Assembly (NCBI GenBank): GCA_900169975.1
Contig: LT827126.1
Coordinates: 62,001-126,000 of the forward strand
Length of the DNA stretch: 64,000 nucleotides
Reading direction: 5' to 3'
From: Pseudoflavonifractor sp. Marseille-P3106
GTDB taxonomy: Bacteria; Bacillota; Clostridia; Oscillospirales; Oscillospiraceae
Made by a program: the position numbers and the translations under genes. Below the pieces are notes generated by a model. It was not told where the DNA came from. It was given only the letters and a program-made list of their open reading frames with translations, and made no database searches. How positions within the stretch are numbered: the stretch's first letter is position 1; the number at the start of each line of letters is the position of its first letter. Below, piece after piece: positions 1 through 64,000 of this stretch.

Positions 1-398
1 CCGAATGGGATATGTCCTCCGGCGAAGTGACGCATCCAGCGCACCAACGGGGACGAAACGCCGGGAGCAGACCTCCGGGCAGGAACGGCATTCGAGGAGA
101 GCGGCAAAAGCAAAGCATGTGAAAAGGGTGAAAACCTTCTCCATTCCATACGTCTATCCCTATTGAATCGGGCACCGTCCATCCGCGAACAGCGTTCACC
201 TACCGGCGTGATGGTTCGCCGTTTCATGCAAACACACACCAAACGACGAAAGCTGGGAGCGCTGTCCACATCCAACGCATCATGGGCGGTATTTCAGCGA
301 GAAGCCGTGCATGAAAAATCAACGCTCTGCGACAAACTAATATCGCCGTCCGGCGAAACCATTTTACCACAGAGCGCGTAGAAAAACAGGAGAGAATT
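1..398. other. Left edge, no confident gene
   Basis: A plus-strand frame is open from the window edge to a stop at 164-166 and would end in a basic, low-complexity peptide. It may be the 3' end of a gene that starts outside the window, but nothing in it is recognisable. I see no convincing gene between 166 and 398. Confidence 0.4.
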
Positions 399-1255
<857 letters not shown>

Positions 1256-1261
1256 CAGCAG

Positions 1262-1287
1262 CTATCGCAAGGTGTACCTTTTGATAG
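1262..1287 (+). repeat. Putative invertase crossover site, left copy
   Basis: A 26-bp imperfect dyad with outer arms CTATC / GATAG and a central GGTGTACC. Its right half (CCTTTTGATAG) resembles Hin hix half-sites. It matches the reverse complement of 1398-1423 at about 19 of 26 positions, including 13 consecutive bases (GTGTACCTTTTGA). The two sites therefore lie in inverted orientation, as needed for inversion. Confidence 0.65.
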
Positions 1288-1304
1288 CCACTTATACATA
1301 AGAA

Positions 1305-1333
1305 ATCATAGCACAACCCCGGCTCGAGAGCAA
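1305..1333 (-). promoter_or_regulatory. Promoter inside the putative invertible segment, facing away from the surface gene
   Basis: On the minus strand, TTGCTC (1333-1328) is followed after exactly 17 bases by TATGAT (1310-1305), a good sigma-A type promoter. In the present orientation it fires leftward, antisense to the 3' end of the recombinase. Inversion between the two dyads would point it at the surface-protein gene starting at 1643, with a leader of roughly 200 bases. Confidence 0.55.
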
Positions 1334-1397
1334 GCATTTCCGTCATTTTTCTCGGCAGAGTCTGCAACTTTTTCCTGATTACGCCCCAAAAGGGCAA

Positions 1398-1423
1398 ATG
1401 TCAAAAGGTACACATTTTGACAC
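1398..1423 (-). repeat. Putative invertase crossover site, right copy
   Basis: A 26-bp dyad with perfect 8-bp arms TGTCAAAA / TTTTGACA around GGTACACA. It is the inverted partner of 1262-1287. The central dinucleotide is asymmetric and the same in both sites when aligned, which would fix the polarity of recombination and favour inversion of the segment between them. Confidence 0.65.
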
Positions 1424-1642
1424 TTATACCCATGGAAACATCTGCCGGGAAACGGCAGCCTCGTGGGAAAGGTGGTGATGGGATATATGAATGTGAATGC
1501 GGCAACGCCGCTTAAGGAGCGTCGAAACAAAAATCGCCCGCCTGGAGGCTTTCTCGCAAATTGTATAGGGCTCTCCCAAAACTGCGGCGTCGCCAGAGAG
1601 CACATATTAAATACCCGCTATCTTAACGATGAGGAGGAAAAA

Positions 1643-4600
1643 ATGAAGAAGAGAATGACTAAACTGATGAGTATGCTGCTGTGCTGCGTGATGTTGCTGG
1701 GACTTTTCCCCACCGCAGCATTTGCGGGCGCTATCGGAAGTGGTCGCCAGCGCGATGAAACGGCTCCCAAAGCGCCTGTGCCCGCCATCGACGTGGAGTG
1801 CGAGTACGGCGTCACCTACAGCTATGACAACAGCGTTCCCGCTGAGGTCATGGCCACGCTGCCTACCAACAGCTACACCTACTCCGTCGGCCAGAAGGTC
1901 ACGACGGCGGCAAAGCCCGAGGACGTTGTGGTTGGCGATTACGTCTGGAAGTTCCAGACCTGGCAGCTGAACGGCGTCAATGTTGCCCCCAACACCCAGG
2001 TAGGGATGGTCAAGGGCGGCCTGGCGTTTACCGGCGTCTGGGCGGTGAAGCCCGCAGAGTACGGCATCACCTACAGCTATGACAACAGCGTTCCCACCGA
2101 GGTCATGGCCACGCTGCCCACCAACAACTACACCTACTCCGTCGGCCAGAAGGTCACGACGGCGGCAAAGCCCGATGACGTCGCTGTTGGCGATTACGTC
2201 TGGAAGTTCCAGACCTGGCAGCTGAACGGCGTTGATGTTGCCCCCAACACCCAGATTGAGATGGTCAAGGGCGGCCTGGCGTTTACCGGCGTCTGGACCA
2301 AAGAAGCAAAAAATCCCAATGAGTATGGTGTAACCTATATCTACGGCGAGAATGTGCCCGCCGAGGTCATGGCTACGTTGCCCATCAACAACTACACCTA
2401 CTCCGTCGGCCAGAAGGTCACGACGGCGGCAAAGCCCGATGACGTTGTGGTTGGCGATTACATCTGGAAGTTCCAGACCTGGCAGCTGAACGGCGTGGAT
2501 GTTGCCCCCAACACCCAGATTGAGATGGTCAAGGGCGGCCTGGCGTTTACCGGCGTCTGGGCGGTGAAGCCCGCAGAGTACGGCATCGCCTACAGCTATG
2601 ACAACAGCGTTCCCGCTGAGGTCATGGCCACGCTACCTACCAACAACTACACCTACTCCGTCGGCCAGAAGGTCACGACGGCGGCAAAGCCCTATGACGT
2701 CGCTGTTGGCGATTACGTCTGGAAGTTCCAGACCTGGCAGCTGAACGGCGTGGATGTTGCCCCCAACACCCAGATTGAGATGGTCAAGGGCGGCCTGGCG
2801 TTTACCGGCGTCTGGGCGGTGAAGCCCGTAGAGTACGGCATCGCCTACAGCTATGACAACAGCGTTCCCGCTGAGGTCATGGCCACGTTGCCCACCAACA
2901 ACTACACCTACTCCGTCGGCCAGAAGGTCACGACGGCGGCAAAGCCCTATGACGTCGCTGTTGGCGATTACGTCTGGAAGTTCCAGACCTGGCAGCTGAA
3001 CGGCGTGGATGTTGCCCCCAACACCCAGATTGAGATGGTCAAGGGCGGCCTGGCGTTTACCGGCGTCTGGGCGGTGAAGCCCGCCGAGTACGGCGTCACC
3101 TACAGCTATGACAACAGCGTTCCCGCTGAGGTCATGGCCACACTGCCCACCAACAACTACACCTACTCCGTTGGCCAGAAGGTCACGACGGCGGCAAAAC
3201 CCGAGGACGTTGTGGTTGGCGATTACGTCTGGAAGTTCCAGACCTGGCAGCTGAACGGCGTTGATATTGCCCCCAACACCCAGATTGAGATGGTCAAGGG
3301 CGGCCTGACCTTCACCGGCGTCTGGACCCGCGAGACCGTTGAGGCCGTGAAGCCCGCCGAGTACGGCGTCACCTACAGCTATGACAACAGCGTTCCCGCT
3401 GAGGTCATGGCCACGCTGCCCACCAACAACTACACCTACTCCGTTGGCCAGAAGGTCACGACAGCGGCAAAACCCGAGGACGTTGTGGTTGGCGATTACG
3501 TCTGGAAGTTCCAGACCTGGCAGCTGAACGGCGTGGATGTTGCCCCCAACACCCAGATTGAGATGGTCAAGGGCGGCCTGGCGTTTACCGGCGTCTGGAC
3601 CAAAGAAGCAAAAAATCCCAATGAGTATGGTGTAACCTATATCTACGGCGAGAATGTGCCCGCCGAGGTCATGGCTACGTTGCCCATCAACAACTACACC
3701 TACTCCGTCGGCCAGAAGGCCACGACGGCGGCAAAGCCCGATGACGTTGTGGTTGGCGATTACATCTGGAAGTTCCAGACCTGGCAGCTGAACGGCGTCA
3801 ATGTTGCCCCCAACACCCAGGTTGAGATGGTCCAGGGCGGCCTGACCTTCACCGGCATCTGGACCCGCGAGGCTGTGAAGCCCGCCGAGTACGGCGTCAC
3901 CTACAGGTATGACAACAGCGTTCCTGCTGTGGTCATGGCCACCCTGCCCACCAACAGCTACACCTACTCCGTCGGCCAGAAGGTCACGACGGCGGCAAAG
4001 CCCGAGGACGTCACGGTTGGCGATTACATCTGGAAGTTCCAGACCTGGCAGCTAAACGGCGTCGATGTTGCCCCCAACACCCAGATCGAGATGGTCCAGG
4101 GTGGCCTGACCTTCACTGGCGTCTGGACCCGCGAGGCTGTGAAGCCCGCCGAGTACGGCGTCACCTACAGCTATGACAACAGCGTTCCCGCTGAGGTCAT
4201 GGCCACCCTGCCCACCAACAACTACACCTACTCCGTCGGCCAGAAGGTCACGACGGCGGCAAAGCCCAAGGATGTCACGGTTGGCGATTACGTCTGGAAG
4301 TTCCAGACCTGGCAGCTAAACGGCGTCGATGTTGCCCCCAACACCCAGATCGAGATGGTCCAGGGCGGCCTGACCTTCACTGGCGTCTGGACCCGCGAGG
4401 CTGTGAAGCCCGCCGAGTACACTGTCACCTTCGACGCCAACGGCGGCTCTGTGTCCCCGGCAAGCGCCATCACCGGCACAGACGGCAGACTGTCCGATCT
4501 GCCTACTCCGACCCGCAGCGGCAGCTACTCCTTTGACGGCTGGTACACCGCGGTAAGCGGCGGCGAGAAGGTAACGACCTCCACCGTCTTTACTGAGAAC

Positions 4601-5443
4601 AGCACCATTTACGCTCACTGGACCCGCACTGGCGGCGGTTCTTCCGGCAGCTCCCACAGCGGCGGCTCTACATCCTACGCTATTACTGTGGCCGATGCCG
4701 AAAACGGCAGTGCGACCGCAAGCCGCAAGAGCGCCAGCAAGGGAACCACCATCACCGTAACCGCCACCCCCGATAAGGGCTATGAACTGGATACTTTGAA
4801 AGTCACCGACAAGAACGGCGACAAGGTGAAACTCACCGAAAAGAACGGTAAATATACCTTCACCATGCCCGCTTCCGCTGTGACCGTCAAAGCCACTTTC
4901 ACAAAGACTGCGGAGAATCCCTTCACCGACATCAACGACGATGCCTACTACAAAGACGCTGTGATTTGGGCGGTGGAGAACGGTATCACCAAAGGTACCT
5001 CCGGCACCATGTTCAGTCCCGACGCAGCCTGCACCCGCGCCCAAGCCGTGACCTTCCTGTGGCGGGCTGCGGGTTCTCCCGCACCGAAAACCACGGCCAT
5101 GCCCTTTGCCGATGTGAAGGCCGGCAGCTACTACTATGACGCGGTATTGTGGGCCGTGGAGAACGGCATCACCAAGGGCACCAGCGACACCACCTTTAGT
5201 CCCGACGTCAAGTGCACCCGTGCGCAGATCGTCACTTTCCTGTGGCGTAGCCAGAAGTCTCCCGCCGCGGCCTCTGTAAATGTTTTTACCGATGTGGCGG
5301 CAGACGCCTACTATGCGGACGCTGTGAACTGGGCTGTGGCAAAGGGGATTACCAGCGGGACCAGCGCCGCTGCGTTCAGTCCCAATGCGGATTGCACCCG
5401 TGGCCAGATCGTGACCTTCCTGTATCGTTGCCTGGGTAAGTAA
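1643..5443 (+). CDS. Secreted SLH-anchored surface protein with ten SHIRT-like tandem repeats
   Basis: The start at 1643 is chosen because GAGGAGG lies directly upstream and the first 29 residues form a signal peptide (KKR n-region, LLCCVMLLGLF core, AFA-G cleavage). The 1266-residue product has ten repeats of about 85-90 residues from about residue 54 to 924. Each runs YGVTYSYDNSVPAEVMATLP...WKFQTWQLNGV...FTGVW, a pattern like the SHIRT fold of rod-like streptococcal surface proteins. Next come an InlB/Listeria-Bacteroides type repeat (DANGG...FDGWY...YAHW, about 925-995), a Ser/Gly linker, a divergent repeat (about 1012-1090) and three SLH domains (about 1091-1266) for wall attachment. It is likely a length-variable stalk or adhesin. 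Upstream inverted dyads suggest phase-variable expression. Confidence 0.9.
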   Translation: MKKRMTKLMSMLLCCVMLLGLFPTAAFAGAIGSGRQRDETAPKAPVPAIDVECEYGVTYSYDNSVPAEVMATLPTNSYTYSVGQKVTTAAKPEDVVVGDYVWKFQTWQLNGVNVAPNTQVGMVKGGLAFTGVWAVKPAEYGITYSYDNSVPTEVMATLPTNNYTYSVGQKVTTAAKPDDVAVGDYVWKFQTWQLNGVDVAPNTQIEMVKGGLAFTGVWTKEAKNPNEYGVTYIYGENVPAEVMATLPINNYTYSVGQKVTTAAKPDDVVVGDYIWKFQTWQLNGVDVAPNTQIEMVKGGLAFTGVWAVKPAEYGIAYSYDNSVPAEVMATLPTNNYTYSVGQKVTTAAKPYDVAVGDYVWKFQTWQLNGVDVAPNTQIEMVKGGLAFTGVWAVKPVEYGIAYSYDNSVPAEVMATLPTNNYTYSVGQKVTTAAKPYDVAVGDYVWKFQTWQLNGVDVAPNTQIEMVKGGLAFTGVWAVKPAEYGVTYSYDNSVPAEVMATLPTNNYTYSVGQKVTTAAKPEDVVVGDYVWKFQTWQLNGVDIAPNTQIEMVKGGLTFTGVWTRETVEAVKPAEYGVTYSYDNSVPAEVMATLPTNNYTYSVGQKVTTAAKPEDVVVGDYVWKFQTWQLNGVDVAPNTQIEMVKGGLAFTGVWTKEAKNPNEYGVTYIYGENVPAEVMATLPINNYTYSVGQKATTAAKPDDVVVGDYIWKFQTWQLNGVNVAPNTQVEMVQGGLTFTGIWTREAVKPAEYGVTYRYDNSVPAVVMATLPTNSYTYSVGQKVTTAAKPEDVTVGDYIWKFQTWQLNGVDVAPNTQIEMVQGGLTFTGVWTREAVKPAEYGVTYSYDNSVPAEVMATLPTNNYTYSVGQKVTTAAKPKDVTVGDYVWKFQTWQLNGVDVAPNTQIEMVQGGLTFTGVWTREAVKPAEYTVTFDANGGSVSPASAITGTDGRLSDLPTPTRSGSYSFDGWYTAVSGGEKVTTSTVFTENSTIYAHWTRTGGGSSGSSHSGGSTSYAITVADAENGSATASRKSASKGTTITVTATPDKGYELDTLKVTDKNGDKVKLTEKNGKYTFTMPASAVTVKATFTKTAENPFTDINDDAYYKDAVIWAVENGITKGTSGTMFSPDAACTRAQAVTFLWRAAGSPAPKTTAMPFADVKAGSYYYDAVLWAVENGITKGTSDTTFSPDVKCTRAQIVTFLWRSQKSPAAASVNVFTDVAADAYYADAVNWAVAKGITSGTSAAAFSPNADCTRGQIVTFLYRCLGK
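1802..4413 (+). repeat. Ten near-identical tandem repeats inside the surface-protein gene
   Basis: Units begin at about 1802, 2057, 2321, 2576, 2831, 3086, 3359, 3623, 3887 and 4151 and are 255-273 bp long. They are almost identical at DNA level, including synonymous positions. Units 2-3 and 7-8 share an unusual linker (TKEAKNPN) and the variant start YIYGENVPAEV, which indicates block duplication by recombination within the gene. Confidence 0.92.
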
Positions 5444-5470
5444 CTAAGGGATGCGGAACTCCATTCTAAT

Positions 5471-5501
5471 GGCGCACTTCTATACAGGCTGACGCCTGTA
5501 T
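5471..5501 (-). other. Candidate oriT of the mobilisable element (MOBQ-like)
   Basis: Read on the minus strand, a perfect 8-bp hairpin (ATACAGGC / GCCTGTAT, 4-base loop) is followed at once by AGAAGTGCGCC. MOBQ origins such as RSF1010 and pIP501 have the same plan: a hairpin next to a nic site of the type TAAGTGCGCC. It lies about 0.6 kb upstream of the relaxase gene. The match was judged by eye. Confidence 0.5.
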
Positions 5502-5519
5502 CGTGCGCTCTGCGAGGCG

Positions 5520-5553
5520 AACAGCCCGGACACCTGAATGTCTGGGCTGTTTT
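5520..5553 (+). terminator. Rho-independent terminator downstream of the surface-protein gene
   Basis: Arms AACAGCCCGGACA and TGTCTGGGCTGTT pair fully around a short loop and are followed by TTTTG. It probably ends the surface-protein transcript. Confidence 0.65.
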
Positions 5554-5616
5554 GCGTCACTTCGTTCCGTACAAGGGGCTGCACCCCTTGCGACGCTTGC
5601 GCGTCTATCCCTGCCC

Positions 5617-5666
5617 ACTTTGCGGCGGGCACAATCTGCTGACGCAGACAGTCCCCGCCGCAAAGT
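5617..5666. repeat. Nested inverted repeat ahead of the mobilisation genes
   Basis: Perfect 13-bp arms ACTTTGCGGCGGG (5617-5629) and CCCGCCGCAAAGT (5654-5666) enclose a second small hairpin TCTGC-tgac-GCAGA. A further hairpin, AAGGGG...CCCCTT, lies just upstream (about 5572-5590). This may be part of oriT processing or an accessory binding site. Confidence 0.5.
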
Positions 5667-5689
5667 CTGGAAATCCCATATCCTCAGCC

Positions 5690-5723
5690 AGACCGTCTAC
5701 TGAAAATGTAGGCGGTCTTTTTC
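5690..5723 (+). terminator. Terminator-like hairpin before the DUF3847 gene
   Basis: AGACCGTCTAC and GTAGGCGGTCT pair around a 7-base loop and are followed by TTTTT. It lies 36 bases before the start of the mobilisation genes, so it may act as an attenuator that insulates them. Confidence 0.6.
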
Positions 5724-5758
5724 TATCCCATCAATCTATCAGCCAGGAGGTATTCATC

Positions 5759-6070
5759 ATGTACGAAAAAGAGCTTGCGAAGCTGAGAGCCGAGAAGGAA
5801 AAAGTAGAGCGCCAACTTGTACAGGAGCAGCACAAGAAACAGCGCTTGGAAAACCGCGCCGCCCACTATGAGCGCGGCGAGCGGACGAGTCAGGCGCATG
5901 ACCTCATTGTCCGCAGCGCGGATGTCCAGAGCATCGCGCCCATAACGAAACTGCTGACCCGCGCCGAGTACTATGCCTTTGCCGAAAAGGTTTTTGCCCT
6001 GCCGGACGTGAAAGGTTTGCTCATGGAGGCCGTCAACAAACACAATAAAAACGAGTTTGGAGGTGACTGA
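5759..6070 (+). CDS. DUF3847 family mobilisation-associated protein
   Basis: A 103-residue protein that begins with a long charged coiled coil (about residues 2-45, KELAKLRAEKEKVERQLVQEQHKKQRLENRAAHYERGER) and ends in a compact helical part (LTRAEYYAFAEKVFALPDV). This matches the DUF3847 proteins that commonly precede MobA/MobL relaxases in Clostridia elements. The start at 5759 has AGGAGG at good distance. The relaxase follows with its ribosome binding site inside the last codons, so the pair is co-transcribed. A role as a relaxase accessory (relaxosome) protein is inferred from context. Confidence 0.75.
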   Translation: MYEKELAKLRAEKEKVERQLVQEQHKKQRLENRAAHYERGERTSQAHDLIVRSADVQSIAPITKLLTRAEYYAFAEKVFALPDVKGLLMEAVNKHNKNEFGGD

Positions 6071-6072
6071 CC

Positions 6073-7548
6073 ATCGCCCTGTATCATTTCCATGTGACCC
6101 AGATCAAACGCAGCGCGGGACAGTCCGCTGTTGCGGCTGCCGCCTATCGCTCCGGAGAAAAGCTGCACAGCGAGTATTATGGTGAGGACAGCGACTACAC
6201 CCGCAAGGGCGGCGTGATCTGTTCTGAAATCCTGCTGCCCTCCCATGCCCCGCCGGAATATGCAGACCGCGAAACCCTTTGGAACGCCGTAGAGAAAGCC
6301 GAGCGCGGAAAGAAAGCCCAGCTTGCATATAGCTTTGACATTGCCTTGCAGAATGAATTTTCCCTTGAGGAAAACATCGCTCTTGCAAGGCAATTTTTGT
6401 TGGAAAACTTTGTGAGCCGCGGTATGGTAGTGGACTTCGCTGTGCACCAGCCCGACAAGGAGGACGGCGGCATCCCCAACCCGCATTTCCACGTCATGTG
6501 CCCCATCCGCCCCATCGAGCCGGACGGCAGATGGGGCAACAAACAACGGCGGGAATATGTGCTGGACGAGTATAGGGAGCGCATCCGGGACGAAGCCGGG
6601 AACTATGTGTTCAACGCCGTGCCCACCACCGACTGGGGCAAGCCGGAAACGCTGGAAGCATGGCGGCAGGCGTGGGCTGACCTGTGCAACGCCAAGTTTG
6701 CCGAGAAGGAATTGGATTGCCGCATCGACCACCGCAGCTATGTCCGCCAGGGCGTGGAGCAGGTCCCCACCGTCCACGAGGGCGTCAGCGTCCGGGCAAT
6801 GGAGAAGAAAGGCATCCCCACGGACAAGGGCGATTTTAACCGCTGGGTGCGCTCTGCCAACGCCAAGCTGAAAAATATCCGGCAGACGATCGCCAATCTG
6901 CTGGCATGGCTGAAAGAGGCAAAAGCCGAGCTGTCCAAGCCGCAGGAACCGCTGCTGGCCGATCTGCTGGGCCGCTATTATTCCGGACGCAACGCAGGGG
7001 CGTGGAGCCAGAAAGCCAAACTGGGCAACCTGAAAAGCTACAGTGCGGCTGTCAACTATCTGTCCGCCAACAGGATTTATACCCTCTCCAATCTGGAAGA
7101 GCGGCTGACCTGCCGTAAGGAAACCGCCGATTCTCTGAAAGCGTCCCTCTCCGCCAAGGAAAAGCGCATGGGCGAGTTGGACAGGCTGGTGCAGCTTGCG
7201 GGCTTTTACCGGGAGGGCAGACCTGTCTATGACAAGCTGAACAGCATCAAATGGAAGAAAAAGCGGGAGGAATGCGCCGCCGAACAGGAACATGCGCTCC
7301 ACTTTTTCTATATGGCGCGGCGGGAACTGAAGCCCTATCTGGCGGAGGGCGGCAAGTTGCCTGTGAAGGACTGGCAGGAGGAAAAGACGCGGCTGCAACA
7401 GGAGTGCCAGGAGGAAGCCGGAAAGCTGAAAAAAATCCATGCCGACCTGAAAAGCATCCGGCAGATCCAGTACGCTGTAGGGAGCGTACAGTATGACGAG
7501 CAGCATCGTGCACAGGCCCGCACCCGCAAGAACGAAATCGAATTATGA
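6073..7548 (+). CDS. MobA/MobL family relaxase (MOBQ-like)
   Basis: Relaxases nick oriT and pilot the strand into a recipient. From 6073 the protein reads ALYHFHVTQIKRSAGQSAVAAAAYRSGEKL, the conserved MobA/MobL start. This places the likely nucleophile Tyr at residue 25, and the metal-binding motif NPHFHV lies near residue 137. The C-terminal half is a long charged helical region. The codon at the expected start (6073, 9 bases after GGAGG) is ATC, not ATG. The first conventional start is GTG at 6094, which would remove the first beta strand and lacks a ribosome binding site at proper spacing. CTG at 6067 is another in-frame possibility. The gene is otherwise intact, 491 residues from 6073. 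Confidence 0.85.
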   Translation: MALYHFHVTQIKRSAGQSAVAAAAYRSGEKLHSEYYGEDSDYTRKGGVICSEILLPSHAPPEYADRETLWNAVEKAERGKKAQLAYSFDIALQNEFSLEENIALARQFLLENFVSRGMVVDFAVHQPDKEDGGIPNPHFHVMCPIRPIEPDGRWGNKQRREYVLDEYRERIRDEAGNYVFNAVPTTDWGKPETLEAWRQAWADLCNAKFAEKELDCRIDHRSYVRQGVEQVPTVHEGVSVRAMEKKGIPTDKGDFNRWVRSANAKLKNIRQTIANLLAWLKEAKAELSKPQEPLLADLLGRYYSGRNAGAWSQKAKLGNLKSYSAAVNYLSANRIYTLSNLEERLTCRKETADSLKASLSAKEKRMGELDRLVQLAGFYREGRPVYDKLNSIKWKKKREECAAEQEHALHFFYMARRELKPYLAEGGKLPVKDWQEEKTRLQQECQEEAGKLKKIHADLKSIRQIQYAVGSVQYDEQHRAQARTRKNEIEL

Positions 7549-7562
7549 GAAAGGAACTGCCT

Positions 7563-7898
7563 ATGAGAAAAACTCACCTCAGCACCACCCGCCCCGATGA
7601 GACCAACGTGATCGACCTTGAGAGCTGCTTCGATCCCATCTTCGACCCGCCCCAGAGTTTCCTTGACGCTTGCAGGAAGTATTGGGAAAATTACTATGAC
7701 GCGATGATGAGCGGCAAGCCCGCCGTCCCCACCTTCTATGTGCGGGACGAGGATGGTACGCTGTACTTTTATCATGGCAAGAGCCGCATCCGGGTATCGG
7801 AGCATTTCAGGCAGCAGGGCAAGACCTTCGGTGAGATTGCGGCAGATGCCATCCGCTTTGAGGCAAGGGCAAAAGCCCCCGCTGTAAAGGCAAGCTGA
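7563..7898 (+). CDS. Hypothetical protein of the mobilisation operon
   Basis: A 111-residue acidic protein (VIDLESCFDPIFDPPQSFLDACRKYWENYYDAMM...YVRDEDGTLYFYHGKSRIRVSEHF) with an alanine/lysine-rich tail. I do not recognise the family. The start at 7563 is preferred because AAGGAA lies at the right distance. An alternative start at 7545 overlaps the relaxase stop codon. Similar small genes often sit just after MobA/MobL relaxases, so a part in element transfer or maintenance is possible but unproven. Confidence 0.6.
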   Translation: MRKTHLSTTRPDETNVIDLESCFDPIFDPPQSFLDACRKYWENYYDAMMSGKPAVPTFYVRDEDGTLYFYHGKSRIRVSEHFRQQGKTFGEIAADAIRFEARAKAPAVKAS

Positions 7899-7928
7899 AC
7901 TATTTTACAAGGTTATCGTTGAATCAGA

Positions 7929-7976
7929 CCCGCGCTTATGGTATGCTTTATTCAGCAAGCGTATTGTAAGCGTGGG
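7929..7976. repeat. Long imperfect stem upstream of the integrase gene
   Basis: CCCGCGCTTA pairs with TAAGCGTGGG, and an inner TATGCTT pairs with AAGCGTA, giving a two-part stem of about 17 pairs that ends 26 bases before the integrase start. It could be a cis-acting control element or a recombinase site. Confidence 0.45.
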
Positions 7977-8002
7977 TTGTTTCGACTGTAAGGAGGAAGT
8001 CA

Positions 8003-9622
8003 ATGAAACAACCATACAATACCGCACTTTATATGAGACTGAGCCGCGACGATGAGAGTTTCGGCGACAGCGTATCCATCGAGACCCAGCGCACGATCCT
8101 GCGGCGCTTTGCCAGTGAAAACAATCTTCATGTGGTAGACGAATATATTGATGACGGATGGAGTGGGACGAATTTTGACCGGCCTAATTTCCAGCGCATG
8201 ATGGCAGACGTGGAAGCGGGGAAAGTGAACTGCATTGCCAGCAAGGACCTATCCCGTTTTGGCCGTGAGCATATCATGATGGACTATTATCTGGAGTTTG
8301 TGTTCCCGGAGAAGGGCATCCGCTACATCGCCGTTTCCGACAACGAGGACACGGAGAAGGGACTTTCGGACTTTGTGCCGTTCAAGAATTTATTCAATGA
8401 ATGGTTCGCAAAGGACACAAGCCGCAAGGTCAAGAACTCCCTCCACGCCAAGTTTCTGGCCGGAGAACGCACCTTTGCCTACGCGCCGCTGGGCTACAAG
8501 CGCGACCCGGAGGTAAAGAACCGTCTGGTCATTGACGAGGGGACCCGCTGGATCGTGGAAAAGATTTTCGACCTTGCTTTTCATGGTGCGGGCGCTGCCA
8601 AGATCACGGGCATCCTGTTGGATGAGCAGGTACCTACTCCCGGCTGGCTGAATTACACCCGCTACGGCACCTTCGCCAACATCTACGCCGATGCGCCGGA
8701 AAAAAAGCGTTGCGCATGGACGATTGCGCAGGTCAAGAGCATCATCAGAAACGAGACCTACATCGGCAACAGCGTCCACGGGATGCAGACCAACATTTCC
8801 TTCAAGAACAAGAAGAAGGTCCGAAAACCGTCGGAGGAATGGCTGCGGGTGGAGAACACCCACGAGGCCATTATCTCCAGGGAAGTGTTTGAGCAGGTGC
8901 AGGAACAGATCGCCAACCGGCGCAGGAAAATCAAGAACGCACCTGCCACACAGATTTTCTCCGGCCTTGTGAAATGCGCCGACTGCGGCTGGTCCATGAG
9001 CTTCGCCACCAACAAGAGTGTCAGCAAACCGTTCAGTTACTTCAACTGTACGTCCTATCGCCAGCATGGGCCGAAGCACTCTGACTGCACTTCCCACTAC
9101 ATCCGCTATGACACCCTGTACGCCTATGTCCTCAGCCGCCTGCAATACTGGTCGGCACAGGCGGATGTGGGCGTAGAACACCTGAAAGGGCAGTTACTCC
9201 ATGCCAACGACAGAGAGCAGCAGCGGATGGCGAGAACGAGGGAGGCGGAGCTGAAACGGGCGCAGAAGCGGCAAAAGGAGCTGGACCGGCTGTTCGCAAA
9301 GCTCTATGAGGACTGGGCGGCGGAGCGAATTACGGAGTACAACTTCAATGCCCTGTCCGAGAAGTATCAGACCGAGCAGGCGGAAGTGCTGGCAAAGATC
9401 GAGCGGCTGCAAGCCGAGCTTGCCTCTGAACAGCAGGCCACAGTCGGCATTGACCAGTGGATCGGCCTCATTCATCAATACGCCCATCCAGAGGAACTGA
9501 CCGCCGAAATGCTCAATGCACTGGTTGAGAAGATCACCGTGCATGAGAAAACCATCGGCGAGGACGGCGAGAAGGAACAGACCGTCGATATTTACTACCG
9601 CTTTGTGGGTAAAATCGACTAA
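8003..9622 (+). CDS. Large serine recombinase (TnpX/TndX-like integrase)
   Basis: This 539-residue protein integrates and excises the element through a serine-linked strand exchange. It has the N-terminal resolvase domain (ALYMRLSRDDES with the catalytic serine, then KDLSRFGREHIMMDYYLE), the recombinase domain (about 165-290, containing NETYIGNSVHG), a zinc-ribbon segment (CADCGWSM...CTSYRQHGPKHSDC, about 320-360), a long coiled coil (about 400-460) and a C-terminal DUF4368-like part ending IYYRFVGKID. AAGGAGG precedes the ATG. The gene abuts the right end of the element, the normal place for TnpX-type enzymes, and only about 23 bases separate its stop from the interrupted host gene. Confidence 0.92.
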   Translation: MKQPYNTALYMRLSRDDESFGDSVSIETQRTILRRFASENNLHVVDEYIDDGWSGTNFDRPNFQRMMADVEAGKVNCIASKDLSRFGREHIMMDYYLEFVFPEKGIRYIAVSDNEDTEKGLSDFVPFKNLFNEWFAKDTSRKVKNSLHAKFLAGERTFAYAPLGYKRDPEVKNRLVIDEGTRWIVEKIFDLAFHGAGAAKITGILLDEQVPTPGWLNYTRYGTFANIYADAPEKKRCAWTIAQVKSIIRNETYIGNSVHGMQTNISFKNKKKVRKPSEEWLRVENTHEAIISREVFEQVQEQIANRRRKIKNAPATQIFSGLVKCADCGWSMSFATNKSVSKPFSYFNCTSYRQHGPKHSDCTSHYIRYDTLYAYVLSRLQYWSAQADVGVEHLKGQLLHANDREQQRMARTREAELKRAQKRQKELDRLFAKLYEDWAAERITEYNFNALSEKYQTEQAEVLAKIERLQAELASEQQATVGIDQWIGLIHQYAHPEELTAEMLNALVEKITVHEKTIGEDGEKEQTVDIYYRFVGKID

Positions 9623-9645
9623 GACCTATTTTGTATCCTTATGTT

Positions 9646-10290
9646 TGGGAAACGGGACTGAGCATGCCGGACGTGGAGCTGCTGCTCCCGTTGGGAGAGG
9701 CCCTGGGGGTGAGCGTCACAGAGCTCCTCTCCGGGCAGCGGATGCCCAGGGAGGAACCGTGGAAAGTGGACGCGGTGGACCGGCTGGTGGCCGGAACAGT
9801 GGAGCTATCCGCACAGGAACGGAAGGCGCGGGAAGCGGCGCGGCGGCGTCGAAGTCTGGCCTATCTGCTCTGCGGAGCAGTGGGGCTGGGGGAAGTGTGT
9901 CTGCTGGTGATTTGGGGAGCGCAGTGGGCGGAGCTGGCGGAGAATGTGCTGCTGGTGGAGGGGCTGAGCCTTCTCTTCGGCGCATGGCTGTGCTTTTTTG
10001 CCCCTGATACCCTGCCCGCCTATTATGATGAAAATCGGATCAGTTTTTACGGAGACGGGGTTTTTCGCATGAATCTGGCGGGGATCCGGCTCAACAACAG
10101 CAACTGGCCCCACATTCTGCGGGGAATGCGGCTGTGGCTTCTGGGGGCGTCAGTGCTGTTTCCGGCGGCCTGGTGGGCTGCGGAAGAGCTCTTCCCCGCG
10201 CGGCCTCTTGCAGTGGATCTCACGCTGAAGCTGACTGCCATGGTGGGACTTTTCCTGCCGGCTTATTTTGCCGGGAAACGGTACGAATAA
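9646..10290 (+). pseudogene. XRE-family regulator, 5' end removed by element insertion
   Basis: From 9646 the frame reads WETGLSMPDVELLLPLGEALGVSVTELLSGQ. This is the second half of the XRE helix-turn-helix domain seen in many Clostridia regulators, where it normally follows '...VSRQAVSK'. The usual first 30-35 residues are missing and are replaced by the right end of the mobilisable element. The rest is intact: a linker, then three or four hydrophobic segments (SLAYLLCGAVGLGEVCLLVIW, VLLVEGLSLLFGAWLCFF, LLGASVLFPAAWW, LTAMVGLFLPAYF), as in membrane-attached XRE proteins. A TTG at 9631 could start a short product, but it would lack half of the DNA-binding domain. Confidence 0.75.
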
Positions 10291-10346
10291 CGCGGGGCTT
10301 GTATTTGGGGCTGCGCGGCGGCAGAAAATATGATATCCTCATAAAC

Positions 10347-10389
10347 AGACAGCTTTTTCCGTTTCTTTATCAAACGGAAAAAGCTGTCT
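10347..10389 (+). terminator. Strong hairpin between the XRE remnant and the YczE-like gene
   Basis: Perfect 18-bp arms beginning AGACAGCTTTTTCCG (10347-10364, 10372-10389) with a 7-base loop. It is followed by a moderately T-rich stretch and probably terminates transcription from the left. Confidence 0.6.
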
Positions 10390-10417
10390 TGCTCATTTTT
10401 TATACGAGGAAGAGACA

Positions 10418-11098
10418 ATGAAGCGGATTTTTTACACCGAGGCGGCCTATCTGCTGGGGCTGCTCATCCTGGCGTCGGGAACGACCCTCATGGCGGCGGC
10501 GGATTTTGGGGTTTCCATGGTGGCGGCGCCGGCTTATGTGTTCTACCGGAAGCTGTCGCTGATTTTTCCGTGGTTCACTTTCGGCATGGCGGAGTATCTG
10601 TTTCAGGCGGTGGTGCTCCTGCTGCTGGCTGCGGTCATGGGTCGATTTCGTGGGGCCTACCTTTTTTCCTTTGTCACGACGGTGGCGTACGGCCTGTTTC
10701 TGGACACCGCGATGAGACTTACCGCCCCCATTCCCGTGAGCGGCTGGGCAGCCCGGGGAGGCTGCTATCTGCTGGGAATGCTCCTGTGTGCCCTGGGGGT
10801 GACTCTGCTGTTCCATACCTATTTTCCTCCGGCGGCCTATGAACTTGCCGTCAAAGAACTCACGCGCAAGACAGGGCTGAAGATGCACCGGATCAAGACG
10901 GTCTACGACTGCGTCAGCTGCGGAGCGGCGGTGATCCTGTCCTTTGTCTTTTTCGGCGCGGGACAGTTTGTCAGGGTCCGGTGGGGGACCGTTCTCTGCG
11001 CGCTGGTGAATGGGTGGCCCATCGGGCGGTGCACCGCTTTTCTGGAGGAGCACTGGGAATTTCAGGACGGCCTGGAGCTGCGGGCACGGTTTTCCTGA
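10418..11098 (+). CDS. YczE/YitT-like integral membrane protein (DUF6198-like)
   Basis: A 226-residue membrane protein with about five hydrophobic segments (residues 9-33, 48-68, 76-95, 107-128 and 160-180). Its start, YLLGLLILASGTTLMAAADFGVSMVAAPAYVFY, is typical of the YczE/YyaS/YitT superfamily, where transport or export functions have been proposed but not settled. GAGGAAGAG precedes the ATG. It stands alone between a terminator and a minus-strand pseudogene. A distant relative lies at 27977-28696. Confidence 0.7.
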   Translation: MKRIFYTEAAYLLGLLILASGTTLMAAADFGVSMVAAPAYVFYRKLSLIFPWFTFGMAEYLFQAVVLLLLAAVMGRFRGAYLFSFVTTVAYGLFLDTAMRLTAPIPVSGWAARGGCYLLGMLLCALGVTLLFHTYFPPAAYELAVKELTRKTGLKMHRIKTVYDCVSCGAAVILSFVFFGAGQFVRVRWGTVLCALVNGWPIGRCTAFLEEHWEFQDGLELRARFS

Positions 11099-11107
11099 GG
11101 GGAGAAC

Positions 11108-11356
11108 TCAGGGCTCAAGACCGGGGCGCAGCCGGGCCATGAGGTATTCATCCACATAGCGGCCTCCCCGCACAGTGGCCATTCGCTTGAGGCCCTCTTT
11201 TTGAAAGCCCAGGGACTCATACAGCCGAATGGCCCCTTCATTGTCGGAAAACACCTCCAATTCCACCCGCACCAGCATGAGCCAGTGATCGGCCAGATCC
11301 AGGATCTCATTCAGAAGGGCGTCGCCCGCCTCTACCGGACGAATGATCCATTCCAT
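11108..11356 (-). pseudogene. GNAT acetyltransferase with an internal in-frame deletion
   Basis: The 82-residue frame starts like a GNAT enzyme (MEWIIRPVEAGDA) and ends like one (LLNEILDLADHWLMLVRVELEVFSDNEGAIRLYESLGFQKEG). The central part that should hold the acetyl-CoA motif A (R/Q-x-x-G-x-G/A) is absent, about 75-80 residues. The first 13 residues run directly into the last strand-helix unit. The ribosome binding site (AGAGGTGG) is intact, so a short product may be made but cannot fold as a full acetyltransferase. Confidence 0.7.
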
Positions 11357-11649
11357 GTGAGACGACCACCTCTGTTTTGGGAAAAGTATAGCATAAAGGG
11401 GAAAAGAGCACAAGAGCGGGGGCCGGTTCCGGCCGTTCTGCTGTCATAACCGTATCGGCGTGCGTTTGCGTGGCTCCAAGACAGACGGCTGTGCAGGAGA
11501 GGATCATAAATGGCCGATGGAGAACGCCGCTGCATTTGATTGGACCGCGGGGAGATCAATGATCGTTATTCCGGCAGCAGGAAGGGCCGGCATCAAATTC
11601 GCAGCAGCGAGAGTTGGCTGTACTCCGGCTGAAAAGCACGTCTGGAGAC

Positions 11650-11848
11650 TGTTGAAAAAGTGGCTTTGCCGCTTTTTCGAGCAGGATGCAGCCCATTGTG
11701 CGCACGCATAGTCCGCCGCAGGCGGACCATGCGCACACTGACGGGCTGAGAGGTGTTTTTTGTCACGTACACGCCGCGGCAGAAAACAGATCCCACCTTT
11801 TTCGCGCCTGCGGGCACGAAACTCTGCGAGGCCTTTTTGACAGACTGA
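11650..11848. repeat. Possible MITE-like element with imperfect terminal repeats
   Basis: The left end CTGTTGAAAAAG and the reverse complement of the right end, CTGTCAAAAAG, are similar inverted termini about 200 bp apart. They flank non-coding sequence with internal small dyads (GTCCGCC...GGCGGAC). No target duplication was identified. Confidence 0.3.
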
Positions 11849-11885
11849 GGGGCGCTGCCGTGAAATCGGCAGCGCCCCTTTTTGT
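11849..11885 (+). terminator. GC-rich hairpin with T tract
   Basis: GGGGCGCTGCCG and CGGCAGCGCCCC pair around a 6-base loop and are followed by TTTTTT on the plus strand. It lies just beyond the clpC stop and may act in both directions. Confidence 0.6.
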
Positions 11886-11919
11886 GAAAAAATCCCGATT
11901 TTGAAGTCCCCGTCGATTT

Positions 11920-14376
11920 TTAACCAGCCGGGAGGGCGGCGGCGGTGGGATGCAGGATCACTTTTCCGTCCTCTTCCGTTACCGTGAGGGCGCTTCCGGC
12001 GGGAAGGGCCCCGGAGAGCAGAAGCCCGGCGGCGGGGTCCTCCACCTGAGAGCGGATGGCCCGGCGGAGGGGCCGGGCGCCGTAGTCGGGGTCGAAGCCG
12101 GACCGGGTCAGGGCCTCTCTGGCCTGGGGGGTGACCTCCAGAGTCACCCCGAGGGCGGTCAGACGGCTGCCCAGATCGTCCAGCATCCGCTGGGCGATGA
12201 GGGCGAGCTCGGGCTGCCCCAGCTGGTGAAAGACCACCGTCTCGTCCAGCCGGTTGAGAAATTCCGGTCGGAAGGTCCGACGGACATCCTCCATGACCCC
12301 GTGCTCCACCTCGGCGGGAGAGCGCAGCCCGTCGGTCTCCGTCCGGGCGGAGAAGCCCAGGCGGCCCTTGGCGGTGATGCGGCGGGCCCCCACGTTGGAG
12401 GTGAGAATGATGACGCAGCTTCGGAAATCTGCCTTCCGGCCCTGAGCGTCGGTGATCTGTCCATCCTCCAGCGCCTGGAGCAGCACACTCCAGATGTCCT
12501 CGTGTGCCTTTTCAATTTCGTCGAACAGCACCACCGAGTAGGGCTTGCGGCGCACAGCCTCGGTGAGCTGTCCCCCCTCCTCGTGGCCCACATAGCCCGG
12601 AGGGGAGCCCAGCAGCCGGGAGACGGTGTGCTTTTCCATATACTCCGACATGTCGAAGCGGATGAGGGAGTCCTCGCTGCCGAAAAGGGCGGCGGCCAGC
12701 GCCTTGCAAAGTTCGGTCTTGCCCACGCCGGTGGGGCCCAGGAAAAGGAAGGAGCCCACCGGGCGCCCCGGCTCCTTCAGTCCCACACGGCCCCTGCGGA
12801 CGGCCTGGGATACTGCCCGCACCGCCTCCTCCTGGCCGATCACCCGGCGGCGCAGGGTGTCGTCCAGAGCCAGCAGCCGGTCGCTCTCCGAGCGGGTCAG
12901 GGAGGTCACGGGGATCCCGGTCCAGCCGGAGATGACGCTGGCCACATCCTGGCCGGTGACGGAGATGGGGCCCCGCCGCAGGAGCTGGGCAGCCTTCTCC
13001 CGCTCCAGGCTGCGGCGGAAATCTCCCTCAGCGTCCCGGTACATGGCGGCGGTCTCAAAGTCCTGCTCCCGGATGGCGGATTCCTTGCGCTGCCGGGCGT
13101 CGGCTACCTTTTCCTCCAGTTCCCGGAGTGCGGGGGAGGGTTCGGCGTCCCCCAGCCGGGCCCGGCTGGAGGCCTCATCCATCAGATCCACCGCCTTGTC
13201 CGGCAGTCTCCGGTCGGGGAGATAGCGGACAGAGAGACGGACTGCCGCGTCCAGCGCCTCGTCGGAGATAGAGAGGCGGTGATGGCGCTCGTACTGAGGG
13301 CGCAGTCCCTCCAGAATGGCGCGGGTGGCCTCGGGGGTGGGCTCCGCCACCAGCACCGGCTGGAACCGCCGCTCCAGGGCCGCGTCCTTTTCAATATACT
13401 TTCGATACTCTGCGGTGGTGGTGGCCCCCACCACCTGGAGATCGCCCCGCCCCAGGGCGGGCTTGAGAATGTTGGCGGCGTCGATGGCCCCCTCGGCGCT
13501 GCCCGCGCCCACAATGGTGTGGAGTTCGTCGAGAAACAGGATCACATCCCCGGCCCGGCGAACCTCGGCCAGGATGTTTTTGACCCGCTCCTCAAATTCG
13601 CCCCGGTATTTCGTACCTGCCACCATGGAGGACAGGTCCAGAGACACCAGCCGTTTGGCGGCCAGATCCTCGGGAACCTCTCCGCCTGTGATGGCCAGTG
13701 CCAGAGCCTCAGCCACCGCGGTCTTGCCCACCCCGGGTTCCCCGATCAGGGCGGGGTTGTTTTTACGCCGCCGGGACAGGATCTCGATGACCCGGCGGAC
13801 CTCCTTTTCCCGTCCGATGACCGGATCCAGCCCCCCGCTGGCCGCCAGAGCGGTGAGGTCGCGGGAGAATTGGTCCAGCAGCTTGGTGGTGGGGTGATCT
13901 TCCCGTTCCGGGCGGCGGCGGTCCAGGGGACGGGGATCATAGGCGCCGAAGGCGCATGTCACGTCTCCCAGGAGCTGACGGGGGTCTTTTCCCGCCGCGG
14001 CGATGACCCGGGCGGCGGCGCTGTCATTCTGGCGGAGAAGCCCTGTGAGCAGATGGCCGGTGTCCGCCCGGGAAGACTGACACCGCCGGGCCTCGCTCAG
14101 CGCCAGCTCCAGGCATTCCCGGCAGCGGGGCGTGAGGCCCTGGCTGGGAAGCCCGCCTGCCGCTCCCAGACCCACCAGCCGCACCAGTGCAGCGCGAAGA
14201 AGCTCCGCGGTGAGACCGGCGGATGCCAGCGCCTTGGCCCCCGGGCCGCGGCCCTCCCTGGCAACGCCCAGAAGCAGGTGCTCGGTACCCACATAGCTGT
14301 GTCCCAGCTCGGCGGCGCTCTCCTGGGCCAGACGGAGGGCAGTTTCTGCCCCCATGGTAAATTCAACGGCGCTCAT
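11920..14376 (-). CDS. clpC: ATP-dependent Clp protease ATP-binding subunit ClpC
   Basis: An 818-residue HSP100 unfoldase that feeds proteins to ClpP. It has two N-terminal Clp_N repeats (1-140), a first AAA+ module with Walker A GEPGVGKT (212-219) and Walker B ILFLDEL (279-285), a middle coiled coil with a UVR-like stretch (about 425-465), a second AAA+ module with GPTGVGKT (547-554) and FDEIEKA, and the C-terminal D2-small domain. Size and order fit ClpC rather than ClpB (shorter middle domain) or ClpA. GGGAGGAA precedes the ATG. It is monocistronic here, without the mcsA/mcsB/ctsR genes that accompany clpC in Bacillus. No clear CtsR operator was seen upstream. Confidence 0.93.
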
Positions 14377-14600
14377 AGTCGTTCCTCCCGGTGAAGCCCG
14401 GTTTTTCCGGCCTTATCTTGCCGCTGCGCCGGGGGTGGGAAATGCTTTTAAAGGTGCCTTCCAGTTCGGGGGTCATGCTGCCTGCCGCCTCGACCCGAAA
14501 AGCACCGGACGGTCGTGCCATATCCATCCGCTCCCTTTCTGTGATTGCGTTTATCATTCCACCAATATAAAAATATACCCAGCGTATGGGGAAATTAGCA

Positions 14601-14628
14601 TTGCAATTTAAAAAACTTGTGTTATAAT
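14601..14628 (+). promoter_or_regulatory. Promoter of the ferredoxin gene
   Basis: TTGCAA (14601-14606) and a perfect TATAAT (14623-14628) are spaced by 16 bases in an AT-rich stretch. They lie 32 bases upstream of the ferredoxin start. Confidence 0.75.
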
Positions 14629-14660
14629 ATTCTCACATTAGAAGCTTGGAGGTGTAACCA

Positions 14661-14831
14661 ATGGCTTATGTGATTAGCGACGCTTGCGTCAGCTGCGGCG
14701 CTTGCGCCGACGCTTGCCCCGTGTCCGCGATTTCCCAGGGCGATACACAGTATGTGATCGACGCCGGGACCTGCATCGATTGCGGTTCCTGCGCTGGTGC
14801 TTGCCCCACCGGGGCCATTTCCCAGGGCTGA
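14661..14831 (+). CDS. 2[4Fe-4S] ferredoxin, clostridial type
   Basis: A 56-residue electron carrier with two CxxCxxCxxxCP motifs (CVSCGACADACP and CIDCGSCAGACP), each binding one [4Fe-4S] cluster. The two halves are internal duplicates, each ending in P(V/T)(S/G)AISQG. It is the classic low-potential ferredoxin of anaerobic clostridia, used by hydrogenases and pyruvate:ferredoxin oxidoreductase. The gene has its own strong promoter, a TTGGAGGTG ribosome binding site and a terminator directly after the stop, so it is monocistronic and probably highly expressed. Confidence 0.95.
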   Translation: MAYVISDACVSCGACADACPVSAISQGDTQYVIDAGTCIDCGSCAGACPTGAISQG

Positions 14832-14842
14832 GTTTCGCGTAC

Positions 14843-14886
14843 AAAAAAGCAGCGGCGCCGTGTTTTCACGGCGCCGCTGCTTTTTT
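14843..14886. terminator. Bidirectional terminator between ferredoxin and hydrolase genes
   Basis: AAAAAAGCAGCGGCGCCGTG pairs with CACGGCGCCGCTGCTTTTTT around a 4-base loop. It serves the ferredoxin gene and the convergent hydrolase gene. Confidence 0.92.
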
Positions 14887-14915
14887 GCGCTTCAGGCGTG
14901 GAAAAATTCTGTCTC

Positions 14916-15875
14916 TTACAGTTCCTCCAGCAAAAACCGCCCCACGCTCTCCATGGCCTGGTCGGCGGTGCGCATGGGAAACATCTGGAACACATGCCAC
15001 ATGTCCTTCCAGACCTCCAGGCGGCAGGGGACGCCCGCCCCCACGAGCCGATCCCGCAGCCGGACGGAGTCGGAATAGAGGATTTCGTTGCTGCCCACCT
15101 GGATGAGGGCGGGAGGGAAATGGGAGAGGTCGCCCAGCAGGGGGGAAAGAAGGGGACTGGAGAGATCCCGCTCCCCGGCGTAGACACGCCGGACGGCCTG
15201 GATATAATTCATGGTGATCATGGGGTCGATGTCTGCCCGCTCGGCGTAGGAGCGGCCGCTGGCCGTCATGTCGGTCCAGGGGGACATGAGCACCAGCCGG
15301 GCGGGGAGCCGCCGCCCCTCGGCTTTGAGCCGATGGCAGAGGACCAGAGCCAGATTGCCTCCGGCGGAATCTCCCGCCACCACCACGTCCCGGGCCCCGT
15401 AGCCCAGGTGCATCAGGTAGTCCCAGGCCTGCATGGCGTCGTCCGGGGCGGCGGGGAACGGGTGCTCCGGTGCCAGGCGGTACTCAAAGCTGAGCACCTC
15501 ATAGCCCGTGGTCTCCGCCAGCTTGGCGGCCAGGGGGCGGGAATATCCCAAATTGCCGCTGGTATAGCCGCCGCCGTGGCAGTAGAGGATGACTTTGCGC
15601 TTCTCCCAGCAGCGGGTGGGTCGGGCCCAGGCAGCGGCCATGCCGTGGAGTCGGAATGGCTCCCAGGAGACGCCCCGCCGGGGAGAGACCAGCCGCCCCA
15701 GCAGCTCCTGCCCCGCCCGCTGGCGTTCCAGATCCTCTGGGTCCATAGATTCGGGGGAGGTGGCCGAATGGATGGCCTTTAGGGCCCGCATCACCGGCTC
15801 CAGCCGCCGGTCCTCCGCCATGCGTTTTTGCTCTGTGGTGGGCCGGATCAAATTCATATGCCGCCGCATTTCCAT
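14916..15875 (-). CDS. Alpha/beta hydrolase, HSL-type esterase/lipase
   Basis: A 319-residue hydrolase of the hormone-sensitive lipase group. The oxyanion-hole motif HGGGY lies near residue 130, the nucleophile elbow GDSAGG near 195, and acidic and histidine members of the triad lie in the C-terminal part (DSVRLRDRL...MWHVFQMF). It probably cleaves short acyl esters. It is divergent from the acyltransferase and the zinc-ribbon gene. Such a hydrolase, an alcohol-acetyltransferase-like protein and a DUF6320 protein often form one gene cluster, so ester or lipid remodelling is a reasonable inference. Confidence 0.88.
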   Translation of the reverse strand: MEMRRHMNLIRPTTEQKRMAEDRRLEPVMRALKAIHSATSPESMDPEDLERQRAGQELLGRLVSPRRGVSWEPFRLHGMAAAWARPTRCWEKRKVILYCHGGGYTSGNLGYSRPLAAKLAETTGYEVLSFEYRLAPEHPFPAAPDDAMQAWDYLMHLGYGARDVVVAGDSAGGNLALVLCHRLKAEGRRLPARLVLMSPWTDMTASGRSYAERADIDPMITMNYIQAVRRVYAGERDLSSPLLSPLLGDLSHFPPALIQVGSNEILYSDSVRLRDRLVGAGVPCRLEVWKDMWHVFQMFPMRTADQAMESVGRFLLEEL

Positions 15876-16011
15876 GGGCTTCCTCCATTTCTGTGATCGA
15901 GTTGGAAAGGTGAAAGCATTGTAACACGCGGCCGGGGAAAAGTAAAGGCGGGTTGCGCCGAAGCGGCGGCGGTGGTAAAATAAAAACGATCAGGCAGGGA
16001 GGAGGGCAGAT

Positions 16012-17298
16012 ATGGCAAAAAAGAAAAAGCCGGATTGGTATACGCTGGACAATGCCGGTATCCTGTATTCCGCGCTTCAAAAGGAGGAATATTCGGCGAT
16101 CTACCGCTTCTCCGCCGTGCTGAAGGAGCGGGTGGATCCGGCGGCGCTCCAGCGTGCCGTGGACGAGTGTATGCCCCGGTTTCCCGGGTTTGCCGTGCGG
16201 ATCAAGCGGGGCGCGTTCTGGTATTATTTCGAGCCGAACAGCGCTCCCGGCCCTTTCGTGAAGCCCGACATCTCAAATCCCTGCCAGCCGGTGCGGTTCA
16301 AAGAGGACAACGGCTGGCTGATCCGCTTTTATTATTATGAGACCAGGATCTCCCTGGAGGTGTTCCACGCCCTGTCCGACGGCGCCGGGGCGCTGACCTT
16401 TTTTCGGACCGTGCTGGCGGCCTATTTCCGGGAGACTGGGCGTGACATCCCCTATGCAGGACAAGGGCTTCTGGATCTGCGGGAGCCGCCCCTGCGGGAG
16501 GAACGGGAGGACGCCTACGCCCGCTATGCCGGGAAGCGGGCGACGCGGGGCGGGATGCAGAAGAAAGCTTACCCCAACACGGGGACGCCGGAATCCTTTT
16601 ATACGCTCAATGTGACCATGGGCTTCGTGCCGCTGGACAAACTCCGGGAGACGGCGAAGCGGCACGGGGCCACTGTGACCGAATATCTCACCGCCGTGCT
16701 TTTGAAGGTTCTGATCGAGAAGCAGCGGCGGGAACGGCCGGTCCGTGAGAAGCCGGTGGCGCTGGCCATCCCTGTCAACCTGCGCCCCTGGTTCCCCTCG
16801 GGGACACTGCGCAACTTTATTATTACCATCCGGCCCTGCATCGACCCCTCTCTGGGGGAATATCCATTTGAAGACGTTTTGAACTACACCCGCCACTTTA
16901 TGCGCCTGGAGCAGGACCGGGCCAGGATGCGGGCTTCCTTTACAGGCAATGTCCGCTTCCAGACCAACCGGCTTCTGGGGGTCATTCCCGTCTTTCTGAA
17001 AAATCCCATCATGGCGCTGAGCTACCGCCTGGCCGGAGTGCGGCCCTATTCGGGCACCTACACCAACCCGGGGGCCTTCAAGGTGCCGCACGAGATGGCG
17101 CCCCTGATCGATCACATGGAGGTGATCCTGGGGCAGGCCACGGTGCCCCGGGTGCACTGTGCCTCCATCAGCTACGGAAACACCATGGAGGTCACCTTTG
17201 CCGGGACTTTGAAGGAGCGGGAGACCGAGAGGGACTTTTTCCGGTTCCTGATCCGGGAGGGAGTCCCGGTCAAAGTCATATCCAACCGAGAGGAGTGA
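16012..17298 (+). CDS. Condensation-domain acyltransferase, alcohol-acetyltransferase-like
   Basis: A 428-residue member of the CoA-dependent acyltransferase / NRPS-condensation superfamily. The active-site motif HxxxDG is present as HALSDGAG near residue 120. The second half has the DFGWG-region equivalents (NTMEVTFAGTLKERETERDFFRFL) of the alcohol acetyltransferase subgroup. GGGAGGAGGG precedes the ATG. The next gene, a zinc-ribbon membrane protein, starts 5 bases after the stop, so they form an operon now broken by an IS element. The acyl donor and acceptor cannot be read from the sequence. Confidence 0.8.
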   Translation: MAKKKKPDWYTLDNAGILYSALQKEEYSAIYRFSAVLKERVDPAALQRAVDECMPRFPGFAVRIKRGAFWYYFEPNSAPGPFVKPDISNPCQPVRFKEDNGWLIRFYYYETRISLEVFHALSDGAGALTFFRTVLAAYFRETGRDIPYAGQGLLDLREPPLREEREDAYARYAGKRATRGGMQKKAYPNTGTPESFYTLNVTMGFVPLDKLRETAKRHGATVTEYLTAVLLKVLIEKQRRERPVREKPVALAIPVNLRPWFPSGTLRNFIITIRPCIDPSLGEYPFEDVLNYTRHFMRLEQDRARMRASFTGNVRFQTNRLLGVIPVFLKNPIMALSYRLAGVRPYSGTYTNPGAFKVPHEMAPLIDHMEVILGQATVPRVHCASISYGNTMEVTFAGTLKERETERDFFRFLIREGVPVKVISNREE

Positions 17299-17407
17299 GA
17301 GAATGTCCTACTGCGTTCACTGCGGGGTGGAGCTGGATCCCACCGCTGCGGTCTGCCCCCTGTGTGCCACCCCGGTCCGCGATCCTGCCAGGCCGGTGGA
17401 CACTGTG

Positions 17408-18909
17408 GGGCTGTTGACAAAGCCCACCTGCCGCGGAAAATATGATATAATGAGAAAAAGAGCGGAGAGGGGGATGGGAATGCAACTGAAACTGCACATG
17501 GTAACGATAGAAGATTTGGTCCCAGAGGGACATTTTTTGAGAAAACTGGAAGCCAGGCTGGACTTGTCCTTCGTCCGTGAAGAAACAGCCCATCTGTACA
17601 GCGGCAGATATGGCCGCCCGCCCGTCGACCCGGTGGTGCTGGTGAAGTATCTGCTGGTGGGCTTTCTGTACGGCATTCCCTCGGAGCGGCAGATCGAACA
17701 GCGCATCCAGACAGATGTGGCTCTGCGGTGGTATCTGGGTCTGGATCTGTTTGACCGGGTACCAGACCACAGCACCATCTCGCAGCTTCGGCGGCGCAAA
17801 CCTTCTTTCCGCAAGGTTTTCCGTCGGCTGTTTGAGGAAGTGGTGCGTCAGTGCATCGGGAAAGGTCTGGTCAGCGGGCGGCTGGCAGCCACCGACTCTA
17901 CCCATGTAAAGGCCAATGCCTCCAGGGCGTCGGAGCATCTGGTGGAAATTCAGCCGGAGCCGGGGGTATACTGGGAACGGCTGGACAGCTACGAGGAAGA
18001 AGGGCTGCAGGAACTGGAGAAAAGGACCGGACACCGCCGGAAGAAGCGGACAAAGCAGATCAAGCGGGACAGCCGCCGCAGCCACAAGCGCGTGAGCCGG
18101 ACGGATCCGGAGGCAGGCCACATGAAACGGCCGGGGAAACCGGAGGGCCAGTACTACCTGAGCCACCAGACCCTGGACACGGACCACGGTGTGATCCTGG
18201 GCGTGACAGTGACGCCGGGAGATGTACATGACTCTGTACCATATCTGGACCACCTGGAGCAGATCCATCGGGATGTTCTCCCCATTCAGGCGGCAACAGC
18301 GGACGCCGCTTACGATTTTCCTCTGGCCCACCGTGTGCTGGAGGAGCAGGGAATCTCTTTTTATGTCAGGCCGCAGCCTTTTGCTGACAGGACTAAGTCG
18401 GAATTCAAACGGGATGCCTTTTCTTATGATGCGGAGAACGATGTTTACCATTGCCCCAATGGAAAAGAGCTTCGAGTGAAGGGGCTGTACCGCAGCGCAA
18501 GCGGTGTGTACTGGGAGTATTGGGCAGACCGCGGAGACTGCCGGAGCTGTCCTTTCCGGGAGAAATGTTTGAGCGAAAATGATCAGCGCGGTGCGCGAAG
18601 GCTGCTGGACACCTACTTCCGTCCCACGGTCCGACGGCATCTTGCCCGGCAAAACGAGCCGGACTATCTGGATGGGCTGCGCAAGCGGCAGGTCTGGTGC
18701 GAGGGAACCTTTGCCGCTCAGAAGTGGGGACATAACTTAACACGCGTCTTGCGGCGGGGTTTAGAGGCAGCAGAGGACCACTGCCTTCTCTCGGCGACCG
18801 CTTTGAACTTAAAAAGGATGATAAGATGTATGGGATGACGCCGGTGGGCGTCTTTTTTACTGCCATTTTTCCACTTGAAATAAATGAACAGGCACTTTGT
18901 CAACAGCCC
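17408..18909 (+). mobile_element. IS1182-family insertion sequence, 1502 bp
   Basis: The ends carry a perfect 15-bp inverted repeat (GGGCTGTTGACAAAG), and the flanks carry a direct 7-bp duplication CACTGTG (17401-17407 and 18910-18916). A 5-bp duplication with one more base in each terminal repeat is an equal reading of the junction. One transposase gene fills the element. Identical duplications and an open host frame on both sides suggest a recent insertion. Confidence 0.92.
17474..18838 (+). CDS. IS1182-family DDE transposase
   Basis: A 454-residue transposase. The N-terminal helical domain (EGHFLRKLEARLDLSFV...PPVDPVVLVKYLLVGFLYGIPSERQIEQRIQTDVALRWYLGL) is typical of IS1182 elements. The catalytic acids appear as TDSTHVKA (first D), TADAAYDF (second D) and WCEGTFAAQKWGHNLTR (E). 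A four-cysteine segment (CRSCPFREKC) lies before the last part. Start 17474 or 17480 is likely, since GGAGAGGGGG lies just upstream. Transcription may begin at the -10-like TATAATG near 17442. No frameshift is seen, so the element may still be active. Confidence 0.92.
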   Translation: MGMQLKLHMVTIEDLVPEGHFLRKLEARLDLSFVREETAHLYSGRYGRPPVDPVVLVKYLLVGFLYGIPSERQIEQRIQTDVALRWYLGLDLFDRVPDHSTISQLRRRKPSFRKVFRRLFEEVVRQCIGKGLVSGRLAATDSTHVKANASRASEHLVEIQPEPGVYWERLDSYEEEGLQELEKRTGHRRKKRTKQIKRDSRRSHKRVSRTDPEAGHMKRPGKPEGQYYLSHQTLDTDHGVILGVTVTPGDVHDSVPYLDHLEQIHRDVLPIQAATADAAYDFPLAHRVLEEQGISFYVRPQPFADRTKSEFKRDAFSYDAENDVYHCPNGKELRVKGLYRSASGVYWEYWADRGDCRSCPFREKCLSENDQRGARRLLDTYFRPTVRRHLARQNEPDYLDGLRKRQVWCEGTFAAQKWGHNLTRVLRRGLEAAEDHCLLSATALNLKRMIRCMG

Positions 18910-19535
18910 CACTGTGTCTCCAAGGCCCTTTCCCACCCAGCGGGGTGAGGTGAAGCCGGTGTCCAAATGGGAGGCGGCGCTCCTTATTACGGTCCTGCTG
19001 GCCTCGATCTCCGTGGCCTGCGGTGTGCTGAATCTTTTCCTGCGGACAGAACACATCTGGTCGCTGTACCTGATCGGGGCGGCGGTGATGCTGTGGCTGT
19101 GGTTCGTTCCACCTCTGCTGGACCGGAAGATCCACTTGATCCTGCGGCTTGGACTGGACGTGGGTGCGGTGGCCATCTATGTGTTTTTGATCGCCCTGGC
19201 CAACCGGGGCTTCGGCTGGTATCTGGGCCTGGCACTTCCCCTTATTCTGACAGGCGGGGCGGTGGTGATGCTGCTGGCGATCGCGCTTCGAGGGCGCTCC
19301 ATCCTGACCAAGGTCACGCTGACCATTGGCGGAATGGGCGTGTTCTGTCTGTTTACAGAGCTTTTTGTGGACCGATGGCTGACCGGGGCATGGTCCCCGG
19401 CCTGGTCTCTGGTGGTCCTGGCGGTCTGTGCGGCGATCATCGTGCCGCTGGTCATCATCCGGCGGACGCCCTCCCTGCGGGAAGAGGTCCGCAGACGTTT
19501 TCATATGTAACAAGACGGATTTCGGAGATCTCCGG

Positions 19536-19579
19536 GGGCGGGGCTGTGCGGCAAAGTGCCGCACAGCCCCGCCCTTTTT
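19536..19579 (+). terminator. Terminator after the split zinc-ribbon gene
   Basis: GGGCGGGGCTGTGCGGC and GCCGCACAGCCCCGCCC pair fully around a 5-base loop, followed by TTTTT. It separates the acyltransferase operon from the arginine operon. Confidence 0.92.
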
Positions 19580-19603
19580 GCCCCATAACTGCTAAGCTTA
19601 TAT

Positions 19604-19629
19604 AATTATTCAAATAAAGTTGAATAATT
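19604..19629 (+). promoter_or_regulatory. ARG-box-like operator, distal copy
   Basis: A perfect 10-bp inverted repeat AATTATTCAA / TTGAATAATT with a 6-base spacer. Half-sites of the type TGAAT/ATTCA are the hallmark of ArgR operators, and it lies upstream of the arginine operon. ArgR itself is not in the window. Confidence 0.6.
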
Positions 19630-19660
19630 ACAGAATACAATGAAAAAATGTGGGATCGTA

Positions 19661-19712
19661 TAGAATATTTATACATTTTTCTCTTGCTATTTTTCTCATG
19701 CCGTGGTAGACT
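19661..19712 (+). promoter_or_regulatory. Arginine operon promoter with overlapping ARG-box-like site
   Basis: TTGCTA (19684-19689) and TAGACT (19707-19712) are spaced by 17 bases. Directly upstream, TAGAATATTTATACATTT (19661-19678) resembles a single ARG box. A repressor bound there and at 19604-19629 could loop and block RNA polymerase. Confidence 0.55.
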
Positions 19713-19746
19713 GTCCATAACATCAAACGAAGCGGAGGGTTTTTCC

Positions 19747-20961
19747 ATGGCTGAGATCAAAAAGGTAGTGCTCGCCTATTCCGGCGGACTGGACACTTCC
19801 ATCATCATTCCCTGGCTGAAGGAGAACTACAACGACCCGGAGATCATTGCCGTCTCTGCAGACGTGGGGCAGGGCGACGAACTGGACGGTCTGGAGGAGA
19901 AGGCCCTCAAGACCGGCGCGTCCAAGCTGTACATCGAGGATCTGGTGGATGAGATGGTGGATGAGGTCATCATCCCCTCCCTGAAGATCGGTGCTAAGTA
20001 CGAGCAGTACCTGTTGGGGACCGCCTTTGCCCGGCCGGTCATTGCCAAGCGGCTGGTGGAGATCGCCAAGAAGGAGCACGCCGACGCCATCTGCCACGGC
20101 TGCACCGGCAAGGGCAACGACCAGGTGCGTTTCGAACTGGCCATCAAGCGCTTTGCCCCCGACATGAAGATCATCGCCCCCTGGCGGGAGTGGGAGATCA
20201 AGGGCCGGGACGAGGAGATCGACTACGCCGAGGCCCACAACGTGCCCCTGAAGATCTCCCGGGAGACCAACTACTCCAAGGACAAGAACCTGTGGCATCT
20301 CTCTCACGAGGGCCTGGATCTGGAGGATCCGGCCAATGAGCCCAAGTACGAGAAGGAGGGCTTTCTGGAGATGGGGGTCAGCCCTGTGGCCGCTCCCGAC
20401 GCGCCCACCTACGTCACTCTGGACTTTGTCAAGGGCGTGCCGGTGGCCATCGACGGGGAGGAAAAGAAGGCCAGCGACATCATCCGCAAGCTCAACGCCC
20501 TGGGCGGGGCCAACGGCATCGGCCTGCTGGACATCGTGGAGAACCGGCTGGTGGGCATGAAGGACCGGGGCGTCTACGAGACCCCGGGCGGCACCATCCT
20601 CTACCACGCCCACGAGGTGCTGGAGATGATCACCGTGGATAAGGACACTGCCCACATGAAGAGCAAGCTGGCGGTGGATTTCGCCGATCTGGTATATAAC
20701 GGCAAGTGGTTCAGCCCCCTGCGCCAGGCCCTCTCCGCCTTTGCGGACGCCACCCAGGAGCACGTCACCGGCACGGTGAAGCTCAAGCTCTACAAGGGCA
20801 ACATCATCAACGCCGGGGTCACCTCTCCCGAGAGCCTGTACTCCGAGAAGCTGGTGACCTTTGAAGAGAGCGATTACGATCAGGCGGCCGCCGGCGGGTT
20901 CATCGACCTCTGGGGCCTGCCCGACACGGTGCAGGCGCTGCGGGAGCAGGGCAAGCTGTAA
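19747..20961 (+). CDS. argG: Argininosuccinate synthase
   Basis: A 404-residue enzyme that joins citrulline and aspartate using ATP, the seventh step of arginine synthesis. The N-terminal ATP pyrophosphatase motif is AYSGGLDTS (residues 10-18), and the citrulline and aspartate-binding segments [13 protein letters not shown] and the later [10 protein letters not shown] are present. GGAGGG lies upstream of ATG 19747, and the conserved [16 protein letters not shown] start supports this choice over upstream in-frame codons. It is the first gene of the operon argGHCJBDF, 29 bases from argH. Confidence 0.97.
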
Positions 20962-20990
20962 TTACTGCCACAGAATAGGAGCGATATGCC

Positions 20991-22373
20991 ATGAAATTAT
21001 GGGCAGGCCGGTTCCAGAAGGAAACCGATACGATGGTCAACGACTTCAACTCCTCCATCCCCTTTGACGCACGGCTCTATCGGGAGGACATCGCCGGTTC
21101 CGTTGCTCACGCCGAGATGCTGGGCAGGACCGGGATCATCGAGCCCCATGAGGCGGAGAAGATCATCAAAGGGCTGAAGGCGATCCTGGCGGACATTGAG
21201 GCCGGGCAGGTGGAGTTCTCACCGGACAACGAGGACATCCACATGAACATCGAGGCCGAACTCACCGGCCGGATCGGGGATACGGGCAAGCGCCTCCACA
21301 CCGCCCGGAGCCGAAACGACCAGGTGGCGGTGGATTTCCGGCTCTATGTGAAGGAGGAGATCCCCAGGATCGTGGAGATGCTTCTGGCGCTGGAGCGGGT
21401 GCTGGTCAAAAAGGCGGAGGAGAATCTGGACGCCGTCATGCCGGGGTACACCCACCTTCAGCGGGCCCAGCCCACCACCCTGGCCCACTACATGATGGCC
21501 TACGCCAACATGCTCAAGCGGGATGTGACAAGGCTGGAGGACTGCGCGGAGCGGATGGACGAGTGCCCCCTGGGCGCGGGGGCGCTGGCCACCTCCACCT
21601 ATCCGGTGGACCGCTTCCAGACGGCCGCCGCGCTGGGCTTTGACAAGCCCACGGAAAACTCCCTGGACTCGGTCTCCGACCGGGACTTCGCCATTGAGTT
21701 CCTCTCGGCCTGCTCCATCCTCATGATGCACCTGTCCCGTTTTTCCGAGGAGCTGATCCTCTGGTGTTCCTGGGAGTTCCAGTTTGTGGAGCTGGACGAC
21801 GCCTACTCCACCGGCTCCTCCATCATGCCACAGAAGAAGAACCCCGACGTGGCCGAGCTGGTCCGGGGCAAGACCGGGCGGGTGTACGGCTCCCTCATCA
21901 CCCTGCTCACGGTGATGAAGGGCCTGCCTCTGGCATACAACAAGGATATGCAGGAGGACAAGGAGCCGGTATTTGACGCCATCGACACGGTGGAGATGTG
22001 TATTCCTGTGTTCACCGCCATGCTGGACACGCTCACCGTCCGGCGGGACAACATGAGAAAGGCGGCCTCCGGCGGGTTCATCAACGCCACGGACTGCGCC
22101 GACTATCTGGTGAAGAAGGGCCTGCCCTTCCGGGAGGCGTACAGGATCGTGGGGCGGCTGGTGCATATGTGCCTCAAGACGGGGGAGACCCTGGACACCC
22201 TGCCGCTGAAAGATTTCCGCTCGGTTTCCGGACTGTTTGACGCCGACGTGTATCAGGCGCTGGAGCTCAGGACCTGCGTGGGCGGCCGCCGGGTTTACGG
22301 CGGCCCCGCCCCCGGCGCGGTACGGGTGCAGATCGACCATATCAAGGACTTTCTGAAGGAGCGTGGGCAATGA
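20991..22373 (+). CDS. argH: Argininosuccinate lyase
   Basis: A 460-residue lyase of the fumarase/aspartase superfamily that splits argininosuccinate into arginine and fumarate. It has the start KLWAGRFQKETDTMVNDFNSSI, the substrate-binding TARSRNDQVAVDFRLY and the signature loop GSSIMPQKKNPD with the catalytic serine. Length is normal. Its last codons overlap the argC start (ATGA), so translation is coupled. Confidence 0.97.
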   Translation: MKLWAGRFQKETDTMVNDFNSSIPFDARLYREDIAGSVAHAEMLGRTGIIEPHEAEKIIKGLKAILADIEAGQVEFSPDNEDIHMNIEAELTGRIGDTGKRLHTARSRNDQVAVDFRLYVKEEIPRIVEMLLALERVLVKKAEENLDAVMPGYTHLQRAQPTTLAHYMMAYANMLKRDVTRLEDCAERMDECPLGAGALATSTYPVDRFQTAAALGFDKPTENSLDSVSDRDFAIEFLSACSILMMHLSRFSEELILWCSWEFQFVELDDAYSTGSSIMPQKKNPDVAELVRGKTGRVYGSLITLLTVMKGLPLAYNKDMQEDKEPVFDAIDTVEMCIPVFTAMLDTLTVRRDNMRKAASGGFINATDCADYLVKKGLPFREAYRIVGRLVHMCLKTGETLDTLPLKDFRSVSGLFDADVYQALELRTCVGGRRVYGGPAPGAVRVQIDHIKDFLKERGQ

Positions 22374-23311
22374 GCAAACCGAAGGTTTTTATCGACGGCC
22401 AGGAGGGGACCACCGGGCTTCAGATCTATGACCGGCTGGCCCGGCGGGACGATATTGAGCTGTTGGGCATCGATCCGGACAAGCGCAAGGATGTTACAGA
22501 GAGAAAGAAGCGGATGGACGAGGCGGATCTGGTATTCTTCTGTCTGCCCGACGCCGCGGCCCGGGAGGCGGCGGACCTCTGCGACAACGGCCGCACCAGG
22601 ATCATCGACGCCTCCACCGCCCACCGCACGGCCCCTGGCTGGGTGTACGGCTTTCCGGAGCTTCACGGCCAGCGTATCGCGGTGGCTCAGGCTATGCGGG
22701 TGGCCAATCCCGGCTGCCACGCCACCGGCTTTCTGGCCTCGGCGGCCCCGCTGGTCAAGGTGCATGTGCTCCTGCCCGATTACCCGCTGACCTGCTTCTC
22801 CCTCACCGGCTATTCCGGCGGGGGCAAGAAGATGATCGCCCAGTACGAGGGGGAGGAGAAGGCGGCGGAACTGTTCAGCCCCCGGCTGTACGGCACGGCC
22901 CTCCAGCACAAGCATCTGCCGGAGATGACGGCCGTGGCCGGGCTGGACCGTCCGCCGGTCTTTTGCCCGGTGGTGGACGACTACTACAAGGGGATGTCCA
23001 CCACGATCATGCTGCACAACCGTTATTTGAAGGGTCAGCCTACCGCGGAAGAGCTGTGCCTTATTCTCTCGGCTTACTACGCCGGAGAGGAGGCTGTGAC
23101 GGTGGCGCCATTCCATGAGAAGGGCGACACACTGGCGGCCAACGCCTTTGCCGGAACCGACAAGCTGGAGCTGACGGTCTCTGGGGATCACGACCGGACT
23201 GTCATCACCGCCCGCTTCGACAACCTGGGCAAGGGCGCTTCCGGCGCGGCGGTCCAGAACATGAACCTCATGCTGGGCTTCGAGGAAACTGCCGGCCTCC
23301 AGCTTTCTTGA
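22370..23311 (+). CDS. argC: N-acetyl-gamma-glutamyl-phosphate reductase, short (type 2) form
   Basis: A 313-residue NADPH-dependent reductase that makes N-acetylglutamate semialdehyde. The short form (about 310 residues) has FIDGQEGTTGLQIYDRL for nucleotide binding, DASTAHRTAPGWVYGFPEL, and the active-site cysteine in ANPGCHATGF. This is the type 2 family, shorter than the 345-residue ArgC of Bacillus or E. coli. It overlaps argH by four bases. Its stop lies inside the first of three 54-bp intergenic repeats. Confidence 0.93.
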   Translation: MSKPKVFIDGQEGTTGLQIYDRLARRDDIELLGIDPDKRKDVTERKKRMDEADLVFFCLPDAAAREAADLCDNGRTRIIDASTAHRTAPGWVYGFPELHGQRIAVAQAMRVANPGCHATGFLASAAPLVKVHVLLPDYPLTCFSLTGYSGGGKKMIAQYEGEEKAAELFSPRLYGTALQHKHLPEMTAVAGLDRPPVFCPVVDDYYKGMSTTIMLHNRYLKGQPTAEELCLILSAYYAGEEAVTVAPFHEKGDTLAANAFAGTDKLELTVSGDHDRTVITARFDNLGKGASGAAVQNMNLMLGFEETAGLQLS

Positions 23312-23476
23312 AAGAAAGCTGGGCAAAGAACTTTGATAGAGGCGGTCCGGTGAGGCGCCGGGTTCCGCAAAGCTGGGCAAGGAGCTTTGATAGGGGCTGT
23401 TTGGCGGGGCGACGGGCTCCGTAAAGCTGGGCAAAGAACTTTGATAGAGGCGGTCTGGTGAGGCGCCGGGTGCCGG
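23301..23476. repeat. REP-like hairpin plus three 54-bp tandem repeats between argC and argJ
   Basis: AGCTTTCTT/AAGAAAGCT forms a hairpin at the argC stop. From 23315 three units of exactly 54 bp follow (23315, 23369, 23423), each starting AAAGCTGGGCAA(A/G)GA(A/G)CTTTGATAG. A related hairpin followed by AAAAGAACTTTGAT appears after argJ (24762-24800). The units are non-coding and do not break the operon. Confidence 0.75.
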
Positions 23477-23525
23477 TTGGCCTGGATGGGGCGCTGGCAC
23501 AGGCTGAAAGAGATTTCGGGAGGGA

Positions 23526-24758
23526 ATGAGCGATATGAAAACAGTTTCCGGCGGCGTCACCGCCGCCAAGGGATTTACCGCGGGCGGGATCCACTGCGGG
23601 GTGAAGGCGGGGAGCAAGGCGGAGAAAAAGGATCTGGCGATGATCCTGTCCGAGAGGGAGTGCGCGGCGGCGGCGGCCTATACCCTCAACCGGGTCAAGG
23701 CGGCCCCTCTCTACGTCACCATGGAGCATCTGGAGGATGGGGTGGCCCGGGGCATCATTGCGAATTCCGGAAACGCCAACGCCTGCGCGCCCGCCAGCCA
23801 CGAGAACGCGCAGAGGATGTGCGCGGCGGCTGCTGCTGCCACCGGTCTTGCCCCGGAGGATTTTGTGGTGGCCTCCACCGGCGTCATCGGGCAGACGCTC
23901 AATGTGTCCGCCATTGAGGCGGGGGTTCCCGCATTGGCGGCGGCGCTGAAAAAGGAGGGCGGTTCCGACGACGCGGCCCATGCCATTATGACCACCGATA
24001 CGGCCAGGAAGGAATACGCCGTCTCGCTGGACATCGGAGGCAAGACGGTGACCATCGGGGCCATTGCCAAGGGCAGCGGAATGATCCATCCCAACATGGG
24101 CACCATGCTCTGCTTTATCACCACCGACTGCGCCATCACCCACGACCTCCTGCAGGAGGCGCTGCACGCCATCGTGCCCCGCACCTTTAACCGGGTGACG
24201 GTGGATGGGGACACCTCCACCAACGACATGTGCGTGGTGCTGGCCAACGGCATGGCGGAAAATCCCCTCATTGAGTGGAAGGACGACGGCTACACCCTGT
24301 TTGCTCAGGCCCTCCACGAAGTGTGCGGGTATATGGCCAGACGCATTGCCGCCGACGGCGAGGGCGCGTCCCGCCTGGTGACCTGCACGGTCACAGACGC
24401 CCGGAGCGAAGAGGTGGCCGAGCGGCTTGCCAAGGCGGTGGTGGGCTCCTCCCTGGTAAAGGCGGCCATGTTCGGCGCGGACGCCAACTGGGGCCGGGTC
24501 CTCTGCGCCATGGGCTATTCCAAGGCCCCCTTCCGCCCGGAGTATGTGGATGTGAAGTTCTCCTCTGAGCTGGGGGAAATTCTGGTCTGCAAGGACGGCG
24601 CGGGCGTGGACTTCGACGAGGCGCGGGCGAAAGCCATCCTCTCCCGGGACGACGTGACCATTCAGGTGGATCTCCACGAGGGGGAGAGTACCGTCTCCTG
24701 CTGGGGCTGCGATCTGACCTACGACTATGTGAAGATCAACGGCGACTACCGCACCTGA
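23526..24758 (+). CDS. argJ: Bifunctional ornithine acetyltransferase / N-acetylglutamate synthase
   Basis: A 410-residue Ntn-type enzyme that moves the acetyl group from N-acetylornithine to glutamate, making the pathway cyclic. The autocleavage site is in KGSGMIHPNMGTMLCF, where the nucleophile is the threonine of the GTM stretch and cleavage gives alpha and beta chains. Also present are IIANSGNANAC and the C-terminal SCWGCDLTYDYVKINGDYRT. Start 23526 or 23535 (MKTVSGGVTAAKGF) is possible. GGGAGGGA precedes both. No separate argA is seen, which agrees with a bifunctional ArgJ. Confidence 0.96.
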   Translation: MSDMKTVSGGVTAAKGFTAGGIHCGVKAGSKAEKKDLAMILSERECAAAAAYTLNRVKAAPLYVTMEHLEDGVARGIIANSGNANACAPASHENAQRMCAAAAAATGLAPEDFVVASTGVIGQTLNVSAIEAGVPALAAALKKEGGSDDAAHAIMTTDTARKEYAVSLDIGGKTVTIGAIAKGSGMIHPNMGTMLCFITTDCAITHDLLQEALHAIVPRTFNRVTVDGDTSTNDMCVVLANGMAENPLIEWKDDGYTLFAQALHEVCGYMARRIAADGEGASRLVTCTVTDARSEEVAERLAKAVVGSSLVKAAMFGADANWGRVLCAMGYSKAPFRPEYVDVKFSSELGEILVCKDGAGVDFDEARAKAILSRDDVTIQVDLHEGESTVSCWGCDLTYDYVKINGDYRT

Positions 24759-24761
24759 TCC

Positions 24762-24800
24762 CTTTTCTTAAAAGAAAAGGAACCAAAAGAACTTTGATCC
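24762..24800. repeat. REP-like hairpin after argJ
   Basis: CCTTTTCTT and AAGAAAAGG form a hairpin, then AACCAAAAGAACTTTGAT follows. The same order, hairpin followed by an AAGAACTTTGAT tail, is found after argC. This suggests a dispersed repeat family. Confidence 0.55.
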
Positions 24801-24913
24801 GTGCGGGATGCTGGGGTGGACGACCGGTTTTGCGCCCGGCGGCGGTTTGGAATGCCGGGGATGCGGCTGGGCGTTTGCAGTTTTATTTTCAGACGAGAAA
24901 GAGAGGATGCTCC

Positions 24914-25768
24914 ATGTCTTACACGCATGTGGAGCGCGCTGAGGTTTTGGCCGAGGCACTGCCCTATATTCAGAAATTTACCGGAAAGACCATCGTGGTC
25001 AAGTACGGCGGCAACGCCATGATCTCCGAGGAGCTGCGCCGGGCGGTCATTTCAGACATCATCCTGCTGTCTCTGGTGGGAATCCGGGTGGCGGTGGTCC
25101 ACGGCGGCGGGCCGGAGATCACGGAGATGCTGAACAGGATCGGCAAGGAGTCCCGTTTTGCAGACGGCCTGCGCTGTACCGACGAAGAGACCATGGATAT
25201 CGTCCAGCAGGTGCTGTGCGGCAAGGTGAACAAGGATCTGGTGGCCACCCTCAACCGCATGGGCGGTCAGGCGATCGGGCTGTGCGGCATGGACGCCGGC
25301 CTGTTCCAGGCCCGGCAGCTGGATGAAAAATACGGGCTGGTGGGGGAGATCGTCCAGGTGAACCCCAAGCCGGTGGTGGACTGCCTGAGCAACGCCTACA
25401 TCCCCGTGGTCTCCACCGTGGCCCAGGGGATCGACAGGGACACCGCCTACAATATCAACGCCGATACCGCCGCGGCCAAGCTGGCGGTGGCCCTGGGAGC
25501 GGAAAAGCTCATCCTGCTCACCGACATCCGGGGCCTGCTGCGGGATCCCCATGACGAGGAGACTCTCATTCAGGTGGCTCATCTCCACGAGATCCCCGGT
25601 CTGGTGAAGGATGGGGTCATCAAGGGGGGAATGATCCCCAAGGTGGATTGCTGCGTAGAGGCGGTTCGTCAGGGCGTGCCCCGCACCCACATCCTGGACG
25701 GGCGCATTCCCCACTCCATTCTCATCGAGATGCTCTCCGATCAGGGCATCGGCACCATGATCCTGTGA
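24914..25768 (+). CDS. argB: Acetylglutamate kinase
   Basis: A 284-residue amino-acid kinase that phosphorylates N-acetylglutamate. It has the motifs KYGGNAM, VHGGGPEITEMLNRIG, NINADTAAAKLAVALGAEKLILLTDIRG and the C-terminal KVDCCVEAVRQGVPRTHILDGR. The N-terminal extension (SYTHVERAEVLAEALPYIQKFTGKTIVVKYGG) resembles the arginine-inhibited hexameric type, so feedback inhibition is likely. ATG 24914 is chosen because AGAGAGGATG lies upstream and homologues start SYTHVERA-like. About 155 bases including a repeat separate it from argJ. Confidence 0.96.
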   Translation: MSYTHVERAEVLAEALPYIQKFTGKTIVVKYGGNAMISEELRRAVISDIILLSLVGIRVAVVHGGGPEITEMLNRIGKESRFADGLRCTDEETMDIVQQVLCGKVNKDLVATLNRMGGQAIGLCGMDAGLFQARQLDEKYGLVGEIVQVNPKPVVDCLSNAYIPVVSTVAQGIDRDTAYNINADTAAAKLAVALGAEKLILLTDIRGLLRDPHDEETLIQVAHLHEIPGLVKDGVIKGGMIPKVDCCVEAVRQGVPRTHILDGRIPHSILIEMLSDQGIGTMIL

Positions 25769-25783
25769 GGAGGCATTTTTATC

Positions 25784-26962
25784 ATGACACATGAAGAACT
25801 GGTCCGGCTGGATCACCAATATACTCTTCAGACCTACGGCCGGTTTGATGTGGACATCGACCACGGAAAGGGCGCCCGGCTCTGGGATCTGGCGGGGAAA
25901 GAGTATATCGACTTTACCTCCGGCATCGGCACCGCCTCGGTGGGCTACGGCAACGAGCGGTGGGCCGGGGCCGTCGCGCGGCAGGCGCTGAAGCTGGGGC
26001 ATATCTCCAACCTCTTTTACGCCCAGCCTTACGCGCTGCTGGCGGAAAAGCTCTGCCGGCGCACGGGCATGGCAGGAGCCTTTTTCGGAAACTCCGGCGC
26101 GGAGAGCAACGAAGGGGCCATCAAGCTGGCCCGGAAATACTCCTTTGACAAGTACGGGAAGGGGAGAGGGACCATTCTCACCCTGAAAAACTCCTTCCAC
26201 GGCCGGACGGTGACCACGCTGGCCGCCACTGGGCAGGACGTGTTCCACAATTACTTTTTTCCCTTCACTGATGGCTTCCGCTACGCGGAACCCACCATGG
26301 ACGGCATTGCCGAGGTGGCGGGCCACGACGTGTGCGCGGTGCTGCTGGAGCTCATCCAGGGGGAGGGGGGCGTGTTCCCCATGGAGAAGGAGTTCATCCA
26401 CGAGCTGGCGGTCCTCTGCGCCGAGCGGGACTGGCTGCTGCTGGTGGACGAGGTCCAGACCGGCGTGGGACGTACCGGCAGCCTGTTCTGCTTCCAGCAG
26501 TACGGCATACTGCCCGACGCGGTGACCTTCGCCAAGGGCATCGCCGGGGGCCTGCCCATGGGCGGGTTCCTGGTGAGTGAGCGGTGCAGACCGGTGCTGG
26601 GACCCGGCACTCACGCCTCCACCTTTGGCGGCAACCCGGTGTGCGCCGCCGCCGCGCTGGAAGTCCAGAATATTTTAGACGACGGGGAGCTGGCTCAGGT
26701 ACAGGAGAAGGGCGCCTATCTCCGCGCCGGGATCGAGGGGCTGGATCTGCCCTGCCTGGGCAAGACCCGGGGGCTTGGCCTGATGGTCGGGGTCGAGGTG
26801 CGGGAAGGTTATACGAACAAGGAGCTGGCCGCCCGCCTCATGGACGCGGGACTGCTGGTGCTCACAGCAGGACACAATGCGCTGCGGCTGCTGCCGCCTC
26901 TGACTATTACCCGGGAAGAACTGGACGCGGGTCTTGCCATCCTGGCCCGGACACTGGTATAA
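25784..26962 (+). CDS. argD: Acetylornithine aminotransferase
   Basis: A 392-residue PLP-dependent class III aminotransferase that converts N-acetylglutamate semialdehyde to N-acetylornithine. Conserved segments are GNSGAESNEGAIKLARKY, KNSFHGRT, VDEVQTGVGRTG and the PLP lysine in TFAKGIAGGLPMG. GTGAGGAGG precedes the ATG, 15 bases after the argB stop. Confidence 0.95.
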   Translation: MTHEELVRLDHQYTLQTYGRFDVDIDHGKGARLWDLAGKEYIDFTSGIGTASVGYGNERWAGAVARQALKLGHISNLFYAQPYALLAEKLCRRTGMAGAFFGNSGAESNEGAIKLARKYSFDKYGKGRGTILTLKNSFHGRTVTTLAATGQDVFHNYFFPFTDGFRYAEPTMDGIAEVAGHDVCAVLLELIQGEGGVFPMEKEFIHELAVLCAERDWLLLVDEVQTGVGRTGSLFCFQQYGILPDAVTFAKGIAGGLPMGGFLVSERCRPVLGPGTHASTFGGNPVCAAAALEVQNILDDGELAQVQEKGAYLRAGIEGLDLPCLGKTRGLGLMVGVEVREGYTNKELAARLMDAGLLVLTAGHNALRLLPPLTITREELDAGLAILARTLV

Positions 26963-26975
26963 AGGAGCGAAAACG

Positions 26976-27893
26976 ATGAATGATTTATTAAAGCTGATGG
27001 ATCTCTCCGGAAAAGAGATCGACCACATCCTCAACGTGGCCGACCAGATGAAGTACAACCAGAAGCACGGCCTGATCCATAACTACCTCCAGGGCAAGAC
27101 GCTGGCCATGATCTTTGAGAAGAACTCCACCCGTACCCGGGTCTCGTTTGAGACGGGGATGTATCAGCTGGGCGGCCATGCCCTCTTCCTCTCCGGCAAG
27201 GAGAGCCAGATCGGCCGGGGAGAGCCCATTGAGGACACTGCCCGGGTCCTCTCCCGCTACTGTGACGGCATTATGATCCGGACCTACGGCCAGGAAGAGG
27301 TGGAGGAGCTGGCAAAGTATGCGGACATCCCGGTCATCAACGGCCTAACCGACTTTGCCCACCCCTGCCAGGTGCTGGCCGACCTCATGACCATCCGGGA
27401 AAAGATGACCCGGCTGGCCGGGCTGAAGCTCACCTTTATCGGCGACGGAAACAACATGGCCAACTCCCTCATCGTGGGCGGTCTCAAGTGCGGCATGGAG
27501 GTGGCGGTGGCCTGCCCCGAGGGCTACGACCCCGACCCCAAGGTGCTGGAATTTGCCAAAACCGCCGGAAAGTTCACCCTCACCCGGGATCCCGGGGAGG
27601 CGGCCGCCGACGCCGATGCCGTCTTTACCGATGTGTGGGCCTCCATGGGCCAGGAGGGGGAGGCGGCCAAGCGCCGCAAGACCTTTGAGGGGATCTATCA
27701 GGTGAATGAAAAGCTGATGGCCCTGACGCACTCCGGGTGCATGGTCCAGCACTGCCTGCCCGCCCACCGCGGGGAGGAGATCACCGCAGAGACCTTTGAA
27801 AAGCACGCGGAGGAGATCTTCGACGAGGCGGAGAACCGCCTCCACGCCCAGAAGGCGGTGATGACCATCCTGATGGGAGAGGGAAAGCTGTAA
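26976..27893 (+). CDS. argF: Ornithine carbamoyltransferase
   Basis: A 305-residue transcarbamylase that makes citrulline. It has the carbamoyl-phosphate motif FEKNSTRTRVSFE, the HPCQ ornithine/carbamoyl segment (FAHPCQVLADLMT) and the C-terminal HCLPAHRGEEI. Start 26976 (MNDLLKLMDLSGKEI) follows AAAGGAGCG. It is the last gene of the operon and a strong terminator follows. Confidence 0.96.
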   Translation: MNDLLKLMDLSGKEIDHILNVADQMKYNQKHGLIHNYLQGKTLAMIFEKNSTRTRVSFETGMYQLGGHALFLSGKESQIGRGEPIEDTARVLSRYCDGIMIRTYGQEEVEELAKYADIPVINGLTDFAHPCQVLADLMTIREKMTRLAGLKLTFIGDGNNMANSLIVGGLKCGMEVAVACPEGYDPDPKVLEFAKTAGKFTLTRDPGEAAADADAVFTDVWASMGQEGEAAKRRKTFEGIYQVNEKLMALTHSGCMVQHCLPAHRGEEITAETFEKHAEEIFDEAENRLHAQKAVMTILMGEGKL

Positions 27894-27912
27894 GAGTGCC
27901 GAAAACAGCACA

Positions 27913-27961
27913 AAAAAAGAGCGCCTTTCGTCCTGAACTGCGGACGAAAGGCGTTCTTTCT
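27913..27961. terminator. Bidirectional terminator after argF
   Basis: CGCCTTTCGTCC (27922-27933) pairs with GGACGAAAGGCG (27942-27953), with an A tract before and T-rich sequence after. It serves argF and the convergent YczE-family gene. Confidence 0.88.
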
Positions 27962-27976
27962 GTTGGTATGGAGCAA

Positions 27977-28696
27977 TCAGACCGAGGCGGAGGGAGCCGA
28001 GTCGTCGGCGGGCTCCGCTTCCTTTGCTTCCGGCGGCTGGTGACGGCGGGCGGACACCCAGCCACGGAACACCGTCCACAGCTCGGAAAAGCTGGCGTGG
28101 TGTACAGCCTTGGGATCATAATGGAAGAGAGCAAAGACCCCCTGAAGAAAAAGTCCGATCGTGAGGGCGGAGAGAACGGTGCCCACACCGACCTTGGCCC
28201 CCATCAGCCAGCCCAGCAGGACGGCCAGGACCTCCAGCGCGCTCCGGCAGAGGCCGGGGGAGAGGCGGAGCGGCCGGGAGACCGCCACCATCAGGGAGTC
28301 CCGGGGGCCCGCGCCCATGGCGGCCGCCATGTAGTAGTAGGTACCCAATGCCAGCACCGCCTGCCCGGCCAGCATCATGGCGATGCCGCTCCACAGCCCG
28401 TTCATCCGGGGAATCAGATGAAAGCGCTGGATGAGGTCGATGAGAAGGCCCGGACAGAGCACGTTGACCACGGTGCCGAGGCTCAGCGGCTCTTTAAGCA
28501 AAAAGGAAATAAAAATGGCGCAGGAGCCCACCAATATGGTGCAGATGCCGAAGGACAGCCCGGAGATATTGCTCAGGCCCTGGTGCAGGCAGTTCCAGGG
28601 GTCCAGGCCGATGTTGGCCTGGACCATCCCCACGATCCCGATGGCGGAGACCACCTGGCCCAGGATCAGATAGACGGTACGTTTCCGATAGCTCAC
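27977..28696 (-). CDS. YczE/YyaS/YitT family membrane protein
   Basis: A 239-residue protein with five or so membrane segments. The start YLILGQVVSAIGIVGMVQANIGLDPWNCLHQGLS is characteristic of the YczE/YitT superfamily, as is the repeated loop AAAMGAGPRDSLMVAVS. The last 40 residues are hydrophilic and acidic. It is the last gene of a minus-strand group with a GNAT enzyme and a PAS-HTH regulator. Family members have been linked to secretion of small molecules, but the function here is open. Confidence 0.8.
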   Translation of the reverse strand: MSYRKRTVYLILGQVVSAIGIVGMVQANIGLDPWNCLHQGLSNISGLSFGICTILVGSCAIFISFLLKEPLSLGTVVNVLCPGLLIDLIQRFHLIPRMNGLWSGIAMMLAGQAVLALGTYYYMAAAMGAGPRDSLMVAVSRPLRLSPGLCRSALEVLAVLLGWLMGAKVGVGTVLSALTIGLFLQGVFALFHYDPKAVHHASFSELWTVFRGWVSARRHQPPEAKEAEPADDSAPSASV

Positions 28697-28709
28697 GATT
28701 TTCCCTCCG

Positions 28710-29489
28710 TCAGCGGCAGCGATTCAAATAGAGCTCGCCCCAGCGGCCCTGCTCAGTGTAGCCGATGGAGCGGTAGAGGGCGGCCACCTCGTCGTAACCG
28801 CTGATGAGCACAGGGGTCTTGCCCAGCTCCAGGACCCGCCGGGTCAGGAAGGCGGAGATCTGGCGCCCGAAGCCCCGGCCCCGGGCGGAGGGGATCACCG
28901 CCACCGCGCCGATGGCCCCTGCCGCGTCGTCCTGAGACAGGATACGCCCGGTACCCACCCAGTGTCCCTCCCAGAGCAGCCCGTAGAGCTCAGTCAGGCC
29001 CAGGGCCCGCCAGCGGGAGCACTCCTCTGCCCAGGGGGCAAAGCGCAGATGCTCCCGATAAAAGGGGTGGCTCTGCTGCAGGACGGAGAAGATCTCCTCC
29101 GGCGGCGGATCGGATGAAATGCGCAGGGAGGGGTCCGGTGCGGGGAAACGGGGCGTGTCGCAGCGCATGAACCAGGAGCTCTCCAGCTCGCCCCCCATCC
29201 GTTCCCTGAGGGCGGCGCAGAAGGCCAGTGTGCCGTCGATCTCCCCGATCTCCGGCCGCTCCAGAATAAAAGAGAGAATGGGCTCCAGAGGCGGCAGGCC
29301 GGGAGAGACAACGGTTAGCACGCCGCCGGACAGGGAGAGCGCCGCGGGAATATCCCCTGCCAAATAAAAGCTCTCCGCTGTCCCGGCGGTGTGGGCGCAC
29401 AGGGAACGGGAGCCGAAAAGCCGTTCGGCAGAGCAGGCGGAGCGGAAAGGTTTCAGCAGTTCCGGAGTAAGGAGACGGATCGGCTTCAC
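28710..29489 (-). CDS. GNAT family N-acetyltransferase
   Basis: A 259-residue protein. The C-terminal half is a GNAT fold with the acetyl-CoA motif A as GAVAVIPSARGRGFGRQISAFLTRRVL (about 195-220) and ends YRSIGYTEQGRWGELYLNRC. The N-terminal half is a divergent domain, as in two-domain GNAT proteins. The start is GTG at 29489, overlapping the regulator stop by four bases (GTGA), so the two are translationally coupled. The acetylated substrate is unknown. Confidence 0.8.
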   Translation of the reverse strand: MKPIRLLTPELLKPFRSACSAERLFGSRSLCAHTAGTAESFYLAGDIPAALSLSGGVLTVVSPGLPPLEPILSFILERPEIGEIDGTLAFCAALRERMGGELESSWFMRCDTPRFPAPDPSLRISSDPPPEEIFSVLQQSHPFYREHLRFAPWAEECSRWRALGLTELYGLLWEGHWVGTGRILSQDDAAGAIGAVAVIPSARGRGFGRQISAFLTRRVLELGKTPVLISGYDEVAALYRSIGYTEQGRWGELYLNRCR

Positions 29490-30181
29490 TTGGCCTCACC
29501 CTCCTCGCGGACTTTGGTCAGATAGCGGTAGATGCTGGCGGGGGAGGACTGCAGGGCCTTGGACACATGCTCCACGGCCCCCTTGAGGCGGAAAACTCCC
29601 CGCTGCTCCAGCTGGGAAACGATGCGGATCTTCTCGGTCTGGGTCAGGCGATCCACAGGGATGCCGTCCTCGTTGAGCACATCCTGTACCACGCCATAGG
29701 CTGCGGAAGTCACCGAGTCGTTGAAGTGCTCGGTCTCTCCGCCTTCCATGTCGGGCTCCAGAATATCGCTGCGGATAGCGATATTGTTCTCCACGTAGTT
29801 ATCTGGATGGATGAGCTGAAAAAGCTGGCTGGTAAAGGCCTGAAATTTGCTGTCGTCAAAATTGATGCAGAGCATCCCGGCCAGATGTCCGCCCGAATCC
29901 TTAATATAATAGGTGGAGGAACGCAGGACTTTCCCGCTGTTGGTGAGGCCGGTGTAGTTGATTCGGTAATCCTTTCCTGCGGCATTGTCCTCCACAGCCT
30001 TCAAAGCCATGCTGGTGGGCGGGGAATTTAAATCGCGGCCGCTGATGCTGCCGTTGACGATGGCGACAATGGAACTGGTCTTGCCGTTGATGTCGTGAAG
30101 AGTGAGCTCGTAGCTCGGACCAAGAGTCAAACCCAAAAATTCCACAAGCTTGGTGTACTGTTTGAGCATGGCGCGGTTCAT
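29486..30181 (-). CDS. YheO/DauR-type transcriptional regulator (PAS_6 + HTH_22)
   Basis: A 231-residue regulator with an N-terminal YheO-like PAS sensor domain (about 5-115; LGLTLGPSYELTLHDINGKTSSIVAIVNGSISGRDLNSP) and a C-terminal HTH_22 DNA-binding domain (about 170-226; IVSQLEQRGVFRLKGAVEHVSKALQSSPASIYRYL). DauR, the best studied relative, senses a small amine or amino acid. Here the gene diverges from tryptophanase, so it is the likely tryptophan-responsive regulator of that gene. Palindromic operators lie in the intergenic region. GGGAGGG precedes the ATG. Confidence 0.85.
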   Translation of the reverse strand: MNRAMLKQYTKLVEFLGLTLGPSYELTLHDINGKTSSIVAIVNGSISGRDLNSPPTSMALKAVEDNAAGKDYRINYTGLTNSGKVLRSSTYYIKDSGGHLAGMLCINFDDSKFQAFTSQLFQLIHPDNYVENNIAIRSDILEPDMEGGETEHFNDSVTSAAYGVVQDVLNEDGIPVDRLTQTEKIRIVSQLEQRGVFRLKGAVEHVSKALQSSPASIYRYLTKVREEGEAK

Positions 30182-30252
30182 AGGGCTCCCTCCCGATTAA
30201 AAATATGAAAAAAATGTCGGTTTCTATGACTTTTTCCAGTTGAATTTTAATT

Positions 30253-30281
30253 ATCATAACATGGAATGAGAAAGGATGCAA
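30253..30281 (-). promoter_or_regulatory. Promoter of the PAS-HTH regulator operon
   Basis: Minus-strand TTGCAT (30281-30276) and TATGAT (30258-30253) are spaced by 17 bases, about 75 bases upstream of the regulator start. Confidence 0.65.
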
Positions 30282-30295
30282 GAGATGAAACTGAC

Positions 30296-30322
30296 AATAA
30301 TGATAAAAAATTTATCATTATT
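30296..30322. promoter_or_regulatory. 27-bp palindromic operator between regulator and tryptophanase genes
   Basis: Perfect 12-bp arms AATAATGATAAA and TTTATCATTATT with a 3-base spacer. Related half-sites (TTATCATAA at about 30251-30259, and TGATGATAATAT at the tnaA -10 region) suggest cooperative binding of the divergent regulator. Confidence 0.6.
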
Positions 30323-30398
30323 TACAGAGTAAAAGGGGATATGGCGAAAATACACAAGACGGACTCAATAGTTTTGGGCAATATTTCACATCAAATTC

Positions 30399-30430
30399 TT
30401 GACATGAGAAGAAAATGATGATAATATAAT
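30399..30430 (+). promoter_or_regulatory. Promoter of tnaA
   Basis: A perfect TTGACA (30399-30404) is followed after 17 bases by TAATAT (30422-30427). TATAAT at 30425-30430 is an alternative -10. The leader is about 115 bases and contains the hairpin GGCGC-aaa-GCGCC just before the ribosome binding site. Confidence 0.75.
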
Positions 30431-30551
30431 TCTCGCAAGGTGCTGTCCGCTAGTCGCAAGGGTCCGGGGAATGAAAGCCGGCTTCCGACGACCGGGGTAT
30501 CCTCTCATGAAATGATGGCGCAAAGCGCCAAATCAAATGGAGGTAAACAAA

Positions 30552-32201
30552 ATGGACAAAAATGTGAAGCACTATCCCTTGGATGTTGAAATGCCTCAGC
30601 ACTGCGCGTACGTTGTGCGCGATCTGCCCCAGGCTACTGTTGAGCAGCGTGAGCGTGCTCTGAACGCCACCCACTGGAACGAGTTCGCTTTCCCCTCCGG
30701 ACTGCTGACTGTCGATATGCTGTCTGACTCCGGCACCACCGCCATGACCAACCAGCAGTGGGCCACCCTGTTCCTGGGCGATGAGGCTTATGGCCGCAAC
30801 ACCGGCTACTATGTCCTGCTCGACACCTTCCGCGATATCTTTGAGCGCGGCGGCGAGAAGAACTGGAAGAAGAGCATCGACCTGGTCCGCACCGACTGCC
30901 GCGACCTGGAGAAGATGATGGACGAGCTGTTCCTCTGCGAGTACGAGGGCGGCCTGTTCAACGGCGGCGCCGCTCAGATGGAGCGCCCCAACAGCTTCAT
31001 CATCCAGCAGGGCCGTGCCGCTGAGTCCGTGCTGATGGAGATCGTGAAGAAGATCCTGGCCGCCCGTTATCCCGGCAAGGTCTTCACCATCCCCTCCAAC
31101 GGCCACTTCGACACCACCGAGGGCAACATCAAGCAGATGGGCTCCATCCCCCGCAACCTGTACAACAAGGAACTGCTGTACGAAGTTCCCGAGGGCGGTA
31201 AGTACGAGAAGAACCCCTTCAAGGGCAACATGGACATCGAGAAGCTGGAGCAGCTGATCAACGCCGTGGGCGTGGACAATGTGCCTCTGATCTTCACCTG
31301 CATCACCAACAACCCCATCTGCGGCCAGCCTGTCTCCATGGCCAACATCCGCGAGATCAACCGCGTGGCCCACAAGTACGACATTCCTCTGGTATTCGAC
31401 GTGGCTCGTTGGGCTGAGAACTGCTACTACATCAAGATGAACGAGGAAGGCTACGCCGACAAGTCCATCGCCGAGATCGCCACCGAGATGTTCTCTTACT
31501 GCGACGCGTTCACCATGTCCGCCAAGAAGGACGGCCACGCCAACATGGGCGGCATGCTGGCCTTCCGCGACAAGGGCCTGTTCTGGAAGAAGTTCTCCGA
31601 CTTCAACGAGGACGGCACCGTCAAGACCGACGTGGGCGTGCTCATCAAGGTCAAGCAGATCTCCTGCTACGGCAACGACTCCTACGGCGGCATGTCCGGC
31701 CGCGACATCATGGCTCTGGCTGCCGGCCTCTATGAGTCCTGCGACTTCGACTATCAGCATGACCGCGCCAAGCAGTGCGAGTACCTGGCTCAGGGCTTCT
31801 ACAAGGCCGGTGTCAAGGGCGTCGTGCTTCCCGCCGGCGGCCACGCTGTGTACATCAACATGGACGAGTTCTTCGACGGCAAGCGCGATCACACCACCTT
31901 CGCCGGCACCGGCTTCTCTCTGGAGCTGATCCGCCGCTACGGTATCCGCGTATCCGAGCTGGGCGACTTCTCCATGGAGTACGACCTGAAGACTCCCGAG
32001 CAGCAGGCCGAGCTGGCCAACGTGGTCCGCTTCGCCATCGACCGCAGCCGTCTGACCCAGGAGCACCTGGATTATGTCATCGCCGCTGTGGCTCAGCTTT
32101 ACAAGGATCGTGAGAGCATCCCCAACATGCGTATCGTCTGGGGCCACAAGCTGCCCATGCGTCACTTCCACGCCTTCCTGGAGCCCTATCCCAACAAGTA
32201 A
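30552..32201 (+). CDS. tnaA: Tryptophanase (tryptophan indole-lyase), long variant
   Basis: A 549-residue PLP enzyme of the beta-eliminating lyase family, expected to split tryptophan to indole, pyruvate and ammonia. The PLP lysine is in SAKKDGHAN, the PLP-contacting DVARWAEN and SYGG are present, and Tyr lies in NTGYYVLLD. The C-terminal RHFHAFL carries the histidine typical of tryptophanase (His463 in E. coli), where tyrosine phenol-lyase has Phe. The ELGDF region lacks the Arg381 of tyrosine phenol-lyase, so tryptophan is the likelier substrate. It is about 80 residues longer than E. coli TnaA, mainly through an insertion near residues 75-150, and the usual QGRGAE reads QQGRAAE. GGAGG is placed for ATG 30552 rather than 30537. 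Confidence 0.85.
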   Translation: MDKNVKHYPLDVEMPQHCAYVVRDLPQATVEQRERALNATHWNEFAFPSGLLTVDMLSDSGTTAMTNQQWATLFLGDEAYGRNTGYYVLLDTFRDIFERGGEKNWKKSIDLVRTDCRDLEKMMDELFLCEYEGGLFNGGAAQMERPNSFIIQQGRAAESVLMEIVKKILAARYPGKVFTIPSNGHFDTTEGNIKQMGSIPRNLYNKELLYEVPEGGKYEKNPFKGNMDIEKLEQLINAVGVDNVPLIFTCITNNPICGQPVSMANIREINRVAHKYDIPLVFDVARWAENCYYIKMNEEGYADKSIAEIATEMFSYCDAFTMSAKKDGHANMGGMLAFRDKGLFWKKFSDFNEDGTVKTDVGVLIKVKQISCYGNDSYGGMSGRDIMALAAGLYESCDFDYQHDRAKQCEYLAQGFYKAGVKGVVLPAGGHAVYINMDEFFDGKRDHTTFAGTGFSLELIRRYGIRVSELGDFSMEYDLKTPEQQAELANVVRFAIDRSRLTQEHLDYVIAAVAQLYKDRESIPNMRIVWGHKLPMRHFHAFLEPYPNK

Positions 32202-32308
32202 TTTTAAGCTTTGATACAGGCGCGGCCGGAAAGTGGCAGTTTCGGACGCAGTCCTGCTGAGAGGCGACAATTCTAACGTACTGTACCACGGAGAAGCGTG
32301 CAGCTGAA

Positions 32309-32361
32309 GAACACGGGCGTCCGCAAATTGATAAAATCGATTCCTGCGGACGCCCGTGTTC
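32309..32361 (+). terminator. Hairpin between tnaA and the transporter gene
   Basis: GAACACGGGCGTCCGCA and TGCGGACGCCCGTGTTC form a perfect 17-bp stem with a 19-base loop. The T tract is weak, so partial termination between tnaA and the transporter is likely. Confidence 0.6.
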
Positions 32362-32434
32362 TCTGATCTTTCATTGTTTGAGAGGCGTTTGGAGAGAGAA
32401 TGATCCGCGAAACTTAAGAGAGAGGTGGATTTTT

Positions 32435-33826
32435 ATGGCAGCTCCTGAGACAACTGTGGAAAAACGCGACGGTTTCCAAAGCAAGTGGGGATTCATCCTT
32501 GCCTGTATTGGTTCTGCTGTCGGCATGGGTAATATCTGGCGTTTCCCCATTATGGTTTCTACTTACGGTGGCTTGACTTTCCTGATCCCCTATTTTATCT
32601 TTGTCGTTCTGATTGGCGCCACCGGCGTCATTGGAGAGTTCGCACTGGGCCGCGCCGCATCTGCCGGTCCGATCGGCGCTTTTGGTAAATGTACTGAGAT
32701 CCGCACCGGCAACAAAAAGACCGGTGAGATCATTGGCTGGATCCCCATTCTCGGCGCTATGGGCCTGGCCATCGGTTACACTGTGGTTTTGAGCTGGATC
32801 TTCAAGTATACCTTCATGTCCATCACCGGCGGCCTGTTTGCCCTCGGTACCGACATGAACGCCATCGGCGGTGCCTTCGGCGCCACCGCTCCTGAGACCG
32901 CGTCCATCGGCGAGAGCGTGTCCGCGGTTCTGGGCGGAGCCGGAAACGGGCTCTGGCTGGTCATTGGTCTGGTCATCAGCCTGGTCATCATGGCCATGGG
33001 CGTGGCCGACGGCATTGAGAAGGCCAACAAGATCATGATGCCTGTTCTGTTCTTCCTGTTCGTGGCTCTGGGCATTTATATCTTCACTCTGCCCGGCGCT
33101 CACGAGGGCTACAAGTACATCTTCACTATGCAGCCTGCCGGCCTTGCCAATCCCAAGGTCTGGATCTTCGCATTCGGCCAGGCGTTCTTCTCTCTGTCCG
33201 TGGCAGGCAACGGCTCTGTCATTTACGGCTCCTATCTGCCGAAAAACGAGGCCATTCCCAGCTCTGCCCGCAATGTGGCCTTCTTTGATACCATGGCTGC
33301 CATGCTGGCCGCTCTGGTCATCATTCCGGCCATGGCCGCCGGCGGCGCCGAGCTGTCCAAGGGTGGCCCGGGCCTGATGTTCGTCTACCTGGTCAACGTA
33401 CTCAACGGTATGCCCGGCGGTCGGATCGTGGGCGTGGTGTTCTATGTCGCCGTCCTCTTCGCCGGCCTGTCCTCCATCGTCAACCTGTATGAGGCCCCTG
33501 TGGCCATGCTTCAGGAGCGCTTCAAGGTCAAGCGTGTTCCCGCCGTGGCTATCATCGGCGTGTTCGGCGGCATCGTGGCCTTCCTGATCCAGGGCTATAC
33601 CTCCCAGTGGATGGATATCGTCTCTATCTACATCTGCCCCCTGGGCGCGTTCCTGGCTGGTGTCATGTTCTTCTGGGTCGCCGGCAAGGAGTATGTTCTC
33701 AAGAACGTCAACGAGGGTTCTCCCAAGCCCATCGGCAACTGGTTCTATCCTCTGGGCAAGTATGTCTACTGCATCCTGGCTGTGGTCGCTCTGATTGCGG
33801 GCGCACTCTTGGGCGGGATTGGCTGA
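32435..33826 (+). CDS. Sodium-dependent amino-acid transporter, NSS (SNF) family
   Basis: A 463-residue protein with 11-12 membrane segments that couples sodium entry to amino-acid uptake. The NSS signature is clear: FQSKWGFILACIGSAVGMGNIWRFPIMV in segment 1 and AFGQAFFSLSVAGNGSVIYGSYLPK in segment 6. Related transporters encoded next to tryptophanase or tyrosine phenol-lyase (TnaT and Tyt1 types) carry aromatic amino acids, so tryptophan is the likely substrate. AGAGAGGTGG precedes ATG 32435. It probably belongs to the same regulated unit as tnaA, attenuated by the hairpin between them. Confidence 0.9.
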   Translation: MAAPETTVEKRDGFQSKWGFILACIGSAVGMGNIWRFPIMVSTYGGLTFLIPYFIFVVLIGATGVIGEFALGRAASAGPIGAFGKCTEIRTGNKKTGEIIGWIPILGAMGLAIGYTVVLSWIFKYTFMSITGGLFALGTDMNAIGGAFGATAPETASIGESVSAVLGGAGNGLWLVIGLVISLVIMAMGVADGIEKANKIMMPVLFFLFVALGIYIFTLPGAHEGYKYIFTMQPAGLANPKVWIFAFGQAFFSLSVAGNGSVIYGSYLPKNEAIPSSARNVAFFDTMAAMLAALVIIPAMAAGGAELSKGGPGLMFVYLVNVLNGMPGGRIVGVVFYVAVLFAGLSSIVNLYEAPVAMLQERFKVKRVPAVAIIGVFGGIVAFLIQGYTSQWMDIVSIYICPLGAFLAGVMFFWVAGKEYVLKNVNEGSPKPIGNWFYPLGKYVYCILAVVALIAGALLGGIG

Positions 33827-33873
33827 TCTCCAAAATCAAAACAGTACAAGTATTCATTTTCTCTCCGACAGAG

Positions 33874-33955
33874 CGGGGCGCGGCGAAAAGCCGCGCCCCG
33901 TCGTCTGTTAAAGGGGCCATGGCCTGCGCAAAGAGCAGGCCATGGCCCCTTTTTA
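33874..33955. terminator. Two terminator hairpins after the transporter gene
   Basis: CGGGGCGCGGC...GCCGCGCCCCG (33874-33900) is followed by AAGGGGCCATGGCCTGC...GCAGGCCATGGCCCCTT with TTTT (33911-33955). Together they separate the transporter from the convergent dus gene. Confidence 0.85.
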
Positions 33956-33970
33956 TGGCCGGGCGTCCCG

Positions 33971-34930
33971 TCACCACTGGGGGAACGCTCCTTCTGACCG
34001 CAGGGGCAGTTCCGCAAAGATTCGATCGGTGAGATCCCGGTACTCGGTGGGATCGGTGGTTTTCCTCAGCTTTTTCATGTAGGATTCGCCGCCCTCAAAA
34101 AGGCAGTTGTGGTAAAACCAGATCTCCTTCATGCGCCCCAAGGCGTTGCGGAGGCTTCCAAAGGCGGAGCTGTAACCGTCCAAAAGGGCATCATGGTAAC
34201 GGCGCAGGGTCGACCGGTCTGCGGGCGCTCCGCCTTGGGCACGGCGGACCAGAGCCGGATCTGCCACCAATCCACGGCCCAGCATAACCGCAGGCGATTC
34301 CGGGAACCGCGCTTCAAACGTGGAGAGTTGTTCGGGAGTGATGAGATCACCGTTGCAGCAAACCGGGTTTTTGCTGCCCTGCAGGGCCCATCCAAAAGCC
34401 TCTTGCCGCACTGGGACCCGGTAGAAATCCGTCCGCACCCGGGCGTGCACCGTAAGTTCATGGATGGGGTATTGATTATAGATCTCCAGCAGATGAAAAA
34501 ACTCCTCTGGCTCTTTCATGCCCAGCCGAGTTTTGATGGAGACCGGCACAGGGGTATGGGCGAATATCTCATCTAAAAAGCGCTCCAGTGCCGCCGAGTC
34601 GGCCAGCAGTCCGCTTCCTTTCCCTTTGGCGACCACGGTTCCGGAGGGGCAGCCCAGATTCAGGTTGATTTCCGAATATCCCATTTCAGCCAGCTGGCGG
34701 GCAGCCCAGAGAAAATCCGCGGCATGGCGGGTGAGGAGCTGAGGAACCACAGGCAGTCCGGTATTTTCTTCGGCGAGCACATCCCGAAGTGCCCGGTTGG
34801 GAAAACGGCCGTCCTGCGTGGGAGATAAAAATGGAGTGAAGTATTTATCGATTCCGGGAAAATATTGATGGTGGATCCTGCGGAACACATGGTCGGTAAT
34901 TCCCTCCATAGGTGCAAAATAGAATTTCAT
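33971..34930 (-). CDS. tRNA-dihydrouridine synthase
   Basis: A 319-residue FMN enzyme that reduces uridines in the D-loop of tRNA. It starts YFAPMEGITDHVFRR, has the catalytic cysteine in NLGCPSGTVVAKGKGSGLL, the FMN/tRNA-contacting HAR motif (ELTVHARVRTDFYR) and CCNGDL. Length is normal for Dus. It lies next to the tRNA-Arg attachment site but is a host gene outside the prophage. Which Dus subgroup (DusA, B or C) it belongs to is not clear. Confidence 0.92.
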   Translation of the reverse strand: MKFYFAPMEGITDHVFRRIHHQYFPGIDKYFTPFLSPTQDGRFPNRALRDVLAEENTGLPVVPQLLTRHAADFLWAARQLAEMGYSEINLNLGCPSGTVVAKGKGSGLLADSAALERFLDEIFAHTPVPVSIKTRLGMKEPEEFFHLLEIYNQYPIHELTVHARVRTDFYRVPVRQEAFGWALQGSKNPVCCNGDLITPEQLSTFEARFPESPAVMLGRGLVADPALVRRAQGGAPADRSTLRRYHDALLDGYSSAFGSLRNALGRMKEIWFYHNCLFEGGESYMKKLRKTTDPTEYRDLTDRIFAELPLRSEGAFPQW

Positions 34931-34970
34931 ATCTGTTGTTTCCCTCGACAGTAGAAGATCGTTCCGTGAT

Positions 34971-35008
34971 AAAAAAGCTGCCAGTCAATGGTTATTGACT
35001 GGCAGCTT
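34971..35008 (-). terminator. Terminator of the tRNA-Arg transcript
   Basis: Perfect 15-bp arms AAGCTGCCAGTCAAT and ATTGACTGGCAGCTT with a short loop, followed on the minus strand by TTTTTTATC. It begins directly at the CCA end of the tRNA fragment. Confidence 0.9.
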
Positions 35009-35053
35009 GGTACGCCCGGAGGGACTCGAACCCCCAACATTCAGAACCGGAAA
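35008..35053 (-). tRNA. 3' half of tRNA-Arg(CCG), prophage attachment site (attL)
   Basis: Read on the minus strand this is an anticodon-loop segment TTCCGGT (anticodon CCG), the 3' anticodon stem TCTGA, a variable loop, a T arm with GGTTCGAGTCCC, an acceptor strand CGGGCGT, A and CCA. The 5' half of a tRNA (ACGCCCG..., D arm) is absent, and the sequence beyond 35053 is phage DNA leading into the integrase. This is the usual result of phage integration into a tRNA 3' half. The intact tRNA gene should lie at the other prophage end, outside the window. Confidence 0.75.
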
Positions 35054-35092
35054 CCGCACTCTAAAAACCTTGTAACAGTTGCGGCGCAGTCA

Positions 35093-36226
35093 CTACGCAG
35101 TTTCAATTTTTTCATTCCCACCACTTTTCCCACCAGTGCCGTCTAAAAGGGAAATCCCGGCATGTAAAGTGGCTGCATTTTTATGCGTGTATATATTTGC
35201 GGTTGTCTGTATATCGGAGTGCCCCATCAGCTCTTTTGCCACGTTTAGGGGGACCCCTGCCCGCTGGAGATCGGTGCAAAACGTATGCCGCAGGCAGTAG
35301 GGGACCAGGTCCGGGGAAACGACGGACTTCACAATCTCATTCCGTTTCAGCTCCGCGCCCATATAGATATCAAGGTCTCGTTTAAATCCTGTCCAGAGCC
35401 TACGAAGGCTGTTCTCGTTCTGCCGACCGCCTGCCTGTGTGGGGAACACAACGTCAAATGGGCGTTTCCCTCTCCCAGCCTCCTTCAGCTTTGGCAGCAG
35501 GGCGGCGTGAATCGGAATGTCCCGGACTCCGGCGGCTGTTTTTGGGCCTTTGATCTCGTTGCTTCCGCTCTCTTTGGCGGCGTGCACGTGGATTTCGTTG
35601 TTGCCGAAGTCCACGTCATTCCAAGTTAGGGCCGCCGTCTCTCCGGGCCTCATGCCGGTGTAGAGAAGGGTTAAGATCCAAAGGCCGGATCTGTGCGTTT
35701 CTGCGACAGCCAGCACGGAGGCCCGCTCTGCATCGGTGAGGCTCCTCCGTTTCCCACTGGTGGAGGAGGGCAGCTCCAGCAGCTCGGCGGGATCGTATGG
35801 GATAATGCGGCTCTGTCTGGCCCGCTTGAACATCTCTTGTAATACGATCCGGACCTTCTTGACGTGGCTTGCGGACTTCCCGGCCTGATCGTTTAGAATG
35901 CGCTGGAGGTGGATGTCCCTGACGTCCTTCATTTTCAGTATTCCAATGCGAGGCTTAATGTACCCGTTATATTTTTCGTCATACATACCAAGGGACTTTT
36001 TGGTTAGCCCCTTCGGGTCTTTGTAGGTTGCCTTCCACTTGGCGTACCAGGCGTTGACCGTCATGGAGCCGCCGATGACCTCTTCGCCGCGCTTGGCCGC
36101 TGCAATCTTCTCTGACAACTTCGTGAGCGCGTCCAGATCGTCTATTCCGGTGGCCTCGTATTTCTTCCCATTGTATCGTGCTGTTTTTCTCACCGGTTTC
36201 CCGGCTGCGGCGTTTGCTCTCGGCAT
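35093..36226 (-). CDS. Phage integrase, tyrosine recombinase
   Basis: A 377-residue site-specific recombinase. The N-terminal part has an AP2-like arm-binding segment (KTARYNGKKYEATG), a SAM-like core-binding domain (about 55-160), and a catalytic domain with Arg in LLYTGMRPGETAALTW, LRHTF for the His-x-x-Arg box, GHSDIQTT and the nucleophile Tyr in NIYTH. It lies 40 bases from the tRNA attachment core with its 3' end toward it, the normal layout for tRNA-targeting phages. Confidence 0.94.
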   Translation of the reverse strand: MPRANAAAGKPVRKTARYNGKKYEATGIDDLDALTKLSEKIAAAKRGEEVIGGSMTVNAWYAKWKATYKDPKGLTKKSLGMYDEKYNGYIKPRIGILKMKDVRDIHLQRILNDQAGKSASHVKKVRIVLQEMFKRARQSRIIPYDPAELLELPSSTSGKRRSLTDAERASVLAVAETHRSGLWILTLLYTGMRPGETAALTWNDVDFGNNEIHVHAAKESGSNEIKGPKTAAGVRDIPIHAALLPKLKEAGRGKRPFDVVFPTQAGGRQNENSLRRLWTGFKRDLDIYMGAELKRNEIVKSVVSPDLVPYCLRHTFCTDLQRAGVPLNVAKELMGHSDIQTTANIYTHKNAATLHAGISLLDGTGGKSGGNEKIETA

Positions 36227-36264
36227 CTGCGGTCACCTCCCACTATTTAAGCCATGAAACAAAT

Positions 36265-36972
36265 TTATCCAATGGGAGCAAAAATCACAACTTCTCCCGG
36301 ATTGACTCCAACGCCAATCACGACCATATAAGCCGCAGACCCATTATAAGAGTATACAATGGGAGACTTAACATTTGCGCCCGCTTTGAATGCCGTAGTG
36401 GCGGCATCATCGTAAGTCATTCCAACGTTTTCCAGAACTAATATATATGTTTCGACAGCGTTAAAAGAACTGGTAGTATAGGTGGCGTAGATCGATGTGT
36501 CATCCTTAAAATAACGAGGAGATATCCCGTTTACCTTTCCAAAGTCCGGTATCCACGGCGCCGCGCTATACCCATTTGTGACTGCTGATGGCGTGGTCAC
36601 AACCTGAACCGGAGTTGGCGTTGTGATGGGTGCTGGCGTTGGTGCTGTAACATCATTTGTTACAATGGATGCCTTCCGATCAGCCAAAATAACCGTATTT
36701 GTCGTAGCGTCCCAATTTACATTCATATCCAGGGCAGCACCCACGGCCCTCACAGGAAGATATGTCGTCCCGTTGATTGCAAACGGCTCAACCGTATTCC
36801 CATTTGCGTCTTTCGGGATGACTGGCTGCCCGTTTATGTATAGCTTGATATCATTGTAGTCCAGTTCCGCCGTTCTCTTCCCAACTGTGGCCGCCGCTGT
36901 TCCGACCAGAGAGAACACCAATACGGAAGCAACCACACCAGAGATAAACCCACTTTTTCTTTCGTTTTTCAT
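36265..36972 (-). CDS. Secreted copper-amine-oxidase-N-like protein (prophage cargo)
   Basis: A 235-residue protein with an N-terminal signal or anchor (SGFISGVVASVLVFSLVGTAAATVG) and a domain like the N-terminal 'stalk' of copper amine oxidases (residues 38-100; IKLYINGQPV...FAINGTTYLPVRAVGAALDMNVNWDATTNTVIL). A Thr/Pro-rich linker (PTPAPITTPTPVQ) and a C-terminal domain of about 90 residues that I do not recognise follow. The stalk domain is common in secreted Firmicutes proteins and probably binds the wall or other proteins. It sits between integrase and repressor, where lysogenic conversion genes are often found. AGAGGAG precedes the ATG. Confidence 0.7.
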   Translation of the reverse strand: MKNERKSGFISGVVASVLVFSLVGTAAATVGKRTAELDYNDIKLYINGQPVIPKDANGNTVEPFAINGTTYLPVRAVGAALDMNVNWDATTNTVILADRKASIVTNDVTAPTPAPITTPTPVQVVTTPSAVTNGYSAAPWIPDFGKVNGISPRYFKDDTSIYATYTTSSFNAVETYILVLENVGMTYDDAATTAFKAGANVKSPIVYSYNGSAAYMVVIGVGVNPGEVVIFAPIG

Positions 36973-37102
36973 ATAAATATCTCCTCTCTTTTCCCGCCCT
37001 CCGGCGGCTGGGTCACCATATCATATTATCTGTCCCATAAACGGTATTTCACAAAAAATGGGCCGTAGAAAAACCGGATTATTTTTTGTGGAAAATTTTA
37101 GG

Positions 37103-37131
37103 TTGATTTCTTTGTAGAACGGTTGTACTAT
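37103..37131 (+). promoter_or_regulatory. Promoter reading toward the cI gene 3' end
   Basis: TTGATT (37103-37108) and TACTAT (37126-37131) are spaced by 17 bases, 40 bases before the small gene at 37171. Confidence 0.5.
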
Positions 37132-37170
37132 ACATATAAGGAATTTCGCTGGTGCGGAGGAAGGGGATAT

Positions 37171-37302
37171 ATGGTGGATAGTGAAACTCTGGCAATATAC
37201 ATGGCGCTCACGGATGCACACAAGGCGGATTTTATTGATTATCTTCTTGCGCTTTCAGGTAGCGGAGATAGTCCCGAGCCTTTTCTTTCTGCGCATCACT
37301 GA
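37171..37302 (+). CDS. Small protein convergent with the repressor gene
   Basis: A 43-residue frame (MVDSETLAIYMALTDAHKADFIDYLLALSGSGDSPEPFLSAHH) with GGAGGAAGGGG before ATG and a plausible promoter upstream. Its central part resembles the helical tails of phage regulators. It overlaps the 3' end of the cI gene on the opposite strand (37232-37302), so its transcript would be antisense to the repressor message. It may also be fortuitous. Confidence 0.45.
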   Translation: MVDSETLAIYMALTDAHKADFIDYLLALSGSGDSPEPFLSAHH

Positions 37303-37792
37303 GGGAATCAAAGATTTCTACGGCTTCATCGGTAAACGGCCCACTCTCGGAAACGGGGGTGGGCTTTTCTTTTTGCACTTTATTTCTTGATTCAAGCTCG
37401 AAAATATACGATTTTGCCATTTCTTCCAATCCGGATGATTTCGCGATAGACAAAACGGCATTTCTTGTTGATTCGTATCTCGGATTTTGCTGGTCGATTT
37501 GAGAAAATCTCGACAAAATATAGTTTAAAAATTGACTATCAATTTTTGCTCCGCTAAGATTTGCGCCCTGCATATTGGGGGGAAGCACGAGGTCTAATTC
37601 TCCAAACCCCATAAGATAGTCAACAGACACATCGAAGATTTCGGAAAGCTTCTTTAGGTAACTCGGTGATATTTCAGCCCCTCCAAGCCAGTTTGCAACA
37701 GTTGTTGCGGAGCATCCGGCCGTCTTTGACAGCCGGTATTTTGTCATACCTTTTTCTTTCATTAACTCCATAAGCCGATCTGAAGAAGCCAT
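37232..37792 (-). CDS. CI-like prophage repressor, XRE family
   Basis: A 186-residue repressor. The N-terminal XRE helix-turn-helix (residues 5-62; LMELMKEKGMTKYRLSKTAGCSATTVANWLGGAEISPSYLKKLSEIFDVSVDYLMG) is clear. The C-terminal half is helical and ends KEKARDYLRYLKAQ. There is no S24/LexA-type autocleavage domain, so induction would need an anti-repressor or a protease rather than RecA-stimulated self-cleavage. It diverges from cro across an operator region with repeated ATTCCA..TGGAAT dyads. Confidence 0.88.
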   Translation of the reverse strand: MASSDRLMELMKEKGMTKYRLSKTAGCSATTVANWLGGAEISPSYLKKLSEIFDVSVDYLMGFGELDLVLPPNMQGANLSGAKIDSQFLNYILSRFSQIDQQNPRYESTRNAVLSIAKSSGLEEMAKSYIFELESRNKVQKEKPTPVSESGPFTDEAVEIFDSLSDAQKEKARDYLRYLKAQEDNQ

Positions 37793-37810
37793 AAAATCAC
37801 CCCTAAAATT

Positions 37811-37828
37811 ATTCCATGGAAATGGAAT
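37811..37828. promoter_or_regulatory. Repressor operator, copy 1
   Basis: An 18-bp dyad with arms ATTCCAT and ATGGAAT and a 4-base centre. It lies 18 bases upstream of the cI start codon. Confidence 0.6.
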
Positions 37829-37836
37829 AATTGCGC

Positions 37837-37865
37837 TTGACTATTCCACTCAAATGGATTATGAT
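37837..37865 (+). promoter_or_regulatory. Rightward lytic promoter with repressor operator copy 2
   Basis: TTGACT (37837-37842) and TATGAT (37860-37865) are spaced by exactly 17 bases. The spacer and flanks hold the dyad ATTCCACTCAAATGGATT (37843-37860), so repressor binding would block the promoter. Confidence 0.7.
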
Positions 37866-37949
37866 AAGGGTACAACAAACCAGACCACCGCCCATCCGGT
37901 GTTCCCGCACCGCAAAATAGGCTTTGGCTGAGTGAAAGTCATTACTTTT

Positions 37950-37993
37950 ATTCCATAGTGATAGACTATCACCACATTGGAATGTTGTCAATA
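37950..37993 (-). promoter_or_regulatory. Leftward repressor promoter with nested operators
   Basis: On the minus strand TTGACA (37993-37988) is followed after 17 bases by TAGTCT (37970-37965). The region is spanned by distant half-sites ATTCCA and TGGAAT (37950-37983) that enclose a perfect 15-bp palindrome GTGATAGACTATCAC (37958-37972), probably a Cro or repressor site. Confidence 0.6.
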
Positions 37994-38009
37994 GATTGGG
38001 GGTGATATT

Positions 38010-38198
38010 ATGTCTTTCCGCGAGAATTTAGTTTCGAAAATGGAAGAATCCAAAATTACGAACTACCGCTTATCCAAAGATATTCATGTACATGCGACGA
38101 CAATCCGGAATTGGAAGGAGGGGGTAAATCCAATTTTGGAACACATCAAGCGTGTTGCGGACTACTTTGGAACAACGATCGACGAAATGACCAAATGA
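38010..38198 (+). CDS. Cro-like regulator
   Basis: A 62-residue helix-turn-helix protein (KMEESKITNYRLSKDIHVHATTIRNWKEGVNPILEHIKRVADYFGTTIDEM) that opens the lytic transcript. It is divergent from the cI-like repressor and shares its operator region. GGGGGTGAT precedes the ATG. A terminator-like hairpin follows 22 bases after the stop. Confidence 0.85.
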   Translation: MSFRENLVSKMEESKITNYRLSKDIHVHATTIRNWKEGVNPILEHIKRVADYFGTTIDEMTK

Positions 38199-38220
38199 GG
38201 CACCACTTACGCTAGACGAG

Positions 38221-38247
38221 GCGCTCAAGATTGAGCGCAAATTTTTT
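38221..38247 (+). terminator. Terminator after cro
   Basis: GCGCTCA and TGAGCGC pair tightly around AGAT and are followed by AAATTTTTT. Anti-termination or a second promoter would be needed for the genes downstream. Confidence 0.75.
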
Positions 38248-38347
38248 AAGGGGCTCGGCATCCCGTATCTTTTTTCTGAATCCATGGACGAAACACAGGC
38301 CAGCTAATCCCCGGACAAGCCCAAGAGTACATAAGAAGGAGAACCTT

Positions 38348-38413
38348 ATGAAACGAGCGAACTTCAAGCCCTTAACGCCAGTGAGGCGTTTCCTTAAAGG
38401 CATAGTCCTATGA
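38348..38413 (+). CDS. Very short frame, possible leader peptide
   Basis: A basic peptide of 21 residues (MKRANFKPLTPVRRFLKGIVL) after AAGAAGGAGAA. Its stop overlaps the ATG of the next gene (ATGA). The good ribosome binding site and the overlap suggest it is translated, perhaps to couple translation of the next gene. Confidence 0.45.
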   Translation: MKRANFKPLTPVRRFLKGIVL

Positions 38414-38616
38414 CCCGCCGCAAGCACACCCACGCCCACGCACCGCCCACCGCATATTGCTTTCTGCATGACCGTTACATGAACGATATTTACGTGCATC
38501 GGAAGCGGTGCCTGATGCGCGGGCGCCCCATCTGCAAGCACTTCCAATGGCTGATGGACAAGCCAAAAGAGAAAGGAGAATGCACCAATGACGCAGTTAC
38601 AAGCGGAACGCCGTGA
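38410..38616 (+). CDS. Hypothetical small phage protein, Cys/His-containing
   Basis: A 68-residue protein with scattered Cys and His (HTHAHAPPTAYCFLHDRYMNDIYVHRKRCLMRGRPICKHF), so metal binding is possible. It overlaps both neighbours in the early operon. No family is recognised. Confidence 0.55.
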   Translation: MTRRKHTHAHAPPTAYCFLHDRYMNDIYVHRKRCLMRGRPICKHFQWLMDKPKEKGECTNDAVTSGTP

Positions 38617-38818
38617 GAAGCGGGAAATCCTCCGCTCCATCTACGGCGGCATGATGACGCTGACAGACCTTGCGCATGAGCTTGGCTATACCGACCGGGG
38701 TTCTGTCCGGCAATGGGTAGCGGAAAATGAGATTCCGGCTACGATGATCCGCACCAGGAAGCGCTATGACACCGACGTAATTGCCAGAATACTGGTAGAC
38801 CGTCGGGGAATGGCATAA
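38588..38818 (+). CDS. HTH excisionase-like DNA-binding protein
   Basis: A 76-residue protein with a MerR/excisionase-like helix-turn-helix (MTLTDLAHELGYTDRGSVRQWVAENEIPATMIRTRKRYDTDVIARILVDRRG). AAAGGAG precedes the ATG and it overlaps the gene before it by 29 bases. It could be an Xis or another early regulator. Confidence 0.65.
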   Translation: MTQLQAERREKREILRSIYGGMMTLTDLAHELGYTDRGSVRQWVAENEIPATMIRTRKRYDTDVIARILVDRRGMA

Positions 38819-38832
38819 CGGAGGATAAGCCC

Positions 38833-39009
38833 ATGAAAAAAACGTATGTCCTGCAAATGCGGGCAAACGATTGGAGCCCTTGGGTTGCCGCGCGGGAGTT
38901 TGACAGCCTGGAAGCGGCCAAGGAAGCGTACACCGCACTTCCGATCAAAACCGGCTACCGTGTGGCCGAGGCGTACACGGTGGTGCGTTACAAGGCGGTG
39001 GCACTGTGA
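38833..39009 (+). CDS. Hypothetical small phage protein
   Basis: A 58-residue frame (MKKTYVLQMRANDWSPWVAAREFDSLEAAKEAYTALPIKTGYRVAEAYTVVRYKAVAL) with GGAGGA before ATG. It has an alpha/beta pattern reminiscent of short accessory subunits that modulate enzymes. The next gene starts inside its stop codon. Confidence 0.6.
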   Translation: MKKTYVLQMRANDWSPWVAAREFDSLEAAKEAYTALPIKTGYRVAEAYTVVRYKAVAL

Positions 39010-39158
39010 AGCACATCTACCTCGTGTTCCTTTACATTGTTCCCCTCTGCCTGATCGGCAGCATCGAGCAGGGGGCCTCCCTCTGGCTGACGGTCCCGGC
39101 CTTCGCCTCCATCCTGTTTGGGTGGTATCTCGGGTGGAGGGGCGGTGAAATCTTATGA
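39006..39158 (+). CDS. Small membrane protein
   Basis: A 50-residue GTG-start frame with two hydrophobic segments (IYLVFLYIVPLCLIGSI and ASLWLTVPAFASILFGWYLGW). It overlaps the genes on both sides by 4 bases, a sign of coupled translation. Function unknown. Confidence 0.5.
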   Translation: MKHIYLVFLYIVPLCLIGSIEQGASLWLTVPAFASILFGWYLGWRGGEIL

Positions 39159-39235
39159 GTATTCGCGCAAAAACGCCGCCCCCGGTGGTAACGACACCGA
39201 AGGCGGCAAAGCAAACTGATACGCCCTTATTATAA
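39155..39235 (+). CDS. Very short frame, doubtful
   Basis: A frame of 26 residues (MSIRAKTPPPVVTTPKAAKQ, then TDTPLL) starting in the overlap with the preceding stop codon. It is proline/threonine-rich with no recognisable motif. Confidence 0.3.
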   Translation: MSIRAKTPPPVVTTPKAAKQTDTPLL

Positions 39236-39257
39236 GGCGCAGAAGGAGGAAAATCAA

Positions 39258-40112
39258 GTGAAAAAAGAAAAACTGGACGAAATCCTGTCTCTGCATAAAA
39301 AGTGGCTGTCCGGAGCCCCGGACGGAGTTCGGGCCAACCTGCGTGGGGCCTACCTGCGTGAGGCCAACCTGAGTGAGGCCGACCTGCGTGGGGCCTACCT
39401 GCGTGAGGCCAACCTGCGTGAGGCCTACCTGCGTGGGGCCGACATGAGTTGGGCCGACCTGCGTGGGGCCTACCTGCGTGAGGCCAACCTGAGTGAGGCC
39501 GACCTGCGTGGGGCCGACCTGAGTGGGGCCGACCTGCGTGGGGCCTACCTGCGTGAGGCCAACCTGAGTGAGGCCAACATGAGTTGGGCCAACCTGCGTG
39601 GGGCCAACATGAGTTGGGCCAACATGAGTTGGGCCGACATGAGTTGGGCCGACCTGCGTGAGGCCTACCTGCGTGGGGCCGACCTGAGTGGGGCCAGCCT
39701 GAGTGAGGCCAACCTGCGTAGGGCCGACCTGCGTGGGGCCAAGGGCACTGATACAGTAATCACCAACGAGAGTACTGCATTTTTCCGGCTTCAATGCCCA
39801 GAGGCTGGTGCTTACACCGCCTACAAGAAGGCACATGGCCTCATTGTTGAGCTGGAGATCCCGGCGGATGCGCTCCGCTCGTCCGCGACAAGCCGGAAAT
39901 GCCGTGCCAGCAAGGCGAAGGTGATCAGCATCACGAACAAGGACGGGAGCGCAGCTGGCGTGGAGGAAGTCGAGAGCGACCATGACGCGGCGTTTGTGTA
40001 TCGGGTCGGCGAGACCGTTTCCGTTCCCGATTTTGATACGGACCGCTGGAATGAGTGCGCCGCCGGGATCCATCACTTTATCACCCGCGCCGAGGCCGTC
40101 CAGTACGCCTGA
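39258..40112 (+). CDS. Pentapeptide-repeat protein with DUF5758-like C-terminal domain
   Basis: A 284-residue protein. Residues 28-161 are about 27 consecutive pentapeptides of the A(D/N/Y)L(R/S)(G/E) type, which fold into a right-handed quadrilateral beta-helix. The last 115 residues (TDTVITNESTAFFRLQCPEAGAYTAYKKAHG...IPADALRSSATSRKCRASKAKVISI...DFDTDRWNECAAGIHHFITRAEAVQYA) match the DUF5758-type domain often fused to phage pentapeptide repeats. The role is unknown. Some pentapeptide proteins mimic DNA and protect or inhibit gyrase. The repeat DNA is very regular. AGAAGGAGG precedes the start. Confidence 0.85.
   Translation: MKKEKLDEILSLHKKWLSGAPDGVRANLRGAYLREANLSEADLRGAYLREANLREAYLRGADMSWADLRGAYLREANLSEADLRGADLSGADLRGAYLREANLSEANMSWANLRGANMSWANMSWADMSWADLREAYLRGADLSGASLSEANLRRADLRGAKGTDTVITNESTAFFRLQCPEAGAYTAYKKAHGLIVELEIPADALRSSATSRKCRASKAKVISITNKDGSAAGVEEVESDHDAAFVYRVGETVSVPDFDTDRWNECAAGIHHFITRAEAVQYA
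39339..39740 (+). repeat. 15-bp tandem repeat array encoding the pentapeptides
   Basis: Units such as GACCTGCGTGGGGCC and AACCTGAGTGAGGCC recur without interruption with the same codons. This indicates recent expansion by slippage or unequal exchange. Each unit adds exactly one coil face, so length change keeps the frame. Confidence 0.9.
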
Positions 40113-40129
40113 TATGGAGGTCGGAGAAA

Positions 40130-40348
40130 ATGCTTCTTGACCCGTTGCGGGACCCGCAGGACATGCCTGCCGCGCTCACCTGCCCCAAGTGCGGCGGCGA
40201 GATGTATGCGGGAGAGACCATGTTCGAGGTAGACGGCAGGATGCTCTGCCCGGACTGCTTCGAAGCGTGGTTCCAGGCATTTTATAGCACAAGCCCGGCC
40301 CTGTTTGCCGATGCGCTGGGGTGCAGGGCGGAAAAGATCGGAGGATAA
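40130..40348 (+). CDS. Small zinc-ribbon phage protein
   Basis: A 72-residue protein with two cysteine pairs (CPKCGGEMYAGETMFEVDGRMLCPDC), a LIM- or rubredoxin-like zinc-binding layout. GGAGGTCGGAG precedes ATG 40130. It begins the recombination block (ERF, NinB). The function is unknown. Confidence 0.65.
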   Translation: MLLDPLRDPQDMPAALTCPKCGGEMYAGETMFEVDGRMLCPDCFEAWFQAFYSTSPALFADALGCRAEKIGG

Positions 40349-40351
40349 GCC

Positions 40352-40957
40352 GTGAATCTCTATGAAAAGATATCCGCCATCATGGCGGATGTGCAGTACC
40401 TGGCAAAGGACGACAAGGTGGAGTTCGGCTCCACGAAATACAAAGCCCTGTCGGAGGAGAAGGTCACCTCCATCATGCGGGCGGAGTGCCTGAAATACAA
40501 GCTCGTCGTGTTCCCCGTTTCCCAGTGTGCCAACCGCTCCGGGTCTATTACCCACGTGGACGTGACATATCGAATGGTGAACGTAGAGGACCCGGAAGAG
40601 TACATCGAAATTGCTTCCTGCGGAGACGGCGCAGACACCCAGGACAAAGGCAGTGGAAAGGCCATGACTTACGCATTCAAATACATGTGGCTGCGTACAT
40701 TCGCCATTCCGACCGGTGAGGATCCGGACAAGATCTCCAGCGCGGAATTGGATGCAAAACAGGCCGCTGAAGAAGCATCCGTACCGTGTGCGGGCTGTGG
40801 GAAGAAAATTACAGACGGTAAGAAACGGGACGGTTCCCCGTGGGCGGCGGCCGATATCGTGAAGTATTCCAGCGGGAGATTCAGCCGCCCCCTATGCCCC
40901 GGATGTCAGAGAAAGGCATTTCAGGCTGAGAAAGCGGCAGAGGGAGAGGGCGCATGA
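40352..40957 (+). CDS. ERF family single-strand annealing protein
   Basis: A 201-residue recombinase-like protein of the ERF superfamily. The N-terminal core (YEKISAIMADVQYLAKDDKVEFGSTKYKALSEEKVTSIMRAECLKYKLVVFP...CGDGADTQDKGSGKAMTYAFKYMWLRTFAIPTGEDPD) contains the typical KA-x-TYA-x-KY segment that anneals DNA strands. The C-terminal part has a four-cysteine finger (CAGCGKKI...CPGCQRKA). The start is GTG at 40352. It serves phage recombination and overlaps the NinB-like gene. Confidence 0.85.
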   Translation: MNLYEKISAIMADVQYLAKDDKVEFGSTKYKALSEEKVTSIMRAECLKYKLVVFPVSQCANRSGSITHVDVTYRMVNVEDPEEYIEIASCGDGADTQDKGSGKAMTYAFKYMWLRTFAIPTGEDPDKISSAELDAKQAAEEASVPCAGCGKKITDGKKRDGSPWAAADIVKYSSGRFSRPLCPGCQRKAFQAEKAAEGEGA

Positions 40958-41493
40958 CGGTAACCGTGGATAAGGCCCGCTGGTATGAGGATGGAGACGG
41001 CTTTTGGCTGGCATTCCGCACAGGAGACCGCGCGGCATCCGCAAAGCTGGCCCAGGAGCTGGACAAGCCAAGCATAATCGACATCCGCAAGGCCCGCAAG
41101 GCGCGGAGCCTGGACGCAAATGCCTATCTGTGGGTCCTTCTGGACCGCCTGGCCGCCGTACTGCGCACCACGAAGGAAGAACTGTACCGATTCTACATCC
41201 TGCGCGTAGGTGCGTTTAAGGACTTTCACCTCCCGGCGGAAGAGGCCCCGACATTCCGGGAAGCGTGGTCCAGACTCGGAACCGGGTGGATCACAGAGGA
41301 AGTTGACTACACGCCGGACAGAGAAAACATTGTGATCCGGGCCTACTACGGCTCCAGCACATACAGCACAAAGCGCATGTCACGGCTCATTGACGCTGTG
41401 GTCGGTGACTGCGAAAACCAGGGCATTGAGACCAAGACGCCGGATGAACTGGCCCTCATGATGGCGAGGTGGGGCGATGCACAGGCGCACTAA
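40954..41493 (+). CDS. NinB/Orf-like recombination mediator
   Basis: A 179-residue protein with the NinB-family features KARSLDANAYLWVLLDRLA and a C-terminal segment ending MMARWGD. Lambda NinB (Orf) binds SSB and single-stranded DNA and helps load recombinases. Its place between ERF and an HNH gene, upstream of SSB, supports that role. The start overlaps the ERF stop (ATGA). Confidence 0.75.
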   Translation: MTVTVDKARWYEDGDGFWLAFRTGDRAASAKLAQELDKPSIIDIRKARKARSLDANAYLWVLLDRLAAVLRTTKEELYRFYILRVGAFKDFHLPAEEAPTFREAWSRLGTGWITEEVDYTPDRENIVIRAYYGSSTYSTKRMSRLIDAVVGDCENQGIETKTPDELALMMARWGDAQAH

Positions 41494-41773
41494 GGCCCTG
41501 GCGCTGACAAAGGCAGTGAAGGACGCCGTATGGGACCGGGATGGAGAAGCCTGCGTCCTGTGCGGCTCCCCCTTCGCCTTCCCGGAGGCGCACTACATCC
41601 CCAGGGCACAGGGCGGCCTTGGGATCGAAGAGAACGTGGTGACCCTCTGCCGGGACTGTCACGACCGCTACGACAACTCCCCGGAGAGGCCATTTATTCG
41701 GCCTAGGATAGAGGCTTATTTAAAGGCCCTATATCCGGGCTGGAGCGAAACAAAATTGATTTACAGGAAGTGA
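41477..41773 (+). CDS. HNH endonuclease, small
   Basis: A 98-residue nuclease with the zinc/active-site pattern CVLCGSPFAFPEAHYIPRAQGGLGIEENVVTLCRDCHDRYDN, an HNH fold with two CxxC pairs. Start 41477 overlaps the NinB-like gene by 17 bases. It may cut recombination or packaging intermediates, or act as a homing-like nuclease. Confidence 0.8.
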   Translation: MHRRTKALALTKAVKDAVWDRDGEACVLCGSPFAFPEAHYIPRAQGGLGIEENVVTLCRDCHDRYDNSPERPFIRPRIEAYLKALYPGWSETKLIYRK

Positions 41774-41777
41774 TACC

Positions 41778-42200
41778 ATGTTGAACCACATCACCATCAT
41801 GGGCCGCCTTGTGGCCGACCCTGACATGAGAACCACCCCCAGCGGCGCAGCCGTGACCACAATGCGGCTGGCTGTGGATCGGGACTTCAAGAACAAGCAG
41901 ACCGGGGAGAAGGAGACCGACTTCATCACCGTCGTGGCCTGGCGTCAGACCGCCGAGTTCGTCAGCCGCTACTTCACCAAGGGCCGTCTGGCCGTGGTGG
42001 AGGGACGCCTTCAGATCCGCCCCTATACGGACCGGGACGGCAACAAGCGCACCGCCGCCGAGGTGGTGGCCGGCAGCGTCTACTTCGGGGACAGCCAGAA
42101 GGGCGGAGACAGCGCCAACACCTCCCAGGAGTACCAGAAGCCCGCCCAGCAGAGCGCAGGCTTCCAGGAGGTAGACGACGACGGCGACTTTCCCTTTTAA
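41778..42200 (+). CDS. ssb: Single-stranded DNA-binding protein
   Basis: A 140-residue OB-fold protein (LNHITIMGRLVADPDMRTTPSGAAVTTMRLAVDRDF...DFITVVAWRQTAEFVSRYFTKGRLAVVEGRLQIRPY) with a disordered linker and the acidic C-terminal tip DDDGDFPF that recruits partner proteins. It is a phage-encoded SSB of normal length in the recombination-replication block. Confidence 0.95.
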   Translation: MLNHITIMGRLVADPDMRTTPSGAAVTTMRLAVDRDFKNKQTGEKETDFITVVAWRQTAEFVSRYFTKGRLAVVEGRLQIRPYTDRDGNKRTAAEVVAGSVYFGDSQKGGDSANTSQEYQKPAQQSAGFQEVDDDGDFPF

Positions 42201-42214
42201 TTGGAGGGCCCCTG

Positions 42215-42931
42215 ATGACCTACATAGAACATCTGAATGCCTTCAACCAATGGCTCGAAAGCAACACTCTGCCGGTAAATGCCCAGTTGATGTTCTTCAA
42301 ACTTTTGAACGTCTTCAACAAGGCTGGATGGCCGGAGCTTGTGCAAGTAGATAACTTGCGGATGATGAGTATGATCGGTGTCGAGGATAAGCGCTCCATG
42401 TTCCGGGCAAGAGACCAGCTCATGGAGGCCGGAATCATATCCTTCAAGAAGGGGACAAAGGGGGTCCCAAGCCGGTACAAACTTGGATTGGTGTACACAA
42501 AATGTATCGAATATTGTACCCCAAGTGGTACCCCAAGTGGTACCTCAAGTGGTATCGAATGTGGTATGGCAAATGGTACCCATATAAAGACTAAGACTAA
42601 GACTAAGAAAACTCCTTCGGAGTTTAATAGCTCGGAGCCCGTTCCGGACTCCAAGCCGCCGGTTATCCTTCTCCCCCTGAATGACGGCACGGAGTATTCC
42701 GTGACCGAGGAGCAGTGCCATGAATGGGCGGGCCTGTACCCTGCTGTCGACGTGATACAGCAGCTTCGGGGAATGAGGGGCTGGCTTCTCAGCAACAAGA
42801 CGAAACGGAAAACATCCCGCGGGATCGAGCGCTTCATCACCTCCTGGCTTGCCAAGGAGCAGGACCGGGGCGGGCAGCGCTTCCGGGCGGGGAAGGAGGG
42901 AGGGGACCCCTATGCCGGAATTGAGTTTTGA
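42215..42931 (+). CDS. Phage replication initiator / replisome organiser
   Basis: A 238-residue protein. The N-terminal winged-helix domain (residues 1-90; TLPVNAQLMFFKLLNVFNKAGWPELVQVDNLRMMSMIGVEDKRSMFRARDQLMEAGIISFKKG) resembles DnaD/replisome-organiser proteins. The middle is low complexity and is encoded by repeats (see 42515-42580). The C-terminal part (ECHEWAGLYPAVDVIQQLRGMRGWLLSN...IERFITSWLAKEQ) is the segment seen at the end of many phage initiators and is thought to contact the helicase. The helicase gene follows with overlap, as in lambda O-P type modules. Confidence 0.75.
   Translation: MTYIEHLNAFNQWLESNTLPVNAQLMFFKLLNVFNKAGWPELVQVDNLRMMSMIGVEDKRSMFRARDQLMEAGIISFKKGTKGVPSRYKLGLVYTKCIEYCTPSGTPSGTSSGIECGMANGTHIKTKTKTKKTPSEFNSSEPVPDSKPPVILLPLNDGTEYSVTEEQCHEWAGLYPAVDVIQQLRGMRGWLLSNKTKRKTSRGIERFITSWLAKEQDRGGQRFRAGKEGGDPYAGIEF
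42515..42580 (+). repeat. Iteron-like repeats inside the initiator gene, candidate phage origin
   Basis: GGTACCCCAAGT-type 12-bp units occur three times in tandem (GTACCCCAAGTG, GTACCCCAAGTG, GTACCTCAAGTG), followed by diverged units (GTATCGAATGTG, GTATGGCAAATG, GTACCC). Internal repeats within an initiator gene resemble the origin of lambda. Confidence 0.6.
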
Positions 42932-44216
42932 GGACATCCTGCTCTGCGACGCAAGCCGGATCGACCCGTCCCTCTCCACCGGGCTCTGGTGGTGCCAGTC
43001 CGCCGAGGACGTCCTGGCCGTGGGCTACAACGCCGTGAGCCTGTCCATGACGGGCCGGTGGGAGGACGTGCAGTACTGCGCCGAGTGGCTGAGCACATTC
43101 CCGTACATCTTCGTGGCCTCACCGGACCGTGAGCTCCTGGAGAAGGTCAAGACCCATGTGCGCTGTGTGCCCATCCTGTCTCCGAGAGACGGGGCCTTCG
43201 GCGGCTATCCGTCCGTTCTGGCCCTTCGGACCGCCTGCGGCCCGGCCAAGGTGGAAGAGCTGCTCTACGGGGCACGGGTGGAGCCGCGGCAGGGGCTTCT
43301 GAATCTGGCGGACGTCAAGCCGTGGGACGACCGGAACACCCCCCGGACCCTGACGGGCTTCGGGCCGCTGGACCGTGCCACGGGCGGCTTTCGGGACGGT
43401 GAGCTGTCGGTCTGGACGGGCAAGCGGGGAGAGGGCAAGTCCACGTTCCTGGGACAGGTCCTCCTGGAGTCCATCGACCAGGGCCACAAGGTCTGCGCCT
43501 ACTCCGGCGAGCTTCCGTCGGCGCAGTTCAAGTCCTGGGTGCAGGTCCAGGCGGCGGGCCCGGACTTCCTGCAAGACTGGCGGGATCCGGAGACGGGAGA
43601 GACGCTGTGGACGGCCCAGCCGGGGGCGGCAAAGTGCATCGACGCCTGGTGGGACGGCAAGTTCTACCTGATCGACATCGGATCCAAGGACGCCCACGAC
43701 GAGAATTACATTCTGGACTCTTTCGAGTACGCCCACCGGGCGCTGGGCTGTGATGTGTTCCTGGTAGACAACATCATGACGGCCCGTCTTACCGGGGACA
43801 GGGACTATTACCGCTCACAGAGCCTGTTCGCGGCCCGCCTGACGCAGTTTGCGAAGGGAAGCGCATCCCATGTCCACCTCGTCGCTCACCCCCGCAAAAC
43901 GGACGGGAGGGCCATCACGGACGGAGACGAGGTTTCGGGCACCGGCGACATCGTGAACCTGGCCGACCTGGCCTTTTCCATCTCCCGGCTGTCTGACGAG
44001 GACGCGGAGAAGAACGGGTTTTCCTCCTCCGTCCGCATCCTGAAAAACCGTGGGCGCGGGGTCCAGAAGATCGTCGGCATGGACTTCGATCCGGCGTCCC
44101 GCCGGTTCTTCCCGGTGAACGGGGGGCCCGGGAAGCGGTACGGCTGGGCCTGCCTGGGCAAGCAGACCACGCTGGAAGAACTGGGGGCCGAGCCGGTCCC
44201 CTTCGAGGAGAATTGA
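42912..44216 (+). CDS. DnaB-like replicative helicase
   Basis: A 434-residue protein. The C-terminal two thirds form a RecA-like helicase core with Walker A GKRGEGKST (about 175-183), the DnaB GELP motif, Walker B-like DVFLVDN and HLVAHPRKT. The N-terminal part (VLAVGYNAVSLSMTGRWEDVQYCAEWLSTFPYIFVASPDRELLEKV) looks like a TOPRIM remnant, so the architecture resembles a Twinkle-type primase-helicase without an active primase. ATG 42912 overlaps the initiator gene by 20 bases. Confidence 0.82.
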   Translation: MPELSFEDILLCDASRIDPSLSTGLWWCQSAEDVLAVGYNAVSLSMTGRWEDVQYCAEWLSTFPYIFVASPDRELLEKVKTHVRCVPILSPRDGAFGGYPSVLALRTACGPAKVEELLYGARVEPRQGLLNLADVKPWDDRNTPRTLTGFGPLDRATGGFRDGELSVWTGKRGEGKSTFLGQVLLESIDQGHKVCAYSGELPSAQFKSWVQVQAAGPDFLQDWRDPETGETLWTAQPGAAKCIDAWWDGKFYLIDIGSKDAHDENYILDSFEYAHRALGCDVFLVDNIMTARLTGDRDYYRSQSLFAARLTQFAKGSASHVHLVAHPRKTDGRAITDGDEVSGTGDIVNLADLAFSISRLSDEDAEKNGFSSSVRILKNRGRGVQKIVGMDFDPASRRFFPVNGGPGKRYGWACLGKQTTLEELGAEPVPFEEN

Positions 44217-44217
44217 C

Positions 44218-44379
44218 ATGGGAAAAGACGAAATGCGGGAATTTGTCCTGCGCATGTTCCGGAAAGAGAAGGCCGTCTGGCGGGTGTGGGAGGCCCAGCA
44301 AAATCCGCTGGCCCGGTTCTGCCTGGAGAAGGCAGACCAGGCGGAGCAGGCATTCCTGGAGGCGGTGGACCATGGTTGA
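44218..44379 (+). CDS. Hypothetical small helical phage protein
   Basis: A 53-residue charged protein (MGKDEMREFVLRMFRKEKAVWRVWEAQQNPLARFCLEKADQAEQAFLEAVDHG) starting one base after the helicase stop codon. GAGGAGAA lies just upstream. It overlaps the RusA gene by 8 bases. Function unknown. Confidence 0.55.
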   Translation: MGKDEMREFVLRMFRKEKAVWRVWEAQQNPLARFCLEKADQAEQAFLEAVDHG

Positions 44380-44791
44380 ATTTACCGTTCCCGGCCTGCA
44401 CGGGAAAGACCGGCCTCGGATGACCAAAACGGGGCACGTCTACACGCCGAAGGCGACGCAGAACTTCGAGGAGCTGGTGCAGTTTTGTTGCCGCAGGGCG
44501 CACCGTGGGGTGGTAAAGCCCGCTGAGGGGCCCGTATCGGTCACCATCAAGGCATACCACCCCATCCCCCGGAGCGCGCCGAAATACAAGCGGGAGAAGA
44601 TGCTCTCCGGCGCGCTCGTCCCCGTGACAAAGCCGGACGCGGATAACGTCATCAAGATCGTGCTGGACGCCCTCAACGGCATGGCCTATCGGGATGACAA
44701 GCAGGTGACCGTTTTGCGGTACCTGAAGCGCTATGCAGAAGAACCAGCCGTTTATGTCCGCGTGGAGGAGGTGTCCCAGGATGCCCAGTGA
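44372..44791 (+). CDS. rusA: RusA family Holliday junction resolvase
   Basis: A 139-residue endonuclease that resolves four-way junctions. It contains the RusA pattern: GxxxPKxRPRMT-like start (HGKDRPRMTKTGHVYTP), a conserved KPDADNVIKIVLDALNGMAYRDDKQV segment with the catalytic aspartates, and a C-terminal beta region. The ATG at 44372 overlaps the preceding small gene. Confidence 0.9.
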   Translation: MVEFTVPGLHGKDRPRMTKTGHVYTPKATQNFEELVQFCCRRAHRGVVKPAEGPVSVTIKAYHPIPRSAPKYKREKMLSGALVPVTKPDADNVIKIVLDALNGMAYRDDKQVTVLRYLKRYAEEPAVYVRVEEVSQDAQ

Positions 44792-45143
44792 GTGCATTGG
44801 ATGCGATTACTCGTTTTCCCCGAATAATTGGGAGACATATTGTCAGTACATCCTTAATACCGGGCATAGACGCCCCTGCAAGGCGGGGAAGGGGTGCACG
44901 GTGCGCAAGACCGCAGGCGTGGCCCGGGTGCCATTCTCCCTTGGGAAGCCGCCGGAGAAGCGGGAGCGGAAGCCTATCATCAAAAAGTGGTACCGGATTG
45001 CGGCTGAGATGTACGCCGATGGGAAGAACGACAGACAAATCGGCGAAGCGCTGGGGCTGATGCCAAAGACGATACTTGAATGGCGTCACCGCACCAACCG
45101 CCCGGCAGTGACCGGCCGCGGGAGGCCGAGGAAGGAGAAATGA
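44781..45143 (+). CDS. Phage HTH protein with Cys-rich N-terminus
   Basis: A 120-residue protein with a Cys-rich N-terminal part (CIGCDYSFSPNNWETYCQYILNTGHRRPCKAGKGC), likely zinc-binding, and a C-terminal helix-turn-helix (WYRIAAEMYADGKNDRQIGEALGLMPKTILEWRHRTNRP) with a basic tail. CCAGGATG overlaps the end of rusA. It is probably a small regulator of the early operon. Confidence 0.6.
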   Translation: MPSECIGCDYSFSPNNWETYCQYILNTGHRRPCKAGKGCTVRKTAGVARVPFSLGKPPEKRERKPIIKKWYRIAAEMYADGKNDRQIGEALGLMPKTILEWRHRTNRPAVTGRGRPRKEK

Positions 45144-45146
45144 AAC

Positions 45147-46526
45147 ATGGACTATATTGATTTTCTGGCGGGGAAAACGAAAGCGGCCCACAGCGTCGGC
45201 TTTGAGCCGTCCGGCCAGTTTGGGGAATTGTTCCCGTGGCAGTCTGATGTTACCGCCTGGGCCTGCAGGAAAGGCAGGGCGGCCATGTTCGAGGACTGTG
45301 GGCTTGGCAAAACGGCCCAGCAGCTCAAGTATGCAAAAGAAGTCCATGAGGCCACCGGAGACCCGGTCCTTATTCTGGCCCCGCTGGCTGTGTCCAGGCA
45401 GACCGTCCGAGAGGGGGAGAAGTTCGGCGTAGATGTCAAACTGGCCGAGATGGAATCTGATATTGTCAGCGGCGTCAACATCACCAACTATGAAAAACTG
45501 GACAAATTCAACACGGCCCGATTCGGAGGCGTGGTCTTGGACGAGTCCAGCATTTTGAAGGCATACACCGGAAAAGTGAAGCGGCAGATCTGTGACGCCT
45601 TCCGCGATACGCCCTATAAGCTGGCGGCTACGGCCACACCGGCCCCGAACGATCTCATGGAATTGCTCAATCATGCGGAGTTTCTGGGAATCATGCGCTC
45701 TAATGAGGCGCTGAGCTGCTGGTTTATCGCGGATCAGTCCAACAGCGGCCATTATCGGCTGAAAGGTCATGCGGAAAAGGACTTTTGGCGCTGGGTCGCG
45801 TCCTGGGCGGTGTGCATCTCCAAGCCGTCCGACATCGGGTATCCGGACGATGGGTATGAGCTGCCTCCGCTGGAAGAAGTGAATGACATTCTGCCTGTGG
45901 GAATCGGAAGCGATCTGGCCGATGCAGCCCGAAAGGTAGACATGTCGGCCACCGGGTACCACCGGGAGAAACGCCGGACACTGGATGCCCGCACCAGAAG
46001 ATGCGCCGAACTGGCCTCCGCCACAGACGAACAGGTCCTGATCTGGTGCTATCAGAACGACGAGGCGGACGCATTGAAGGCACTGCTTCCTGATGCTGTG
46101 GAGATCAGGGGAAGCGACAAGGCCGAAACGAAGGAACTGGCCGCGCTGGACTTCATCGACGGAAAACGGCGGGTGTTGATTTCCAAGCCGTCCATCTTTG
46201 GCTACGGGCTGAACTTTCAGAATTGCCACCGGGCAATCTTCTGCGGGATGGATTACAGCTATGAGAGCTACTACCAGGCCGTGCGGCGGCTGTACCGCTT
46301 CGGGCAGGAAAGCCCAGTTACAATCCACCGTGTGCTGGGAGACACAGAGCGGCACATCCTAGACGTTGTGACGCAGAAGGAGCGGATGAAGCAGGATATG
46401 GGGCGCAGCATGGCGCAGGCGATGAAAGAATATCAGACCGGAGAGATCCGAGGGCGGTCCTTTACGCTGGATCTTACGCCGCAGAAGGCGGAAATTCCGG
46501 TTTGGCTGAGGGGTGAAAGCGCGTGA
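45147..46526 (+). CDS. SNF2/DEAD-like superfamily 2 helicase
   Basis: A 459-residue SF2 protein. Walker A is modified (FEDCGLGKTAQQL), motif Ia is LILAPLAVSRQTVREGEKF, motif II is VLDESS, motif III LAATATPAPN, motif V ISKPSIFGYGLNFQNCHRAIF and motif VI SYYQAVRRLYRFGQ. The layout is that of compact phage SNF2 proteins. It overlaps a DNA methyltransferase gene by 4 bases, and a second methyltransferase follows. A shared task with them, such as translocation-coupled modification or recombination, is an inference. Confidence 0.85.
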   Translation: MDYIDFLAGKTKAAHSVGFEPSGQFGELFPWQSDVTAWACRKGRAAMFEDCGLGKTAQQLKYAKEVHEATGDPVLILAPLAVSRQTVREGEKFGVDVKLAEMESDIVSGVNITNYEKLDKFNTARFGGVVLDESSILKAYTGKVKRQICDAFRDTPYKLAATATPAPNDLMELLNHAEFLGIMRSNEALSCWFIADQSNSGHYRLKGHAEKDFWRWVASWAVCISKPSDIGYPDDGYELPPLEEVNDILPVGIGSDLADAARKVDMSATGYHREKRRTLDARTRRCAELASATDEQVLIWCYQNDEADALKALLPDAVEIRGSDKAETKELAALDFIDGKRRVLISKPSIFGYGLNFQNCHRAIFCGMDYSYESYYQAVRRLYRFGQESPVTIHRVLGDTERHILDVVTQKERMKQDMGRSMAQAMKEYQTGEIRGRSFTLDLTPQKAEIPVWLRGESA

Positions 46527-47452
46527 ACAGCGTGATAACAGATCAATATGCCCTTTACAACGGCGACTGTGTTGAATTGACCCGGCAGATGCCAACCGGG
46601 AGCGTTCACTTTGAGGTGTTCAGCCCTCCGTTTGCAAACCTGTATATCTACTCGGATGACCTCCGCGATATGGGAAACTACCGGGACGAGGAAGAGTTCT
46701 TTGAGCAGTTCGACTATCTCATCCCGGAGCTCTACCGGGTGCTGATGCCGGGGCGGCTGTGTGCCGTCCACTGCAAGCAGCTGGCCCGCTACAAGACCAG
46801 CCACGGCGCTTCCGGCTGGTATGACTTCCGGGGCGACATCATCCGCCATTTTGAGGCGGCTGGATTTCAGTATCACAGCGAGTTTACGATCTGGACAAAT
46901 CCAGTTTTAGAGATGCAAAAAACAAAGACACAACGCCTGCTTTATTGCCAGCTCCAGCGAGACGCCAGCCTGTCTGGTTCCGGGATGCCGGAGTATCTGG
47001 TGATCTTCCGCAAGTGGGAGGGAGACGGGAAGAATCCTGAGCCCATCCGCCATTTCCGGGATTTGGCGGCGGCGGATGCTGATGGAGGGAGTCCGCGGCA
47101 GGTCTTGGACCTGGAAACTTGGCAGAAGTACGCTTCTCCAGTGTGGTTTGACATTCGGCGTACAGACGTGCTCAATGCCAGAATTGCCAGGGAGGACAAG
47201 GACGAAAAGCACATTTGCCCGCTTCAGCTGGAAGTCATCCGGCGGGCGGTGCGGCTTTACACAAACCCGGGCGACGTGGTGTATTCACCTTACGGCGGGA
47301 TCGGTTCTGAGCCGTACATAGCGCTGGAGCAGGGGCGGAAGGCCGTGGCGGCCGAGCTGAAGGAGACATATTTTAACCAAATGGTTTCCAACTGCCGGGA
47401 GATCACGGACGCCGAGCAGATCACTCTCTTCGACGGGGAGGCTTCGACATGA
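46523..47452 (+). CDS. DNA methyltransferase, N4-cytosine/N6-adenine class
   Basis: A 309-residue amino-methyltransferase of the beta arrangement. The catalytic motif IV is SPPF ([14 protein letters not shown], about residue 33), and the AdoMet-binding motif I comes late as [39 protein letters not shown] is more common in N4-cytosine enzymes, but the target base is not certain. The N-terminal coding overlap with the SNF2 gene and the overlap with the next C5-methyltransferase (ATGA) show one translational unit. No cognate restriction nuclease is seen, so it probably protects phage DNA. Confidence 0.85.
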
Positions 47453-48588
47453 GCGGGGCCTGCGAAGGAAATACACACCTGTCTTTGTTCACGGGGATCG
47501 GAGGCCTTGACTTGGCTGCGGAAATGGCTGGATTTACTACGGTGGGACAATGCGAGTTTGCGGATTATCCCACAAAGGTCCTGGAGCGGCACTGGCCAAG
47601 CGTCCCGAGGTGGCGAGATATTCGGACGCTGACAAAGGAGAGTTTTTATGAGCGAACAGGCATGCGAACAGTTGACATTATTTCCGGTGGATTCCCCTGC
47701 CAGCCGTTTTCCGTTGCCGGGAAGCGAAGAGGCAAAGCGGATGACCGTTACCTCTGGCCTGAAATGCTCCGAGTTGTGCAAGAACTCCGGCCCGCTTGGG
47801 TCGTTGGTGAAAATGTTGCTGGGCTCGTCAGCATGGTCTCATCCCGCGAGGCTCTTCGAGTGGAAGGCAGAATGCTTGACCGCTTCGAGGACGCAGATCA
47901 TTATGAGGCGGCATGGATACGACAGGAGAACATGCTGCTCGTGGAACTCATCGGAGACCTTGAAAGGCTGGGATACTCCGTCCAACCGTTTGTTATACCG
48001 GCTTGTGCCGTCGGCGCCAGCCACAGGAGAGACAGAATCGCCTTGGTGGCCTACTCCGACCGTGGCGGACACCTTCACATGGGGAATGAAATCAAACCAG
48101 CAAAAGCCCGGGAGCATGCACAGTGTAAACCTGTCCGATGCGGTACAGATGTGGCCAACACCCAGTGCATCAGACTGCGGGAGGACGGCAATCAACCCGC
48201 ATTTGACCGCAAATGGAACCGTACGGCACATCGGGAAGAACGGGAAGCAGAGCTATGCCAGATTGGACGCCGTGGCGGCGATGTTTCCGACGCCGATTGC
48301 AACGGACTGGAAAAACAGGGAGCATCAGCTTCAAACGATGGTTGGCGGCCAGCTGAATCCAGCATGGGTAGAGTGGCTGATGGGATTCCCGCCTGGATGG
48401 ACGGATATTGGTTGACAGAGCCTGATATCCCAAGAGTTGCGTCTGGAGTCCCAAATCGCGTGGACAAGTTGCGGTGCCTCGGAAACGCTGTGTACTGGCG
48501 GCAATTCTATCCGATTTTTAGCGGGATTTACGGTCTGAGCGTCCCGCGCCTACGAAATTTGAAGGAGGCCCAAGATGGAGGACATTGA
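47449..48588 (+). CDS. C5-cytosine DNA methyltransferase
   Basis: A 379-residue Dcm-type enzyme. Motif I is [17 protein letters not shown] (residues 13-29), motif [11 protein letters not shown] with catalytic Cys84, motif VI ENVAG (121-125), motif [13 protein letters not shown], and motif [11 protein letters not shown] near the C-terminus. The variable region (about 205-330) reads VAYSDRGG...[11 protein letters not shown]...[11 protein letters not shown]...[14 protein letters not shown]. It repeats the VA(D/N) element usual in phage Dcm proteins. This region is also read in another frame by the gene at 47648-48415. Confidence 0.92.
47648..48415 (+). CDS. Overlapping-frame phage protein nested in the methyltransferase gene
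   Basis: In the +1 frame relative to the methyltransferase, ATG 47648 is preceded by AAGGAG at 7 bases and opens 255 codons without a stop. The product is not random. It contains [53 protein letters not shown] and three (W/F)PTP(x)A(x)D motifs ([24 protein letters not shown]), and ends [24 protein letters not shown] recognise this pattern from phage proteins usually annotated near or as cytosine methyltransferases. The PTP-A-D motifs fall on the same bases as the VA(Y/N)S/T elements of the methyltransferase. The function is unknown. Confidence 0.7.
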
Positions 48589-48898
48589 GAAGCTGTGCGA
48601 GGATTTGCGCAAAGCATCCTATAAGTATGGTAGTTGCATATATGGATGGCATTATTTCGATGAAGCCGCCAATGCAATCGAGGAACTGAAAGCCGAGAAC
48701 GAGCGCATCCGCTCCAGCTGCTACCCCAGGGACGGCGTGCAGGCGATCATTGACGAGAGGGACAGATTTAAGGCGGAGAGGGATGCGGCGGTCAAGTGCA
48801 TCGAAGATATTTATACATACCTCTGCCTCGGTTCCGAGAAGTACATTGCACGGACGATTCAGCGGTGGATGGGTGCAAAGGAGGCCAACCATGGATGA
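48575..48898 (+). CDS. Hypothetical phage protein with coiled coil
   Basis: A 107-residue protein with a helical, charged centre ([53 protein letters not shown]), typical of small early phage proteins that carry an Asp/Glu-rich coiled coil. AAGGAGG precedes the ATG. It overlaps the next gene by 8 bases. Function unknown. Confidence 0.65.
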
Positions 48899-49337
48899 CC
48901 TGATAAGCAGGAGCGAACTGCTAGACATTTGCGAACAGCAGGGGCATGTTGATGTGGATGACCTCGTAATGGAGCCATGCGAAACAAATGAGAAGTACGC
49001 AACTATTATGGCGTTCAACAAATTGCGGCTTAAAGTCGGTTTTACAAGGCTTTGTGAACTTTTACAGGCGGAAGTGGAGGGGCGGTGCGTGGTACTGCCG
49101 TGCAAACCTTCGGATGTAACAGTATACCAGCTCAGGAGTAAGAAACACGCCAAAGGAGTTGGCATCAGCCCTCGCCATGTTGGCAGTACATCTGTGTGGG
49201 GAGAGGGCCGCTATGCGTTACACCATCAGGGACTTGATGATTGTCTGGATAGCGGCTTAGGCAAGACCTGGTTTTTGACCAAGGAAGAAGCCGAAGCGGC
49301 GCTGAAAGGAGAAAACCATGAAGCCGATCCTGTTTAA
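48891..49337 (+). CDS. Hypothetical phage protein
   Basis: A 148-residue protein. It starts [17 protein letters not shown], a motif common in early phage genes of Clostridia. The second part (VVLPCKPSDVTVYQLRSKKHAKGVGISPRHVGSTSVWGEGRYALHHQGLDDCLDSGLGKTWFLTKEEAEAALKG) ends in an EAE-ALK helix seen in many such proteins. AGGAGGCC precedes ATG 48891. Function unknown. Confidence 0.65.
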   Translation: MDDLISRSELLDICEQQGHVDVDDLVMEPCETNEKYATIMAFNKLRLKVGFTRLCELLQAEVEGRCVVLPCKPSDVTVYQLRSKKHAKGVGISPRHVGSTSVWGEGRYALHHQGLDDCLDSGLGKTWFLTKEEAEAALKGENHEADPV

Positions 49338-49986
49338 TACCGAGATGGTCCGGGCCATCCAGGATGGCCGCAAGACCGTCACCCGGCGGGTAGTGAAGCC
49401 ACAGCCGGATGGTAGACCGGTCCCCATGACGAAAGATAGCTGCTGGCCTGGGTATTTTGCTATCCAGGGGACAGAAAAGGTTGTTCGACTACCGTATCAG
49501 CCCGGCGACATCCTGTATGTGCGGGAGACGTGGACGAAACTTTGGTATGTAGACCCTGACGGGTACACTCACTACGACCAGCCGATGTACTACTACGCCG
49601 CAGATGGGGCGCCGGATATCACCATTGTAGACGAGGAAGGATTTGAGAAGGATGACCAGCGCATCCGCTGGCACCCCTCCATCCACATGCCGAAGGAGGC
49701 CGCACGGCTGTTTCTCCGGGTGACGGATGTGCGAGTAGAACGATTGCAGGACATAACCCCGGCACAAATCGATGCTGAGGGATGCAACGAGTTTGCTTAT
49801 AGCGCAAAAACCGGGGAGCCTTTGCCGAGCGGCCCTTCATGGTTCAAAACCGCTTGGGACAAAACCGTACCCAAACATCCGAATAAGTTCAAGAGATACC
49901 CGTACTATTGGTCCGATAACCCGTGGGTCTGGGTCATTGAGTTTGAGCGGATCAGCAACCAGCCGGAGGGAGAGACCGATGGTTAA
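49318..49986 (+). CDS. ASCH/PUA-like domain phage protein
   Basis: A 222-residue protein with the pattern of phage ASCH-like proteins: KPILFNTEMVRAIQDGRKTVTRRVV at the start, then LPYQPGDILYVRETWTKL, HMPKEAARLFLRVTDVRVERLQDITPAQIDAEG and a final WVWVIEFERI strand. ASCH folds are related to PUA and are thought to bind RNA or modified nucleotides. GAAAGGAGAA precedes the ATG. Confidence 0.7.
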   Translation: MKPILFNTEMVRAIQDGRKTVTRRVVKPQPDGRPVPMTKDSCWPGYFAIQGTEKVVRLPYQPGDILYVRETWTKLWYVDPDGYTHYDQPMYYYAADGAPDITIVDEEGFEKDDQRIRWHPSIHMPKEAARLFLRVTDVRVERLQDITPAQIDAEGCNEFAYSAKTGEPLPSGPSWFKTAWDKTVPKHPNKFKRYPYYWSDNPWVWVIEFERISNQPEGETDG

Positions 49987-50359
49987 GCGCCGAAAACTGA
50001 GCAAGACGGAGAGAATGGCCGTCTACCAAAAGACTAAGGGGCACTGCGCTTACTGCGGGTGTGTGCTGGAGTTTGGTGCCATGCAGGTAGATCACGTTGT
50101 CCCGTTGGAAGGATGGTCAGAAAGAGGCGGAGACACATTGGACAATATGCTGCCAGCCTGCCGTAGCTGTAATCATTACAAAAGCCGGAGCACATTAGAT
50201 GGCTTTAGGAGGATGATAGAAAATATGCCTGTGGCGCTGATGCGGGACAGCGTGACCTATCGCAATGCGGTGCACTTCGGGCTGGTTACACCCGCGCCGC
50301 ATCCCGTAGTATTCTACTTTGAGGAGCGCCCATCGGAGGGAGATGAGCAGGATGGCTAA
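49979..50359 (+). CDS. HNH endonuclease
   Basis: A 126-residue nuclease with an HNH motif (CAYCGCVLEFGAMQVDHVVPLEGWSERGGDTLDNMLPACRSCNHYKSRST): two CxxC zinc pairs, the DH dyad and the N...N-H. It is distinct from the HNH gene at 41477. ATG 49979 overlaps the ASCH gene. It may be a phage nuclease or a homing-type gene. Confidence 0.85.
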   Translation: MVKRRKLSKTERMAVYQKTKGHCAYCGCVLEFGAMQVDHVVPLEGWSERGGDTLDNMLPACRSCNHYKSRSTLDGFRRMIENMPVALMRDSVTYRNAVHFGLVTPAPHPVVFYFEERPSEGDEQDG

Positions 50360-50555
50360 AGAAATATGCCAGGATTGCGGGAAAATCTTTGAAGGTGGCC
50401 CGTATGCTTACTTCTGCCCAGACTGTAGACGTAAGAGGTTGAGTGTGGCTGCCAAAAGACTGCAGCTTAACAAACTGGGAAATGAAGCATATTTGGCCCA
50501 ACAGGAAAAGAGAAAGAGAGGAATCATTGAGGGAGGAGGCGTCACCCATGGATAA
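50352..50555 (+). CDS. Small zinc-ribbon protein
   Basis: A 67-residue protein with CQDCGKIFEGGPYAYFCPDCRRKR, a four-cysteine zinc ribbon, then a basic helix. ATG 50352 is better spaced from GGAGGGAG than ATG 50343. Function unknown. Confidence 0.65.
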   Translation: MAKEICQDCGKIFEGGPYAYFCPDCRRKRLSVAAKRLQLNKLGNEAYLAQQEKRKRGIIEGGGVTHG

Positions 50556-50802
50556 CCAGCCAGCTGCACAGGCACCGGCGGCGCAGTATCCGTTTACCAA
50601 GCGTGAACGCGAGATCCTGCAAGCCCTGCGGCATGTCAAAAGCATGTCCCTTGAGGCGGTGGCCCGAAACCTGTATATGTCCCGCAATACCGTGCTGTAC
50701 CACGTTGACAAGATGAAACGCATGACCGGGCACGACCCAAGAACATTCGAGGGGCTTGCGGCGTGTCTGAAGATGATGGGGGAGGAACGATATGGGCACT
50801 GA
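50548..50802 (+). CDS. LuxR-type helix-turn-helix protein
   Basis: An 84-residue protein whose FTKREREILQALRHVKSMSLEAVARNLYMSRNTVLYHVDKMKRMTGHDPRTFEGL is a GerE/LuxR-like DNA-binding domain without a receiver domain. GGGAGGAGG precedes the ATG. It lies just upstream of the sigma-like gene, so it may act in the early-to-late switch. Confidence 0.75.
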   Translation: MDNQPAAQAPAAQYPFTKREREILQALRHVKSMSLEAVARNLYMSRNTVLYHVDKMKRMTGHDPRTFEGLAACLKMMGEERYGH

Positions 50803-50947
50803 ACACGTATTTCTGGAGTACATAGTGAAGAACTCGCAGGCAGGACGCTCCATCGTCAAAGGCGATCGGACAGACGACCACCTGGCCCATATGCTGACAC
50901 GCGCCATGATGTGCTTTGCGACGGCGAGGACGGAAGAGAAAACGTGA
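50792..50947 (+). CDS. Hypothetical small phage protein
   Basis: A 51-residue protein (MGTEHVFLEYIVKNSQAGRSIVKGDRTDDHLAHMLTRAMMCFATARTEEKT) with GGGAGGAACG before ATG and an 11-base overlap with the preceding gene. No family recognised. Confidence 0.55.
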   Translation: MGTEHVFLEYIVKNSQAGRSIVKGDRTDDHLAHMLTRAMMCFATARTEEKT

Positions 50948-50966
50948 GACCCGGAAGGAGGCCCAA

Positions 50967-51440
50967 ATGACCGAACCAGACCTGAATACCCTGCTGGAGG
51001 AAAACCTCCACCTGGTCTATTCCATTGCCCGCTCCCGTTTCCCGTCCCATGCCGCGGACCCGGACCTTCTCCAGTGCGGCATGATCGGGCTGTGGGAGGC
51101 GGCGGAGCGGTGGAACGGTGTGACGCCGTTCCCGGCCTTTGCCCGTCCCTGCATTTACCACAATATGATCGACTACTTGCGACGGGCGAAGCTGACAGAG
51201 GAGCCGCTCAAGGAACAGGAAGCCCCGTCCGACGAGGACGCCCGTATCTCGGAAATGGACCTGTCCGCGCGCATCTGCCGGGTGCTTCCGCCGGGCAGAG
51301 AGCGGGAGCTTCTCCTGTCCCTGGCCGACGGGATGCCGAAGCGGGCGCTGGCGGACCGGCTCGGGCTCACCGGCTGGGAGCTCACGCGGAAGGCGCGGGC
51401 GGCGTGGCATAAAGTGCAAAAAGAGGGAGACCCTGTTTAG
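50967..51440 (+). CDS. Sigma-70-like phage late regulator
   Basis: A 157-residue protein with a sigma region-2-like segment (NLHLVYSIARSRFPSHAADPDLLQCGMIGLWEAAERWNGVTPFPAFARPCIYHNMIDYLRRAK) and a region-4-like helix-turn-helix (GMPKRALADRLGLTGWELTRKARAAWHKV). It is the last plus-strand gene before the convergent late module, a position often held by late-gene activators (ArpU/sigma-like). CGGAAGGAGG precedes the ATG. Confidence 0.8.
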   Translation: MTEPDLNTLLEENLHLVYSIARSRFPSHAADPDLLQCGMIGLWEAAERWNGVTPFPAFARPCIYHNMIDYLRRAKLTEEPLKEQEAPSDEDARISEMDLSARICRVLPPGRERELLLSLADGMPKRALADRLGLTGWELTRKARAAWHKVQKEGDPV

Positions 51441-51453
51441 GGCCTCCCTCTTG
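51418..51453 (-). terminator. Terminator between early and late modules
   Basis: AAGAGGGAG (51421-51429) pairs with CTCCCTCTT (51444-51452), with an inner CCC/GGG, and is followed on the minus strand by TTTTT. It ends the late transcript and overlaps the last codons of the sigma-like gene. Confidence 0.75.
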
Positions 51454-54400
51454 CTATCGGTTGATTTTTTCGTACAGTGAGGCTGGAAGCCCCGCGTTGC
51501 GGAGGGCAGCCAGCTTCTCGGCCTTTTTGGACAGACCGGCGGTGGCAACCTTGTATTTGATATAGCTGTCAATGGAGACACCGGCCCTTTTCGCCGCGTC
51601 AGGCCACTTCGGATTGTTCAAGACCCAAAGTGTGGTCTGGTCCTCTTGGGTAAGCCCGCTCTCCCGGATGGATCTTGCCTGCTCCCGGATGGACAGGCTT
51701 CCCATTTCATCTGCGTTGTAGCTGTTTTTCCCGGATGCGTATTCCAGATATTTTTCGGGCTCCAGTCCGCTTTGATATGCCTTCCGCACCTTGTCCCCGT
51801 TTGTCAGTGCGCCCCCATATTCCTGGTAGAGCATCAGGTACTCGGCGGCGGACAGGCCCAGTTCCTTCTTTGCGGCCCTGGCCAGAGAAATCCACGCCTC
51901 CGGCTCATAATCGCTGACGGCCTCTTTCCCAACAGCCCTTGCATACCGGTAGGCCAGCTCCACGGCGTTGGCCTTTTCCTCGTCGTCCATCGCCTGATAG
52001 GCCGGGGAATCGATCAGACTGCTCACCATATCGTAGGAAGTTTGGCCGGTGGTCCTGGCGTACTTCTCGTACTGCGCCTGAGAGAGGTATTTCCCATCCA
52101 CCTTTTCACTCTGGCTCACCCGCTGGGGGAACACGCCGTCCTGCCCGGCGTCCTTGAGCCGCTGGAGCTCCCGGTCTGCCGCCGTCACGTTCTCTTTGGA
52201 GACGTAGGACGGATTCAGAAAGCTGTTGAAGGCCCGCTCGGCAGGGCTTCCATTGCTCTCTGTCCGGCCCCAGGCGTCGATGTAGGGCATCTGCTGGAAC
52301 TCCACGCCGGGGATCTTGTTCATGGTCTTTCCGAGCAGATACTGGGTGTCATTGGGAAGGCCGGACTCCCGGTCTATAAAGGTCGTCTCCCGTTCGCTCT
52401 CCCCGGTTCGCTCAGCCTGCCCGAGGAGGGTCGGGATCCCTTGGGACAGGTAGCCCACCACTGCGTTGGCGGCCACCGCCGGAAGCTGCCCGGCGTCGTT
52501 GTACTTCACCGCCGTAATGGCGTCCTGGAGCCCCTGGAGCATGGACATTTCCAGCATGGGGTCCGTGACGCGCTGGGCGGCGCTTAGAAAATCTTTGAAC
52601 TGGGCGGCGCCCTCGCCCCTCCCGTCCATCGTGTTCCACAGCTCCACGCCGGTAAAGAAGGGAAGGGCCTCCGGCGCCAGCCAGTCCAGGGTGTAGTTTT
52701 TCCCGCCGACAGAAAGGGCGTAGCTCTGCCCGCCGGTGAGGTCGTCCTGGCCGTCCTGTTCCTTGTCGTCCCCGCCGCCGCCGGATACCAGCCCCATGGA
52801 TGCCAGCCACGCCCCCAGGGCGAGAAGGCCGGTCCCGGTCAGTCCGGCGGAAATGTCGTCGATGGCGTCCGCCGCCGTCATGCTCCCTTCATGTACCTTG
52901 GCAAGGTCATAGGTCAGGCCCTTCGCCAGTCCCGCGGGGGAGTATTCCAGGCCCCGGGCCAGAATGTTGGCCGGTGTCCGCTTGAATGGGAGGACGCCCT
53001 CCAGGAGCACGTTCGCGGCCTTTCCAACCTTGTTGTCGCCCTTGTATCCAAGCCCCGCAATGAAGTCCGACAGGGCGTTGGCGTCCCGGTAGGTAGCCTT
53101 CTGCGCCTCCCTGACGGCGTAGGCCCTGGCGTCGTCCAAAACCTGCGCCTTGGCGGTGCCGTCCGTCAGGGCCTGGGCTGTGATCCCGTTTGCCTTCAGA
53201 TACCCGGCCAGCGCCCCGGCGTAGGCCGGTTTGGAAAACCAGGTGTCCTCCACGTCCATGGCGGCGGAGTTTGCCTTGCGGATCGCCTCCAGCGGCTTTG
53301 CTTTGAAAATGGTCTGCCGGTCCCTGATCTGCCCGGCGGCGCTCTCGGAATATTTGCCGGAGCCGAGAAGCTGTTCCTCCACGTTGGCGATGTCACCGAA
53401 GCAGGCCCTCACCAGCGCGCGATCACTCTGAGAGGCCGGATTCAGCGCGGCCTTCGTCCGCACGATCCCCTTGGGGGAGAGGTAGTCCACGCCGGACTCC
53501 AGCACGGTGGCGATGGCGTCCTTCACCATCCGCACCGGCACGAACCCGGCGTTGCCCACGATGTTCCGCACATGGGTGCGGGGGTTGCCCAGCATGGAGA
53601 GATACCGCCACGCGTTCCACTTGTCCGTCCAGGTGGCCGGGACCTGATCGGCCACGTTCTGGAGGATCTTCTCCATGGCGGCGTCTCTTCCGGATTGGTC
53701 CCCCGCGTCCAAAAACTCCTGATAGAGGGCCTTGTCCACTGTGATCTCCGGGGCTTTGTCTCCCAGCCTCTTTTGAAGTTCCGCCTGGTAGTTCTCCACG
53801 CTTCGCCGCACGGCGTAAAGCTGCCCCTCCGGGGAGAGCTTTTTCAGCATCCTCTGCGCCTGCATGGCCTGGGCGGACGCCGTGGACAGGGCGGAGTAGT
53901 CGGTCAGGATATCAATGACGGCTCCGCTGTCTCCGGCGTTCATGGCGTTGTTCAAAAGCACCTGCCCCAGCGCAATGTCGTTTTTCGACACAACGCCCCT
54001 GGAGGCGGCCTGGTGGAAAAGCACCCTGGCCCCGTCAAATCCATTTTCCGCAACGGTTTTCCGCGCCCGTTCCCCGGCGGCCTGATCCGTAATGGTGTCG
54101 AAGGAGAACTCTCCCCTTGCAATGGCGTCCCGAATGACGGCAACGGCGCTGTCCGGCGCGGCCTGAGATTCCATCACCGTGGCGGCGGATTTTGGGATGC
54201 TCCGCCCGTCGTAGTCCTGCGTGGGAACATCCACCTGGCGGAAAGCGTTTTCCCCGTCCGGGTGGAAGGAGCCGCTCTGATTCTGCAAATGGCTGTACGG
54301 GTCGAACCCCAGCGGGGCCGCCCCCGTGCTGTCCTCGGGGGATACACCGTCGGTTTTCGGGGCAGACTGGGTATTGCCCTTTGCGGAGGAATCTGCTATA

Positions 54401-56829
54401 ATGGGGGCAGAAGAAGTAGGCACTCCCTCTGATGCCCCGGTGAGCGCACGCCGTTCACCTGTAGGAGGAGCAGTGCCTACTTTCTTTATAGACACAACTT
54501 CCTCTGGAGTGAAGTAATACAGAACGTTGTCCTGTGCGCTATTCGCGTTCTCCTGGACCAATCGAACACGCATATCTACCTCGTGTGGCGCACCGTCGAT
54601 GTAGACTGTAGTTTTCAAGTGGTCGATTCCGTTGATTTGGGTTCTGCTCTTTCGGTCCCCCTGGCTGTCAAACCAAACTCCGTTATTGGCAATGCGCTCA
54701 ATGTTGTCCAGAATGATGATGCTTTCGGGCTGGACGGCATTTCCACCTGCGGGGGAAAGCATCTTATTCAGCGAAGCCCTTGTGATCTTCAACACGTATT
54801 CCTCGCCATTGCGTATTACATTGCTGGCTGGGATATAGGCCGCACTGTTCTGATCTAAGCCAAGCCGCGCCCTGGCTCTGGCGATGGCGTCCTTGCGGAG
54901 TGCATTCCCAGTCTTAGGTAACACTCCGCCGTTCATATCCGCTACGGTCTGCATGGACAGGTTAATAATTGGGACAGTCGGCAGCTCCACATTCTCAGGC
55001 TTTACCGCGCGATAAGCCCCCGCCTCCACGGGGGAGGCGGGTTTTTGCGCCTGCGGAGCGGCGGAGTCCGTGTTGACCTGATTGCCTTCCCGGTCAAATA
55101 GGGGAAACGGTATGGCGGCGGGACGGAATACAGGAAGCACGATGGCCCGGTTGGCCTCGCGCCGGGCCTGCGCAGCCTGATCTGAGAATACTCCGTCTGC
55201 CTGCATGGCCTGATAGGCGCGGTCGATGGCGCGGCTCTCCCGCCGCCCCTGCGCCCTATTGGCGTAGCCGATGAGCTGTGCCCCGCCGCCCATGATGCCG
55301 CCCAGCAGAGCGCCGCCCATGGCGGCCTGTCCCACGTTGGAGAGATAGAACTGCTTGGCCGCCGCGTTCCGGGCGCTCCGCTCGTCCATGCCGCCCTCCA
55401 TGAGGGAGCGGACGTAGGTTTCATATTGGGACTTGTCCCCCATGATGGCCTGATCCGCCAGATTGTCGGCGATCTCGGTGACAGCTTCCTGCGCGCCCTC
55501 GCTGCCCATGGTGCCGAGCAGATTCCGCACGACCTGCCGCACCCCGGTTTTCCCGGTCCCCTTGGCCAGATCGAAGAGCTGATCCACCGGGAGCTTTTCG
55601 GTCAGCACCTCGGCGGCCCCGGCCACAGCGGCGTTGGCCAGCGCCTGCCCCGGCGTCCCGCCCCGTTCCAGAGAGTCCAGCGTGGTGTCACCGGCCACGG
55701 AGGCCCCCATCAGGCCGAGAGAGCCGGCCTTTCCGACCAGACCGCCAACACCCATCTGCAAGGCCATGTCGCCCAGGTTCAGCCCGAGAGCGGCGGCCTG
55801 CCGGGCAAGGGGGCCTCCCGCGGCCTCCGCCTTCTGCTCCAGCCCGGCCTGGAGGTCCTGTGTCCCATGGACGCCCTTGAACCACTTGGAGTTGGTGTCC
55901 GTGGTCTCATAGTCCCCGGTGACGGCGTTCTGCACCGCCTGTCCCGCATTGGCCGCGAAGGCCAGAGGGCGGGTCAGGGCGGAGCCCAGGCGGGCCGCCG
56001 TGCCCAATACCGGGTGGTCGTAGGCATACCGCTCGTCCTCCGCGCTCTGTGCCTCCTGGTCCCGCCGGTTCAGGTCACGCTCCAGGAGGGAGAGGTAGCG
56101 CCCGGCCCCCGCCCAGTCCCCCCGCCCGACGGCGGAGAGGAAGATGTTTCTTTCCTCCTCCGTCAGCTTCGCAAGGCCGGGTTGAAGCCCATAGTCCCCG
56201 GCCTGGATGGCGGAGAGCGCCTGCTTGGCCCGCCGCCAGTCTGGGTCGAAGTCCAGTGGGCCGCTGATTTCTGCCCGCAGGCCCTTTTCCGCCTCCTGCG
56301 CGGTGCCGCCCCGGTACTTTTGCAGGGCGGCGGAGCGCTGGGAATCCTTCCGGCCCGCGTCCGCGCGGGTCTGCCGCGCCCTTCGGTCTGCCGCGCTCCG
56401 GTCCAGCGCGTCCGCCTGCGCGAGCAGAGCCTTGGCCGCCTCGCTCTGCCCGCCCATCTGGACAGCCGCCTCCCGCTTGGACTGCCCGGCCAGCTTCTCC
56501 GCGTTTGCTTGTCTCAGCTCGGCGGATCGGGCGGACTGATAGATGCGCTCGGCCTGCTCTGCCCGGGCCGTTTCCCGCTGGGAAATCTGCGCTGCGGACT
56601 GCCCTGATGCGCGCTGGTTTCTCTGCCGCACCTCGGCGCGCAGATCCTCCGTCTCGTTTCGCCCGGAAGGGGCGGGGAGGGGGACAAAGGATGGCTTCTG
56701 CACGACAGGGAGAGGGATGAACTGACCCGGCCTGCTCTGAATGGAAGTGGGCCGCATGTCCACGTTCTTCCTGTCGTTTTCCCGCGCCGCCTTTCGCGCT
56801 GCGGCGATGCGCTCCATGGCAGAAGCCAT
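51454..56829 (-). CDS. Giant virion protein, probable DNA-ejection protein
   Basis: A 1791-residue protein. The first 250 residues are Ala/Arg/Gln-rich coiled coil (QISQRETARAEQAERIYQSARSAELRQANAEKLAGQSKREAAVQ). Two hydrophobic glycine-rich helices (about 340-390 and 500-520) follow, then a folded region (about 610-780) with IINLSMQTVADMNGG...DMRVRLVQENANSAQDNVLYYFTPEEV like a large-polyvalent-protein module. Next come a long alpha-helical region with NAWRYLSMLGNPRTHVRNIVGNAGF and a tail ending GLPASLYEKINR. Size, amphipathic helices and position in the virion gene set suggest an internal protein ejected with the DNA. No catalytic motif was found. Confidence 0.7.
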   Translation of the reverse strand: MASAMERIAAARKAARENDRKNVDMRPTSIQSRPGQFIPLPVVQKPSFVPLPAPSGRNETEDLRAEVRQRNQRASGQSAAQISQRETARAEQAERIYQSARSAELRQANAEKLAGQSKREAAVQMGGQSEAAKALLAQADALDRSAADRRARQTRADAGRKDSQRSAALQKYRGGTAQEAEKGLRAEISGPLDFDPDWRRAKQALSAIQAGDYGLQPGLAKLTEEERNIFLSAVGRGDWAGAGRYLSLLERDLNRRDQEAQSAEDERYAYDHPVLGTAARLGSALTRPLAFAANAGQAVQNAVTGDYETTDTNSKWFKGVHGTQDLQAGLEQKAEAAGGPLARQAAALGLNLGDMALQMGVGGLVGKAGSLGLMGASVAGDTTLDSLERGGTPGQALANAAVAGAAEVLTEKLPVDQLFDLAKGTGKTGVRQVVRNLLGTMGSEGAQEAVTEIADNLADQAIMGDKSQYETYVRSLMEGGMDERSARNAAAKQFYLSNVGQAAMGGALLGGIMGGGAQLIGYANRAQGRRESRAIDRAYQAMQADGVFSDQAAQARREANRAIVLPVFRPAAIPFPLFDREGNQVNTDSAAPQAQKPASPVEAGAYRAVKPENVELPTVPIINLSMQTVADMNGGVLPKTGNALRKDAIARARARLGLDQNSAAYIPASNVIRNGEEYVLKITRASLNKMLSPAGGNAVQPESIIILDNIERIANNGVWFDSQGDRKSRTQINGIDHLKTTVYIDGAPHEVDMRVRLVQENANSAQDNVLYYFTPEEVVSIKKVGTAPPTGERRALTGASEGVPTSSAPIIADSSAKGNTQSAPKTDGVSPEDSTGAAPLGFDPYSHLQNQSGSFHPDGENAFRQVDVPTQDYDGRSIPKSAATVMESQAAPDSAVAVIRDAIARGEFSFDTITDQAAGERARKTVAENGFDGARVLFHQAASRGVVSKNDIALGQVLLNNAMNAGDSGAVIDILTDYSALSTASAQAMQAQRMLKKLSPEGQLYAVRRSVENYQAELQKRLGDKAPEITVDKALYQEFLDAGDQSGRDAAMEKILQNVADQVPATWTDKWNAWRYLSMLGNPRTHVRNIVGNAGFVPVRMVKDAIATVLESGVDYLSPKGIVRTKAALNPASQSDRALVRACFGDIANVEEQLLGSGKYSESAAGQIRDRQTIFKAKPLEAIRKANSAAMDVEDTWFSKPAYAGALAGYLKANGITAQALTDGTAKAQVLDDARAYAVREAQKATYRDANALSDFIAGLGYKGDNKVGKAANVLLEGVLPFKRTPANILARGLEYSPAGLAKGLTYDLAKVHEGSMTAADAIDDISAGLTGTGLLALGAWLASMGLVSGGGGDDKEQDGQDDLTGGQSYALSVGGKNYTLDWLAPEALPFFTGVELWNTMDGRGEGAAQFKDFLSAAQRVTDPMLEMSMLQGLQDAITAVKYNDAGQLPAVAANAVVGYLSQGIPTLLGQAERTGESERETTFIDRESGLPNDTQYLLGKTMNKIPGVEFQQMPYIDAWGRTESNGSPAERAFNSFLNPSYVSKENVTAADRELQRLKDAGQDGVFPQRVSQSEKVDGKYLSQAQYEKYARTTGQTSYDMVSSLIDSPAYQAMDDEEKANAVELAYRYARAVGKEAVSDYEPEAWISLARAAKKELGLSAAEYLMLYQEYGGALTNGDKVRKAYQSGLEPEKYLEYASGKNSYNADEMGSLSIREQARSIRESGLTQEDQTTLWVLNNPKWPDAAKRAGVSIDSYIKYKVATAGLSKKAEKLAALRNAGLPASLYEKINR

Positions 56830-56841
56830 ATCATTTCCCCC

Positions 56842-58314
56842 TTAGTAGCCGATGGCGGCTAAAATCTGATTGACGTCTGTCTCGCTGATACGCCCGCTCT
56901 GGTAGGCGTCCTGCACCATGGCGGCTTTGTTGTCCTCGGTCAGGCCCGGAATGGAGCCGAGCTGGCGAAGAAGGCTCTGACCACTGGCGCTCATGGACCC
57001 GCCGATAAAGGACGTCAGCTTTTGCACGGTAGGAGCCGTCACAGACGATGCCTTCACGGTCTGCCCGGGCGCCGGTGCGAAGTCATAGGCGATGTTCTGA
57101 GGATTGTACCCGCTCAGGGCAAACGATTGCCCAGCGCTTTTCCCCGAGCCGCCGGAGGCGCTGGTGCTCCGGCTGCTAATAGGGGCCGCATTGTCCGCCT
57201 GCCACTGGGCCTGCATCCTTGCGATCTGGTCTGCGGTGAAACCAAACTGGCCCAGGAGCGAATAGTCTCCTGTGCTCTTGGCATACTGCATCACCATTTG
57301 GTAGAGGTTGGCCGTGTCATCCTTCTGATTGGAAATGTCGGCCTGCTCCTGCTGCCACTGGAACCGGGCGTTGTCGAAATCCTGCCGGGCCTGCCACTGC
57401 ATCTGCGCCCGGAGGGCCTCGTCCGCCCGCACCTTTTCGGCGTAGAGCTGCTGCGCCAGCGTGTAGTTCCCGTCTGCCTCGGCCTTGGCAATGGCGTTGT
57501 TGTAGTCGATCTCCGCCTGGCTGCGCTGGAGCTCCAGGTCAGCCAGAGAGGACGCCTCCCGGGTGTTCAGGTTGGAGAGGTTGGCCTGGAGGGCGTTGTT
57601 CATGGCGAGCTGGGCCTGCCCGCCCGCCCCGGAGTTGAGGCCGTTGGCGGCGGCGTATTCGTTGAACTGCCGCTTGGCCAGCTCCGCGCTCCCGGCGGCC
57701 TGGTTTCTGGCCGCTGTGTAGGTGGGGGAAATGCTCTGCTTGGCTCTGTCCAGCCCGGCCACATTTTTCTCGTAGGCGCTCCGAAGCTCGGCCAGGGCCG
57801 ATTCCTTGGCCGCCTGGTTCATTTCCTCGATGTACTTTGAGTAATCGTTTACACCGGGGGCAAGCTGGGTGCTCTGCTGATAAGAAGGCTTGACGCCGCC
57901 CTGTGTGAAATCCGTCCCGCCGCCGTTCTGTGCCCGGATCTTGGAGATGTCGTCATAGGCGGATTCGGCGGCGTATCCGTACTGGTTGCGCAGCTGGTTT
58001 GCCTTTTCGTTGGCCGACTGCATCCCCCGCCAGTCCCCGTTGGCGCGGGCGGAGCTGTACGCGTCCGAATACTGTTTCAGGGAGTTGTCCAGAGATGCGT
58101 TTCCGCCGGTGTACTTTGTGGTGTAGCCGCCGGAGGGAGTAGAGGTGTTCTTCTGCCCCCCGGCGTTCTGCTCCTGCTTCCATGCGGTGCTCCCGGGGGA
58201 GGCCCCGCCGGAGTTTGCCGCCGTTTGGGAGGCGTTGGTCACGCCGCCTCCGTTGGCTCTGTCCTTCCTGGCGTTCTGCTCCTGCCGCCACGCCGTGGAC
58301 CCGATTGCAGCCAT
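56842..58314 (-). CDS. Virion protein with Ala/Gln-rich coiled coil
   Basis: A 490-residue protein. It starts with two near-copies of a GSTAWRQEQNA motif (residues 5-15 and 41-51), has a Gly/Ser/Thr-rich stretch, then a long helical part (about 165-345; LANLNTREASSLADLELQRSQAEIDYNNAIAKAEADGNYTLAQQLYAEKVRADEALRAQ) and a C-terminal helical domain (SFIGGSMSASGQSLLRQLGSIPGLTEDNKAAMVQDAYQSGRISETDVNQIL). It lies between the giant protein and the holin and probably forms part of the tail or internal core. Confidence 0.65.
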   Translation of the reverse strand: MAAIGSTAWRQEQNARKDRANGGGVTNASQTAANSGGASPGSTAWKQEQNAGGQKNTSTPSGGYTTKYTGGNASLDNSLKQYSDAYSSARANGDWRGMQSANEKANQLRNQYGYAAESAYDDISKIRAQNGGGTDFTQGGVKPSYQQSTQLAPGVNDYSKYIEEMNQAAKESALAELRSAYEKNVAGLDRAKQSISPTYTAARNQAAGSAELAKRQFNEYAAANGLNSGAGGQAQLAMNNALQANLSNLNTREASSLADLELQRSQAEIDYNNAIAKAEADGNYTLAQQLYAEKVRADEALRAQMQWQARQDFDNARFQWQQEQADISNQKDDTANLYQMVMQYAKSTGDYSLLGQFGFTADQIARMQAQWQADNAAPISSRSTSASGGSGKSAGQSFALSGYNPQNIAYDFAPAPGQTVKASSVTAPTVQKLTSFIGGSMSASGQSLLRQLGSIPGLTEDNKAAMVQDAYQSGRISETDVNQILAAIGY

Positions 58315-58770
58315 TTATTTCACCTCCGCGCTCTCGTCCACCTTGTCTTTCAATGCCGCAATGGCCTTTTTGAGCCACTCGGGAACCGGGGCCCCCATGG
58401 CTCCCACATTCTCCACGATGCTGCCCGCCTCGGTGAGGATGTACCAGAACACCACCAGGGGGCAGAGAAACACCGTGTAGGAAAAGGGCAGCTCCACCGT
58501 GGGCAGATTGGCCAGGATCTGCCCCACCACCATGTCCAGCAGCCCGGCCATCACCACGGCGGCGATGCACCCGGCCTTGTGCCAGATGCCCTCTCTGGCC
58601 TTCTGGGACGACCATTCTCCGCTCTTGACCGCCGCCCCGGAGCCCGTGATGTAGTCGATGGCCATAGCCACGATCCACGCCACCACCAGCCACCCGAACC
58701 AGCCCCACAGGGCGGTGAGGGCCGCACAGACAGCGGACAGAGCCGCCTTGAACCCGTTGATACGATCCAT
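58315..58770 (-). CDS. Phage holin
   Basis: A 151-residue membrane protein of the toxin-secretion/phage-lysis holin family. It has three or four hydrophobic segments (residues 10-42, 64-86 and 95-115), the family motif MAIDYITGSGAA followed by SSQKAREGIWHKAGC, and a charged C-terminal tail (EWLKKAIAALKDKVDESAEVK). It sets the time of lysis by opening the membrane for the lysin encoded directly upstream in the transcript. Confidence 0.9.
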   Translation of the reverse strand: MDRINGFKAALSAVCAALTALWGWFGWLVVAWIVAMAIDYITGSGAAVKSGEWSSQKAREGIWHKAGCIAAVVMAGLLDMVVGQILANLPTVELPFSYTVFLCPLVVFWYILTEAGSIVENVGAMGAPVPEWLKKAIAALKDKVDESAEVK

Positions 58771-58783
58771 GTCGTTCCCCCTT

Positions 58784-60265
58784 TCAAATCAGCCCCAGCC
58801 GGTCCAGCACCACCGCCAGCTCCTGCCGGGTGACGCTCTCCGCGGGCCGTGTGCCGTCCATAATGCCCTTCTCCTTGGCCTTCCGCCACGCCTCAGCGGC
58901 CCAAGCGGCGGCGGGTGTACCAGTGCCCTGGTCAGGCTTATCCCTGCCGCACAGCGCCAGGAATGCCTCCCAGCCCCCCTTGGTCCCCCGGATGGTCTTG
59001 GGGCAGTCCTTGCCGTTCCAGTGGTTGTGCTGCACCACGTGGTCCAAGGGGATGCCGTGCTCACCCATCAGCAGCCGCACCAGGGCGGCGGCGTTGCGCT
59101 TGGATGCCTCAAAGTCACCGCCCGCGTTGACACAGATCTCGACGCCAATGCTGGTGGTGTTACCGGGCCCGTCTGCGCCGTCCCCGGCGTGATAGGCCGT
59201 CTCACCGTCGGGCAGGTGCTGGACAATGGCGTGGTCGTCCACGGTATAGTGCCAACTCAACCGACCCACCTCGGCGCTGTCGTTCTTCAGGTATGCCCCG
59301 TGGGCCGCCGCATCCGCCGTGGCAGCCTTGTTGCCCGTCTCGTGGATGGTGATGTACCTGCGCGGGTTGACCCTGCCGGGGCGGTTCTTGCGGCCCTTGG
59401 CGATGTAGTCCCGCTGAATGGCGATGCCGTTGTCCGTGGTCCGGTCGGCCTCCTGGGAGACGGGGCGCAGGTATGCCGCATATACCCACCCCCGGTCCGT
59501 CCGGGCCCAACCGTCCTGGAGCTCCAGGACGGTCACCACCGCGCCGTGGCTGTACCCGCCCATCTTGGGGGCAGTTTTGGCTGGAGCGCTGCGGATGTTC
59601 AGCCCAACCTCTGTCGTTACGATATAGTTGCCCACAGGCTTGTCCTCCTTATCGCTGTCATGCCGGCTGTCTTTCTTGAGCCAGACGCAGATGTAATTGT
59701 TCACCCGGCGGCTGGAATAGATGCTCCGCCCGCCGCCGAAATCGCACTGGGAGCTGCCGCCGCTGTCCAGCATGAGGGCGGTCTCCGCGCCCATGTCATG
59801 CAGCTCCTGCCGCAGGCCCTCCGGGGTCTTGCCGTCCGCCGTGCCGTCCCCGGAGCAGTACAGGATGAGCTGCCCGCCGCCCACCGCAATCGCCGAACGC
59901 CCCCGGACGCCGCCCAGGGCGGCCTTGTCATAGGCCAGTTTGGCGTTGATGCCGTCCCAGGGCGTCAGCAGGGCCAGACAGGCGATGTAATTGGCCTTGC
60001 GGTCTGCGGGCACCGGCGTCATGAGAATGTCCGGCCCCACGTCCCAGGCGTAGCCCCAGGCCCCGCCATCGTCCTGAGCGTAGGTCTTGCCGCCCGCCCG
60101 CAGATGAAAGACCGGTTTGCCCGTGCCGAAGTCGTACAGCCCGCCGTTGATGATCCAGTCGCACCCGGACGCCGCCTTGACCTGTGACATGGAGCGTCCG
60201 CCGCCGAACACGATGCCGATCCACTCCACCCGGCTCAGGGGAGCGGAGACGATGCGCTTGCTCAT
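58784..60265 (-). CDS. Modular endolysin: glycosidase-like, SH3, amidase and SLH-like parts
   Basis: A 493-residue lysis enzyme. Residues about 10-190 match the phosphodiester glycosidase (NAGPA) fold (GGLYDFGTGKPVFHLRAGGKTYAQDDGGAWGY...LMLDSGGSSQCDFGGGRSIYSSRRVNNYICVW). Residues 210-275 are a bacterial SH3 domain (VGLNIRSAPAKTAPKMGGYSHGAVVTVLELQDGWART...GWVYAAYL). Residues about 300-440 are an N-acetylmuramoyl-L-alanine amidase_2 domain with zinc ligands in ITIHETGN, HNHWNGKDCPKTI and SWHYTVDD. The last 40 residues (AEAWRKAKEKGIMDGTRPAESVTRQELAVVLDRLGL) look like one SLH unit. Start 60265 overlaps the small gene before it (ATGA). Confidence 0.85.
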   Translation of the reverse strand: MSKRIVSAPLSRVEWIGIVFGGGRSMSQVKAASGCDWIINGGLYDFGTGKPVFHLRAGGKTYAQDDGGAWGYAWDVGPDILMTPVPADRKANYIACLALLTPWDGINAKLAYDKAALGGVRGRSAIAVGGGQLILYCSGDGTADGKTPEGLRQELHDMGAETALMLDSGGSSQCDFGGGRSIYSSRRVNNYICVWLKKDSRHDSDKEDKPVGNYIVTTEVGLNIRSAPAKTAPKMGGYSHGAVVTVLELQDGWARTDRGWVYAAYLRPVSQEADRTTDNGIAIQRDYIAKGRKNRPGRVNPRRYITIHETGNKAATADAAAHGAYLKNDSAEVGRLSWHYTVDDHAIVQHLPDGETAYHAGDGADGPGNTTSIGVEICVNAGGDFEASKRNAAALVRLLMGEHGIPLDHVVQHNHWNGKDCPKTIRGTKGGWEAFLALCGRDKPDQGTGTPAAAWAAEAWRKAKEKGIMDGTRPAESVTRQELAVVLDRLGLI

Positions 60266-60429
60266 TTCTTGGCCTCCGGCGTCACGGCCAGGATCAGCTC
60301 GGCGTACTCCTCCTCGCTCACCCGCCCCATGGCGTAGGTCGTATCGATCTTGAGGGCCAGGGGCGCGGTATCTCGGCCCAGGCGCTGATATGTGGTGATC
60401 AGGGTCTTGTAGATGATGTAGGTGGTCAT
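60262..60429 (-). CDS. Small phage protein upstream of the lysin
   Basis: A 55-residue protein (MTTYIIYKTLITTYQRLGRDTAPLALKIDTTYAMGRVSEEEYAELILAVTPEAKK). It has the size and the EEYAELI-like tail of XkdX-type proteins found between tail and lysis genes. It overlaps both neighbours by 4 bases. Confidence 0.65.
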   Translation of the reverse strand: MTTYIIYKTLITTYQRLGRDTAPLALKIDTTYAMGRVSEEEYAELILAVTPEAKK

Positions 60430-60959
60430 AATGTTTTCCCCTCAAATTTAAATTTTCCGGCAAAGACTTCCAGTGTTCCAGAGGCAACGCCGGTCCCGTA
60501 TGCGCTCGTCATAAATTTCACTTTATATGTCTTCCCACTTGGGGCGACATAAGATTCATATCTGCCAATGAACTCAGAGGGACTTGATTTTACATATAGG
60601 ACTTTATAGTTTTTATCCACCGTAGCAACTGTCCCAACAGTATCCGTGGCACACGCTTCTATGGTGTCAATCCCGCCAACGGCAGCATGTCCGCTCTCGC
60701 CCCCGTATACAACTTTAATATTTGTTACACCCGCTTTGTCATAATTGTAACCAGATACTGTTTTTGTCGCCATTGCCGTACCAATAAAATGGATTAGCAA
60801 GAAAAAGTTGTCATTATAGGTTTCGGACGGGACTGAAAACCCTGTACTGTATTTAGTAGTGTTCTCTGCACCTGAAAAAGAAAACTCTTCCCGCCCGATC
60901 AGAGTCCACTCAAGCCCGCTATTTCCAGCGCCAATGGGCTGCACCGCGATCTTAGCCAT
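60426..60959 (-). CDS. Hypothetical virion or fibre-associated protein
   Basis: A 177-residue beta-rich protein (LIGREEFSFSGAENTTKYSTGFSVPSETYNDNFFLLIHFIGTAMATKTVSGYNYD...). Position between the fibre genes and the lysis cassette suggests a structural role, possibly as a receptor-binding or baseplate accessory protein. Family not recognised. The local DNA is less GC-rich than its neighbours. Confidence 0.6.
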   Translation of the reverse strand: MAKIAVQPIGAGNSGLEWTLIGREEFSFSGAENTTKYSTGFSVPSETYNDNFFLLIHFIGTAMATKTVSGYNYDKAGVTNIKVVYGGESGHAAVGGIDTIEACATDTVGTVATVDKNYKVLYVKSSPSEFIGRYESYVAPSGKTYKVKFMTSAYGTGVASGTLEVFAGKFKFEGKTL

Positions 60960-61015
60960 GCGCCCACCCCATTTCCAGAGTACGAACGCTTAGCCTTTGT
61001 TCAGAGTGACAAGTC

Positions 61016-61069
61016 TTATAGCTTGCCGCCCCCCGTTACCATTTTATGGGATTTATACAGATTGCACAT
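61016..61069 (-). CDS. Very short frame, doubtful
   Basis: A frame of 17 residues (MCNLYKSHKMVTGGGKL) with GGAGGAG before ATG, overlapping the end of the gene at 61053-61415. It may be translated, but no function can be given. Confidence 0.3.
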   Translation of the reverse strand: MCNLYKSHKMVTGGGKL

Positions 61070-61415
61070 GATTTGCTCCTCCTTCCGCCAAGCCCAGTTC
61101 ATACAGGCTCAGCCGGTAGTCGTGGTCGGCCAGCATATCCAGCGCGGCCTCCAGCTCGGTCATGGGTGCGGGCCCGGGCTCCGGGGTGGGCGCTGGCTCC
61201 GGCTGGTTGGTAATGACAAGGGTGCTTCCCTGCATGGCCTTGCGGGTGTACCCGCTCACATCCAGCTCCCGGAGCAGGAAACCATCGTCCTGATACAGGC
61301 CAACCGTGTCCCCGCAGCTCTCCGGCCCTCCGTCCGGCAGGGTAAACCGAAGCGGGTCGCCGCTCAGGGTGGCCCCGGTGCAGCGGTATTGCTGTTTGTT
61401 TGTTTCGATGTACAT
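61053..61415 (-). CDS. Small tail-associated phage protein
   Basis: A 120-residue protein with a beta-rich start (MYIETNKQQYRCTGATLSGDPLRFTLPDGGPESCGDTVGLYQDDGFLLRELDVSGYTRKAMQGSTLVIT), a proline linker (PEPAPTPEPGPAPM) and a helical end (ELEAALDMLADHDYRLSLYELGL). This plan is common in Clostridia phages just downstream of tail fibre genes. GAAGGAGG precedes ATG 61415. Confidence 0.65.
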   Translation of the reverse strand: MYIETNKQQYRCTGATLSGDPLRFTLPDGGPESCGDTVGLYQDDGFLLRELDVSGYTRKAMQGSTLVITNQPEPAPTPEPGPAPMTELEAALDMLADHDYRLSLYELGLAEGGANHVQSV

Positions 61416-61417
61416 AG

Positions 61418-61906
61418 TTAAGCCTCCTTCGGGAATACGATGAACACACATTGAATATCAGTTCGCCAATTATTTATACCGTAATCAATAGACGACACAC
61501 CAGTCAGCAGCACTTCCGTTCCAGTACTGTCACAGACATTCAATGTCCCATCAGATGCCTTCTCCACCCACAGGTGCAGGCATAGACCTCTCATGGTACC
61601 CGTACTTACATCCAGCGTGAACTTGGACACGTTGGCAAAATCGCATTGCCGTACGGTATAATTCCCGCTGTCGTCGATTCCGTAGCGAAGTAACCCAATG
61701 TTTTCTCCGCCAGAATTTCTGAAATAAACATCGTGGTAGCAGTCCTTTCCACCGTAACCGTCCCCGCCGCGAGACAGATGGTATTGAAGCCCGGAGGACA
61801 CTTCGCTGGCCGCGAAAGATGTTTTCCCGCCGTAGGTGAGGGTAATCACGCCTACTTCTTTTTCAGCTCCCCCGCCCGGTTTCCCGCTCACCGCTGCTCT
61901 TCCCAT
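61418..61906 (-). CDS. Hypothetical tail-fibre-region protein
   Basis: A 162-residue protein (ITLTYGGKTSFAASEVSSGLQYHLSRGGDGYGGKDCYHDVYFRNSGGENIGLLRYGIDDSGNYTVRQCDFANVSKFTLDVSTG...NNWRTDIQCVFIVF) with a beta pattern, probably a fibre tip or receptor-binding accessory. The start at 61906 overlaps the stop of the fibre gene (TGATG). Confidence 0.6.
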   Translation of the reverse strand: MGRAAVSGKPGGGAEKEVGVITLTYGGKTSFAASEVSSGLQYHLSRGGDGYGGKDCYHDVYFRNSGGENIGLLRYGIDDSGNYTVRQCDFANVSKFTLDVSTGTMRGLCLHLWVEKASDGTLNVCDSTGTEVLLTGVSSIDYGINNWRTDIQCVFIVFPKEA

Positions 61907-63186
61907 CACCTGACCCCCTTGATAATCACCTGGAACGCGGTCTCCGGCTTTTTGTCCCGGCAGGTGAATTTCACACCCCCGGCCACGGTCTCGGCCTCGG
62001 CGGCCAGACACCCGTATGCCTTCTCGTACAGCTTCCTGGCATCGTTGTCAGCCACGTCCACCGGGAACACGCCGATGTGGTTGTCACTGGCCGTCACCCC
62101 GGAAACCGTCACGGTCTGTGTCCACGGGCCAGACCCGGCCCACGACGCCACCGCCAGCGTCACGGTCACAGGAGCCACCAGAGCACACGCCCCCAGATTT
62201 TTCCTCGCCCCTTCCGCCGTCGAGGCCCCCGTGCCGCCCTTGGCTACCGGGACCGCAGTGGTGAGGTCGGACGCCGGGTGGGTGTGGCTGGAGGGGGCGG
62301 CTCCGACCTCCGAAGCGGAAGGCATCCATGTGCTGGGCCTGCTGGCGGCCTTCGCCGCGGCCTCCGCCGCATCCGCGTATGCAAACACGTCCTGTGCCCT
62401 CCCAGCCGGATCATATGTGGCGGAAAGCATGTCGCCCACACCCTGTCCGTCCTGCCCTTTGGCGGCAATTAAAGTCCAATATGCGGTGTCCGCGGGTGCA
62501 TTTCCCGCAGTGGGCGCGGTGCAGACGTAGGACGAGCCGCCGTAGGCAACCTTGTTCCCGGGGACATATCTCTTGGAGTTGGAGTAGTTCTCCCATACAT
62601 TCCGGGCGGCCTCAGCCGAGACCCGCCCCTGCTCTGCTGTCACCCGGCCCTGCTCCGCAGACTCCAGAGCGGATTCGACCTGCTGCATGGAACTCTCTCG
62701 GGCGGTTTCCGCCAAAACTCTGGCGCTCTCGGCGCTCATCCGGGCCTGCTCTGCTGAGACTCGCGCAACTTCCGTCTGCTCCCGTGCCGTCTCAGCAGAT
62801 GCGCGGGCCTGCTCCGCCGTGCCCCTGGCCGACTCCTGGGCCTGCCGGACGCCCTCTGCCGAAACCCGGCTTTGTTCCGCAGAGGCCCGACCGCTCTCCG
62901 CTGTCTGGCGGGCCGTCTCCTGGGTCTGTCTGGTGGTCTCTGCTTCCGCCCGGACTGCCTCCTCCGCCACCGTGTCGCTGATGGCGGGGAGAAGGGTGTT
63001 GTTGATATAATTTTTGATGGCGTTTCCGCTCTGGTCGAATTTGCCCTTCAGCTCGGCGGCGGTCAGCCCGCCCACGTCATTGGGCTCGTCGTCCAGAGAC
63101 TGGATCACATCCAGGTCAGTGTCCAGCCCCGGGATGACCAGGTCCTGGATGATATTCAGATTTTCACTCAGTCCTTCCACAGACAT
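61906..63186 (-). CDS. Tail fibre / receptor-binding protein with repeat coiled coil
   Basis: A 426-residue protein. The N-terminal part (1-70) would attach to the tail. Residues about 75-195 are a long run of degenerate seven-residue units of the type (A/R)xSAEQAR that form a coiled-coil stalk. Residues about 205-245 (YVPGNKVAYGGSSYVCTAPTAGNAPADTAYWTLIAAKG) resemble a CBM5/12-like carbohydrate-binding module. The C-terminus is a beta-rich tip with the fibre motif PVAKGGTGASTAEGARKNLG. It probably recognises the host surface. Confidence 0.85.
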   Translation of the reverse strand: MSVEGLSENLNIIQDLVIPGLDTDLDVIQSLDDEPNDVGGLTAAELKGKFDQSGNAIKNYINNTLLPAISDTVAEEAVRAEAETTRQTQETARQTAESGRASAEQSRVSAEGVRQAQESARGTAEQARASAETAREQTEVARVSAEQARMSAESARVLAETARESSMQQVESALESAEQGRVTAEQGRVSAEAARNVWENYSNSKRYVPGNKVAYGGSSYVCTAPTAGNAPADTAYWTLIAAKGQDGQGVGDMLSATYDPAGRAQDVFAYADAAEAAAKAASRPSTWMPSASEVGAAPSSHTHPASDLTTAVPVAKGGTGASTAEGARKNLGACALVAPVTVTLAVASWAGSGPWTQTVTVSGVTASDNHIGVFPVDVADNDARKLYEKAYGCLAAEAETVAGGVKFTCRDKKPETAFQVIIKGVR

Positions 63187-63198
63187 GGTAATTCCTCC

Positions 63199-64000
63199 TT
63201 ATTTCACGTTTCCGGTGTACCGCACCTGCACGTCCACGCTCAAAATGGTTGCGGTGGCGGAGGCCGAATTGGAATACAGGATCAGTTTGTAGTAGGTCGC
63301 CTTCTTCACCTTCAGCTTTGCCCGGATGACCTGGGGCTTCCGGTTGGTACCGAAGCTCCAGTGGGCGAAGCTGGCATGGGTGAAGTTGGACAGGCCGGAG
63401 GCGATGATTTTCTCCGGGTAGTCCGATTTGATGTTGGACTGGGCCGTCATGGTCAAAATGGCCTGGGTCTCCGGCTTGATGCCGACCCAGATCAGGGCGC
63501 TGTATTTGCGCATCCACTCCCGGTCAAAGTCCATGGAGCCGGATTCCCAGTAGGCGTCGATGGGGGAGAGGGCGTCGTTGCGGTACTTCCGGGAGAAGGC
63601 CATAATGCGCCCGTCCGGCGTCCCGAAATGAAGTGTCCCGCCAACCTTCGCCACGCCGCGCATGGGCACGTCGTTGTAATAGTACCAGGAATTGTTCGTG
63701 TAGTTGTGGACCAGCGCCTCACTGCCGCAGAGAATGTAAAACTCCTGTTCCTCGTCGTCGTCGAAGGTCCTGATCTGATCGGGCGCAAACGAGCGCAGGG
63801 TGGAGGTGACCGCGTTGGAAAGGCGCTTGGCGTTCCGCTCGTCCCGGGTGGAGCTGATGGGGAGGGTCCACTCGTAGCAGGCCCCGCCGAACAGCGTCCG
63901 CGGATTGTTGTCCACAAGCCTCACCTGCCCTGGGGCGGAGCAGCCGATCTCCCGGTTCAGGGCCGAAGCGTAGAAGGCTGCGGAGGAAGAGTTGTCCGCC
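63199..64000 (-). CDS. Tail/connector protein, 5' end beyond the window
   Basis: The minus-strand frame is open to the window edge, so at least the N-terminus lies beyond 64000. The visible 266 residues (ADNSSSAAFYASALNREIGCSAPGQVRLVDNNPRTLFGGACYEWTLPISSTRDERNAKRLSNAVTSTLRSFAPDQIRTFDDDEEQEFYILCGSEALVHNYTNNSWYYYNDVPM...) are beta-rich, with repeated blades, as in tail tubular or stabilisation proteins of podovirus-like phages. A GTG at 63924 gives a shorter apparent start but no ribosome binding site is seen there. Confidence 0.6.
   Translation of the reverse strand, partial: ADNSSSAAFYASALNREIGCSAPGQVRLVDNNPRTLFGGACYEWTLPISSTRDERNAKRLSNAVTSTLRSFAPDQIRTFDDDEEQEFYILCGSEALVHNYTNNSWYYYNDVPMRGVAKVGGTLHFGTPDGRIMAFSRKYRNDALSPIDAYWESGSMDFDREWMRKYSALIWVGIKPETQAILTMTAQSNIKSDYPEKIIASGLSNFTHASFAHWSFGTNRKPQVIRAKLKVKKATYYKLILYSNSASATATILSVDVQVRYTGNVK

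Follow-up and report, generated by a model that had tools for sequence, protein, structure and literature searches.

Does the long open frame nested in a C5-cytosine methyltransferase gene of the window (the whole stretch of 64,000 nucleotides analysed here, part of a 3.1 Mb genome) encode a second protein, and if so, what would that protein contribute? The sequence-only reading had argued for a real protein in this frame and had suggested a methyltransferase partner, for example a specificity or anti-restriction factor. Both ORFs were confirmed at their places (Table 1). The nested ORF, hereafter beta, lies wholly inside the methyltransferase ORF, hereafter alpha, and has no stop in its 255 codons; the details from which the suggestion had been built, namely an AAGGAG with an ATG, three (W/F)PTP motifs, and identical bases that read VANTQC in alpha and WPTPSASD in beta, are all present. 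On the comparative evidence set out below, we consider it very probable that alpha and beta form one C5-cytosine methyltransferase, a heterodimer encoded by overlapping frames in which alpha would be the catalytic and beta the specificity subunit.

The surroundings of the locus look like the early region of a prophage (Table 1), in which the SNF2-type helicase, the N4/N6 methyltransferase and alpha/beta make up a cluster of modification genes. An identical beta occurs in a viral contig of 37,497 bases. The same bacterial genome also holds a second, diverged alpha/beta pair (locus L102, G000:C15:207632-208291, minus strand), and other genomes of the family carry copies similar to it (L108-L115).

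Table 1. Features of the alpha/beta locus and its surroundings, in window coordinates
Feature	Position	Strand	Remarks
Repressor	37232	-	
NinB/Orf recombination protein	40954		
Replication initiation protein	42215		
DnaB-type helicase	42849		
SNF2-type helicase	45147		
N4/N6 amino-methyltransferase	46523-47452		directly upstream of alpha; 4 nt overlap with alpha start
Alpha, putative catalytic subunit of C5-cytosine methyltransferase, 379 aa	47449..48588	+	motifs I-VIII and X; without motif IX or target-recognition domain (TRD)
Alpha motif I	47488..47517	+	from alignment; outside overlap
Shine-Dalgarno AAGGAG of beta	47635..47640	+	7 nt 5' of ATG 47648; within alpha codons for TKES
Beta, putative second subunit, 255 aa	47648..48415	+	nested in alpha, +1 frame; candidate variable (target-recognition) domain and motif IX
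Alpha motif IV (GGFPCQPFS)	47686..47712	+	presumed catalytic Cys84 at 47698-47700; P83 C84 Q85 invariant
Alpha motif VI (ENV)	47809..47817	+	
Alpha motif VIII (HRRDR)	48022..48036	+	selected frame switches to beta just 3' across the family
Variable region	48037..48352	+	three beta PTP modules at 48050-48058, 48155-48163 and 48287-48295; alpha reading drifts, predicted disordered
Beta motif IX	48353..48400	+	hhalign to canonical RLTPRECARLQGFPDSF (weak); near-invariant in 96 beta sequences
Alpha motif X (LGNAV)	48478..48498	+	from alignment and profile; 3' of overlap
HNH endonuclease	49772		3' of the alpha/beta locus
Sigma-factor-like protein	50916		

Stop codons, co-occurrence and spread of beta

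Judged on the window alone, the open beta frame is only modestly unlikely, at about 2 percent: when the alpha codons were shuffled synonymously, an equally long +1 frame arose in 378 of 20,000 cases, and the beta span was stop-free in 43 of 5000. This would suit a shadow ORF, that is, an open frame left as a by-product of the composition and conservation of alpha, as would the fact that the N-terminus of beta partly mirrors motif IV and gives weak matches even in canonical genes (MM1). Across relatives, however, no stop interrupts the +1 frame within the beta span, where about 1405 would be expected (266 alpha/beta loci, which were retained for an intact beta; a fairer measure is that beta is nearly full-length in 234 of the 240 loci picked by alpha), whereas canonical C5 methyltransferases used as a control contain 933 stops against 982 expected, with none of 72 genes stop-free. 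We regard this comparative evidence as decisive for beta as a real second gene. A shadow ORF, rejected on the stop counts, on the codon-position pattern described below (slowed third positions and a flip of the conserved frame) and on an excess of Shine-Dalgarno matches, seems to us scarcely tenable.

The Shine-Dalgarno excess amounts to matches of at least five bases before beta at 88 of 182 loci, versus 38 expected and a maximum of 49 in 100 synonymous resamplings, and it supports the dedicated start signal claimed earlier. A signal at the start of beta also argues against ribosomal frameshifting, which would yield an alpha-beta fusion and no free beta. Such a fusion is compatible with the conservation taken alone, but in the window the beta frame opens only five codons before its ATG (260 versus 255 codons); on that ground frameshifting was rejected as the main route, and we think it very unlikely.

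The co-occurrence of the two frames was followed in several sets of loci, the contigs compared being partly metagenomic. Set V comprised the best 80 of 597 viral loci picked by an alpha profile. Sets G and W likewise comprised the 80 best-scoring loci each, drawn from 114 genome loci picked by the alpha of the window and from 592 viral loci picked by the alpha of a Salmonella phage, respectively. Set B held at least 120 viral loci picked by a DNA pattern for the end of beta (V and B share some contigs), and control set C held 87 loci that a DNA pattern for canonical motif IX had selected. Beta overlaps alpha in the +1 frame at 80/80 loci in each of V, G and W, the best-scoring alpha-picked loci, and at 120/120 among the matches listed for B. 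In the control, beta occurs at 0/87 loci, although 78/87 have an alpha-type ORF and 74/87 have motif IX in that same ORF. In its N-terminal third the beta profile mirrors the motif IV region of alpha and can match other enzymes off-frame (E 3e-5 in MM1, 3e-11 in DLane), and presence was therefore scored again with nearly full-length coverage. On that footing, 226 of the 240 best-scoring loci of V, G and W have both proteins, eight have a full beta with an interrupted alpha, and six have neither in full (three of these at contig ends); a full alpha with a broken beta was found in none of the 240. The corresponding figures for the 120 loci listed in set B are 98 with both in full, eight with beta alone, 12 with neither and two with alpha alone (L173 and L244).

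These counts bear on whether beta might be a protein in its own right, with a regulatory or anti-restriction role, that is overprinted on the methyltransferase gene and no subunit of the enzyme. Overprinted genes often encode accessory factors, and beta has no named family beyond PHROGs, where two of the families concerned are labelled DNA methyltransferase. Against this reading, alpha accompanies beta at all of the listed loci that were picked by the beta motif, the controls are without beta, and beta matches a domain that is missing from alpha and present within the chain of single-chain relatives. The separate accessory factor was rejected on the co-occurrence counts and is, in our judgement, highly improbable; the anti-restriction alternative of the sequence-only reading gained no support of its own.

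A tblastn search with beta returned 104 phage records at E<1e-3, all under 60% identity, and in each of the 19 phage loci opened a methyltransferase gene overlaps the match, which occupies its +1 frame. Beta was found in 14 of 300 genomes of the family of the window and in 4 of 398 of its phylum (its own genome counted in both); the phylum matches also hold alpha, and by these searches the pair is not common in either. Record titles in set G nevertheless span Bacillota, Bacteroidota, Treponema, Acidobacteria and others. The overlap has a median length of about 740 nt over 201 loci. Automated annotation had been expected to discard beta, and many records do omit it: of 18 annotated phage regions opened, four carry beta, one of them in place of alpha. 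Depositor labels include 'g55 internal gene' (phage Shelly) and 'Mte8-like protein' (K1ind3); we guess that Mte8 may be a Swiss-Prot style name for a subunit of EcoHK31I.

Codon positions and the conserved frame

In a +1 overlap, the third codon position of alpha is the second of beta, and the first of alpha is the third of beta. Divergence was counted in 47 disjoint pairs of 80-98% identity, using for each region the pairs with at least five changes. Pairs were disjoint throughout and counted without correction for phylogeny; identity ranges were 80-98% for the families, 70-98% for controls, 74-98% for a proteobacterial-phage set and 76-98% for the analysis in 30-nt bins. Blocks that were gapped or under 62 percent, pairs with fewer than five changes per region (in the counts made pair by pair) and pairs outside the range were dropped, as were loci that lacked a motif match or whose motifs could not be located, which left 201 of 248 entries after removal of identical ones. 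The proteobacterial-phage set kept 65, with 15 alpha-beta pairs dropped for lack of a motif. The alignments comprised the window plus 95 (A3) and the window plus 75 (A4) of 128 listed loci.

In the alpha-only DNA flanking the overlap, third positions lead the divergence in 38/39 and 32/33 pairs. They still lead in 45/45 pairs where the overlap covers motifs IV-VIII, at half the rate. The synonymous-site constraint that had been put forward as a check is thus evident: third-position divergence of alpha falls from 0.31 on the 5' side to 0.15 in the overlap (lower in 40 of 42 pairs, Wilcoxon 5e-11), and the comparison with the 3' side gives 0.29 to 0.146 (lower in 29 of 37 pairs, 3e-6). The variable region shows a flip, the first position of alpha, which is silent for beta, leading in 33/37 pairs; the TRD of the canonical control flips in 0/16. 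The proteobacterial-phage set behaves likewise, with the flip in 24 of 29 pairs over the variable region and, over motifs IV-VIII, a lead of third positions in 28 of 30. The flip is absent from 4/37 and 5/29 pairs of the two sets, and the motif IX stretch, counted to the stop of beta, is mixed (19/25 and 10/20 pairs). Binned at 30 nt, the switch falls just after motif VIII, where p3/(p1+p3) declines through 0.66, 0.37 and 0.19, and the reversion about 60 nt past the start of LNP. The window itself, set against its three alignable relatives, follows the same trend in the variable region (p1 0.48, p2 0.20, p3 0.20).

As far as codon positions can tell, these patterns show that motifs I-VIII and X are kept in the alpha frame, and the variable region and motif IX in the beta frame. 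The VA(D/N)-S/T repeats, which the sequence-only reading had taken as typical of Dcm, would accordingly be mainly an off-frame shadow of the (W/F)PTPxAxD modules of beta, to judge from which frame is conserved. The same counts weigh against a reading in which beta supplies only motif IX and the TRD resides in alpha. That is the arrangement stated for M.EcoHK31I in the excerpt of PMC3404938, and alpha does stay in frame through the variable region. Its frame drifts there, however, and that of beta is conserved (the 33/37 and 24/29 pairs above); the alpha variable region is, moreover, predicted to be disordered, and single-chain relatives have beta-type modules at the position of the TRD. We therefore consider a TRD in alpha very unlikely.

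Proposed contributions of the two chains

Alpha is recognisably a C5 methyltransferase, matching Pfam DNA_methylase (PF00145) at E 3e-35 and TIGR00675 at 102.7 bits (cut-off 100.65), and motifs I, IV (PCQ), VI (ENV), VIII (RxR) and X are all in its chain. The TRD and motif IX that would be expected in the same chain of a C5 methyltransferase are absent, canonical columns 278-400 being skipped. A profile of 148 relatives, the alpha of the window not among them, aligns with canonical enzymes over motifs I-VIII at E 1e-43 and, more modestly, over motif X at E 4.9e-4, and between these it jumps 123 canonical columns, corresponding to the TRD and motif IX. In an AF2 model, motifs I-VIII and X are folded, residues 212-310 have pLDDT < 50 and are predicted to be disordered, and the whole matches M.HhaI at E 5e-13.

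The best local match of the beta profile to the canonical C5 profile pairs its motif IX with RLTPRECARLQGFPDSF, inside the gap of alpha. Taken in full, beta matches canonical enzymes weakly (E 0.1, probability 0.6 percent), and E 3.8e-4 is reached only with cut-out motif segments. Beta has no match in Pfam, NCBIfam or PADLOC, 20 beta members searched against Pfam at E up to 10 returned nothing, and PDB sequences gave no useful match; phrog_1008, labelled DNA methyltransferase by PHROGs, is matched by 20/20 members. The AlphaFold model of beta is poor (pLDDT 64, pTM 0.30) and finds no PDB match below E 1.7 with Foldseek. A poor model of the lone chain might be expected of an obligate subunit, yet it is no evidence for one. 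A match of the beta profile to the designed protein Tet4 (E 5.7e-4) was set aside as repeat-like chance, its best single stretch having an i-E of 4.9.

Between one and five PTP-type modules, with a median spacing of 36 aa, are present in 255 of 266 betas. Among disjoint pairs at least 85% identical over motifs I-VIII, the variable region is exchanged (under half of it alignable) in 18 of 44, as would be expected of a specificity module. To illustrate how modules may differ between near-alike methyltransferases, those of the Pseudomonas phages L007 and L016 are distinguished by one 96-nt insert, which adds a single PTP-type module (WPSP) to beta and leaves both frames open.

The identification of beta with the TRD and motif IX of a split C5 methyltransferase is supported most strongly by single-chain relatives, and further by the gap in the alpha profile and by the layouts of split forms. 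In the actinophage proteins DLane gp65 and Stultus gp4, alpha-type motifs I-VIII, PTP modules, motif IX and motif X all lie in one ORF, which reads several LPTPxxxD-like modules, then an LxAAFxEWMM motif, then motif X. In the stretch that separates the two alpha parts, the beta profile gives matches at E 1.6e-17 and 2.1e-10, respectively (eight sequences searched). These enzymes have the same parts as alpha plus beta in a continuous ORF, and unlike the nested loci their +1 frame is not open (9 and 11 stops). In AvatarAhPeg and Catdawg, a first gene carries motifs I-VIII and a second, in the +1 frame, carries the modules, motif IX and motif X. The expectation that homologues of beta always overlap a Dcm gene thus held for the 120 of 120 beta-picked loci listed and not for some actinophages, in which the chain is single or the second gene overlaps only in part.

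Further rearrangements were noted. In the mycobacteriophage loci L504 and L505, two genes annotated as 'DNA methylase' overlap in part and resemble an AquI-type division of this enzyme; the second of these genes in L504 is matched by 572 phage records, with hosts nearly all actinobacterial. In L366, L370 and L393 the beta frame runs into motif X, alpha ends earlier, the usual copy of motif IX is in the third frame, and a further, internal stretch resembles motif IX (TNPxLxEWxMGY or INPEWAEWLMGY); these may be natural AquI-like rearrangements or indels. Apparent indels shift motif IX or X to another frame in L025, L066, L107, L365, L392, L173 and L180, their position being in or near the variable region and, in L180, earlier; L173 has motifs I-VIII, IX and X in a single ORF. 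One viral contig (L047, 130-2000) has two tandem alpha/beta units, the second apparently without the N-terminal part of alpha. In phages L003, L004 and L014 the methyltransferase is closely followed by a phosphoadenosine phosphosulfate reductase-like gene.

At the level of sequence comparison, both frames are conserved and occur together, conservation passes from the alpha to the beta frame after motif VIII and returns after motif IX, and the chains complement each other. We accordingly envisage the following division of labour. Alpha would supply AdoMet binding and catalysis (motifs I-VIII) together with motif X. Beta, initiated at its own ribosome-binding site within the alpha gene, would hold the TRD, made up of (W/F)PTPxAxD modules in a variable series, with motif IX behind it, and most likely carries the DNA-reading half of the enzyme. 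Neither chain has the full motif set; hence both would be needed, and alpha and beta, presumably made from one message, should come together on DNA as an active heterodimer, with the target sequence dictated by beta. The specificity factor proposed earlier is in this way supported, and narrowed to a candidate for the missing TRD plus motif IX. The enzyme would most likely methylate prophage DNA against host restriction; for phage methyltransferases such self-methylation is an acknowledged role in the excerpt of PMC5601072.

Precedents and significance

The nested layout itself is already known, as M.EcoHK31I, published overlapping frames, depositor annotations of beta and the PHROGs labels attest, and M.EcoHK31I is the nearest precedent and the sole named one for the nested form. 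Its small polypeptide was reportedly described by Lee in 1995 as nested within the large gene in a different reading frame, a layout that beta would share. M.EaeI we take to be another two-polypeptide C5 methyltransferase of this kind. The window locus differs in that no annotated restriction enzyme adjoins alpha/beta in the regions opened, whereas M.EcoHK31I is part of a restriction-modification system. HNH endonucleases are found near alpha/beta in the window and in two Citrobacter plasmids (L412 and L413). As described in the excerpt of PMC3404938, M.EcoHK31I consists of two polypeptides, the large one with motifs I-VIII, X and a predicted TRD and the small one with motif IX; alpha and beta are alike in their motifs, but selection places the TRD in beta. 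M.AquI is likewise described in PMC3404938 as one C5 enzyme of two polypeptides. It is split within the variable region and has motif X in the small subunit, an arrangement that AvatarAhPeg and Catdawg appear to share; in the window, motif X is instead in alpha.

Fully overlapping C5 methyltransferase frames are described for S. thermophilus phages in the excerpt of PMC5601072, which cites phage MM1 and Tn5252. Equivalence with the overlaps of MM1 and 5093 was rejected, because in both the main ORF encodes a canonical enzyme in full, motifs IX and X included. Among the matches listed from the open PMC literature, no paper describing the alpha/beta arrangement in phages was found, nor, in the literature searched, anything on its breadth, on the pairing of alpha and beta, on a TRD in beta or on the series of single-chain, split and nested forms.

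The coexistence in phages of single-chain, end-overlapping split and nested forms suggests that a single gene was divided by frameshifts into the two parts of an obligate heterodimer, with no sequence lost. We are moderately confident of the wider proposal, namely that an old class of C5 methyltransferases encodes catalysis in frame 0, specificity in +1 and the last motif again in frame 0, that it arose through such frameshifts, and that specificity resides in the nested protein, contrary to what is stated for M.EcoHK31I.

Same-strand overlaps of about 740 nt, kept in phages and several bacterial phyla, are unusual in bacteria and their viruses, and forms that are single-chain, split and nested side by side provide material for studying the origin of overlapping genes. 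Annotation often retains one frame as a complete Dcm, though alone it is without a DNA-reading domain, and recognising beta would correct many phage methyltransferase annotations. Alpha and beta would also offer a ready-made split methyltransferase, with a specificity subunit that could possibly be swapped.
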